Shown here: in pieces, positions 1 through 38,549 of the stretch
How positions within the stretch are numbered: the first letter of the stretch is position 1
How the letters are laid out: each line of letters begins with the position of its first letter
From: Clostridiales bacterium
Lineage (GTDB): Bacteria; Bacillota; Clostridia; Lachnospirales; Lachnospiraceae
Direction of reading: 5' to 3'
NCBI GenBank assembly: GCA_021202925.1
Contig: JAJQCD010000021.1
Location: forward strand, 1 to 38,549
Length of the DNA: 38,549 nucleotides
Program-made: the position numbers and the translations under genes
Notes under the pieces: generated by a model
The model's input: the letters and a program-made list of their open reading frames with translations, nothing else
Database searches by the model: none
Told to the model about the DNA's origin: nothing

Positions 1-90
1 ATTTCTCTGTTTTTCACAAAAAATCGCGTGAAACAGAGGGGTACTGAACAGTTACTAATTTTTTATATATGCAATTTAGGAGTTTTTATT

Positions 91-1158
91 ATGGCAAATT
101 TACCTTATCATCAGCAAAAAGACATTGAAAATATTAAAAAGCTTCGCGTTCTGATCAATGACCTTCCGCCATTTTGTAAGGATTTCTTCCGAGGTATTGA
201 GCCACGCACGTCCTCACGCACAAGAATCGCTTATGCCTATGATTTGTCTGTCTTCTTTCAGTATTTACAGACAGAGAATCCGGTTCTGGCGAAGCTGGAT
301 CGAAAGGATATTACATTGGAACATCTGGATCAGCTGACGGTCACTGATCTGGAAGAATATATGGAATATCTGAAATATCGCTTCAACAGCCATGACCGGG
401 AGGTGGTAAACAAAGAACGGGGAATCATGCGTAAGATATCTTCTCTGAAGAGCTTTTACAACTACTTCTATCGGAATGAACGCATACACAACAATCCGGC
501 TGAGCTGGTACGGATGCCCAAACTGCACGAAAAGGAAATCATCCGCCTGGATGTCGATGAAGTAGCGCTTCTGTTGGATGAGGTGGAACAGGGAGACCGA
601 CTGACCGAACGGCAGAAATCGTTTCACAATAAGACCCGGATCCGTGATCTGGCGATTATGACTCTCCTGCTCGGAACGGGAATCCGTGTTTCAGAATGTG
701 TCGGCCTGGATATCAACGATGTGGATTTCAGAAATGGGGGGATTCACATACACAGAAAAGGCGGCAAGGAGGTTACCGTCTATTTTGGTGTTGAGGTAGA
801 GGATGCGCTGCAGGATTATCTGGATGAGCGCTTTGGCATTCTGGCTGAACCCGGACACGAACAGGCACTCTTCCTCTCTCTCCAGCGAAAACGAATCCAG
901 GTGCGCAGTGTGGAAAATATGGTAAAGAAATATGCGAAGATCGTTACTCCACTTAAGAAGATTACACCTCATAAGCTGCGCAGTACATATGGAACCAGTT
1001 TATATCGGGAAACCGGAGATATTTACCTTGTGGCGGATGTTCTTGGACACTCCGATGTCAATACGACCAGGAAGCACTATGCGGCTCTGGAGGATGACAG
1101 GCGTCGCAGCGCCCGCAATGCAGTACGTCTGAGAGAAAAGGATCATCCCGGCGAATGA
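91..1158 (+). CDS. Tyrosine recombinase (XerC/XerD-like site-specific integrase)
   Basis: Site-specific DNA recombinase of the tyrosine class, which cuts and rejoins DNA through a covalent 3'-phosphotyrosine. The 355-residue protein has an N-terminal SAM-like core-binding domain (about 25-135) and a C-terminal catalytic domain (about 150-345). The full catalytic set is visible: Arg199 (TGIRVSE), Lys223, His294 and Arg297 (HKLR), His320 (LGH) and Tyr330 (HY). I chose the ATG at 91 because AGGAG lies 8 bases upstream; an in-frame ATG at 28 lacks such a site. Length and completeness suggest a chromosomal Xer-type enzyme, and no attachment-site duplication or phage genes are seen nearby, but a mobile-element origin cannot be excluded. 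The gene runs opposite to everything up to 16 kb and ends at a strong shared terminator. Confidence 0.9.
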   Translation: MANLPYHQQKDIENIKKLRVLINDLPPFCKDFFRGIEPRTSSRTRIAYAYDLSVFFQYLQTENPVLAKLDRKDITLEHLDQLTVTDLEEYMEYLKYRFNSHDREVVNKERGIMRKISSLKSFYNYFYRNERIHNNPAELVRMPKLHEKEIIRLDVDEVALLLDEVEQGDRLTERQKSFHNKTRIRDLAIMTLLLGTGIRVSECVGLDINDVDFRNGGIHIHRKGGKEVTVYFGVEVEDALQDYLDERFGILAEPGHEQALFLSLQRKRIQVRSVENMVKKYAKIVTPLKKITPHKLRSTYGTSLYRETGDIYLVADVLGHSDVNTTRKHYAALEDDRRRSARNAVRLREKDHPGE

Positions 1159-1163
1159 TTGTA

Positions 1164-1204
1164 GTAACGAAAGGGAACTGCCACTGGCAGTTCCCTTTCG
1201 TTAC
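1164..1204. terminator. Bidirectional hairpin between convergent genes
   Basis: A perfect inverted repeat with 20-base arms (1164-1183 and 1185-1204) around a single central base lies 5 bases after the recombinase stop and 30 bases beyond the stop of the leftward small membrane protein gene. There is no long T-run on either side, but position and strength fit a shared terminator between converging transcripts. Confidence 0.7.
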
Positions 1205-1234
1205 TCTGGCAAATTACAAGGCCGACGTGGATAT

Positions 1235-1453
1235 TTATATGATAATAAAAAATATCAGTGTCAGGATGACACAGAGGCCAATGACCAGTGGTATCATTTT
1301 AAACGTGATAAATTTCATCACGGAGAGAATGATTCCCAGGAGAAAACCGAGTATGCTGACTGCCGCTGCCACGGTCGCTCCGATGATTCCGAACACGACA
1401 CCAAAGACCAGTCCGGCCACAATCAGAGCCAGACCGAACAAAATGATAAACAT
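1235..1453 (-). CDS. Small hydrophobic membrane protein
   Basis: A 72-residue, almost entirely hydrophobic protein with two or three predicted membrane spans (about 2-26, 29-48 and 54-72) and very few charged residues; the glycine-rich first half suggests tight helix packing. The start is supported by GAGGTGAG 6 bases upstream of the ATG. It starts 29 bases after the LytR-CpsA-Psr gene stop and is probably the last gene of that envelope operon. No family is recognised. A role in the envelope is inferred only from location and composition. Confidence 0.7.
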   Translation of the reverse strand: MFIILFGLALIVAGLVFGVVFGIIGATVAAAVSILGFLLGIILSVMKFITFKMIPLVIGLCVILTLIFFIII

Positions 1454-1482
1454 TTATTACTCACCTCATACCTTTCTATCTT

Positions 1483-3024
1483 TTAAACGCCAGGGCCTCC
1501 CTGCGTTTCCGGCGCGGATCCACCTGCACCTGGCGCTTCCAGGGCATGATGCGGATCGTCTGCGGACGGTGCCTGCTGAGTCGTTCCTGGCTCGGATAAG
1601 GCGCCGGGGCCATTCTCCGGTGTATCGTTGGTCTGTCCTTGCGTGACAGCATGTTTTTCATCTTCTGTCTCTGCGACAGACGTTTCAGAAATTGTGGCAG
1701 TTGTCTCCGATTCCAGAGCTTCTATCGTCTGATCTGTGGCGGGGGACTCATTCTCTTCCTCCTGAATGGACGTCTCCGTCTCTGGAATGGCGGTGGTCTC
1801 TTCCACTGTCGAAGCGGCTGTTGTCGGATTGGCATTGGTTTGAGAAGATGCCGACGAACTACCCGTGTTGCCTTCTGCGCCAACGTTCTTTCCTGATTCC
1901 GTATCCTTTCCGGGTTCTCCCAGACCAGTCACTTCAGCGATATGGTTGCTTGCATCGATGACGGTGTCGGATGGCAAATAGTCGGTCTCGTCATAGAGAA
2001 AACTGTGCAGCTGAATCACATTACTTTCCAGAGTCGTCGGAATTACACAGGATTTGCCGTCGATTTTCATCTCCTGATGGGAAAAAGGAAAGCCGGAAGT
2101 CTGTCCAATGTAATATTTTTTGGCATTCTTTGCCAGGGACAGAATATCCTTCCATTCTATACTGGTTGAAATCTGCGGGTATACGGTATTTACCAGTGTT
2201 GTCAGCGTAGAAAAATCTGCCTGCTTTGCTTTCTCCATTGCCAGTCCAAGAATCTTGCGCTGACGTTCTGTACGATTGAAATCCGTATCCATCAGGCGGA
2301 GCCTTGCATAGGCAACTGCCTGTACGCCATCAAGATGATTTGCCCCTGCGCTGGTCAGATGAACCGAGCCGACACCGGTCGACTCGACCGTTTCTGTAAT
2401 AAACGAATTGATATAGGCAAATTCGCTTTCCGTGATTTCGATATCGACTCCTCCGAGTATGTTAATTGCGTCTACCACGGCCTTCCAGTTGAACGTAGCA
2501 TAATTATCCACGTGCAAGTCCAGATTGTCCTGAAGCGTGTGAATGGCCTGTTCCGGACCGCCCAGAAAATACGCTTCATTTACCTTGTCATACGTGCCGT
2601 CCGGATCGATCTTTAAGTAAGTATCACGAAATACGGACGCCAGACGGATTTCTCCAGTCTTCCGGTCAATGGTACAGAGCATTTCTACATCAGAAAGGGA
2701 TCCTTTCCCCAGATTATTGTCCCTGGAATCAAGACCGAAAACTGCTATGGTCCAGTATCCGCTTCCGGAGCCACTAAAATGTCGCCAGGCAAAAAATCCA
2801 CCGGCTGCCATCACGAAAATCGCCAGAAGGGGAAGGAATGGAAACCGTTTTTTCCTTTTGACTTTCCCTGTATTTCGGTAGCTGACACGACCGGAACCGG
2901 AACGCGAAGGAGAGACCTGCGTTTTTGTTCTCCGTGCTCGTTCCGTGCTTCCACTGCGTTTCTGTTCGCGTCTTTTTCGCATCCGATCGATCTCATCTTC
3001 ATAGTAGCTGTCCTCATAATCCAT
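1483..3024 (-). CDS. LytR-CpsA-Psr (LCP) family cell-wall glycopolymer ligase
   Basis: LCP proteins transfer lipid-linked teichoic acids or capsule polymers onto peptidoglycan outside the membrane. This 513-residue protein has a basic cytoplasmic N-terminus (1-60), one membrane anchor (about 61-80) and an extracellular LCP domain (about 90-330). The domain contains the expected arginine/aspartate motifs (GLDSRD, FRDTYLKI, and YARLR followed by DTDFNRTERQRKIL). The last ~140 residues are a low-complexity Ser/Thr/Glu/Pro-rich tail, probably a wall-spanning or disordered region. It follows the NlpC/P60 gene by 27 bases and precedes the small membrane protein gene. An LCP gene downstream of rsfS is common in Clostridia; here the NlpC/P60 gene and its own leader are inserted between them. 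Confidence 0.88.
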   Translation of the reverse strand: MDYEDSYYEDEIDRMRKRREQKRSGSTERARRTKTQVSPSRSGSGRVSYRNTGKVKRKKRFPFLPLLAIFVMAAGGFFAWRHFSGSGSGYWTIAVFGLDSRDNNLGKGSLSDVEMLCTIDRKTGEIRLASVFRDTYLKIDPDGTYDKVNEAYFLGGPEQAIHTLQDNLDLHVDNYATFNWKAVVDAINILGGVDIEITESEFAYINSFITETVESTGVGSVHLTSAGANHLDGVQAVAYARLRLMDTDFNRTERQRKILGLAMEKAKQADFSTLTTLVNTVYPQISTSIEWKDILSLAKNAKKYYIGQTSGFPFSHQEMKIDGKSCVIPTTLESNVIQLHSFLYDETDYLPSDTVIDASNHIAEVTGLGEPGKDTESGKNVGAEGNTGSSSASSQTNANPTTAASTVEETTAIPETETSIQEEENESPATDQTIEALESETTATISETSVAETEDEKHAVTQGQTNDTPENGPGALSEPGTTQQAPSADDPHHALEAPGAGGSAPETQGGPGV

Positions 3025-3051
3025 TTGCTGTTCTACCCTCTCTTCCCTTCT

Positions 3052-5154
3052 TTAGTCAACCAGGCAACGATAGTAGGGCCAGTTTGCTTCTCTGGATGAG
3101 ATGACCACGTTATTGTTCGATCCCGATGTCTCATTGATGCAAAGAATATTGCCATTTGCTTCCCAGCCGAGGAACATAATCACATGTGCATTGGATCCGG
3201 TTCGAATGATGATATCTCCCGGTCGGAGTTCTTCTCTGCTGATTTTCCTCCCGGTGAAAGCCAGACCGGCAGTGCTTTCATATGGCAGCCGCTCTCCGGT
3301 CACAGACCAGTAAACCCAGTTGATCCAGCCAGAACAGTCCAGACCTTTCAGAATCCTTCCATCGATGTCCGGGGAAACCGGAATTCCGAAATGATTTCCC
3401 TCATACCCCGGATGTGCTGGTTTTCTACCCCAGTAATATGGAACCTTGCCGATTGAATTCAAAGCGAAACGAATCAGTTCGCGTCTTGTATCAGAAATAT
3501 CATCCGGAAGGAGTGCCATGTAGGATGCAATCTCCGTTTCTGTTAACGGCTTTCCGGGAGAAATGATGGAAACAGAAAGCCCGTATTTTTCATACCAGTC
3601 CTGTGCGGCAAGATTTCTGGCTGCTGTTTTCATTTCATCGATCCATCCCGGCCATTGTCCTTCCTCATTTCCGATACCAGAGAGATCATTGCCTATGGTA
3701 TCCAGAGAGAATAAATTGTTTGTCTCCTCATCCAGACCGGTGATCTTCAGATGGACAATCAAATCGACATGTCCAGGACAATAGGACGCATTGGAGTGAG
3801 AAGCTTTGTTCGTTCCGGATCTGGAAGAATCCGCGTTTGCCTGTGAGGCTGTTCTCACCGGCTCCGCCTCCCGAACGTCCTTCGTTTCCCGGATACTCTG
3901 CGTTTCCCGGATACTCTCTGTATCCCGGATACTCTCCGTCTCCCGGATACTCTCTGTCTCCCGGACAGTCTCCGTTTCCCGAACAGCCTCCGTCTCCCGG
4001 ACAGCCGACAGGGGCTCGTTGTCCGATGGAAAAGCAGCTATGGTCTCTTTGGTTGTCGCATGGGAAACAAAATCTCCTGATGCATCCGCGCTGTCATCTT
4101 CGATGGAACGATCTGCGGTGGAAATATCTTCGGAAGAAGCTTCTTCCGTCGCAGATTCGGTACTTTGCGAAGAACTGCCTGCCTGAATGATGGTCGACTG
4201 GCTCTCCGCTTCGTATTCGACTTCGCTCTCCGCTTCGGACTCTGAACCTTTTGTTCCTGAACTGCCTGCTGTAACAATCGAAGATACGCTCTCCGAATTG
4301 TCAGAAAGCCCCTCTTCCTCCTCATATCCGTACCATTCCTGCTCTTCCTGTGCCAGCTCTGCTTCCAGTTCCGCGCGTTCATTCTCTTCCGCCTGATCGC
4401 CGACACACCCGGAGCAATAATAGACGTCGCTTATGCTGACGCTGTATGAGTGCGACAATTCCCATAGCGCCTGCGCATAAGAAAGAAAAAGTTCGTATTG
4501 ATCTGCCCCCTGAAAATAAGTATATGTATTTGCCATTGAGAGGATGTCCAGCACATTGGATTTCGGTGTGATGGCATGACCATCTCCATCCGTAGCGCTC
4601 ACCCGGATTGTCTTAAAGGAATGAATCGTCCAGGTCGAAGCATCGTTTTTATCATGGCTGCTGTCATCCGGATTGTATCCACCCATGACCTGTTCCGTGG
4701 ATAATCCCAGCCTCGATGCGAGTTCTGCCGGTGTACAGTCGGAATACGCATAGATGCTGCTCATCCAGTCAGAATCTTCCCGCATCAACTGCTGGAATAC
4801 ATCGTATGCATAGCTTTCCGATATCACTGAAGAATCTGAACCCTCCGGAAAATAATGGGCCAGATTCAATTCTTCGAGTGACGGAATCCAATCGCCTTCT
4901 TCCGCAACACTCGCTGTTGCAATTGGAACCGGTCGGGTGATGTTCTGTTCTTTCGGTGTTTCATTCTCCGGTTCCGTACTGATGTCGCTGATCTCTTCTA
5001 CAGCCGGCAATTGTACGTCCGGAATGCTGGCTTCCGCGATCGCGGCTGTCATACCGCCGCACAGTAACATCAGACCAGCCGATCGGCATCGATTCGAATG
5101 ACCTTTTAGCCAGCTGGATAAAGAACCCTTGTCTGTTTTATAAAATAATCTCAT
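3052..5154 (-). CDS. NlpC/P60 family cell-wall hydrolase with hexapeptide-repeat linker
   Basis: Predicted secreted peptidoglycan endopeptidase of 700 residues. The C-terminal NlpC/P60 domain (about 565-700) has the nucleophile Cys607 in LDCSGW and His657 in NAHVIMFLG. The N-terminus has a hydrophobic stretch (about 23-43) that could be a signal peptide or anchor. The middle is very acidic and Ser/Glu-rich, and it includes a tandem array of about eight six-residue units of the form (V/I)RETE(S/T/A), probably an extended wall-spanning spacer. The gene is first in an operon with the LCP protein and has its own promoter and structured leader. The ATG at 5154 is preceded by a weak ATCAGGTG site. 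Substrate bond is not determinable from sequence. Confidence 0.85.
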   Translation of the reverse strand: MRLFYKTDKGSLSSWLKGHSNRCRSAGLMLLCGGMTAAIAEASIPDVQLPAVEEISDISTEPENETPKEQNITRPVPIATASVAEEGDWIPSLEELNLAHYFPEGSDSSVISESYAYDVFQQLMREDSDWMSSIYAYSDCTPAELASRLGLSTEQVMGGYNPDDSSHDKNDASTWTIHSFKTIRVSATDGDGHAITPKSNVLDILSMANTYTYFQGADQYELFLSYAQALWELSHSYSVSISDVYYCSGCVGDQAEENERAELEAELAQEEQEWYGYEEEEGLSDNSESVSSIVTAGSSGTKGSESEAESEVEYEAESQSTIIQAGSSSQSTESATEEASSEDISTADRSIEDDSADASGDFVSHATTKETIAAFPSDNEPLSAVRETEAVRETETVRETESIRETESIRDTESIRETQSIRETKDVREAEPVRTASQANADSSRSGTNKASHSNASYCPGHVDLIVHLKITGLDEETNNLFSLDTIGNDLSGIGNEEGQWPGWIDEMKTAARNLAAQDWYEKYGLSVSIISPGKPLTETEIASYMALLPDDISDTRRELIRFALNSIGKVPYYWGRKPAHPGYEGNHFGIPVSPDIDGRILKGLDCSGWINWVYWSVTGERLPYESTAGLAFTGRKISREELRPGDIIIRTGSNAHVIMFLGWEANGNILCINETSGSNNNVVISSREANWPYYRCLVD
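3853..4005 (-). repeat. In-gene 18-bp tandem repeats encoding a hexapeptide array
   Basis: About eight head-to-tail 18-bp units within the NlpC/P60 gene encode six-residue repeats of the type V/I-R-E-T-E-S/T/A. The middle copies (about 3895-3985) are almost identical at DNA level, while the copies at both ends have drifted, as expected for an array that grows and shrinks by slippage or unequal crossing-over. Confidence 0.85.
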
Positions 5155-5206
5155 TCATATGCACCTGATATCTCTATCAAAAAATGTATGCAAACAGAAT
5201 CTGCAT

Positions 5207-5325
5207 GGAATATCCGTCTTTCCCATCGGATATTCCATCAGAAAAGCCGGAAGCTTCCCGTGCGGTTTGGGACCGCGCAGGGAAACGGATTCCGGACAGT
5301 TGCAATTTTACAGCTTTCTATTGTA
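5207..5325 (-). promoter_or_regulatory. Promoter and structured leader of the NlpC/P60 operon
   Basis: On the minus strand an extended -10 (TG-A-TACAAT, -10 hexamer at 5320-5325) starts a leader of roughly 155 bases. The leader contains two strong hairpins. One is a compound stem around 5248-5297, with GCGGT/ACCGC and TTCCC/GGGAA arms. The other is a perfect 10-base-arm inverted repeat at 5207-5216/5227-5236. Neither is followed directly by a T-run. I could not match it to a known riboswitch class: the conserved blocks of the c-di-AMP (ydaO) aptamer, which often precedes such genes, are absent. Confidence 0.5.
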
Positions 5326-5415
5326 TCACAGATAAAAACAGAACGATAGTGGATATTATTTAAAATTTGATTAAGATCTGGAAAATTGCATCAGACGTTT
5401 TGGCTGCAGTCCGCT

Positions 5416-5784
5416 TCAATCTCCGCAGATCTCTTTGAATTCTTCCGGATCGATGGTCTTTCCGTCTCTCCAGATTCGTTCCAGATCATAGAACAGGCGA
5501 TCTTCCCGGCAAAAGACATGGACAATAATATCGCCATAATCCATCAGAACCCAGTTGGCGCTCTGATATCCTTCAATCTGCCGACAGGAAAATCCACTCT
5601 TTACCAGGGATTCTTCTACATTGTCGGTCATGGCCTGCACCTGTTTTGAATTGGAACCGCTGGCAATCAGAAAATAATCTGCCAGGACGGAAACCTGCCG
5701 GATATCGATGATGCGGATATCCTCCGCCTTTTTCTCTTCCAGGGCCGCAACGGCCAGCTTTACCATTTCTTTCGACTGATCCAT
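5416..5784 (-). CDS. rsfS: Ribosome silencing factor RsfS (Iojap/YbeB)
   Basis: A 122-residue member of the Iojap family, which binds ribosomal protein L14 and blocks subunit joining when nutrients are scarce. The family signature is clear: an N-terminal helix, then the DYFLIASGSNSKQVQAM region (about 36-52), GYQSANWVLMDYGDIIVHVF (about 73-92) and the C-terminal YDLERIW. The start ATG (5784) directly abuts the stop of yqeK, so the two are cotranslated. This is the last gene of the obg-yhbY-nadD-yqeK-rsfS series. Confidence 0.94.
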   Translation of the reverse strand: MDQSKEMVKLAVAALEEKKAEDIRIIDIRQVSVLADYFLIASGSNSKQVQAMTDNVEESLVKSGFSCRQIEGYQSANWVLMDYGDIIVHVFCREDRLFYDLERIWRDGKTIDPEEFKEICGD

Positions 5785-6393
5785 TTATCCGTTCTCCTTC
5801 TCTCTCATCGGTCTTGTCAATGTTTCATAGTAGTGGTAGGCGTCTTTTGTCATGACGTCCATATGCCCCTTTTTCTTGCCAAGGTACTGAATAGTACCTG
5901 CCAGAATCTCATACATGGTAAGATCCAGATCCTGATAAGCCAGATAGCGAACCTGATTCAGATTGGATGCTTTGTTACGCCGCGGTTCAATATAGTCTGC
6001 AATATAAAGAATCTTATCCAGCAGGCTCATGTTTGCTTTACCGGTCGTATGCCAGCGGATTGCTGACAGAATTTCCGGATCTTCAATGCCAAACTTATAC
6101 TGCGCCATCCAGGCTCCGTATCTGGCATGAATCACAGCCGGTGCCCGAAGTTCGTCATCGGTCAGCTGCAACCCATGCTTCTTGCAGCGGGTAATCAGCT
6201 GACTGTCCGTGTAACGCTTCGCGCAGTCATGCAGCAAACCGGCCAGCTCCGCGTTCAAAAGGTCATACTGGTAGCGCATGGCCAATGATGCGCAGGTAAA
6301 AGAAACGCTGAGAGAATGTTCGTAACGCATCGGATCCAGAGTTGATTCCAGCTGCCTGCGAAACAGGATGATCTGTTCGTTCATTGTAATCAT
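5785..6393 (-). CDS. yqeK: HD-domain Ap4A hydrolase YqeK
   Basis: A 202-residue HD-superfamily phosphohydrolase. Members of this family cleave diadenosine tetraphosphate symmetrically to two ADP. The metal-binding residues are visible: His in RYEHSLSVS near residue 25, the HD pair in GLLHDCAKRY (about 54-55), and later His/Asp in VIHARYGAWMA, RWHT and YIADYIEP. The ATG at 6393 has GGAGGA upstream at close spacing; a second ATG lies three codons on. It lies 33 bases after nadD and touches rsfS, the standard order in Firmicutes. Confidence 0.92.
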   Translation of the reverse strand: MITMNEQIILFRRQLESTLDPMRYEHSLSVSFTCASLAMRYQYDLLNAELAGLLHDCAKRYTDSQLITRCKKHGLQLTDDELRAPAVIHARYGAWMAQYKFGIEDPEILSAIRWHTTGKANMSLLDKILYIADYIEPRRNKASNLNQVRYLAYQDLDLTMYEILAGTIQYLGKKKGHMDVMTKDAYHYYETLTRPMREKENG

Positions 6394-6426
6394 AATGTCC
6401 TCCGACGGCGAATGCAGACGCCGTAG

Positions 6427-7059
6427 TTAAGTGTTTGCACCGGTCCGTACTGCGTTGCGGTAGAGTCCGTGTTCCATGATGTAGTTCTCAACGCTTTCCG
6501 GTATATACCGTATTGTGTTCCGTCCATTTCCCTCCATCCGGCGGAGATCCTGAGAAGAAATATCAATCTCCTCAAAATGAAGGAAGCGAATATCTGCATG
6601 AAATCGTTCCTTCAGAAAATGCAGTTGATTTTCCGGGCTGATGTGCGGTTTGCGATAAGCACGCCCGGCGACAAGGAGCGTTACCCTGTTCATGATCTCT
6701 TCCGGATGATACCAGGTCTGTAACTCATAAAAGGAGTCCTCTCCGATGATGAAAAAGAACTCATGCTGTGGATACGCTTCACAGAGCAGCTTCAGCGTCT
6801 GGGCGGTGTAGGTGTTGCCCGGGCGTCGGACTTCAAAATCGGAAAAGCGAAACGAAGGATAAGGCGCGATTGCCAGTTGAACCATTGCGCAGCGATCCTT
6901 CGCGTCCGTTATAGGGTGATCCTTTTTGTGTGGAGGAGTGCCGGAAGGCATAAACCATATTTCATCCAGCTCATATTCTGAACGTGCTTGCTCGGCCACA
7001 CTCAGATGTCCCACATGAATCGGGTCAAATGTCCCGCCCATGATTCCGATTCTGGCCAT
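6427..7059 (-). CDS. nadD: Nicotinate-nucleotide adenylyltransferase
   Basis: NadD adenylates nicotinate mononucleotide to deamido-NAD, a step common to de novo and salvage NAD synthesis. The 210-residue protein opens with the nucleotidyltransferase GGTFDP motif and the HxGH motif at 15-18 (HVGH). The C-terminal ISSQDLRRM is the expected ISSTxIR-like ATP-binding motif. I start at the ATG at 7059 because GGAGGAATGGGAG lies just upstream; an ATG five codons earlier would bury that site inside the coding region. It sits between yhbY and yqeK. Confidence 0.94.
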   Translation of the reverse strand: MARIGIMGGTFDPIHVGHLSVAEQARSEYELDEIWFMPSGTPPHKKDHPITDAKDRCAMVQLAIAPYPSFRFSDFEVRRPGNTYTAQTLKLLCEAYPQHEFFFIIGEDSFYELQTWYHPEEIMNRVTLLVAGRAYRKPHISPENQLHFLKERFHADIRFLHFEEIDISSQDLRRMEGNGRNTIRYIPESVENYIMEHGLYRNAVRTGANT

Positions 7060-7137
7060 CTCCCATTCCTCCATCCTGTTGTTCTATGCGATGTGTTGTC
7101 AACTCAGGCGTTGCCGTATACATACGACAGCGTCGTT

Positions 7138-7434
7138 TTAAACCGGCAGGACAATCGCTCTCTTCGATTCGTCCTTTGCCGGTTTATATAATACAATCTT
7201 TTTACCGATGACCTGAACCACCTCGGAATGGGTTCTCTCTGCCAGCACTTCAGCGATGGAGCGTCCGTCATCCAGACAGTTCTTGAGTACGCTGATTTTG
7301 ATCAGTTCCCGTGCCTCTAAGGCCTCCGCTATCGCGGCGGTCACTTCGGGCGTAACGCTCGATTTACCAATCTGGAAGATCGGTTCCATGGTCATCGCAA
7401 GACCCTTGAGATATGCTCTCTGTTTGCTTGTCAT
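7138..7434 (-). CDS. yhbY: YhbY/CRM-domain RNA-binding protein
   Basis: A 98-residue protein made of a single CRM domain, which binds pre-50S ribosomal RNA. Typical features are the N-terminal LTSKQRAYLKG-like motif (here MTSKQRAYLKG), the IGKSSVTPEV segment, and the GxxD-type loop region LDDGRSIAEVLAERT followed by a C-terminal strand (IGKKIVLYKPAKDE). AAGGAG lies 6 bases before the start. The gene lies 45 bases after obg, consistent with shared roles in large-subunit assembly. Confidence 0.92.
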   Translation of the reverse strand: MTSKQRAYLKGLAMTMEPIFQIGKSSVTPEVTAAIAEALEARELIKISVLKNCLDDGRSIAEVLAERTHSEVVQVIGKKIVLYKPAKDESKRAIVLPV

Positions 7435-7479
7435 AAATCTCCTTTTTCCCGGTCGGTATCCTTCTGCCAGACCGGGTCA

Positions 7480-8763
7480 TTATTTGTAATAATCAAACGA
7501 CAATCCGTACATGCGTACCGTATTGCCTTCTTCAATTCCGGCGGCTTCCAGTTCGTCCAGAATGCCATTCTCTTTCAGGAAATTCTGGAAGAAGCGGAAT
7601 CCCTTCTCGGATTCCAGATTCGTATAACCCAGCATTTTCTCGATCCGCGGACCCTCGACGACAAAGCTTCCATCATCATCACGACTGACGGTATAGGAAA
7701 GATTCCGGTCCATAGCATATTCGATCTCAAATTCTTTCTCAAAGGTAATCGGCTTTCTGTCTGCCGTTCGCAGCAGTTCGCTGACTGCGTACAGAAGCGG
7801 CTTCACTCCTTTACCGGTCACTGCGGAGATCGGGAACACCTGGATCCCTTCCGGTTCAAATACGGCTCGCAGCGTTTCCACCGGATCGTTGCCGTCCGCA
7901 CTGATTGCGTCTGTCTTGTTCGCGGCGATTACCATGGGGCGTGTGAGAAGTTCCGGATTATACGCTTCCAGTTCCGCATGAATGGCGCGGATATCCTCGA
8001 TCGGATCGCGTCCTTCTGTCCCTGCCACGTCAACAACATGAATCAGAACACGGCATCGCTCGATATGGCGCAGGAAATCATGTCCGAGGCCAACGCCCTG
8101 TGACGCGCCTTCAATCAGTCCCGGAATATCTGCCATGACAAAACCAGTGGAACCATCCAGATCGACGACGCCAAGATGCGGATCCAGCGTCGTAAAATGA
8201 TAATTGGCAATCTTCGGACGCGCATTGGAAACGCGGGAAAGCAGGGTAGACTTGCCGACGTTGGGGAAGCCCACCAGTCCCACGTCTGCGATCACCTTCA
8301 GTTCAAGCTGCACCCACAGCTCCATGCCCTCCTGGCCTGGCTGGGCATATTTGGGAGCCTGCATCGTTGATGTGGCAAAATGCATATTTCCCAGGCCGCC
8401 TTTTCCGCCACGGAGGATCACTTCCCGGCGGTTTTCTCCGGACATATCGGCAATCACCTTGCCGGTTTCAAAATCCTTGATAACGGTGCCTTCCGGAACC
8501 CGGATGACCAGATCATCCGCACTTGCTCCATGGCAACGCCGCTTTCCGCCTTCCTCCCCGTTCTTCGCCACATATTTCCGAATGTGACGGAAGTCGGTCA
8601 GCGTATTCAGACCCGGATCAATCTCGAAGATGATGTCTCCGCCCTTGCCGCCGTCGCCGCCGTCCGGACCGCCGGCAGGTACATACAGCTCTCTGCGGAA
8701 GCTGACGTGTCCGTCGCCGCCACGGCCAGACTTGATAAACACTTTTGCATGATCTGCAAACAT
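7480..8763 (-). CDS. obg: Obg/CgtA GTPase
   Basis: Essential ribosome-associated GTPase acting in 50S maturation and stress signalling. The 427-residue protein has the glycine-rich Obg fold (1-158, e.g. SGRGGDGHVSFRRE), a G domain (about 159-330) with G1 GFPNVGKST, G3 DIPGLIEGA and G4 NKTD, and a C-terminal OCT domain (about 350-427). The start at 8763 is chosen because GGAGGAAACCCC precedes that ATG; a longer reading frame has an in-frame ATG 12 codons upstream without a good site. An intrinsic terminator separates it from rpmA. Confidence 0.96.
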   Translation of the reverse strand: MFADHAKVFIKSGRGGDGHVSFRRELYVPAGGPDGGDGGKGGDIIFEIDPGLNTLTDFRHIRKYVAKNGEEGGKRRCHGASADDLVIRVPEGTVIKDFETGKVIADMSGENRREVILRGGKGGLGNMHFATSTMQAPKYAQPGQEGMELWVQLELKVIADVGLVGFPNVGKSTLLSRVSNARPKIANYHFTTLDPHLGVVDLDGSTGFVMADIPGLIEGASQGVGLGHDFLRHIERCRVLIHVVDVAGTEGRDPIEDIRAIHAELEAYNPELLTRPMVIAANKTDAISADGNDPVETLRAVFEPEGIQVFPISAVTGKGVKPLLYAVSELLRTADRKPITFEKEFEIEYAMDRNLSYTVSRDDDGSFVVEGPRIEKMLGYTNLESEKGFRFFQNFLKENGILDELEAAGIEEGNTVRMYGLSFDYYK

Positions 8764-8779
8764 GGGGTTTCCTCCATTC

Positions 8780-8816
8780 AAAAACAGGCCCCATACCATA
8801 ATCCGTATGGAGCCTG
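8780..8816 (-). terminator. Intrinsic terminator between rpmA and obg
   Basis: On the minus strand a 12-base-arm hairpin (8805-8816 pairing with 8785-8796, one G-U) is followed directly by five T residues (8784-8780). It lies 12 bases after the rpmA stop and 17 bases before the obg start, so it should lower obg transcription relative to the ribosomal protein genes. Confidence 0.8.
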
Positions 8817-8827
8817 TCAGTCGTCTC

Positions 8828-9118
8828 TTATTCGTTGGCCACTCTCGGGTAAACAGAAACCTGCTTCTTGTCTCTGCCCTTTCTCTCGAATCTCACGATT
8901 CCATCTGCGGTAGCAAACAGGGTATCATCCCCGCCACGACCGACATTCAGACCCGGATGGATCCTGGTGCCGCGCTGACGATAAAGAATATTGCCTGCCA
9001 GTACAAACTGACCGTCCGCTCTCTTCGCGCCAAGTCTCTTGGACTCGGAATCACGGCCGTTCTTTGTGGAACCGACGCCCTTCTTATGAGCAAACAACTG
9101 AAGGTTCATCTGGAACAT
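8828..9118 (-). CDS. rpmA: Ribosomal protein bL27 with cleavable N-terminal extension
   Basis: Large-subunit protein whose N-terminal tail reaches the peptidyl-transferase centre. The 96-residue sequence has the Firmicute-type N-terminal extension ending in MNLQLF followed by AHKKG, the site cut by the Prp protease to make mature L27. The body ([31 protein letters not shown]) is typical. AGGAGG lies 8 bases before the ATG at 9118; a second ATG at codon 4 is possible. It follows prp by only three bases. Confidence 0.97.
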
Positions 9119-9121
9119 GGT

Positions 9122-9466
9122 CTACACCTCCTTAAATTGTATCCTGATATATGGTTCGCCCCCATATGTCTCCTCGATATCCAATAATCCGAATACCAGA
9201 GAATTCAGAAGAAGTCTTCCTTCGGGACTCACCGTCTCGTCTGTAAAACGAAACCGAAGCAAGCCGGAATTCTCATCTTCTTCCGCTTCAAACCGATCGT
9301 CCGTGAAATGCTCCACGGAATTCGCCATATTGAGGATGAGCGCAGACGCGGCGGAACAGACCAGATCCTGATTCGGAACCGGGTTCTCCGCATATCCGGC
9401 ATGACCGATCATCTCAATGCCGTTGTACTGCTGCTCAGAACCGACTAAAACTGTAACATTAATCAT
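9122..9466 (-). CDS. prp: Ribosomal-processing cysteine protease Prp
   Basis: Cysteine protease that removes the N-terminal extension of L27 in Firmicutes. The 114-residue protein has the catalytic His22 in GHAGYA and Cys37 in DLVCSAASAL, the two diagnostic motifs of the family. The gene sits between rplU and rpmA, the conserved location, with a 2-base gap to the rplU stop and no strong ribosome binding site of its own, so translation is probably coupled to rplU. Its substrate, the extended L27, is encoded immediately downstream. Confidence 0.93.
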   Translation of the reverse strand: MINVTVLVGSEQQYNGIEMIGHAGYAENPVPNQDLVCSAASALILNMANSVEHFTDDRFEAEEDENSGLLRFRFTDETVSPEGRLLLNSLVFGLLDIEETYGGEPYIRIQFKEV

Positions 9467-9468
9467 AA

Positions 9469-9777
9469 TTAAGCATTGATCTTATCGATCTTGACCTGAG
9501 TGTAAAGCTGTCTGTGACCGTTCTTCTTGTGGTATCCGGTCTTTCTCTTATACTTGTAGACAATGACCTTCTTCGCTTTCGCTTCCTTCTCAACGGTTGC
9601 GGTCACAGTCGCACCGGCTACCGTCGGAGTTCCGATTACGAGTTCTCCGTCATTCACTGCAAGAACCTGGTCAAACGTCACGGTCTCGCCAGCGTTCACA
9701 CCAAGTTTTTCAATCTTAATGATATCGCCTTCCGCTACCCTGTACTGCTTACCACCTGTTGCAATAATTGCGTACAT
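9469..9777 (-). CDS. rplU: Ribosomal protein bL21
   Basis: A 102-residue large-subunit protein that binds 23S rRNA. It starts [18 protein letters not shown], has the standard FDQVLAV region and ends with [14 protein letters not shown] and TQVKI, close to the usual 103 residues. The ATG at 9777 is set by AGGAGG 7 bases upstream; an earlier in-frame ATG has no such site. It is the first gene of the rplU-prp-rpmA unit. Confidence 0.97.
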
Positions 9778-9778
9778 A

Positions 9779-9862
9779 TTGGCACCTCCTGTTATCATTA
9801 CTCGCCAGCTGTGGCGTCTGCATGGCAGAACTTTCCTGCCTCACTGTGCGGCATACCTTGAT
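9779..9862 (-). promoter_or_regulatory. Probable L21 leader RNA
   Basis: The ~80-base transcript between the rplU promoter and the ribosome binding site can form two short hairpins, GGCAG/CTGCC around 9813-9829 and CGCC/GGCG around 9794-9807. Firmicutes often carry such a leader at this place (the L21 leader), thought to mediate ribosomal protein autoregulation. The assignment rests on position and foldability, not on a covariance search. Confidence 0.5.
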
Positions 9863-9891
9863 ATAATAGCATGCCTGTTTTCAAAAGTCAA
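9863..9891 (-). promoter_or_regulatory. Sigma-A promoter of rplU-prp-rpmA
   Basis: On the minus strand TTGACT (9891-9886) and TATTAT (9868-9863) are spaced by 17 bases, a near-consensus vegetative promoter. It begins five bases past the trkH stop and so separates the potassium-transport operon from the ribosomal one. Confidence 0.82.
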
Positions 9892-9895
9892 GCAT

Positions 9896-11350
9896 TTACT
9901 TCCGAATTTTCCAGGCCTGTGTCCAGGTCTGCGGCGAGAACAGAACAAGCATCGGGAACAGCTCCAACCGCCCGGCCAGCATATCGAACATGATGACCAC
10001 TTTAGAAAGCGGATTGAAAAATCCGAAGTTACAGCTTGCGCCAACCTTTGACAGCCCAGGACCAATGTTGTTGATGGTTGCCACGACAGCTGTGAAATTC
10101 GTCTCCAGATCGTAATTCTCCAGACTGATAATCAGGACAGAGACAAACAGGGTCACAAAATACATGGCCAGATAGATGCCGAGGGAGCGAATCAGAGAGG
10201 AATCCATCGGTTTGCCCTCAAATTTCAGCACCTTGACGCTGCGCGGATGAATCAGCGACTGAATTTCGCGCGCACCAGTCTTTACCACCATCATCACACG
10301 GGATACCTTGAGACCGCCACCGGTACTGCCGGCACAGGCGCCGATAAACATCAGCAATACCATAATCCACTTGGAAAAGCTGGGCCAGAGGTCAAAGTCC
10401 AGGGTCGAATATCCGGTCGTCGTGATAATGGAACCAACCTGGAACATTGTCTGCTGAAAGGCAGTCAGGATGCTCGGGAAATAATCCCGGATATTCCAGG
10501 TAATGAGCAATGCGCTCACCAGAATAATTCCGAAATAAGCGCGGACTTCCTCGCTCTTTAAGGCATCCTTCGGCTTGCGGATCAGCAACAGGTAATAGAA
10601 GTTGAAATTCACGCCGAACATAATGATAAAAATGGTGATAATGACCTGCTGCAGAACCGTGTAGGAAGCACAGCTGTCATTGAGGATACCAAAGCCTCCC
10701 GTGCCTGCGCTGCCAAAGGAGAGACAGATCGCATCAAACCAGTGCATCCCGCTGGCCAGGAGAAGGATGATTTCAGTAACCGTCATGCTGAAATAAATCA
10801 GATAAAGGATTGCTGCGGATGTTTTCACGCGAGGAACCAGCTTACCGACAACCGGCCCCGGGCTCTCTGCCCGCATAATGTGAATGTTGTACCCGGCGCC
10901 CATCGGCAGGATAGCCAGCAGGAATACGAGTACGCCCATGCCACCGATCCAGTGAGTAAAGCTGCGCCATGCCAGCATCGTGTGGCTCAGTGCCTCCACA
11001 TCCGAGAGAATGCTCGATCCGGTTGTCGTGAAACCGGAAATCACTTCAAACAGAGCGTCTTCAAACCGGGGAATTTCTCTGCTCAGCCAAAACGGAAGCG
11101 CTCCGAAAAAGCTGAGTACGATCCACGAAAGAGAAACCGCAACAAACCCTTCTTTCGCATAAACGACCGAATTCTTTGGCTTTTTGTGAGCCATCAGCCA
11201 TCCGAGCACCCCGCAGAGACAACCGATACCAAGGAACCAGAAACCGGATGTTTCCTGGTAAATGAGCGCAATGATACACGGCAGAACCATCAAGGCTCCT
11301 TCAATCGCAAGAATGCATCCGAGAAAATAGATTATAATACCGAAATTCAT
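9896..11350 (-). CDS. trkH: TrkH/KtrB-type potassium uptake membrane subunit
   Basis: Ion-conducting subunit of a Trk/Ktr potassium transporter. The 484-residue protein is highly hydrophobic (ten or more spans) and shows the four pore-loop repeats of the family: GFTTTGSSIL, GSAGTGGFGI, ITTTGYSTLD and NNIGPGLS, the glycines of which line the selectivity filter. It lies 37 bases downstream of its regulatory partner trkA, so both subunits of the system are made together. The ribosome binding site is weak (AGGGA at long spacing). Confidence 0.93.
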   Translation of the reverse strand: MNFGIIIYFLGCILAIEGALMVLPCIIALIYQETSGFWFLGIGCLCGVLGWLMAHKKPKNSVVYAKEGFVAVSLSWIVLSFFGALPFWLSREIPRFEDALFEVISGFTTTGSSILSDVEALSHTMLAWRSFTHWIGGMGVLVFLLAILPMGAGYNIHIMRAESPGPVVGKLVPRVKTSAAILYLIYFSMTVTEIILLLASGMHWFDAICLSFGSAGTGGFGILNDSCASYTVLQQVIITIFIIMFGVNFNFYYLLLIRKPKDALKSEEVRAYFGIILVSALLITWNIRDYFPSILTAFQQTMFQVGSIITTTGYSTLDFDLWPSFSKWIMVLLMFIGACAGSTGGGLKVSRVMMVVKTGAREIQSLIHPRSVKVLKFEGKPMDSSLIRSLGIYLAMYFVTLFVSVLIISLENYDLETNFTAVVATINNIGPGLSKVGASCNFGFFNPLSKVVIMFDMLAGRLELFPMLVLFSPQTWTQAWKIRK

Positions 11351-11387
11351 ACATGTATGCCTGTCCCTTTCTGTATCCGTCCCGATA

Positions 11388-12743
11388 CTACTTCAGTATA
11401 TCCTTCAGATCGCGCAGCCCGGAATGGGTCGTAACAACAATCACGCGGTCACCCGGTTCAATGGTATCTTTACCACGCGGTGTGATGATGCGGCTGCCAC
11501 GCGTGATGCAGGCAATCAGAAGATTGTCCTTGAAGGACAGCTTTTCAAGCGGAATGTCGATCATCGGCGCATCCTTGCCCACCCGGAATTCCAGTGCCTC
11601 TGCCTTGTTTGCGACAATCTTATAAAGAGTCTCAACATTACTGCCCATGGAATTCTGCATGGCACGGACATATTGGGTGATCAGGTCGGCTGTGATCAGC
11701 TTGGGATGAATGATGCTGCCCAGGTTCAGTTTGGCGACGACATCCTCAAATGCAATGTGGTTGATCTTTGTGACCAGCTTGGCATCGGTCTGGCTTGATG
11801 CATAGAGCGACAGCATGATATTTTCTTCGTCGAAACCGGTAAGCGCCGCAAAGGCTTCTGTCCGGGTGATGCCTTCCTCCATGAGAACCTGCTCATCCGA
11901 ACCGTCTCCATGAATAATCATTGCTTTTGGCAAAAGCTCGCTCAGTTCATTGCAGCGATCCAGATCCTGTTCGATAATCGTAACCTTGATGCCGGTCGGC
12001 TCCAGCAGCTTGGTCAGATAATAAGTCAGCCGACTTCCCCCTACAAACATGGCGGATTTGATTGTAGTATTGGCAATTCCAATCTGCCGGAAGAATGCGA
12101 CAACATCCTTGGGGTCGCCAATAAAGGAAATCTTATCGCCGACCATCATGCAGAAACGGCCATCCGGGATAAAGACCTCATTCCCACGTTCGACTGCGCA
12201 GATCAGGACATTGCAATGCAGCTGGGTAGACACCTCCATGACTTGCGTATTATGTAAAACCGAGCCTTCCGGGATGATGAATTTCATCAGTTCCACGCGC
12301 CCTTTGTTGAAGGTATCAATGTTGATGGCAGATGGGAACTTCAGCAGGCGGGAAATTTCCATGGCAGCCGCCTGGTCCGGATTGATGGCAAGCGACAGAT
12401 TTAATTCTTCACGGATGTACTGAATCTCACGAGCATATTCCGGGTTGCGAATACGAGCGATGGTATGGCAATTACCTGCCTTTTTCGCAATCAGGCAGCA
12501 GAGCATGTTGAGCTCATCCGAACCGGTTGTGGCAATCAGAAGATCCGTATCTTTGATCCCGGCCTCCTGCTGCACATCGTAGACTGCGCCGTTGCCTTCC
12601 ACGCCCATCACATCGAGACTGTCCGTTACATTGCGCAGAACTGTCCCATCGCGGTCGATCACTGTAACCTCGTGCCCCTCGCTGTACAACTGTTCAGCCA
12701 GAGTGTGCCCCACTTTCCCACATCCAACAATAATGATCTTCAT
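11388..12743 (-). CDS. trkA: TrkA potassium-channel regulatory subunit
   Basis: Cytoplasmic gating subunit that binds NAD(H) or ATP and controls TrkH. The 451-residue protein is a duplicated RCK unit. The first Rossmann (TrkA-N) domain begins with GCGKVG (about 7-12) and is followed by a TrkA-C domain. The second Rossmann domain starts near 230 (FVGGSRLTYYL) and is followed by a second TrkA-C domain. The start follows GAAGGG, and the gene begins three bases after the RNase G stop. Adjacent trkH confirms the assignment. Confidence 0.93.
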   Translation of the reverse strand: MKIIIVGCGKVGHTLAEQLYSEGHEVTVIDRDGTVLRNVTDSLDVMGVEGNGAVYDVQQEAGIKDTDLLIATTGSDELNMLCCLIAKKAGNCHTIARIRNPEYAREIQYIREELNLSLAINPDQAAAMEISRLLKFPSAINIDTFNKGRVELMKFIIPEGSVLHNTQVMEVSTQLHCNVLICAVERGNEVFIPDGRFCMMVGDKISFIGDPKDVVAFFRQIGIANTTIKSAMFVGGSRLTYYLTKLLEPTGIKVTIIEQDLDRCNELSELLPKAMIIHGDGSDEQVLMEEGITRTEAFAALTGFDEENIMLSLYASSQTDAKLVTKINHIAFEDVVAKLNLGSIIHPKLITADLITQYVRAMQNSMGSNVETLYKIVANKAEALEFRVGKDAPMIDIPLEKLSFKDNLLIACITRGSRIITPRGKDTIEPGDRVIVVTTHSGLRDLKDILK

Positions 12744-12746
12744 GTG

Positions 12747-13928
12747 TCATCCCTTCTCCACATGGGAAATCTGTTCCCAAAGCGGCTTTTTTTCTTTCTT
12801 TCTCGTCATCTCCACCAGATTCAAAGGCGTCATATCGACAACCGTTGTTTTTACGGGGTCCGACCGGACAGCCAGACGGAGACGTTCCAGCAGCAGATCC
12901 CTGTCCTCTTCGCGCTTCATGTCAATCAAATCAATCAGAATGATACCGGAAATGTTTCGCAGACGAATCTGCCGCGCAATCTCATCCACTGCTTCCAGAT
13001 TGATCATGCGAATGGTATCCTGCTGATTTTTTTTGCCGGAGTATTTTCCGGTATTGACATCGATCACGGTCATCGCTTCCGTGTGTTCAATCACCAGATA
13101 ACCACCGCTGTTCAGCCATACCTGCTTCTGGATTGCGCGACTAAGTATGGTTTCCAGCGAATACAGGCTTCGCAGGCTGATGCCCGTATCCTCATACCAT
13201 TCAATTCGTTCCAGAAGGTCCGGTTCAAAGCGCTGTGAAAACGCAGTCAGCGTTTCATACACTTCGCGGACGTCTGTGACAATTCCGTCCAGGGAACCGA
13301 GCGGACAATTGCGGATGCTGCGGATATACTCCGGTTCCGCCTCATAAATCATGCTGAACGCCGTACGATAACGTGCATTTTCCAGAACAGTCTGATACGT
13401 CTGTAACAGAAGCTCCAGTTCATGCAACAGTTCCTCATCCTTCTGCCAGGCATTCGTGCGGATAATCACACCGGCCTGATCCCCCAGCTTCTGCGCGACC
13501 AGCGACCGCATCTGTTCCTTCCAGTCTCTATCGCTGATTTTTGCGGAAAATCCGATCGCATGCTTTCCGGCTGTCAGCACCGCATATCGCCCCGCGAAAT
13601 TCAGATTGGCTGTCAGCACTGGATCCTTGGTACGGACTGCTTCTTTCTCTACCTGAACAATAATTTCATCGCCGCATTGAACCGCTTTCCTGCTGCCATC
13701 CATATGCAGCGATTCCGGATTGTCCGTCAGACTGTAGTAGCCGGTCTGGCCGTTTCCCAGGTCCACAAAGGCTGAATTCAGATTTCGGACAATCGTCTTT
13801 ACAATGCCGATATAAATGTTGCCCAGAATGGAACGATCCGCCTCCAGACCCAGTTCCACGGCTCGTTTTCCGGTAAAGAGGACGGTCAGGAGCTGACCCT
13901 TCCAGCGGGTAATAATGATTTTATTCAA
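12747..13928 (-). CDS. rng: Ribonuclease E/G family endoribonuclease
   Basis: Single-strand RNA endonuclease of the RNase E/G family, which processes rRNA or starts mRNA decay. The 393-residue protein has an S1-like RNA-binding region near 36-120, the catalytic aspartates in TVIDVNTG and ILIDLIDM, and the terminal LVEMTRKK motif. It stops just after that motif, so the CPxC zinc-link that joins E. coli RNase E dimers is absent, as I recall for clostridial members. I propose a TTG start at 13928: GGAG lies 6 bases upstream and the N-terminus then reads MNKIIITRW. It overlaps the previous gene's stop by 8 bases. A TTG four codons earlier is the alternative. Confidence 0.88.
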   Translation of the reverse strand: MNKIIITRWKGQLLTVLFTGKRAVELGLEADRSILGNIYIGIVKTIVRNLNSAFVDLGNGQTGYYSLTDNPESLHMDGSRKAVQCGDEIIVQVEKEAVRTKDPVLTANLNFAGRYAVLTAGKHAIGFSAKISDRDWKEQMRSLVAQKLGDQAGVIIRTNAWQKDEELLHELELLLQTYQTVLENARYRTAFSMIYEAEPEYIRSIRNCPLGSLDGIVTDVREVYETLTAFSQRFEPDLLERIEWYEDTGISLRSLYSLETILSRAIQKQVWLNSGGYLVIEHTEAMTVIDVNTGKYSGKKNQQDTIRMINLEAVDEIARQIRLRNISGIILIDLIDMKREEDRDLLLERLRLAVRSDPVKTTVVDMTPLNLVEMTRKKEKKPLWEQISHVEKG

Positions 13929-14631
13929 TGTCTTCTCCAAAAGCCTCTAACGGAATCACTTCCGTTCCTTCCTTTGTCTTGTTTTCTCCGTAGACCTCCG
14001 TGCGCATCACGGCCAGGGCAAAATCAGGAAGAACCAGCCCCTGCTCCTTCATATAGGCGCGCATGACAATGTCCGGCTTCAGGTTGGCCGCGCTGCCGGT
14101 CGCGAGCCTCATGACAAACTCATGTCCTTCCAGATGCAAATCCTCAATCAGGGGACGAATGTCAACCTCTTTCTCTCCCTTTTTCGATCGCTTGATCATA
14201 TAGATGGAAGCCAGATCGAGAAAGGATGGGATCCATTCCACAAACGAATCAAAATTTTCCGGTTCATACCCGTCGCGGAAACGAACCCGATAATCTGCAG
14301 CTGCGACGATAGACATTGCGTTGGCGGCCTGATCCGGAAGTCTCCGATAACTCAGAATGGACATTCCGTCTACCATGACCGCATTCATGCGACGCATCAT
14401 TTCCTGCGACGAGTCCGTACTGCGCACCTCAATATCCACGTATTCCCCCCGACTCTCCATTCCGACGCCGAGCGGATTGGCGAAGGACATGATCTGGTGC
14501 GGAGAAAAGCCCTCGCTGTAACGGATATCCACATCCGCCAGCCGCATGACCTTCTGAAAGTAGCGCATGATATCCAAGTGTCCGATGAATTTCATGTCTC
14601 CTTCTTTGGAAAACTTAATTCGAATTTTCAT
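13921..14631 (-). CDS. Radical SAM-associated DUF2344 (TIGR03936) protein
   Basis: A 236-residue protein of the family that always accompanies, or is fused to, the TIGR03960-type radical SAM protein encoded just upstream. Typical features are the N-terminal KIRIKFSKEGDMKFIGHLD, MRLADVDIRYSEGFSPHQ and the ANPLGVGMES motif. The ATG at 14631 is set by GGAGGAGGTG upstream. It overlaps the radical SAM gene by 17 bases and the RNase gene by 8, so the three are tightly coupled. The family's biochemical role is not established; a link to RNA modification is speculative. Confidence 0.88.
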   Translation of the reverse strand: MKIRIKFSKEGDMKFIGHLDIMRYFQKVMRLADVDIRYSEGFSPHQIMSFANPLGVGMESRGEYVDIEVRSTDSSQEMMRRMNAVMVDGMSILSYRRLPDQAANAMSIVAAADYRVRFRDGYEPENFDSFVEWIPSFLDLASIYMIKRSKKGEKEVDIRPLIEDLHLEGHEFVMRLATGSAANLKPDIVMRAYMKEQGLVLPDFALAVMRTEVYGENKTKEGTEVIPLEAFGEDIE

Positions 14632-16483
14632 AACAGACACCTCCTCCGAACCGGCGCGCACCACAACCGGAGCATTTCTGGCGACAATTTGGCGTGACCG
14701 TCTCCTTCGTCGCCTGGATCCATTCCCGTTTCAGGTATTCCTTTGAAACGCCGCAGTCAATAAAATCCCAGGGGAACCGTTCATCCAGGCTTCTCTCTCT
14801 CGTCGTATAAAATTCCAGATCGACGCCGCAGGTCTCAAATGCCTGCATCCAGATCTCGTTATGGAAATATTCTCCCCAGGAGTCGAACAGGGCACCCTGA
14901 TGGTACGCTTCCTCCACCACAGCCGCCACTCTCCGGTCTCCCCGTGCGAGTACGCCTTCCAGCACGGACAGATCGGCCTCGTGATAATTGTACTTCAGGC
15001 TTTTGAAATTCTTCATTTTCCGGAACTTATCCTTGACCAGATACGCCTTCTCCAGGAACTCATCCTTCGTATTCATTCGCGCCCACTGAAATGGGGTAAA
15101 TGGTTTGGGTACAAAAAATGAAGAACTGGCTACAATCTGCACCCGCCCATTTCTCTTCTCTTTCGGAACCTCATCGTAATAAAGTTCCGCAATCTTTTCG
15201 GAAAGCTCCGCGATGCCTTCCATATCTTCTACCGTTTCCGTGGGAAGTCCGAGCATAAAGTATAGCTTCACCCGGTTCCATCCGCCCTGGAACGCGTCCG
15301 CGGCGCCGCGCAGGATCACCTCTTCCGTCAGTCCTTTGTTGATCACATCCCGCAGCCGCTGACTGCCGGCTTCCGGCGCGAAGGTCAGGCTGGACTTCTT
15401 TACATCCTGTACCCGGCTCATCACTTCAAGGGAAAACGCGTCAATCCGCAGCGACGGCAGGGACACGTTGATTCCTTTTCCGTGGAATTCCTCCAGCAGA
15501 AAATCCAGCAGCTCCTTCAGCTTCGTATAATCGCTGGAACTTAAAGAACTCAGGGAAATCTCATCGTGACCGGAATTCTTCAGCATCTGGTATGCATATT
15601 TTTTTAACTCTTCCAGAGGTCTCTCCCGAAGCGGGCGATACAGCATTCCCGCCTGGCAGAAACGGCAGCCACGGATGCATCCGCGCTGAATCTCCAGCAC
15701 GACCCGATCCTGTGTCACCTTCAGAAACGGAACGACCGGTTTCTCAATATATGGAGCGTCCTTCATGTCAACCAGAAGTTCCTTGGTCACCGTCTCCGGA
15801 ATTCCCGGAGTATTCGGGCAAAAACGTTCGATTGTCCCATCTTCGCGATAGGTCACGTCATAAAACAGGGGACAGTAAATCCCGGGCAGTTTCGCGGCTG
15901 CCTCCAGGAAATTCCAACGGTTTCCTCCGTCCAGATGAATCTTCTTATATAAATCAAACAGGACGTCATACTGAGTCTCGCCCTCTCCGATATAAAACAG
16001 ATCAAAAAATGGTGCCAGCGGCTCCGGATTGTATGTGCAGGGACCGCCGCCGATCACGATCGGATCGTTTTCCTTCCGGTCTTCGGCGTGGAGGGGAATG
16101 TCGCTTAAATCGAGCACCTGCAGAATATTGGTATAGCACATCTCATACTGAATCGTAAATCCCAGAAAATCAAAACTACGAATCGGATCCTGTGATTCCA
16201 ACGCAAAAAGACGGATGTGTTTCTCCCGCATCACTTGGTCCAGATCGGTCCACGGGGAGAACACCCGCTCACAGTACACATCCTCTCGCCTGTTAAACAT
16301 GGCATACAGAATCTGCATTCCCAGATGGGACATGCCGATTTCGTAGACGTCCGGGAAACACATCGCAAACCGGATGTCCACCTGGTCTAAGTCTTTTCTG
16401 ACCACATTCATTTCATTCCCGAGGTATCGGGCCGGCTGCTGGATAGACAGCAGAATTTCATCACTTAATGCTAGTTTTCTCAT
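14615..16483 (-). CDS. TIGR03960-type B12-binding-like/radical SAM protein
   Basis: A 622-residue radical SAM enzyme. The N-terminal half (about 25-210) resembles a B12-binding fold without an obvious DxHxxG cobalamin motif. The radical SAM core begins near 260 with the cluster cysteines in RGCIRGCRFCQAG (CxxxCxxC). The C-terminus has a second cysteine cluster, CRQKCSGCGARR. It is the first gene of the operon with DUF2344, rng, trkA and trkH. The start at 16483 has only a weak GAGAGA site. The substrate is unknown; association with an RNase G suggests an RNA-related role, but that is inference. Confidence 0.88.
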   Translation of the reverse strand: MRKLALSDEILLSIQQPARYLGNEMNVVRKDLDQVDIRFAMCFPDVYEIGMSHLGMQILYAMFNRREDVYCERVFSPWTDLDQVMREKHIRLFALESQDPIRSFDFLGFTIQYEMCYTNILQVLDLSDIPLHAEDRKENDPIVIGGGPCTYNPEPLAPFFDLFYIGEGETQYDVLFDLYKKIHLDGGNRWNFLEAAAKLPGIYCPLFYDVTYREDGTIERFCPNTPGIPETVTKELLVDMKDAPYIEKPVVPFLKVTQDRVVLEIQRGCIRGCRFCQAGMLYRPLRERPLEELKKYAYQMLKNSGHDEISLSSLSSSDYTKLKELLDFLLEEFHGKGINVSLPSLRIDAFSLEVMSRVQDVKKSSLTFAPEAGSQRLRDVINKGLTEEVILRGAADAFQGGWNRVKLYFMLGLPTETVEDMEGIAELSEKIAELYYDEVPKEKRNGRVQIVASSSFFVPKPFTPFQWARMNTKDEFLEKAYLVKDKFRKMKNFKSLKYNYHEADLSVLEGVLARGDRRVAAVVEEAYHQGALFDSWGEYFHNEIWMQAFETCGVDLEFYTTRERSLDERFPWDFIDCGVSKEYLKREWIQATKETVTPNCRQKCSGCGARRFGGGVCYENSN

Positions 16484-16739
16484 ATATCTCTCTATTGTTA
16501 TTATTAATATTGTACAAAAGTCAATGCTTACTTCGCTGCTAATTCAGATTCAACCACATTTGTCATTTGAACTTCTGAAACTTGCCAAATAAGGTTTTTA
16601 TTGACCTGAATTTATGGTTCAAATCTGGCAGAATTTCAAAAAAACAACAATTCTGTTTTGCTCGTGAAATCCGGACGATTCCGGACACCCTGACATTGAA
16701 ACACAAATTTCCGGATACAAACCCAATCTTCTGGATTAT
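16484..16739. other. AT-rich intergenic stretch without recognisable gene
   Basis: Upstream of the radical SAM operon. A minus-strand TTGACT at about 16523-16518 could be a -35 box for that operon, but no convincing -10 follows at the right distance. Several scattered CCGGA repeats occur around 16670-16720. I see no coding sequence, tRNA or stable hairpin here. Confidence 0.5.
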
Positions 16740-16919
16740 TTAACACATTACCATGTACTCATTATAGAAGATTTCACCAAAACAAGCAAGCAGAGTTTCG
16801 TCTCGTTTGAGTATTATTTCTGCAACAATTGCAGCAATTTTCTCTTTAAATATCCGGTTATATGCCAGATATTTGTGAGTTCTCCATTTGTGAATAGAGT
16901 TCCCAACAGGCGTGTTCAT
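16740..16919 (-). CDS. Possible small basic protein of unknown function
   Basis: An open frame of 59 codons starting MNTPVGNSIHKWR and ending EYMVMC. It is basic in the first half and helical-looking in the second. It lies just downstream of a broken HTH gene and in the same direction. There is no convincing ribosome binding site, and I recognise no family. It may be a remnant of the same lost element or chance. Confidence 0.25.
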   Translation of the reverse strand: MNTPVGNSIHKWRTHKYLAYNRIFKEKIAAIVAEIILKRDETLLACFGEIFYNEYMVMC

Positions 16920-16964
16920 TTTACCACAAAATGTTGGAATACTCCATACCTTTTATTTTGTGAC

Positions 16965-17168
16965 TTACTGTTCCCCGGCGATCCATGCATCAAAGCTGCA
17001 TTTTGAAATCCGGTATATTCCATTGATCTTCAACACACGGAATGGTTCCTGGTTCTGATATGCGTGGCGGATGAAGTTATAAACAGATGTTCGCTTCATC
17101 CCAAGAAGGTTTTCTATATCTGATACCTAATAGACAATCTTTTCAGTAGATTCTGTTGTGTTTTTCAT
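16965..17168 (-). pseudogene. Small helix-turn-helix (excisionase/MerR-like) gene with in-frame TAG
   Basis: A 68-codon frame that reads MKNTTESTEKIVY, a TAG stop at codon 14, and then continues VSDIENLLGMKRTSVYNF to AWIAGEQ and a TAA. The part after the stop has the layout of small DNA-binding proteins of the excisionase type: a helix-turn-helix (about 16-34), then a wing with RVLKINGIYRISKCSFDAW. A single CAG-to-TAG change would explain the break. Such proteins usually belong to integrative elements, so this may mark a lost one. No intact recombinase is adjacent. Confidence 0.6.
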
Positions 17169-17322
17169 AATGTGACACTGGTCTGACTTTTTAAAAGTCA
17201 CCAGCCTGCCTCCTGAATTTTTCGTTGATATTATGGAAAAATGGGGATTGGGATTAGGATAAAATATTAGACAATGTCAGTAAACTACAAGAAATTTTTT
17301 TAAACACTGTGTTTTTGTAATA

Positions 17323-17351
17323 TTGACGAGAAAAAAATCAATATATTATAC
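17323..17351 (+). promoter_or_regulatory. Promoter of the riboswitch-controlled permease
   Basis: TTGACG (17323-17328) and TTATAC (17346-17351) separated by 17 bases. Transcription would start just before the aptamer at 17369. Confidence 0.65.
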
Positions 17352-17368
17352 TGGAAATAAGCAAAACT

Positions 17369-17462
17369 CATGAGAGAGTAGCAGGTGCTTCCAGGCACCG
17401 GCCAAAGCCGTCAGCACGGTCTGGTTAACAGACCCGGCTTGTCCTTCGATGCGAGACTCATG
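17369..17462 (+). promoter_or_regulatory. yybP-ykoY (Mn2+-sensing) riboswitch aptamer
   Basis: The segment has the layout of the yybP-ykoY class. The P1 stem is CATGAG (17369-17374) with CTCATG (17457-17462). The conserved AGAGTAGC follows P1 on the 5' side, and GCGAGA precedes it on the 3' side. Between them lie a short hairpin (GGTGC/GCACC), the conserved AAAGCCGTCA, a variable hairpin (TCTG/CAGA) and CCGGCTTG pairing back with AAAGCCG. This class binds Mn2+ and turns on efflux genes. A covariance-model search was not possible here. Confidence 0.8.
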
Positions 17463-17522
17463 CGACTGCGGGAAAGAGGCGCTGTCGTACATAGAGTCCG
17501 GTTTGAGATAAGAAAGTGAATC

Positions 17523-17560
17523 ACCCGGATACGACACACACCGTACCCGGGTTTCTTTTG
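17523..17560 (+). terminator. Expression-platform terminator of the riboswitch
   Basis: An 11-base-arm hairpin (17523-17533 with 17542-17552, one A-C mismatch) followed by TTTCTTTT. It lies between the aptamer and the permease ribosome binding site, so ligand binding presumably decides between termination and read-through. Confidence 0.75.
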
Positions 17561-17596
17561 CCTTACGCGTTAAAATGCATCGGAAGGAGGAAAATT

Positions 17597-18196
17597 ATGT
17601 TATTTGCCATTGTTTTGTTTGCTGCTGCTTATGTTATGATGCTTGTTTTTCAAAAATACCGGGCTCGTATTGCCCTTGGTTTCGGGCTGCTGTTTGTATT
17701 GACCGGCATGCTGCCTGTCTCACAGGCTGTTGGTGCGATAGACTGGAATGTGCTGCTCATGATCGCTGGTATGATGGGACTGGTTCAACTTTTTATTGAC
17801 AGCAGAATGTCGGCGCTGCTTGCAGACCTTGTAATAGAACACGTCCACAGTGTCCAGATGGTAGCAGTAGCAGTAGCACTTGCACTGTTTGCAGGGTTGA
17901 TCTCCGCATTTGTCGATAATATTCCCTATGTCGCTACTATGTTGCCGGTTATTTCCGGAATTGCAGTAGCGATGGATATCGATCCCGCAGTGCTGTATTT
18001 CGGTCTCCTTTCCGGAGCTACATTAGGTGGAAACTGTACGCCGATTGGTGCCAGTGCCAATATTACGGGTATCGGTATTCTCCACCGCGAAGGATATGAG
18101 GTCAGAACGACAGATTTTGTACGCATTGGTGTTCCGTTCACACTTGCTGCAGTAGTTCCGGCGTATATCTACCTGTGGACGATGTTTGGATGCTGA
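17597..18196 (+). CDS. Internally deleted ArsB/NhaD-type ion permease
   Basis: A 199-residue membrane protein of the ion-transporter (SLC13/ArsB/NhaD) superfamily, whose full members have about 420 residues. The first ~85 residues match the family N-terminus (IDWNVLLMIAGMMGLVQLF). From about 95 on it matches the C-terminal end (ISAFVDNIPYVATMLP, then GGNCTPIGASANITGIGIL and RIGVPFTL). Roughly 220 central residues are missing. These proteins contain two homologous halves, each with an SAFVDN-like motif, so recombination between the halves could explain the in-frame loss. GGAAGGAGG precedes the ATG. It is unlikely to transport as a normal monomer; dimer function is conceivable. The Mn2+ riboswitch implies a metal-related role for the parent. 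Confidence 0.75.
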   Translation: MLFAIVLFAAAYVMMLVFQKYRARIALGFGLLFVLTGMLPVSQAVGAIDWNVLLMIAGMMGLVQLFIDSRMSALLADLVIEHVHSVQMVAVAVALALFAGLISAFVDNIPYVATMLPVISGIAVAMDIDPAVLYFGLLSGATLGGNCTPIGASANITGIGILHREGYEVRTTDFVRIGVPFTLAAVVPAYIYLWTMFGC

Positions 18197-18286
18197 TGAG
18201 GTAATCCGAATTTTCGAAATTATCAAAACTTAATCTCTTCCAATTTTAGATCAGCATAACCCACAGGCAGGTTTCGCAGTAAAAGA

Positions 18287-18634
18287 TCAGCCGGAATTCT
18301 CGTACCAGGCCGCCGATGACGGCCTCACAGCCGTATTCACGGCTTGGGATACCCTTATAAAATCCTGATATGCTTTCGTCAACGGGAAGTCTTTTCTATG
18401 CGCCAGGATGAATTCCATCGTTTTTGGTTCATTCCCAACAGAAAAATAAGCCGGGGTTTTTGTAAAGCTCCCTCTTTTTGCCATAATATCAGAACAAAAC
18501 GTTACCCCAAGACCGCAGCCTGCGGCGGCTACAGCTGCCTCAACAATGGAAAAATCTATTGTTTTCGGATGGATGTCAGCTTCTTCCAGAAGCCATCGCG
18601 CTGTCCGCCCAACACGCCAATGGGGTGATGCCAG
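18287..18634 (-). pseudogene. C-terminal fragment of a LysR-type regulator
   Basis: About 115 codons matching the effector-binding half of LysR regulators (VGRTARWLLEEADIHPKTIDF, VEAAVAAAGCGLGVTFCSDI, MEFILAHRKDFP, AYQDFIRVSQ). The N-terminal helix-turn-helix and about 180 residues are absent. The homologous part begins about 20 bases after the stop of the PhlG-like gene. The open frame continues upstream inside that gene, but only as an out-of-frame reading. It cannot bind DNA and is a remnant. Confidence 0.75.
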
Positions 18635-18653
18635 GTGGAAACACTCGAAAAAT

Positions 18654-19496
18654 TCAAACCAGTTTGTTTTCTTTTGCAAACTGGTAAATTTCTGGAAGCA
18701 ATGCCGCCATGCGGCTCCATTCCCATGCATGGTGGCAGGCTCTCCACCGCACCCTTTCGGCAAGCGGGACCGGATCCAACGGCTTTTCTAATGTGTACTG
18801 CCCATTCCTGTATGAGACTCCGGTCCAGCTGCGGATCCGGAGTTCCATACCATTCCCCTTGCGGCGGAAATAGTTAACGGATGCGCTGATACTCTGCGGT
18901 TCCTCCTTATAATAGTCGCTTCCCGGTTCATATACCGGGTTGGAACCCCCGAGCAGCATCATAAAATCCGGGTCGGATTCCAGTGGGTTTGCCACACCAA
19001 AATCCTGCGGGGAAAACGGCTTCGACCTTCCTAATACAACCCTTTTCGCACCCCATCCAAGGTTTTCGATTGCGGAATGCCCCTGTTCCTCATGGCACAT
19101 TTCCACATGCATATCCGGAAGCCACGTTTTGTAATGGACGGTATTCGAAGTATACCACGGGAACCAGAATTTAATCATCTCCGGTCTTACATCCGGCATG
19201 TCAATCCTTACCGCGGAAAATCCAAACCCCTGTGGAAGCATACAGTAGCCATTTTCACATTCCAGATATCCGGGTGCAAACAGCCTGGAAGCTTCCTCCG
19301 GTAAAATAGCGGCTGACGGGTCGATTGCTTTCCCCGGCAATAATGCCATGATATTCTCTTCTGATGGAACCGGAACTGGCAGGTCAAAGAACTTCGCATA
19401 CGGCGTTGAAGATTTTTCTTCTTCTGTCAGCTTCGTGCGGGGAATATCCGCGTAAACGCCAAAATTTTCGCTTGTGATCAAATCTTTATAATCCAT
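18654..19496 (-). CDS. PhlG-like (2,4-diacetylphloroglucinol hydrolase family) C-C hydrolase
   Basis: A 280-residue protein resembling the zinc-dependent DAPG hydrolase PhlG, which splits a carbon-carbon bond to release acetate from an acylated phloroglucinol. The N-terminal START-like region reads YAKFFDLPVPVPS and GYCMLPQGFGFSAV. Candidate metal ligands are in DMHVEMCHEE and in the C-terminal HHAWEWSR (HxxxE). The start is the second ATG, with AGGAGG 7 bases before it. It lies between an SDR/nitroreductase scrap and a LysR fragment, downstream of a TetR regulator. The natural substrate in this organism is unknown; an aromatic ketone such as a plant polyphenol metabolite is a guess. Confidence 0.72.
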   Translation of the reverse strand: MDYKDLITSENFGVYADIPRTKLTEEEKSSTPYAKFFDLPVPVPSEENIMALLPGKAIDPSAAILPEEASRLFAPGYLECENGYCMLPQGFGFSAVRIDMPDVRPEMIKFWFPWYTSNTVHYKTWLPDMHVEMCHEEQGHSAIENLGWGAKRVVLGRSKPFSPQDFGVANPLESDPDFMMLLGGSNPVYEPGSDYYKEEPQSISASVNYFRRKGNGMELRIRSWTGVSYRNGQYTLEKPLDPVPLAERVRWRACHHAWEWSRMAALLPEIYQFAKENKLV

Positions 19497-19524
19497 TATC
19501 ATACCTCCTGGACGCTATACCTGC

Positions 19525-19689
19525 TCAATCAAAATATTTAACGGAAAGACGATCTTTGATTTTCCTTTCTTCAAGGGGTACAGCCGGGTGACCGACAACA
19601 AGACCCCTAACTGGCATATAATCCTCGGGAAGGCTCAAAATGGGGGGTTGTGTCAAGTTAATCAGTATTGTGTTACCCTTTAGTTTCAT
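19525..19689 (-). pseudogene. Chimeric scrap: SDR N-terminus joined to a nitroreductase C-terminus
   Basis: A 54-residue open frame with a very strong ribosome binding site (AGGAGGAGGTGATCC). The first ten residues, MKLKGNTILI, look like the start of a short-chain dehydrogenase, which would normally continue TGG-x-x-GIG. The rest (LPEDYMPVRGLVVGHP then EERKIKDRLSVKYFD) looks like the C-terminal tail of a nitroreductase. The simplest reading is a deletion that fused two former neighbours. It may still be translated, but it has no complete domain. It lies 28 bases before the PhlG-like gene. Confidence 0.55.
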
Positions 19690-19749
19690 TGGATCACCTC
19701 CTCCTAAGCCCGGCTTCCTGAATCAAAATCAAACTGGTATTTTTTGTAT

Positions 19750-20424
19750 CTATTTTACATCCGCTATAAAGAGAGCATTTTCCAAATTTCCGGCTAACTC
19801 TTTGCTGAAAGCGTAGGTGTTTTCTTGTTCGAGAACATAAAGATATTTTTCGTTAAGCAGCTGACAAAGCAAAAGCCTATAATATTCTTTTATTACCGTT
19901 TCAAGTGAAATATTATGACGGGTTGGATAAGATGAGTTTACAATCTCCGGAAGCACAGTTCTCATTTGTATGGCTATGAGATGAATATAAATATTTCTGC
20001 AATAACCCTCTTTCAAGGCATGATTGTAAAAGTTTTGAAATCTTTCCTGTACATTTCCCACTGCTTTTAAGTATTCCTCATGCAAAACTGGAAATTTGTT
20101 TTGCAAATCATTCATAAAAGCAGAACCCGAATGAGCCGTTACCAGAATTGCTTTGCAGTAACAGCCCTGTATGCTTTTCAAAGCCTCGTCAATGTCTTTA
20201 TCGGCGGTAAACTGCATGGAATCCATATTGGAGATAACATTGTGAACCATGTGACTGACAATATCTTCTTTGCTTTTGAAATATTTATACAGGGTAGCTT
20301 TACTTATGTGAGCTTTTGCTGCAACCTCGTCCATAGAAATTTTGTCAAAGCCGTATCTGGCATAGATCGCAAAAACCTGACGGTTAATAAACTGTTTTTT
20401 TTCATCACTGATAGCCGCCGGCAT
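19750..20424 (-). CDS. TetR/AcrR-family transcriptional regulator
   Basis: A 224-residue regulator with an N-terminal helix-turn-helix (about 8-55), including the typical YGFDKISMDEVAAKAHISKA followed by TLYKYFKSKEDIV, and a helical ligand-binding C-terminal region (60-224) with no specific signature. AAGGAG lies 8 bases before the ATG. It is the first gene of a leftward unit containing the chimeric scrap and the PhlG-like hydrolase. Nested inverted repeats directly downstream of its promoter suggest autorepression. The ligand is unknown, possibly the hydrolase substrate. Confidence 0.87.
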   Translation of the reverse strand: MPAAISDEKKQFINRQVFAIYARYGFDKISMDEVAAKAHISKATLYKYFKSKEDIVSHMVHNVISNMDSMQFTADKDIDEALKSIQGCYCKAILVTAHSGSAFMNDLQNKFPVLHEEYLKAVGNVQERFQNFYNHALKEGYCRNIYIHLIAIQMRTVLPEIVNSSYPTRHNISLETVIKEYYRLLLCQLLNEKYLYVLEQENTYAFSKELAGNLENALFIADVK

Positions 20425-20455
20425 ATCCTCACTCCTTCTTTGCGGCTTAATTCAA

Positions 20456-20507
20456 TTAAACCAAATTTGAGAAACCGGTTTAAACTATTATTTGAAATTT
20501 GGTTTAA
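20456..20507 (-). promoter_or_regulatory. Nested palindromic operator of the TetR gene
   Basis: A perfect 13-base inverted repeat (20456-20468 with 20495-20507, TTAAACCAAATTT type) encloses a smaller palindrome AAACCGGTTT (20472-20481). All three arms share the AAACC core, giving several overlapping half-sites. It begins five bases past the -10 box, so a bound repressor would block initiation. Confidence 0.72.
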
Positions 20508-20511
20508 ATAT

Positions 20512-20540
20512 ACTATAAAATTATAGTTCTATTTTGTCAA
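20512..20540 (-). promoter_or_regulatory. Promoter of the TetR-hydrolase unit
   Basis: Minus-strand TTGACA (20540-20535) and TATAGT (20517-20512) with 17-base spacing, a near-consensus sigma-A promoter. Confidence 0.8.
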
Positions 20541-20717
20541 GAGTTTTAACTGAATTCGTTTCCTTTAATATCCTCCGTGGACTGTCTTTCTAATCTTTAA
20601 TCAGAAGATCGATTTCGTAGACCCCTCCGGTTCGGTCTGATCATGATGAACCTTATCCTCTCCGTCTCCGGTACAGATCCGGAAAATTGCGCAACGCGCA
20701 AAAACATCACGCGGCGC

Positions 20718-20746
20718 GTGACAAATTCTGTGAACACTGCTATACT
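20718..20746 (+). promoter_or_regulatory. Promoter of the 134-residue hypothetical gene
   Basis: GTGACA (20718-20723) and TATACT (20741-20746) with 17-base spacing, reading toward the gene at 20841. A GC-rich near-palindrome (CACGCGGCGCGTG) overlaps the -35 box and could bind a regulator. The rest of the 20541-20840 gap shows nothing else; one open frame there has no ribosome binding site. Confidence 0.6.
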
Positions 20747-20840
20747 GGAGTTGAGTCAGGATATTAAGAGACCGGAACGGCCTGGTAAAACAGGCATGGT
20801 GCCTGTGGAAACAAAATGCTCAGGATGAAGGAGAGATAAC

Positions 20841-21245
20841 ATGAAACCGGTAACGTATAACGATTATGTTGAAATGGATCAGACAATCAGTTTCGCAGGT
20901 ATGGAAGATTTGCATCAGCGAATGATTGATGATATTAATAATGATCCAGATGCGATGGAACTGTACGATGAACTGGCAGAAACAGCTGCCAGATATGCCC
21001 TGATCCGGGCAAGATGGAAGCTGCTGTCAACAGCCGAAAAAGCTGAGACGGACGCATCGCGAACAGCCTGCCACAATTCTCTGATCGTGAAATTCAATCA
21101 GCTGGCACGGTATCTGCGTCAGCAGGGGAAGACTGCCGAATGGCGGGATATTCTTGGATATGAAGAAGACAATCGGATCAACCGCAAACGCATCGGAGAT
21201 TTCGGGTGCTATATTGCCTTTGTGAACGGAATCAACGCACGTTAA
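20841..21245 (+). CDS. Conserved-looking hypothetical protein (possibly DUF3232)
   Basis: A 134-residue soluble, mostly helical protein rich in Asp, Glu, Arg and Ala, with segments such as MDQTISFAGMEDLHQRMIDD, HNSLIVKFNQLARYLRQQG and RKRIGDFGCYIAFVN. It has no signal peptide or membrane span. AAGGAGAGATAAC precedes the ATG, and a good promoter lies ~95 bases upstream, so it is probably expressed. I think it belongs to DUF3232, a family without known function, but I am not certain. It is followed by the GT8 remnant on the same strand. Confidence 0.72.
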   Translation: MKPVTYNDYVEMDQTISFAGMEDLHQRMIDDINNDPDAMELYDELAETAARYALIRARWKLLSTAEKAETDASRTACHNSLIVKFNQLARYLRQQGKTAEWRDILGYEEDNRINRKRIGDFGCYIAFVNGINAR

Positions 21246-21340
21246 GCATATATCGTAGAATATTGACGGCCGGGATATCAAAGTGCGCCAAGAAGCGAGA
21301 CCGGATGGATTTATGAAAGAGAGGCAGGTAAGAAGTATTG

Positions 21341-21945
21341 ATGAAAGACCAGATACAATTGCTTGTGACTTTTGATCGGAATTACATTGAACCGTTCCTG
21401 ACCATGCTATATTCTATGGTTGCAAACAATGATGATCAACCCGGTTCGTGCCCTTTGGGAATTGGACCTGGAGGGTAAAATTTATGCAGCGACATCTCAT
21501 ACGTTTGGGTCGGGACTCGTCAATGGAATCAACCGCATCAGACTGGATACAGAATATGATTACTTCAACACAGGGGTAATTCTGATTGATCTGAAAAAGG
21601 CGATTGCCTGTGTCAATCCAGATGATATTTTTGATTATGTTGAAATACATGCGACCGAATTGGTGCTTCCCGATCAGGACATATTCAATGCGTTGTATGG
21701 AAATCGCACAAAACAGATTGATGACAGGGTGTGGAATTACGATGCCAGGTACTATTCAATCAAACTACAAAATTACGAGCGAAGGACTTTGTACCATGGA
21801 CTGGGTCATGCAGAGTACATCCGTAATCCATTTTTGCGGCAAAATCAAGCCGTGGAGGCATAATTATCCCGGTCATTTTGCATCCGTGTACAAGCATTAC
21901 TGGTACCGGGCGCAGGGGCTGTCCCAAACTACTAAGTTTATATAA
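21341..21945 (+). pseudogene. Broken family-8 glycosyltransferase
   Basis: The frame starting at 21341 gives a GT8 N-terminus (LLVTFDRNYIEPFLTMLYSM) up to about 21410. The sequence then jumps, in another frame, to the centre of the family (INPVRALWELDLEGKIYAA, RLDTEYDYFNTGVILIDL, LPDQDIFNAL), and a second frame change near 21768 leads to the end (EGLCTMDWVMQ, HFCGKIKPW). About 70 residues including the metal-binding DxD are missing at the first junction. Two breaks make function very unlikely. The intact relative would transfer hexoses onto surface polysaccharide or lipid. Confidence 0.8.
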
Positions 21946-22021
21946 TTGTGCAGATCGGTATGCTGCCAGTGTCCGCTTCTGCCTCGATCAATGGTTCTGC
22001 AAACCATCATCGCTCTTGGAA

Positions 22022-22720
22022 CTAAGGCAATTTAATGCTATTCTTTACCGGTGTTCCTGCAAAGGCATTTGCCTCAATCGTAGTAAGGGTGGAAGGAAGT
22101 TTTACCTCCGCCAGATCGCCGCAATATTGAAAAGCATTGATCCCAATTCGTGTGACCCCTTCCGGAATCACAATGCTCTTAAGTCCGGATTTCTGGAATG
22201 TCAGGCCTTCAATGACAGTAAGCCCGCTTGGCAGATCGATATGAGTAAGTCTGTAGGTGTAGCGGAATGCGGAAGAACCGATTTCAGTTACGCTTTCCGG
22301 GATCACCACCTGAACCAACGACAAAAAGGCGCTGAAAGCCGTGTTACTGATTTTTGTACAGCCGTCCTCAATGACCACATAATACATTGTCTTCGCGTAG
22401 GAAAACCAGGGAGCCTGTCCTTCCGCCGCATATACCTCCATCGGACCGGTACCACGGATTACCAGCATCCGGTCTTTGTAATACCAGTTCAGGTCAGCGC
22501 TGCAGCTTCCGTAATCTTCCGCATTATCGGCTGTAATCGCAGCAGCCTGCGCCAGAAGTTCTGCTTCCGTAATCATACCATCTGCCAGTTCCTGTGCTGC
22601 TTCCGTCTCTTCAGCGACAGTTTCTGCTTCGCTAGCCGCTTCTGTAATCACCGTAACTTTTTTCGAAATCGTTGTTTCATCAGCACTCTTTTTACTGTTC
22701 CCGCAGCCAATTTTGCATGC
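22022..22720 (-). pseudogene. Truncated BspA-type leucine-rich-repeat lipoprotein
   Basis: About 230 codons. Near its start is a lipobox-like IGCGNSKKS, with the Cys codon at 22705-22703, but the signal peptide before it is gone: a TGA lies five codons upstream of that Cys. Then come an Ala/Glu-rich linker, a small domain (YGSCSADLNWYYKDRMLVIRG) and LRR_5 repeats (IPESVTEIGSSAF, LPSGLTVIEGLTF, IPEGVTRIGINAF, LPSTLTTIEANAF). A GTG at 22651 could start translation, but without export. The 5' break coincides with the end of a metallophosphoesterase scrap, in the same reading frame. Confidence 0.7.
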
Positions 22721-22819
22721 TCACTGTTGGTTCATTTCGTCCACGGAAGCAAATGGCCGGTCGCAATGCCGGAGAATATTCTGGTGGAAAAAGTGTAAAT
22801 CCGATGTAAAATATATCAT
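22721..22819 (-). pseudogene. N-terminal scrap of a metallophosphoesterase
   Basis: Thirty-two codons beginning MIYFTSDLHFFHQNILRHC, the start of calcineurin-like phosphoesterases (SDxHxxHxN metal motif), then a TGA and a direct jump into the leucine-rich-repeat lipoprotein remnant. The start codon overlaps the upstream phosphatase stop (ATGA) and has GGGAGGGAG before it, so the intact gene was once cotranslated with that phosphatase. Confidence 0.75.
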
Positions 22820-23514
22820 GTCTTTTCTCCCTCCCATGGAACGGATACGGTGTGGCAGTAATGCCCTTCGATGACAAGTGCGGTCAGCTGATAGCCAAAC
22901 ACGCATCCGGTGTCGATACAAATGATCCCTGATTTGGGAAGCCTGTATGCGCACTTCTCTTCCAGGATACCGAATGTCCCGTTCCCTTTCAGATGTACCG
23001 GCTCCTGATAGGGGGTATGTCCCACAATCGTCAACCTTCCGGTATAGAAGTTTCCCGTAACGGCGTCCCGATCCCAGATCAGTGTGTCAGTATCATTTGC
23101 AACCAGATCCTCCTGATCCAGGCCTGCGTGGACACATTGGAACCCGTCTCCTGTGTAATACAGAACCGTATTTTCATGGATCCAGTCCGTGTAATCAAAC
23201 ACATCTTTCCTGTGTTCCCGAAACGATCGGATCGTATATTCTGCTCCGTTTTGTCTCCACAGGCGCATCCCGATAAAATTTGTTGCATCCAAAAGCATCT
23301 GCTCATGATTGCCGCGGATAATGATGCACTGGTCGCCCATTTCCTGCTTCATTCGTATAAAAAACATCAGAACCTCATACGATTGTTCTCCCCGATCCAT
23401 CAGATCTCCGATACTGATCAGACGGTCTGTTTTCTGATCGAAATCTACAGCCTTCAGCAACGTTTGTAATTCCTGGAAACAACCATGGATATCTCCTATT
23501 ATGATTGTCCGCAT
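22816..23514 (-). CDS. PPP-family serine/threonine-type metallophosphatase
   Basis: A 232-residue bacterial PPP phosphatase (PrpA/PphA-like or diadenosine-polyphosphatase-like). All metal and phosphate motifs are present: GDIHGC (8-13), GDLMDRG, RGNHEQM, then VHAGL and VGHTP. I start at the ATG at 23514, which gives MRTIIIGDIHGC and has AAGAAGG upstream; longer frames lack a site. It may remove phosphate from proteins or small molecules. Its downstream partner, another phosphoesterase, survives only as a 32-codon scrap. Confidence 0.87.
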   Translation of the reverse strand: MRTIIIGDIHGCFQELQTLLKAVDFDQKTDRLISIGDLMDRGEQSYEVLMFFIRMKQEMGDQCIIIRGNHEQMLLDATNFIGMRLWRQNGAEYTIRSFREHRKDVFDYTDWIHENTVLYYTGDGFQCVHAGLDQEDLVANDTDTLIWDRDAVTGNFYTGRLTIVGHTPYQEPVHLKGNGTFGILEEKCAYRLPKSGIICIDTGCVFGYQLTALVIEGHYCHTVSVPWEGEKT

Positions 23515-23543
23515 ATACACATACCTTCTTTCCGCTGAATATG

Positions 23544-23618
23544 AATCAGGTGGAGTTTTATTCAATGCGTTGTATGGGAATCATACAAAACAGATTGATG
23601 ATAGGGTATGGAATTATT
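23544..23618 (+). pseudogene. Second fragment of the GT8 glycosyltransferase
   Basis: About 60 bases (23559-23617) nearly identical to 21686-21746 of the broken glycosyltransferase, coding for FNALYGNHTKQIDDRVWNY in the plus direction. Weaker similarity extends a little upstream. It is wedged between two leftward genes and overlaps the end of the UPF0340 gene by a few bases. It is a scrap from a paralogue or a duplication. Confidence 0.7.
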
Positions 23619-24201
23619 TGTAAACAGCCCGTTCTCCTCCAATCAGCTTCGGTCTTGTCCTGGCACAGACGACTCTCGCCTCACCAATGAACTTTTGCTC
23701 AATCCGAACTGGCACTGCAACGTCTTTCAGATGCATTCCGATCAATGTATCCCCGATATCAATTCCTGCGTGTGCACGAATATGTTCCACCGCTGTCGGC
23801 TCACGGAAGGAATTCCAGGCCGCTGTTGCAAACGAACCTCCTGCCTTTGGTTGTGGAACAACCCACACTGCCTCAAGTCCATAAGTTTTCGCTGTCTTTC
23901 GTTCTACAATCAAGGCCCTGTTCAAATGCTCGCAGCACTGCGCCGCCAGACAGACCCTTGCTTCGTCCGTCGCCCGACGGATCCCTTCCCATATCGCCTG
24001 TCCAAGTTCCGGGCTGGAATATCTTCCGATTCGCTTGCCTCCCACTTCGCTTGTAGAACAGCCAACCACCAGAATATCCCCCTCTTCCAGCTTTGCCTCA
24101 TGCAGAAGCTGGCAGGCCACGGTATAAGCTTCTTCCCTTATAGTCTCAAGATCATGTTCCGATACTGCCCGTTCCGACATACCTGCAACCTTTTCCGCCA
24201 T
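23614..24201 (-). CDS. ywlG: UPF0340 (YwlG/TIGR01440) family protein
   Basis: A 195-residue soluble protein of the UPF0340 family, found in most Firmicutes and of unknown function. Family signatures include GDILVVGCSTSEVGGKRIG, AAQCCEHLNRALIVER, WVVPQPKAGGSFATAA, HAGIDIGDTLIGMHLK and TRPKLIGGERAVY. The length is close to the usual 180-190 residues. A minus-strand extended -10 (TGCTATAAT, hexamer at 24265-24260) lies about 60 bases before the start. Its 3' end runs into the GT8 scrap but appears complete. Confidence 0.87.
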   Translation of the reverse strand: MAEKVAGMSERAVSEHDLETIREEAYTVACQLLHEAKLEEGDILVVGCSTSEVGGKRIGRYSSPELGQAIWEGIRRATDEARVCLAAQCCEHLNRALIVERKTAKTYGLEAVWVVPQPKAGGSFATAAWNSFREPTAVEHIRAHAGIDIGDTLIGMHLKDVAVPVRIEQKFIGEARVVCARTRPKLIGGERAVYK

Positions 24202-24259
24202 ATCATTTGCGCCTCTTTTCCAACTGATTTTTAACTTCTCTCACCTTCAGCACCATACA

Positions 24260-24289
24260 ATTATAGCACATATCAGCAAGAAGAAAAAT
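24260..24289 (-). promoter_or_regulatory. Probable promoter of the UPF0340 gene
   Basis: Minus-strand extended -10 TG-C-TATAAT (hexamer 24265-24260) with a weak T-rich -35. The surrounding 24202-24385 gap shows no gene; an AT-rich patch occupies 24270-24300. Confidence 0.45.
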
Positions 24290-24385
24290 AAAAAATGTAA
24301 TCAGGATGTCTCATCCAGACATGACATGAAGTCATGGCTCCGACAGCCACATGTTACTTTCCTCCACCTTGTTATTTAGGCATCA

Positions 24386-26821
24386 TCAGTCTCCCGATTC
24401 CGCAACCGGCTCAACGACATCGGAAACCGAACGGTTCCCGTACTCTTTGATCTCACCGTTAGAAGCCGTCACCCACTTGTTGTCGTCACCGTCGCGGACG
24501 GTACGTCCCTTGACGATCTTCCCGCTTGAATCCAGCAGGCGCACTCCGATGTCCGGTAAATCAAACGCCTGGTATTTTGTAATCTTATCCGCAGCCTGCA
24601 GCTTACCCCGGTAATAATAGGCACTGCCATGGACGCCGGTATATCCGACTCCGTTTGTCGAGAAATAATACGGCCACAGGCCATTGGCGCCCGAAGAATC
24701 CGCATCCTCGAGCCGAACCCGTCCGGTGACCGCCGCCAGTGTATCTCTGTCGAAATAATAAATATTGCCGTTCACTTCCCGAAAGCCGGTCAGCGCATTG
24801 CCCATGTCATTCATCAGGTAACGTTTCTGGTCAAAGGTCATGATCTCTTCCTGATTCCGGGCGGCTGACTCCGGATAGCCGGAATCCTTGAAGTAGAACC
24901 ATTCCTCATTTCCTGTGGACTCTGCATCCGGGCCAATGACCTGGAACCAGCCTCCATTCACCATCTGCCCGACATGCCACCCCGTCGTCTGGATTTCTGC
25001 TGCCGGAGTCGCGTCCGACGGACTTGCCACGATATCTTCTTCCTGTTCTGCAGCAGCCTGAACATCCGCCAGCACCATGTTCTCTCCTGCCACCACTGTC
25101 ACTGCATTGGAACGTCCCTGGTAATCCGCTTCCATATAATACTTGTAGCTGCGGATGGTCGGTGATTTGCTGCGCATCTGAATCCAGCCCTGCTGGATGA
25201 TGCCGCGCTCATCCACACAGTAGGTCACGCCGTCGACCCGGATCTCTTTATAGGTATCCTCCTCGGAATAATAGACGCGCCCTGTGAGTGGCGAGAAATA
25301 GAACCAGGCCGTGCTGCCGTAATCGCCAACGTACTCCATCAGCTCCGTCTCGGTGGAGACCAGCCAGCTTTCCTTTAACGGCACGAACTGCCAGCCATAG
25401 ACCCTGGCGCCGTCCTCCCCGCAGTAATACCGGTTCCCGTCAACCCATCCGGTCTGCATGACGCCGCTGGCATTGAAGTAATACTGATTCTCCTCAACCG
25501 TATGCCAGCCATCCCGCAACACACGGCCATCCTCTGCCGCGTAATACCAGTAGGTATAATCTGCACCGGTCGAGGCACTCGTGCCGCTGATGCTGAACCA
25601 CTCGTTCTCCATCAGCACGCCGTCCTCATTGAGATACTTGCGCCCCTTGCCCGCATCCACCATCCAACGCTTCTTGTATATTGCACCGTTGGTAGTAAAA
25701 TAATAAGTCTTCCCATCCACTTCCAGATAACAGTTGCCCTTCCAGACGCTGCCATCCGCATTGGCATAATACGTCGCCACCGACTCGACGCCGGTTGTCG
25801 CATTCACCGACACGATATCAAACCATCCGGTCTGCAGATGCCCTTCCTCGTCCAGATAGTAGCGCTCCTTTGTCTCCGGATCCACATACCACTGTTTACG
25901 GTAGCTTCTCCCGTTCGCGTCGAAATAATAAGTATATCCGTCCATCTGGATGAAGCCACCCTTCGCCACGCTGCCCTGTCCGTCGCCGTAATACCAGTTC
26001 TCCGTGGTCACGCCGGTTGTAGCGTTCGTCGTGTAAGTCGTGTACCAGCCGCTTCCCTGCAGATGCCCCTCCGCATCCAGATAATAGCGTTCCTTTGTCT
26101 CCGGATCGGTATACCAGCGTTCGCGGTAATTGACACCATTGGCGTCAAAGTAGTAAATATACCCGTCAATCTCCCGGAAGCCGCCGTAATACAGAGCTCC
26201 CTCCGCGTCCGCGTAATACCAGTTCGTCGTCACGCTGCCATCGTCGTTCACCTTATAGATGGCAAACCAGCCATTGGTATATCTTCCATATGTCTCATCG
26301 ATGTAATATTTTTTCGTAATAGTCACGGCTTCACCGTTCTCGTCCACTTCCCCGGTCTCTTCTTTTAAATGAAACAGACCGCTGCGGGTCGCGTTACCAC
26401 CCGTTCCGAAGTAAAAAGTCCCATCGCCGACCGTAAGCCAGCCACCCCGGTAGATACGGCCATGCTCACCCGCATAATACCAGGTCGTGCTGACCTTCTT
26501 ACTCGGCTCCGTCACCGTTGATTCGACCGAAAACCACTGATTCTCCACCAGCAGACCGTTCGCATCAAAATAATATCTTTCCTCGTCCAACGTCAGGAAT
26601 TTGCCGACCACCATCTGCCCGTTCCCGTCCGCGTAACGCCAGCTTCCATCCTCATTCTGAATCCACTGCTTTTTCACCGGTTTGTCATTCTCATAATACA
26701 CCCAGATGCCTATGTCATTCTGCTGCCAGCCGTCGGCCGCATAGACCGGGCAAGGTCTGGCAAATGCCACAGACAAAAGAAAGGCCGCGGAAACGGCCAC
26801 AATGGTATTTCTCTTTTTCAT
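24386..26821 (-). CDS. Secreted protein built of cell-wall/glucan-binding repeats
   Basis: An 811-residue exported protein: signal peptide (about 1-30, MKKRNTIVAVSAAFLLSVAF, cleavage near VYA-ADGW), then almost entirely CW_binding_1-type repeats of ~20 residues with the pattern GxxYYFDxNG or NWYYAD. About 20 repeats are visible, some nearly identical (around residues 215-340), with one low-complexity Ala/Glu insert near 600-620. No hydrolase or other catalytic domain is visible. Such repeats bind choline-decorated teichoic acids or glucans, so this is probably a surface adhesin or scaffold. The start at 26821 is where the signal peptide begins; AGGAG is 12 bases upstream, rather far. It follows the coiled-coil membrane protein gene. 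Confidence 0.82.
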   Translation of the reverse strand: MKKRNTIVAVSAAFLLSVAFARPCPVYAADGWQQNDIGIWVYYENDKPVKKQWIQNEDGSWRYADGNGQMVVGKFLTLDEERYYFDANGLLVENQWFSVESTVTEPSKKVSTTWYYAGEHGRIYRGGWLTVGDGTFYFGTGGNATRSGLFHLKEETGEVDENGEAVTITKKYYIDETYGRYTNGWFAIYKVNDDGSVTTNWYYADAEGALYYGGFREIDGYIYYFDANGVNYRERWYTDPETKERYYLDAEGHLQGSGWYTTYTTNATTGVTTENWYYGDGQGSVAKGGFIQMDGYTYYFDANGRSYRKQWYVDPETKERYYLDEEGHLQTGWFDIVSVNATTGVESVATYYANADGSVWKGNCYLEVDGKTYYFTTNGAIYKKRWMVDAGKGRKYLNEDGVLMENEWFSISGTSASTGADYTYWYYAAEDGRVLRDGWHTVEENQYYFNASGVMQTGWVDGNRYYCGEDGARVYGWQFVPLKESWLVSTETELMEYVGDYGSTAWFYFSPLTGRVYYSEEDTYKEIRVDGVTYCVDERGIIQQGWIQMRSKSPTIRSYKYYMEADYQGRSNAVTVVAGENMVLADVQAAAEQEEDIVASPSDATPAAEIQTTGWHVGQMVNGGWFQVIGPDAESTGNEEWFYFKDSGYPESAARNQEEIMTFDQKRYLMNDMGNALTGFREVNGNIYYFDRDTLAAVTGRVRLEDADSSGANGLWPYYFSTNGVGYTGVHGSAYYYRGKLQAADKITKYQAFDLPDIGVRLLDSSGKIVKGRTVRDGDDNKWVTASNGEIKEYGNRSVSDVVEPVAESGD

Positions 26822-26888
26822 AATCGGATGCTTCTCCTCTCGTATGGATCTTTCCCATATCAGGCGGTTTCTCCAACCCGCCTGTCGT

Positions 26889-27845
26889 TCACGGATTCCC
26901 TTCATAAATCCCTTCGATGCCCTTCCGCAGTTCTTCCTCGCGGTTCAGCTGCTCCGCCGCATACTGGTCATACGCATTTCGGCGCTCTGTCTCAATCGCT
27001 CCGGTTTCCAAAAGCCCGGCGACTACCTCCCCGATTGTCGCCCAGGTGCAGTCGTCCTGATCGGTATACTCTTTCGTCCAGTCAAGGAGCTCCTCGATCT
27101 CCTCTTTCAAAAGTGCGTGTCTGTGTACCGCGTCCATATCAAGCACCAGAATCAAAGATGCCTTGCTGTCATAAAGCGCGGCCAGTCGGCTTCCGACCGT
27201 CGTCCCGGCTGTCTGGATATAAGAATAATCAAAATAAACCATCGGATCATCCGTACATCCATCCGTCGGAATATCCTCATGATAGCGCGTATAGCCGACA
27301 AATCCATTTTTGAGCAGCATCTCCGTATGGTTCGCGCTGAAATCTTCGTAACGAAGCAAAAACACGCCGGAATCCTGAAGTCCGGCGTCCCAAAGCCCGG
27401 TCCGCGCCACATCAATCGCCTCCATGGAGAACGGAGACGCCGTCAGCATGATTTCCCAGCCGGTATCTGCTGCCAAAGCAATCCGTTCGGCAACTTCCCC
27501 GACATCCAGTGCGCAATTGAGAACCAGAACCGGTGAAAATCCATATTCTGCAGACAATTCACGGATATAATCGATATCGTCCTGTTGGGAAATCACAAAG
27601 CCAACCATAATTCTCGCCATATCACTCTCATAGGAAATCTGTTTCTCCATCTCCACCAGTTCTTCCTGCAGATCCCGCAGTTCTGCTTCCTTCGGCTGCA
27701 CCTGATCCGCAATCTGCTGCAACCGCTCCCTTTCCCGCATCTCTTCCTTTTGCGAAGAATACGCTAACACACCGAAGATGACAGCCAGTATCACAATCAG
27801 CACCAGGCAGATCACATTGACAATCTTCCTCTTTGTTTCATCCAT
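26889..27845 (-). CDS. Membrane-anchored coiled-coil protein with polysaccharide-deacetylase-like fold
   Basis: A 318-residue protein: one N-terminal membrane span (about 9-30), a coiled coil (about 33-75, rich in Glu/Gln/Leu), and an extracytoplasmic domain whose alternating strands and helices (DYIRELSAEYGFSPVLVLNC, GWEIMLTASPF, FLLRYEDFSAN, ASLILVLDMDAV) recall a degenerate NodB/polysaccharide-deacetylase barrel. The usual zinc HxxxH motif is not evident, so catalysis is doubtful. I start at the ATG at 27845 with AGGAG 8 bases upstream; a GTG three codons earlier is possible. It precedes the repeat protein gene by ~67 bases and may help anchor or modify it. Confidence 0.65.
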   Translation of the reverse strand: MDETKRKIVNVICLVLIVILAVIFGVLAYSSQKEEMRERERLQQIADQVQPKEAELRDLQEELVEMEKQISYESDMARIMVGFVISQQDDIDYIRELSAEYGFSPVLVLNCALDVGEVAERIALAADTGWEIMLTASPFSMEAIDVARTGLWDAGLQDSGVFLLRYEDFSANHTEMLLKNGFVGYTRYHEDIPTDGCTDDPMVYFDYSYIQTAGTTVGSRLAALYDSKASLILVLDMDAVHRHALLKEEIEELLDWTKEYTDQDDCTWATIGEVVAGLLETGAIETERRNAYDQYAAEQLNREEELRKGIEGIYEGNP

Positions 27846-27881
27846 TCCCTTCACTCCTCTGACTGTTTCCCTCGTGTTTCC

Positions 27882-29720
27882 TTATTCCACCGTCACACTC
27901 TTCGCCAGGTTCCGCGGCTTATCTACGTCCAGCCCCTTCGCCACGCTGACATAATAGCCAATCAATTGTAGCGGAATCACGGCCAGACTTGCCAGAAAAT
28001 GTGGATCTGCTTTCGGAATGTACACTACGAAATCTGCCAGATCTTCGATTTCATAATTGCCGTAAGTGGTAAGCGCCATCAGATATGCGCCCCGGCTCTC
28101 CACCTCCACCATGTTGCTGACTGTCTTTTCATAGAGGTTCGGCTGGGTCAGCGTCCCGATCACCAGGGTTCCGTCCTCAATCAGACTGATCGTCCCGTGC
28201 TTCAGCTCCCCGGCCGCATATGCCTCGCTGTGAATATAGCTGATTTCCTTAAGTTTCAGGCTTCCTTCCATGGAAACCGCGTAGTCCACACCTCTTCCGA
28301 TAAAAAAGATATCCTTCTGATTGGCCTGCTTCGCCGCGAACCACTGAATCCGCTCCTTATCCTCCAGAATCCTGCGGATCTTATCCGGCAGGGCATCCAG
28401 TTCCTGAATATAGCCAGTATATTCTTCTTCACCGACCGTCCCACGCACACGGGCCATCTGCAATGCCAGCACATAGCAGGCAATCAGCTGTGTGCTGTAC
28501 GCTTTTGTGGTCGCCACGGCAATCTCCGGGCCGGCCAGTGTCTGGAACACATAATCCGCTTCCCGTGCGATGGAACTCCCCATGACATTGACAATCGCCA
28601 GCGTGCGGATTCCCTTTTCCTTCGCTTCACGCAGCGCCGCCAGGCTGTCCGCCGTCTCCCCGGACTGGCTGATCACAATCACCAGGGCATTGGAATCCAG
28701 CAACGGATTCCGGTAACGGAATTCCGACGCCAGATCGACACGGACCGGAATCCGCGCCAAATCCTCGAATACATACTGCGCCGCCACACCGACATGATAG
28801 GCCGAGCCACAGGCAACGATATGAATCTGAGAAAGATCACGAATCTCCTCATCCGTCAGTCCGACAGAACCCAGATCAATTCTTCCATCCGCCAACACCG
28901 CATGCAGTGTGTCTGCCACCGCCTTCGGCTGCTCGTGAATCTCCTTCATCATGAAATGCTCAAAGCCGCCCTTTTCCGCTGCCTCCGCATCCCAGTGAAT
29001 CTCTGTCGGTTCTTTCGGTATCTCATCGCCATCCAGGTTGTAAAAGGTGATTTCGCCCTTTCGTACCCGGCCGATTTCCATGTTGCCGATATAATAGACG
29101 GTCCGGGTATATTTGAGGATTGCTGGCACATCCGACGCCACATACGAATTGCCGTCACTGACGCCAAGAATCATCGGACTGTCCTTCCTGGCGACATAAA
29201 TCTCCTGCGGCCAGTCCCGAAACAGAATGGCAAACGCATACGAACCGCGAATTCTCACCATGGCGCGGTTGATCGCATCCACCGGCGTGTGCAGATATTT
29301 TTTGTAATAGTAGTCAATCAGCTTCACCGCCACTTCGGTATCCGTATCCGAATAAAAATGGTAGCCCCGACGCACCAGCTTATCCCGCAGTTCCTGATAA
29401 TTCTCAATAATCCCATTATGTACCACCACGACCGACTGATCGTCGCTGCAATGCGGATGCGCGTTGTTCTCGGAAGGCTCCCCGTGCGTCGCCCATCTGG
29501 TATGCCCGATGCCGCAGTCTCCGGCAAGAGCAAATCCGTTATTGATTTTCTCCGCCAGAACCTTCAGTCTTCCCTTTGCCTTCACCACTTTAAACAGTGA
29601 TTCCCCATCACGGACTGCCAGCCCCGCCGAATCATATCCCCGGTATTCCAGCTTCGACAAACTCTCCAAAAGAATCGGTCCCGCCTGCCTGTTTCCATTA
29701 AAACCTACAATTCCACACAT
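27882..29720 (-). CDS. glmS: Glutamine-fructose-6-phosphate aminotransferase
   Basis: Makes glucosamine-6-phosphate, the first step toward UDP-GlcNAc for peptidoglycan. The 612-residue protein begins MCGIVGFNGN with catalytic Cys2 exposed after Met removal, followed by the class II glutaminase domain (GHTRWATHGEPSENNAHPH), two SIS sugar-isomerase domains (SQSGETADSLAAL, ATTKAYSTQ, GRGVDYAVSMEGSLKLKE) and the conserved C-terminus KSVTVE. The start is fixed by Cys2 and by GGGAG upstream; a longer open frame upstream is rejected. No glmS ribozyme core is visible in the 35 bases after the preceding terminator, so regulation differs from the Bacillus model. Confidence 0.97.
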   Translation of the reverse strand: MCGIVGFNGNRQAGPILLESLSKLEYRGYDSAGLAVRDGESLFKVVKAKGRLKVLAEKINNGFALAGDCGIGHTRWATHGEPSENNAHPHCSDDQSVVVVHNGIIENYQELRDKLVRRGYHFYSDTDTEVAVKLIDYYYKKYLHTPVDAINRAMVRIRGSYAFAILFRDWPQEIYVARKDSPMILGVSDGNSYVASDVPAILKYTRTVYYIGNMEIGRVRKGEITFYNLDGDEIPKEPTEIHWDAEAAEKGGFEHFMMKEIHEQPKAVADTLHAVLADGRIDLGSVGLTDEEIRDLSQIHIVACGSAYHVGVAAQYVFEDLARIPVRVDLASEFRYRNPLLDSNALVIVISQSGETADSLAALREAKEKGIRTLAIVNVMGSSIAREADYVFQTLAGPEIAVATTKAYSTQLIACYVLALQMARVRGTVGEEEYTGYIQELDALPDKIRRILEDKERIQWFAAKQANQKDIFFIGRGVDYAVSMEGSLKLKEISYIHSEAYAAGELKHGTISLIEDGTLVIGTLTQPNLYEKTVSNMVEVESRGAYLMALTTYGNYEIEDLADFVVYIPKADPHFLASLAVIPLQLIGYYVSVAKGLDVDKPRNLAKSVTVE

Positions 29721-29754
29721 ATCATCTGTCTCCCTTCCAGGATTTTTATGCAAA

Positions 29755-29786
29755 CGAAAAAGGAATCTGCCGGTTACAGACTCCTT
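29755..29786 (-). terminator. Intrinsic terminator after the VanZ-like gene
   Basis: Minus-strand hairpin with 10-base arms (29786-29777 and 29769-29760, one G-U pair) followed by a T-run. It overlaps the last codons of the VanZ-like gene and lies 35 bases before the glmS start, separating the RiPP-side operon from glmS. Confidence 0.78.
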
Positions 29787-30316
29787 CTGTTCGAAAAATA
29801 TTCTCTTCTGTACGATTCCCATAACCGCAACGCTGCACTGCCTGCCATCGCTCCAAACATGCATCCCAGTCCATTGTGCAGCATGTCGTCCCACTCGAAT
29901 AACCCACGGCAGGTCACGAGCTGCAGCGTCTCAATCGCAGCCGACCAGATGAGACCAACCAGAAAAGCGGCTTTTGGTCTGATTTGATAAAGGATTGAAA
30001 GGCAGAAACCCACCGGTATAAACAGGAGCAGATTCAGGACGATTTCCATGAACAGGGAGCGATTGTGATTGACCATCACCTCGTACCACGACCAGAATGG
30101 CGCCCATTCGGCTTTGGGCGCTGCAGCCGTCCTGCGAAAGATCAGGGTGGTAAAGAAAATAGCAGCGCCATAAGTAATAAAGATTGACTGCAGCACCGCT
30201 CGCATGGCTGTTTCTTTCTGTCCGGTTTGCACACTTTTCTTCTTTTCCCACCAAAAACACAGTCCAAACGAAAGGAAAATAATGAGAAAAAGAAGAGGCC
30301 ATGTGTAAACAGGCAA
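29774..30316 (-). CDS. VanZ-like membrane protein
   Basis: A 180-residue integral membrane protein with about five spans and VanZ family motifs (NLLLFIPVGFCLSIL, ETLQLVTCRGLFEWDDMLHNGLGCMFG). VanZ proteins are linked to teicoplanin resistance and are common, poorly understood neighbours of envelope and peptide-export genes. The reading frame begins with TTG at 30316 without a clear ribosome binding site; other non-ATG starts just upstream are possible. It lies 44 bases after the radical SAM maturase and is probably the last gene of that operon. Whether it belongs functionally to the RiPP locus (for example self-protection) is unknown. Confidence 0.78.
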   Translation of the reverse strand: MPVYTWPLLFLIIFLSFGLCFWWEKKKSVQTGQKETAMRAVLQSIFITYGAAIFFTTLIFRRTAAAPKAEWAPFWSWYEVMVNHNRSLFMEIVLNLLLFIPVGFCLSILYQIRPKAAFLVGLIWSAAIETLQLVTCRGLFEWDDMLHNGLGCMFGAMAGSAALRLWESYRREYFSNRRSL

Positions 30317-30360
30317 ATGATGTTCAATGATCGAATATGCTGTTTCCGATTTCTTTCACC

Positions 30361-31509
30361 TCACTTCTTAGCAGCGATTTTCCTCAGTTCCCTTACCCTG
30401 TATTCCGTCATGCGGCACATATACTCCGGGCGTCCGGCTGTACTCCCCGTTTCTGTCATACATACAGCGGGACAAACCTGGCATAGGTTCTGCAAGTCAC
30501 ACGCGATGCAGGCCTGGCACTGCGGTATTTTCTGACAGGCATCTACCATAAAATCCCAGCATTCCCTGAAGGAATGTTCCAGGAGACTGATTCTGGGTTC
30601 CAAAAACATGCCACAGGGTAATAATTCCCCTCTCCAGTTCATGTTGAACACACTTCGGCCGGCACGACATGGAAAACCCGTCCTGCCCTTCAGTTTTGGT
30701 GCATTCCTCAGCTTGGCAAGGGTCTCTCTGGCTGTCTGCGGACTGGTTACCGGCTGACAGCCATGTACTTCGGCCTCCGCTGCCTGCTCTGCCGCCAGCC
30801 GGTACTGCTCCTGGCTTGTAATACCCCTTCGAAGACCGGGGAACATATAGGTTGCCACAGACAGAGGCACATCAAAGGCTTCCGCGATTTGATAAAGTTC
30901 AGGTAACTGATCGATATTATCCGGCGTCAGGCTGCAATCAAAGACAAAAGGAATTCCCCGCTCCTTTAACAGGCCTGCCGCCCGCATCACCTGCGTAAAC
31001 CCGTCCGCATTCCCGCAAAGTGCAGCATAGGTGGCGTTATCCTTTCCATAGAGAGTGATATAGATTCGCTGGACGCCATTTTCCGAAAAGAAATCCGCCC
31101 ACTCCTCATCAAGCAGAGTACCGTTGGTTTTTACCTCCAGAACCACTCCCATCTGCGAAATTTCCGTATACAGGCGCTTCAACTCCGGATAAAGCAGGAC
31201 TTCCCCGCCGGTAAGCGTCAGAAACAGCAGACCTTCTTCGCAGGCCTCTTTCACAATCGAAAGCCATTCCTCGCAGGTAAGCATTCTGCCCTGGGCATCC
31301 ATCTCCTCCTTTGACATGTGGACATAACACATCCGGCAGTTCATATTGCACAGAGGTAACAGTTCGATCACTCCCATGACCGGCGTACAGGTTACATCTG
31401 CTTCCCGAAGGATCATCGTTTCCGCTGTTTCTGTTGTCTCATGTGACCTCATAATCGTCCTCCTGATGGCATCCTGTTCCTGCTCTGACATCCGACTTCT
31501 CCACTTCAT
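30361..31509 (-). CDS. Radical SAM/SPASM peptide maturase
   Basis: A 382-residue radical SAM enzyme with the cluster motif CNMNCRMC (Cys54, 58, 61) and a C-terminal SPASM domain. Candidate SPASM cysteines are 281, 299, 331, 334, 337, 343, 346, 350 and 365 (CxxCxxC, then CxxCxxxC), enough for two auxiliary clusters. Enzymes of this type install thioether or carbon-carbon crosslinks in ribosomal peptides. The start ATG overlaps the stop of the exporter gene (ATGA); another ATG six codons on has a better GGAG spacing. Gene context (precursor, recognition element, peptidase-exporter) strongly supports a RiPP role. The exact crosslink cannot be read from sequence. Confidence 0.87.
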   Translation of the reverse strand: MKWRSRMSEQEQDAIRRTIMRSHETTETAETMILREADVTCTPVMGVIELLPLCNMNCRMCYVHMSKEEMDAQGRMLTCEEWLSIVKEACEEGLLFLTLTGGEVLLYPELKRLYTEISQMGVVLEVKTNGTLLDEEWADFFSENGVQRIYITLYGKDNATYAALCGNADGFTQVMRAAGLLKERGIPFVFDCSLTPDNIDQLPELYQIAEAFDVPLSVATYMFPGLRRGITSQEQYRLAAEQAAEAEVHGCQPVTSPQTARETLAKLRNAPKLKGRTGFPCRAGRSVFNMNWRGELLPCGMFLEPRISLLEHSFRECWDFMVDACQKIPQCQACIACDLQNLCQVCPAVCMTETGSTAGRPEYMCRMTEYRVRELRKIAAKK

Positions 31510-33650
31510 CCTGTCGATTCCCTTTCTCCCGGTTCCATGCTCTCCGCGCAGATCCGTTCGTGTTCAAACACCAGTCGTTTCCCACAGATCTGCAGTGCCG
31601 CCGGTCTGTGTGTCACAATCAGTACCGTCTGCTTCCCCAACTGTTTCAGATTCCGCAACAGCTGGCGCTCCGTCTCCTCATCGAGGGCAGAGGTGGCCTC
31701 ATCCAGCAACAGAATCGGCGCGTTACGGTAAATGGCCCGGGCAATCGCAAGGCGCTGAAGCTGCCCTTCCGAAAGGCCGACTCCCCTTTCTCCCAGTACG
31801 GTCTGATACCCCTTCGGCAGTTCCCGGATAAACGCATCCGCGCATGCAATCCGGCAAGCCTGTTTCACCCGTTCCTTCTGTGCCTGCGTATAAGGCGCCG
31901 CATGAAGGAAATCCACCGCCTCATAGATACTCTCGGACATCAGCATATTCCCCTGAGGGACATAGGAAAACCAGCCGCGCGTGGAGGCATCGATGTCAAT
32001 CGCCTGAGGCGCTTCGGACTCTTCCATCCCGGAACATGCCGCTTTTGCGTACAGCCGGCCGGAAACCGGCCGGTAGATTCCAAGTAACAGCTTCAACAAT
32101 GTACTTTTTCCGATTCCTGAGACGCCGGTCAGAGCGACCAGCTCTCCCTTCTGAATATCAAAGGAAGCGGCCCGGATGACTTCATCTTCTCCATCGTCAT
32201 AAATAAACGTAAGATTTCTCGCATGAAGCGATTGGAATTCCGGAAGTGCCTTCTGTGGCCGTTCATCCCTGGGAAGGCTCTCAATCTCCATCAGCCGTTC
32301 CGCTGACGCCAGCATGCTATAATACTGAGGCACGAGACCGGACATGTTGGCAAACGGTCCGCGAATCTGATTGATCAGCTGCAGCACCGCGGTCAGTGTC
32401 CCATACGTCAGCGTCCCCTGCAGGATACCGACGCAGCACCACACCAGGCCAAAGAGATAGCTCCCCTGCATGACCGCCCCAAAGCCAACATTACAAACGT
32501 TGGAAAAGGTTCTGCGCCGCATGCGCGCCTTTTTGTGTTCGTCGGCCCACTCTTTTGTCCGGTCGGAAGCCATCTGCTCCGCCTGAAAACTCTTGACAAG
32601 CAAAAGATTCTCCACAGATTCCTGCATCCAGGAACGCAGTTTTCCGTCCTTCTCCTGTACTTCCTTGTGCAGGCTCTTCATCTTCCTCCGGAAAAGGAAG
32701 GTCACCCCCAGCATCACCAGTCCGCCAACCAGGAAAATGCTGGCAAAGCGCCAGTCCAGAGCCATCAGCACGAACAGGGCACAGACCAGTTGTACCAGCA
32801 TCGATACGATATCCGGGATCAGATCTGCGGCATTGCCAGCCACAATCCGTACATCACTGGTCAGCCGATTCTGCAGTTCTCCGGTATGAAAGGTTTTCAA
32901 TCCGCTATAGCGGCTGCGCAGAATGCTGTCATAGATTTGTGTTTTGATGCGGTTTTCCATGGAAGCCATAACGGCCTCATACAATTGCCGAAGAGCAGCG
33001 TTTAAACCAAGCGTCCCTGCCATCACGGCAAGAAAGACCGCTACCCAGCGCAGGAACGCATCCGGATTCCCGGCAACCGCAGAGTCAATCGCCCCCCGCA
33101 TGACCAATGCCAGCGCGACCGAAAGCATGGAAACAATGCCTTCGCAGAACGCGGTCAGAAGAATCCCTCGCAGAGATCCCTTCGCTTTCCGGATGACCCA
33201 GGCCAGGGACGTTTCCCCCAGAAGCCACCGCCCGACTCTTTTTACTCCCTGCTTTGCCCGATCCTTAAGCCATCGGAACGGATAAATCAAATTCCAGAAC
33301 CAGACATACAGACGGTAGCGAAGATCGGTCACCGAGATTTCACACTTCCTGCTCCATAACCGTTCCATCACGCCCTTCACCGCAGAAAGCGAAACCGGCT
33401 CCAGGCCAAAGGTATTGTCGCCCCGGATCAGACAGGTATCTCCTTCCACCCGGATCACCCGGTGAAGCACCAGTTCCCCGTCCGGTCTGGTATACAGCAC
33501 GACGTCATTTTTCTGCGGACGTTCCTGCAGACGCCGGATCAGGACCTGTGATTCATTTGTATACAGAAGCGGCTGCATGCTGACTCCCCTGGTCGTAATC
33601 ACAAGAAAACCTTCCCGCTCCAGTTCGGCCAGTATCTTCGTCTGTTCCAC
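31506..33650 (-). CDS. Fusion of SipW-like signal peptidase domain and ABC exporter
   Basis: A 714-residue fusion. Residues ~1-100 are an S24/S26-type serine peptidase fold: Ser24 in TRGVSMQP, then VVLYTR, and VLHRVIRVEGD with His63 where bacterial type I signal peptidases have Lys. This Ser-His pattern is that of SipW/eukaryote-type enzymes. The rest is a complete ABC half-exporter: six spans (about 155-430), Walker A GVSGIGKST, signature LSEGQLQR, Walker B ILLLDEATSALD and an H-loop (VTHRP). By analogy to C39-peptidase exporters, it probably cleaves the leader and exports the peptide. I start at the GTG at 33650 (GGGGGAGG 5 bases upstream); an ATG at 33665 is the alternative. Confidence 0.86.
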   Translation of the reverse strand: MEQTKILAELEREGFLVITTRGVSMQPLLYTNESQVLIRRLQERPQKNDVVLYTRPDGELVLHRVIRVEGDTCLIRGDNTFGLEPVSLSAVKGVMERLWSRKCEISVTDLRYRLYVWFWNLIYPFRWLKDRAKQGVKRVGRWLLGETSLAWVIRKAKGSLRGILLTAFCEGIVSMLSVALALVMRGAIDSAVAGNPDAFLRWVAVFLAVMAGTLGLNAALRQLYEAVMASMENRIKTQIYDSILRSRYSGLKTFHTGELQNRLTSDVRIVAGNAADLIPDIVSMLVQLVCALFVLMALDWRFASIFLVGGLVMLGVTFLFRRKMKSLHKEVQEKDGKLRSWMQESVENLLLVKSFQAEQMASDRTKEWADEHKKARMRRRTFSNVCNVGFGAVMQGSYLFGLVWCCVGILQGTLTYGTLTAVLQLINQIRGPFANMSGLVPQYYSMLASAERLMEIESLPRDERPQKALPEFQSLHARNLTFIYDDGEDEVIRAASFDIQKGELVALTGVSGIGKSTLLKLLLGIYRPVSGRLYAKAACSGMEESEAPQAIDIDASTRGWFSYVPQGNMLMSESIYEAVDFLHAAPYTQAQKERVKQACRIACADAFIRELPKGYQTVLGERGVGLSEGQLQRLAIARAIYRNAPILLLDEATSALDEETERQLLRNLKQLGKQTVLIVTHRPAALQICGKRLVFEHERICAESMEPGERESTG

Positions 33651-33700
33651 GCTGTCCTCCCCCATCAAAAGACTGAATGATCTGCAATCTCCATCATCGG

Positions 33701-33973
33701 CTATTCTTCTTCATCCAGGCACCCTGCCTCCCGCAGCGTATCCAGAAAAGCCTTTACATCCTGCGCTGCCTGCTCGCGGGTGACATCATATTCTGCTGCC
33801 AATCTATTCACAAGGTCCTCCTTCGAGATTCCCTGCAACAGGTAATCCCAGCAAAATGCGCCTGTATCATTCAGTTTTATCATTCCATTTAACGATTTGC
33901 TTGCCGGGCCAACTGCAACGACCACATATTTGCCCGCTACTTTTCTGAGAATAAAACCTTTTCTGATTTTCAT
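33701..33973 (-). CDS. PqqD-like RiPP recognition element
   Basis: A 90-residue stand-alone PqqD-family protein. It has N-terminal strands (MKIRKGFILRKVAGKYVVVAVG), the middle motif MIKLNDTGAFCWDYLLQG and a C-terminal helical part (EDLVNRLAAEYDVTREQAAQDV, then FLDTLREAGCL). Such proteins bind the precursor leader and hand it to the radical SAM enzyme. AAGGA lies 5 bases before the ATG; a longer upstream frame is rejected. It lies between the precursor and the exporter. A hairpin (8-base arms, GTGGGGAA/TTCCCCAC around 34030-34072) in the preceding gap may set expression relative to the precursor. Confidence 0.88.
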   Translation of the reverse strand: MKIRKGFILRKVAGKYVVVAVGPASKSLNGMIKLNDTGAFCWDYLLQGISKEDLVNRLAAEYDVTREQAAQDVKAFLDTLREAGCLDEEE

Positions 33974-34151
33974 GTAAATCCTTTCACTCGTTTCTTTTCT
34001 TTCCTGTTCCTTCATACATTTAAAGAGAATGTGGGGAAACAAAACGATAACATACCGCCCTGCTTCCCCACGGTCTTCAGGCACAACGATACCCAAAGCG
34101 ATCGGGCAGTCTCAGACAGACTTCCCTCCAGACACTGCGAGAAGCTTCTCC

Positions 34152-34310
34152 TCAATAGTCCAGACTGGTACTGTTCGTACCATAGTCATAGCTTTCGCCA
34201 TTGCCGGTCGGATGCGCGCACCCTTGTGGTTTATTCCAGTCCTTTGCTGTTACCACATAATCGTTATCGAAGTTCAGAACCTGTGCCAGGGGCGCCTGAT
34301 ACTTTTTCAT
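34152..34310 (-). CDS. Putative RiPP precursor peptide
   Basis: A 52-residue peptide with a strong GGAGGTGAT ribosome binding site. The first half (MKKYQAPLAQVLNFDNDYVV) resembles the leaders of short clostridial peptides ('YxxPxxxxxxF...D'). V-T-A at 20-22 would suit a signal-peptidase-type cut, leaving a 30-residue core from Lys23. That core contains one Trp (25), one Cys (31), one His and several Gly/Asn/Ser/Tyr, and ends TSLDY. Its own promoter, adjacency to a PqqD-like protein, peptidase-exporter and SPASM enzyme, and the leader-core layout support the call. Crosslink sites are unknown; W-N-K at 25-27 and Cys31 are candidates. Confidence 0.78.
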   Translation of the reverse strand: MKKYQAPLAQVLNFDNDYVVTAKDWNKPQGCAHPTGNGESYDYGTNSTSLDY

Positions 34311-34332
34311 GTTTATCACCTCCTCACTGATA

Positions 34333-34373
34333 CAGTATCCATACTGTGTGGATACCATAAAATATTTATTATA
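34333..34373 (-). promoter_or_regulatory. Promoter and palindrome upstream of the precursor
   Basis: A consensus minus-strand -10 TATAAT (34373-34368) lies ~60 bases before the precursor start; the -35 is poor, hinting at activation. Just downstream, overlapping palindromes (GTATCCA/TGGATAC at 34335-34341 and 34349-34355; CAGTAT/ATACTG at 34333-34346) could be an operator or leader hairpin. Confidence 0.55.
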
Positions 34374-34458
34374 CACAAAATCCAAGATGACGAATTTCCA
34401 TCGCCCCTGTCTTTTGCGATAATCCAGATCATCTGTTATTCCATCCTGCCAGGAATTC

Positions 34459-34532
34459 TCTGCTCCTGCATTCCTTCGCAGGCAATTCGCGCAGCCTGCA
34501 GCGATTGATCGCAATGAATCTGCCAGACCGGT
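34459..34532 (-). pseudogene. C-terminal scrap of a second HPr-kinase-like gene
   Basis: Seventy-four bases that match the 3' end of the kinase gene (36511-36584) at 69 positions; all five differences are transitions. The frame still reads WQIHCDQSLQAARIA and then EGMQEQ. It directly follows a copy of the nucleotidyltransferase leader, so the body of a duplicated nucleotidyltransferase-kinase unit has been deleted. Confidence 0.85.
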
Positions 34533-34536
34533 TTCC

Positions 34537-34595
34537 GTCCTTATGCTTTGTTAAGATTTGCAGCACGAAAATAAGAGCCTGTTTCAGGCTCTTAC
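34537..34595 (-). repeat. Direct repeat: terminator plus leader, copy 2
   Basis: Fifty-nine bases matching 38491-38549 with four mismatches. It comprises the terminator hairpin and the leader with the AAGGAC ribosome binding site of the nucleotidyltransferase gene, but here the gene itself is absent. Confidence 0.88.
34568..34594 (-). terminator. Intrinsic terminator downstream of the AAA/PD-(D/E)XK gene
   Basis: Minus-strand hairpin with arms AAGAGCCTG/CAGGCTCTT and a three-base loop, followed by ATTTT. It ends the upstream transcription unit and insulates the precursor promoter. Confidence 0.82.
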
Positions 34596-34709
34596 CCAGA
34601 CTCATCGCTAATTTGACGAACGTCACTTTATGATAACAACTATACTTTTATGATACGAAATAAGAACCTCAAACAGCTCCTGTTTTTCTTCGTGCCGATT
34701 GTAACTGTC

Positions 34710-36404
34710 TTACTCATCCGCCTGTTCACGCAGAACTCTGCAGTTCTTTCCGCTGAACGCAATTCCATATTCCTCTATTCTGGATACCTGAAAACCCAGG
34801 AAATATTCACTGTAATCCATGTTCCTGATCTGTTGGCAGGCTTCTTCTGCTTTAGACTGAAGTTTTTTTCTGTCATCGGTATGTTTCACTTCGATAATGA
34901 TACCTTTGTTTTCCAGACGATTGATAATGATGATGTCCGCCCTGCCTTTTCCGGCCTCTCGATTCGACTTCACCAACCAACCGGGGCGTCCCTTCGCCAT
35001 ACCGATCAACAGCATATGGTAGCTGGCTTCCTTTTGTTCTTCGGTATTGCCGCCATCCATAAAGCTGATGGATTCTTTCAGACAGGAATTGATGCAGTTT
35101 TCAATCTTTTCTGCCTTACTGTCATCGAATGCCTTATAGAGATCCGACAGGCCGCCCTCTATTTTTCTCAGGAACCATTTCTGTACTTGTTCCCCGAATA
35201 CATGGCGTATTTCGCGGTTAGGGATGGCCAGGCGATATGTCCCGTCTGGGTTCCGTCCACGCTGTGTCAGGTATCCAGTGGTAAATAAAACACTCCAGAG
35301 GTTGTCAATTTCACTGTATATGTCTTTATAGGTAAGCTCGAAAGAGAGCGGTTTATCTACGGTTTTTCCTTCGGAAAGGACTTCCAGGTCATAGCGGGTG
35401 TTGTCGCTTCCCATTTCTATAAAACGATAGACGGTATCGTTTTCACTCATATTTGCCCAGTAGTTTTTGGGTTCCCGGTCTGACGATGCCAAAAGCTGGC
35501 GGCACCAGTTGATCACATCCCATGGACAGTATATGTCGGTGATTCCGATGCGATAACCGTCATACCAGTCTTTCGTGATTTCATAATACTGGCCCAGATC
35601 ATAATCCTCCAGAAGTCTTTGCACTTCCTGATCTGTAAATCCAAACCATTCATCACATACTTCATCGACTAATGTATACATCGTTGGGTTATTTAAATCA
35701 GAGAAGAGACTTTCTTTGGAAACCCGCATGCAGCCTGTCAGGACGCCAAAATACAGAGCTTCATTTGATTTTAACGCATATCCGAAAATCTGGCGGATCA
35801 AAAGAACCATCTGCCTGTAATAATCGTTTTCAAAGGCTTTCTGAAGCGGTGCGTCATATTCGTCAATCAGGATAATGATTTTTTTCCCATAGTGTTTGTA
35901 AAGCAGGTTTGAAAGATGAAATAAGCTGCTGTCTATCAGGCTTTTCCCATTTTTTATATCATGAAAATAATTTTTATCATCATCATCCAGTCTGTCGCTG
36001 TTCGCCAGAAATGAAAAACGTCTGGCCTCCGTTTTGATCACATCCCATATGTTGGCCTCCGCTTTTTCGTATGAGACTCCATTCACCTGCTTCAGCGATA
36101 TGGAAATCACCGGGAACTGTCCCATATATTGTTCACACAATTCCGTTTCTTTTGAGATTTCCAGGCCATCGAAAAGACTTTTGTCTGTCCCGATCTCAAA
36201 GAATCTCTGAAGCATACTGATGTTTATGCTTTTTCCGAAACGGCGCGGCCGTGTGAAGAGATTCACTTCACCCCAGCTGTTCAGTAACTCTTTTATCATT
36301 CCGGTCTTATCTATATAGTAGAAATCATTTGTGCGGATTTTTGCAAAATCATCAATGCCTATCGGCATTCTTTTTTTTTCAGACACCTGCTCACCCCGTT
36401 CCAT
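34710..36404 (-). CDS. AAA-ATPase-like / PD-(D/E)XK nuclease-like protein
   Basis: A 564-residue protein of a family abundant in gut anaerobes. The N-terminal AAA-like domain (PF09820 type, about 10-240) has LPIG-like MPIGIDDFAKI, YIDKTGMI, the P-loop TRPRRFGKS and Walker B IILIDEYDAP. The C-terminal PD-(D/E)XK domain (PF08011 type, about 430-560) has GRADIIIINRLENKGIIIEVK with the catalytic D...ExK. These genes spread horizontally and have no firmly known function; mobile-element or defence roles have been suggested. It lies between the kinase and the precursor and appears unrelated to peptide maturation. The ATG at 36404 is used; a GTG six codons later with GGGGTGA upstream is also plausible. 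Confidence 0.85.
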   Translation of the reverse strand: MERGEQVSEKKRMPIGIDDFAKIRTNDFYYIDKTGMIKELLNSWGEVNLFTRPRRFGKSINISMLQRFFEIGTDKSLFDGLEISKETELCEQYMGQFPVISISLKQVNGVSYEKAEANIWDVIKTEARRFSFLANSDRLDDDDKNYFHDIKNGKSLIDSSLFHLSNLLYKHYGKKIIILIDEYDAPLQKAFENDYYRQMVLLIRQIFGYALKSNEALYFGVLTGCMRVSKESLFSDLNNPTMYTLVDEVCDEWFGFTDQEVQRLLEDYDLGQYYEITKDWYDGYRIGITDIYCPWDVINWCRQLLASSDREPKNYWANMSENDTVYRFIEMGSDNTRYDLEVLSEGKTVDKPLSFELTYKDIYSEIDNLWSVLFTTGYLTQRGRNPDGTYRLAIPNREIRHVFGEQVQKWFLRKIEGGLSDLYKAFDDSKAEKIENCINSCLKESISFMDGGNTEEQKEASYHMLLIGMAKGRPGWLVKSNREAGKGRADIIIINRLENKGIIIEVKHTDDRKKLQSKAEEACQQIRNMDYSEYFLGFQVSRIEEYGIAFSGKNCRVLREQADE

Positions 36405-36484
36405 ATGGTTTTGCTTTTTATGGATTTACCCATATAGTTTATCATAGGAAGCCTCATGTCACAAGTAGCAAAATCCTCTGTTCT

Positions 36485-37237
36485 TCACGAACTAATCAAA
36501 TCAGAAATTTTCTGCTCCTGCATTCCTTCGTAAGCAATTCGTGCAGCCTGCAACGATTGATCACAATGAATCTGCCAGACCGGTATCCGCTCTACGATTC
36601 GTTCCCACATGGTCATCATGGAATCCAGGTTCTCCCAGGACAACATCCGGTGATTCTGATTGGTTCGCATCATCTGCGAAAATGCCATCGCCGGATCCAT
36701 ACGGGTAATATAATTCACTTCGCTGTGATCCAGAAAACCGATTCCCCTTAAAGGAATCTGCGTATTCACCTGATATCCTTCTGATCCGCCAAACGGCGTA
36801 CCACAAATATAACAGCCTCCATTCATAAAACGAATGATGGGGTTATCTCCATTAATAATTCTGGCCCGGGAACCAAAATAATCGAGCCAGAGTTGCGCCT
36901 GCGTCGTTTTTCCGTATCCGCTGGGCGCCGTGAACGCATACCCCACACCATCTACCTCCACCGCGCAGGCATGCATCCAGGCTGCGTCAAACTCAGGTAG
37001 TTGCGGGTATATCGTTCCATGAAGTGCCGAAAACTCAATTTTACCTATACTTGAATATGGATCCAATTCGTCTTCCTGATAAAGCAGAATCAACGGTTCC
37101 AGAATCTCATCTGTTGTCTTTACCCGGATATCCGGTTCCCGATCCGGCTTTACCACATAATCCCTGCAGCGCTTCTCTATCTCGTCATATCGGTTGTCAA
37201 TCTCGACCAAAAGGCCGGCTATTTCAATACAAAACAT
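36485..37237 (-). CDS. HPr-kinase-like P-loop protein (putative RiPP tailoring kinase)
   Basis: A 250-residue protein with an HprK/PEP-carboxykinase-like core. Walker A is APSGYGKTT (104-112), followed by ARIINGDNPIIRF (a nucleotide/metal loop near 125-137), CGTPFGGSEG and the C-terminal IPVWQIHCDQSLQAARIAYE. Homologues sit in RiPP clusters; in the paeninodin lasso peptide cluster such a kinase phosphorylates the precursor. The ATG at 37237 has AGGAG 6 bases upstream; a longer frame is rejected. It follows the nucleotidyltransferase by 22 bases. The C-terminal 74 bases are duplicated near the precursor gene. The substrate here is unknown; Ser/Thr/Tyr residues at the precursor C-terminus are candidates. 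Confidence 0.82.
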   Translation of the reverse strand: MFCIEIAGLLVEIDNRYDEIEKRCRDYVVKPDREPDIRVKTTDEILEPLILLYQEDELDPYSSIGKIEFSALHGTIYPQLPEFDAAWMHACAVEVDGVGYAFTAPSGYGKTTQAQLWLDYFGSRARIINGDNPIIRFMNGGCYICGTPFGGSEGYQVNTQIPLRGIGFLDHSEVNYITRMDPAMAFSQMMRTNQNHRMLSWENLDSMMTMWERIVERIPVWQIHCDQSLQAARIAYEGMQEQKISDLISS

Positions 37238-37259
37238 AACGTTCTCCTGTGAATCCCTC

Positions 37260-38483
37260 TTATTGGTTCCCATCCAATGATCTGCTCATAAATGGGCGAA
37301 GCGACTGATACAGTTTTTGATCCATCCCAGCCTGCCTGTATTTTTGCATCAGATTCAATTTCGGTCGCTCTCCTCTGCTCCGTTGCATCAGATATCTCCC
37401 AAACAATACAAATGGCGCAACCGGCAGCAATACCGGATGCTGTTTGCAAACCGGCCAGTTCGACCGGCTGACGGAGAATAATACAGTGATAAGGCTGGCC
37501 AGACGGTTCGCGGCACCTGGATTGGAAAACAACCGTTCCGCATATTTATCTGACTTGATTCCAAAATTGCCTTCTTTTAAAATCTGCTCTATGACCTTAT
37601 TGGCCGTTTCAGCATCGTATTCCACCGCCCATGGCGCAAACTCTTCCGGCAAACCAAGATAAGCAACACAGACTCTTGTCATGATACCGGCAAAATACAG
37701 AATTCCAAACTCGGCAAGCTTTGGCTGCAATTGCTCCCACAATTTGCTGTCCAGCCTGTTCTTTACAAACACCGCCCAGTCGCACATTTGCCGCAGGCCA
37801 AGGCCGCTGGTCATGAAATGTTCCATCTTATGGATCAGAAGGACAATTGCCGGTTGATCATCCGCCAGGACAGGAAGGTCACCAACATACTGCATCCGTT
37901 CAATCGCGTCATTAAAATATGCTCTGATTTTTCTGACACACTCGGATTCTTCGTTCAGGAACAGACCATTCGGTTCTTTATGAATCTCTACCGTTATTCC
38001 GCCCTTTGAAATGCTCATGTGACAATGATGATTTTCATCCAGGACTTCTCCATAACCGTCTGCCTGCAGAATTTCTACAGCGGCTTTCTGTTGCTCCGGT
38101 TTCACGAGCAAATCGATATCTCCCATAATCCGCAGAGACGGATTTGGATAGAAGACTGCGGAAGAACTCCCCTTCAGAATCATACAGGGAATGCCAACCG
38201 CATTCAGAAGATTGATCACCTGCCTTTGTTCGTAAAGAAGCTGCTCGTTGTGTATGATATGGAAGAGAGAATTCTGCTCCCAACGTTTCGATACTTCATC
38301 CGGAATGCATGTACGTTCCTCGTCTTTGAGAATATCCCAAATGAGAGTTGTGAGAGCCTGGCAGGATGTTTCCTGATAAAGTGTGAACCAGTCTGTTGTC
38401 GCCGGATCAAAATCGGCAGGCGCATTGAATAAAGCCCTGCCCGTAAGCTGTAATAATACTTTTTCTGTTTCGTTCATTTGCAT
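37260..38483 (-). CDS. Nucleotidyltransferase-family protein (PF14907-like)
   Basis: A 407-residue protein with the nucleotidyltransferase core GIPCMILKGSSSAVFYPNP and RIMGDIDLLVKPEQ (D-x-D metal motif, about 135-141), then ITVEIHKEP supplying a third acidic residue. The C-terminal ~220 residues are helical. This family (NTP_transf_5) recurs beside HPr-kinase-like proteins in RiPP clusters, including lasso peptide loci; its reaction is not firmly established. AAGGAC lies 8 bases before the ATG. It is first in the unit with the kinase, preceded by a terminator-leader sequence repeated at 34537-34595. Confidence 0.85.
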   Translation of the reverse strand: MQMNETEKVLLQLTGRALFNAPADFDPATTDWFTLYQETSCQALTTLIWDILKDEERTCIPDEVSKRWEQNSLFHIIHNEQLLYEQRQVINLLNAVGIPCMILKGSSSAVFYPNPSLRIMGDIDLLVKPEQQKAAVEILQADGYGEVLDENHHCHMSISKGGITVEIHKEPNGLFLNEESECVRKIRAYFNDAIERMQYVGDLPVLADDQPAIVLLIHKMEHFMTSGLGLRQMCDWAVFVKNRLDSKLWEQLQPKLAEFGILYFAGIMTRVCVAYLGLPEEFAPWAVEYDAETANKVIEQILKEGNFGIKSDKYAERLFSNPGAANRLASLITVLFSVSRSNWPVCKQHPVLLPVAPFVLFGRYLMQRSRGERPKLNLMQKYRQAGMDQKLYQSLRPFMSRSLDGNQ

Positions 38484-38490
38484 CCGTTCT

Positions 38491-38549
38491 GTCCTTATGC
38501 TCTGTTATGATTTGAAGCACTAAAATAAGAGCCTGTTTCAGGCTCTTAC
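38491..38549 (-). repeat. Direct repeat: terminator plus leader, copy 1
   Basis: Same 59-base sequence as 34537-34595 with four mismatches. The hairpin at 38526-38548 with T-run at 38525-38522 terminates whatever gene lies beyond the window edge, and the following bases form the leader of the nucleotidyltransferase gene. The repeat may extend past the edge. Confidence 0.88.

Follow-up and report, generated by a model that had tools for sequence, protein, structure and literature searches.

The locus described here is probably a hybrid RiPP operon, in which a leader and a fused protease/export module of the type that serves linear polyphosphorylated peptides (LPPs) are combined with a radical SAM maturase of another branch. 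It lies in a window of 38,549 nucleotides, the whole stretch of DNA analyzed, from a Clostridiales bacterium of the Lachnospiraceae (contig JAJQCD010000021.1). By sequence comparison, the leader, protease, exporter, and kinase are shown to be of LPP type and the maturase to come from a different, SPASM-linked branch. The experimentally characterized homologues are the products of lppAKBSDN of Paenibacillus alginolyticus, as described in the main text of PMC13381572 (2026). The same hybrid operon was found in no other genome.

Organization of the locus

The original prediction described four leftward genes in the order precursor, PqqD-type RiPP recognition element (RRE), peptidase-ABC fusion, and radical SAM/SPASM enzyme. 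All four are present on the minus strand within 30361-34310, and the ATGA overlap claimed for the last two is confirmed at 31506-31509, where it supplies the stop of the fusion and the start of the SPASM gene (Table 1). The order of a compact four-gene system is thus as described, but the four genes are not self-contained, because the HprK-like kinase and NTP transferase encoded upstream belong to the system too. Their two genes overlap by 14 nt, and between them and the precursor lie a multicopy gene for an AAA-ATPase, a rearrangement scar, the 63-nt part of which copies sequence lying before the NTP transferase gene, and a terminator, whose hairpin has a second copy at 38526-38548. The AAA-ATPase gene is probably an insertion outside the pathway; its membership is unlikely because the genome contains 21 matches to it. 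The contig ends 66 nt beyond the last gene, at a repeat, and a further part of the cluster may therefore be missing.

The precursor ORF is preceded by a full Shine-Dalgarno sequence, AGGAGGTGAT (34324-34315). The -10 element and palindrome that had been attributed to it are present, as TATAAT and a GTATCC...GGATAC dyad (34355-34335), but a consensus scan found no promoter with a -35 partner, and as RNA the dyad folds no better than shuffled sequences (z -0.87; 37/200 shuffles equal). The strong hairpin between the precursor and RRE genes is a possible attenuator.

Table 1. Features of the locus by position in the window
Feature	Positions	Strand	Basis
VanZ-like gene, downstream, possible operon member	29774..30316	-	PF04892, 2e-16
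Radical SAM/SPASM maturase, 382 aa, single copy	30361..31509	-	PF04055, 1.3e-22; CxxxCxxC plus seven C-terminal Cys
Ser-His signal-peptidase-like (S26) domain-ABC exporter fusion	31506..33650	-	PF00664, PF00005; profile, conserved residues
PqqD-type RRE, 90 aa	33701..33973	-	PF05402, 5.7e-20
Strong hairpin between precursor and RRE	34031..34071	-	-30 kcal/mol, z -5.6
52-aa precursor, leader about residues 1-21/22	34152..34310	-	Sequence and leader profiles
Precursor promoter region	34315..34373	-	Sequence; TATAAT 34373-34368, dyad 34355-34335, Shine-Dalgarno 34324-34315
Rearrangement scar	34450..34595	-	88-nt copy of kinase 3' end plus adjoining 63-nt copy
Terminator hairpin upstream of precursor	34572..34594	-	-16.7 kcal/mol, z -4.1
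AAA-ATPase_like/PDDEXK_9 gene	34710..36404	-	Pfam; 21 genome matches including itself
HprK-like kinase (weak label), 262 aa	36485..37273	-	Weak profile matches and motifs
NTP transferase, 407 aa	37260..38483	-	PF14907, 8.8e-44

Relatives of the encoded proteins

Judged by profile, the PqqD label of the RRE and the radical SAM label of the maturase are firm. The RRE is the only clear one found in a search of its own genome, with no second at the threshold used and one match at E 0.28, containing a stop, listed. The HprK-like label of the kinase is weak (0.049 against Pfam; best PDB match 0.016), and none of 15 kinase family members matches the HPr kinase model at E≤0.01; in the genome, only its gene matches the kinase profile. 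For the fusion, a GTG start at 33650, with the Shine-Dalgarno sequence GGGGGAGG, appears more likely than TTG 33668 or ATG 33665. Its S26 domain spans about 33266-33650, and Pfam recognizes no such domain in the window protein. The family profile nevertheless retrieves SEC11A, SEC11C, and bacterial signal peptidases from the PDB with modest E-values (best 2.7e-4; SEC11A is the best match), the protease Ser, His, and Gly-Asp are invariant in 18/18 aligned sequences, and the Ser-His spacing of 39 equals that of LppS S29/H68 (PMC13381572, main text). A C39 cysteine protease domain was sought in the fusion at E up to 0.1 and gave no match.

The Pfam SPASM model leaves the window maturase unmatched, as it does all but 2 of 11 relatives, and yet 11/11 aligned maturases (two of 13 rows having been dropped) keep the same seven C-terminal cysteines, arranged in a SPASM-like manner. 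No second maturase was found in the genome at the threshold used. GC content does not distinguish this gene (52%) from that of the exporter (55%).

The precursor ORF stands above chance level in leader profile, shuffle, and genome searches. It carries the LPP-like YxxP motif as YQAP at residues 4-7, and it is the sole match in the whole genome (E 0.0088) to a profile of 18 leaders from which it had been left out, no second leader being found at the threshold used. Against a profile of 17 SPASM-less leaders the window leader scores 13.3 bits, with 0/2000 shuffles as good; against 20 SPASM-linked leaders it scores 3.2 bits, with 40/2000 as good. Although the window leader was one of the 25 seeds of the profile used for collecting precursors, these likeness tests were built without it. 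The leader sets for these and for the residue 19-30 serine counts were chosen by hand, with weaker candidates dropped from L120 (three), L115 and L123 (one each), and L197, L213, and L214; among the 17 short precursors, the poorest matches have E-values of up to 0.03, and three or four lie at least 2.5 kb from the cassette. Among 397 family genomes, eight gave a precursor match at E≤0.1, namely the genome itself and seven weak ones (E 0.007-0.08; two contain stops), and the one genus-mate genome examined, G172, gave none. For seven precursors of related loci, matches did not exceed chance level.

The trees place the two halves of the operon differently. Exporter, S26, kinase, RRE, and NTP transferase trees were built with FastTree. 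In the exporter tree the window groups with SPASM-less rows, 3/3 others in a 4-row set and 21/21 others in a 22-row set (both with support of 100), and the S26 domain tree groups it with the same three SPASM-less rows (100); the two are not independent, because in the window they are one protein. The kinase tree is mixed, with the window placed among 15 SPASM-less and 5 SPASM-linked rows (95), and placement in the RRE and NTP transferase trees does not decide between the branches. In a quick tree of maturases, by contrast, the window joins the SPASM-linked loci L031, L032, L033, and L045 (98, 98, 97), to which its maturase is 58, 52, 48, and 39% identical. In 46 loci chosen by their exporter (45 distinct), exporter, S26, and RRE occur together in 26, with a kinase as well in 23 and an NTP transferase in addition in 12; a SPASM gene lies within 6 kb in just one, L141.

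A further pattern emerged from the related loci having both maturase and kinase, where serine is the last residue of 33/39 precursors. This suggests that peptides across this family, for which we found no description, are phosphorylated at the C terminus. Radical SAM peptides would then be linked to phosphorylation, and the open-licence literature searched holds no report of the two together. The table of neighbor classes covers 74 precursors, the window included, merged by their last 30 residues at E<0.02, with neighbors counted up to 3.5 kb on the same strand. In its '-, HprK' class, 1/6 is Ser-ending; its length of 99 aa points to the L065 precursor, and the SPASM gene of that locus is about 5 kb off.

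Proposed pathway and alternatives

In the hybrid operon, the RRE would bind the YQAP leader, and the radical SAM/SPASM enzyme would alter the core, some 30 residues long, with a crosslink or other C-H modification as the most likely outcome. The N-terminal Ser-His domain of the fusion would cut the leader near residue 21/22 with help from the RRE, candidate cuts being Val-Val-Thr|Ala and Val-Thr-Ala|Lys, and the ABC part would export the product; both parts lie in one fusion, so that a single protein would cut and export. If the leader is removed after Thr21, the core would be AKDWNKPQGCAHPTGNGESYDYGTNSTSLDY, beginning A-K-D and containing a single Cys. That the locus is a RiPP system with an exported product, as originally predicted, is well supported; the crosslinking that had been predicted with it is suggested by the enzyme family only.

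Each of the two groups of relatives has a characteristic serine, near the leader boundary or at the C terminus, and this peptide has neither: there is no Ser at residues 19-30, where 16/17 SPASM-less short precursors have one, and none at the C terminus. The kinase and NTP transferase may therefore act on it little or not at all. Core likeness was found to none of the precursor groups tested, and the idea that the core keeps the C-terminal module or C-x-[HN]-P of the longer precursors was rejected, with 751, 900, and 930 of 2000 shuffles scoring equally. As the core is unlike other precursors, the only link between it and the maturase is that they share an operon. A conserved maturase beside a short peptide that is not conserved had been named in advance as the outcome that would speak against the original prediction, and half of this was found: the leader is conserved, but the core is unmatched, and beside the nearest maturases (58, 52, and 48% identical) lie very dissimilar precursors, 138, 149, and 125 aa long and containing 3-4 Cys.

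It is rather unlikely that the product resembles a sactipeptide or ranthipeptide, its single Cys forming a thioether. A SPASM enzyme and one core Cys would suit this, and the best PDB sequence match of the maturase is SkfB (8.4e-15), but this match is limited to the radical SAM core. Scores against the NCBIfam models are far below cut-off for StsB (49.8/625), PapB (49.1/340), and SkfB (47.1/300), as they are below cut-off for every one of the 25 best models listed, with no sactipeptide or ranthipeptide maturase model matched above it.

Another reading, that of a usual LPP-type precursor which receives phosphate from the kinase, with the maturase acting marginally or on some other, unseen precursor, is improbable. 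The LPP-type leader, exporter, protease, and kinase would agree with this, as would the long precursors served by the nearest maturases; the missing serines, the lack of a second leader in the genome, and the overlap of the exporter gene by the maturase gene argue against it. Still less probable is a decaying cluster, rearranged, with its precursor truncated or fused, its kinase cut off and no active product, since the internal AAA-ATPase gene and scar, a core unlike every relative, and a contig end at a repeat are countered by reading frames that are all open, conserved residues retained throughout protease, kinase, and maturase, and a full Shine-Dalgarno, TATAAT, and post-precursor hairpin.

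The hybrid operon can, tentatively, be taken further. An LPP-type cassette may possibly have swapped phosphorylation for radical SAM chemistry, with the phospho-acceptor Ser becoming Asp at the corresponding place in the core (A-K-D versus A-Q-S in LppA), which may replace the phosphate that LppS needs, and with cutting and export fused; behind it would stand a broad, undescribed Bacillota family of SPASM-made peptides ending in a serine phosphorylated by an HprK-like kinase. If the hybrid reading is right, a portable module made up of leader, RRE, protease, and exporter has been combined in nature with two chemistries or more, those of the kinase and of radical SAM enzymes; what determines substrate choice then becomes directly testable, and the fusion would offer a one-protein cut-and-export tool on a Ser-His protease basis.

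Comparison with known systems

The SynChlorMet cassette (NCBIfam ScmC-F) likewise brings HprK-like, PqqD-like, and SPASM proteins together, and its models score far below cut-off on this locus (ScmC 21.6/125, ScmD 20.6/100, ScmE 61.1/400). C39 peptidase-containing ABC transporters, as far as PMC10885120 describes them, also carry an N-terminal leader peptidase on the exporter, but here this peptidase is related to signal peptidases of the Ser-His type and is no cysteine protease. The paeninodin and pseudomycoidin lasso peptides (PadeK, PsmK, PsmN), as described in PMC9266682, share tailoring by an HprK-like kinase and nucleotidyltransferase as well as a PqqD-type RRE; neither a lasso macrolactam cyclase nor a B2 cysteine protease was recognized among the eight locus proteins scanned. 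The SPASM-linked Bacillota loci (L031, L032, L033, L045) have maturase clade, RRE, kinase, and related leaders in common with the window, whereas the precursors of L031-type loci are 125-149 aa long, contain 3-4 Cys, and mostly end in Ser, and the exporter and protease of these loci are of another clade and unfused in those examined.

NCBIfam and Pfam fit no family to the precursor, for which the original prediction had suggested a possibly new class, but the leader-handling half of the system has a published relative in the LPPs. According to the main text of PMC13381572, in which the word 'radical' is absent, the LPP set comprises a kinase, an RRE, a Ser-His signal-peptidase-like protease, an MsbA-like exporter, and an NTP transferase; LppS, with residues S29/H68, needs phosphate for efficient cutting, and the LppA core begins A-Q-S, with Ser3 phosphorylated. 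Shared with what is described there are the discrete RRE (PF05402) and short precursor with a YxxP leader, the SipW-like Ser-His leader peptidase, the MsbA-like exporter, the NTP transferase, and the HprK-like kinase, the last by weak profiles and motifs. In contrast to the LPP systems so described, peptidase and exporter are fused here, the kinase is set apart by an insertion and terminator, and the core lacks the phosphorylated Ser3, with its position counted from the predicted cleavage site. A radical SAM/SPASM gene has also been added, and its presence argues against a linear product with phosphate as its primary modification.

Layout of the locus and its fused peptidase-exporter

The original prediction of a compact four-gene RiPP locus was right in all four of its genes (precursor, PqqD-type RiPP recognition element or RRE, peptidase-ABC fusion and radical SAM/SPASM maturase) but omitted the NTP transferase and kinase upstream. 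The window makes up an entire contig of 38,549 bases. The source genome measures 3.17 Mb and holds 21 matches to the AAA-ATPase_like/PDDEXK_9 gene, of which nine reach at least 50% identity (both counts take in the gene itself); genes of this type are also close to several SPASM loci.

Features of the locus, in order of transcription, with the scar and its source copies
Feature	Positions	Strand	Place
NTP transferase (PF14907)	37260-38483	-	first
HprK-like kinase	36485-37273	-	second
AAA-ATPase_like/PDDEXK_9 gene	34710-36404	-	third, between kinase and precursor
52-aa precursor	34152-34310	-	fourth
PqqD-type RRE	33701-33973	-	fifth
Peptidase-ABC fusion	31506-33650	-	sixth
Radical SAM/SPASM enzyme	30361-31509	-	seventh
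VanZ-like gene	29774-30316	-	after radical SAM/SPASM gene
Scar and its source copies	34450-34595, 36502-36589, 38487-38549		

The scar, 5' of the precursor, joins an 88-nt copy of the kinase 3' end (91%) to 63 nt duplicating the region before the NTP transferase gene (92%), including a terminator, and would represent a duplicated NTP transferase-kinase pair minus its middle. The contig end coincides with the upstream copy of the repeat, and the scar region, as a DNA query against its own genome, matched only the window's own three places. The terminator between kinase and precursor (-16.7 kcal/mol, z -4.1) is weaker than a hairpin 3' of the precursor (-30 kcal/mol, z -5.6).

Pfam detected no protease domain in the fusion protein, and Peptidase_S24 matched 8 of the 18 members of the protease family. 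The best PDB matches of the family profile are SEC11A (2.7e-4) and SEC11C (4.2e-4). All 18 members share the same Ser, His and Gly-Asp, the Ser recurs in all 10 members of a second protease set that reach that position, and the predicted domain structure is compact and beta-rich (pLDDT 87.3). As a single ORF, the fusion occurs in 4 of 397 genomes of the family, its own included; in genome G324, where the gene runs into a contig end, the match spans residues 5-621, and that in G130 was counted with one TGA, yet its ORF is 704 aa. In the class-wide sample, single-ORF fusions are confined to the own genome and G198. Genomes G238 and G666 match at full length but in separate genes.

Precursor, leader and ancestry of the cassette

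The 52-residue precursor is real. It found no family in NCBIfam or Pfam, and when the whole genome, translated in all six frames, was searched with a profile built from 18 leaders of other loci, this precursor was the sole match at E<=5 (E 0.0088). With a profile of 82 leaders, in whose collection the window leader had served as one seed, its ORF ranked top in the window (E 0.0019; runner-up E 1), and the leader's 12.8 bits were ahead of 1000/1000 shuffles (best 8.8 bits). Against hand-picked leader sets, it scored 13.3 bits with the profile of SPASM-less loci (related loci lacking a nearby maturase gene) versus 3.2 with the SPASM-linked one.

In the exporter tree the window groups with the related loci L098, L099 and L100 (support 100), and next with 21 SPASM-less sequences (100); the S26 domain tree recovers the same three partners (100). 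The kinase falls in a set of 15 SPASM-less and five SPASM-linked sequences (95), its nearest neighbor being SPASM-less. The maturase groups with that of L031, next with L032 and L033 and next with L045 (98, 98 and 97), all of which adjoin precursors of 125-149 aa. The RRE lies in no supported set and the NTP transferase in a mixed set of five, so that neither tree is decisive. Judged from the other trees and the leader scores, the locus is a mix of exporter-type (SPASM-less) and SPASM-linked kinds. Maturase matches at E<=1e-40 occur in 43 of the 397 family genomes, the own included, from which the other fusion genomes (G130, G198 and G324) are absent; a second genome with the same hybrid was not found. 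Core and maturase are paired in the window by operon membership and nothing else.

From named genome contigs, 55 maturase loci were drawn, the last 11 being weak. Exporter matches number 27 of 397 family genomes at E<=1e-90 and 38 of 391 in the class-wide sample at E<=1e-110, the own genome included in both. Among 46 exporter-chosen loci (45 distinct), exporter, S26 and RRE stand together in 26, with a kinase in 23 and an NTP transferase too in 12; 12 others have the exporter without other cassette members, and in one (L141) a SPASM gene lies less than or up to 6 kb away, as part of a separate cassette. Their precursors (n=17, hand-picked) measure 34-61 aa. Five loci from other families of the class (L195, L198, L200, L201 and L212) hold cassettes of the type encoding linear polyphosphorylated peptides (LPP), with precursors of 34-52 aa. 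Although the maturase family is otherwise mostly from Bacillota, two of its members lie on a contig labeled Bacteroidales (L034, DGVD01000018.1), reflecting either transfer or a binning error in that MAG.

Kinase and serine acceptor sites

Conserved His, Lys and Asp in 15/15 family members and an NCBIfam match to ScmC (1.2e-4) weakly suggest an HprK-like kinase. A C-terminal Ser is present in 56 of 74 distinct precursors, against 14 of 377 cassette proteins as control. Where maturase and kinase are both nearby, 33/39 precursors end in Ser and 38/39 have Ser within the last two residues, the exception being the window precursor (ending LDY). The corresponding counts for a terminal Ser are 13/18 with a maturase and no kinase detected, 9/11 with neither detected and 1/6 with a kinase and no maturase. 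In SPASM-linked loci (L002-L074, L154-L172) this residue is likely the phospho-acceptor of an undescribed family.

Ser at residues 19-30 is found in 16 of 17 SPASM-less short precursors and not in the window precursor, which does carry Ser at 40, 47 and 49. According to the respective papers, PadeK targets a C-terminal Ser (PMC9266682) and LppK the core Ser3 (PMC13381572); thus, the window precursor is without both kinds of acceptor. Cut after Thr21, its core would begin A-K-D, whereas the LppA counterpart begins A-Q-S, and Asp might conceivably take the role of phosphoserine.

In SPASM-locus precursors of up to 112 aa (such as L057, L025 and L070), C-x-[HN] occurs in the last 25 residues of 15/25 (shuffled mean 2.4, max 7), a possible modification site. 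Among longer ones (such as L003, L004 and L045) it occurs in 0/39, and His in the last 22 residues in 36/39 (shuffled mean 22.5, max 29).

Proposed pathway and kinship with LPP

The analysis establishes the gene set of the window locus, the kinship of its leader, its mixed ancestry and its intact motifs. In the pathway that we consider most likely, the RRE would bind the YQAP leader, the maturase would modify the core, and the fusion would cleave near residue 21/22 and then export the product; the kinase would have a lesser role on this peptide, or none. The maturase fell under the cut-off for each of the best 25 NCBIfam models listed.

A RiPP protease review (PMC10885120) has no occurrence of S26 or signal peptidase. 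Searches of an open-licence library yielded a single work that treats the gene set, the LPP paper (PMC13381572); most subscription papers lay outside this scope, and absence is unproven. In that paper, 'radical' is absent from the main text, the six passages with 'fused' all concern tags or assays, RREs are mapped onto Bacilli genomes, and SpI-like peptidases are presented as new to RiPPs. As described there, LppB binds the YxxP leader and aids cutting by LppS, a SipW-like Ser-His protease. The gene set of the exporter-type cassettes found here is the same as that of the LPP family (PMC13381572).
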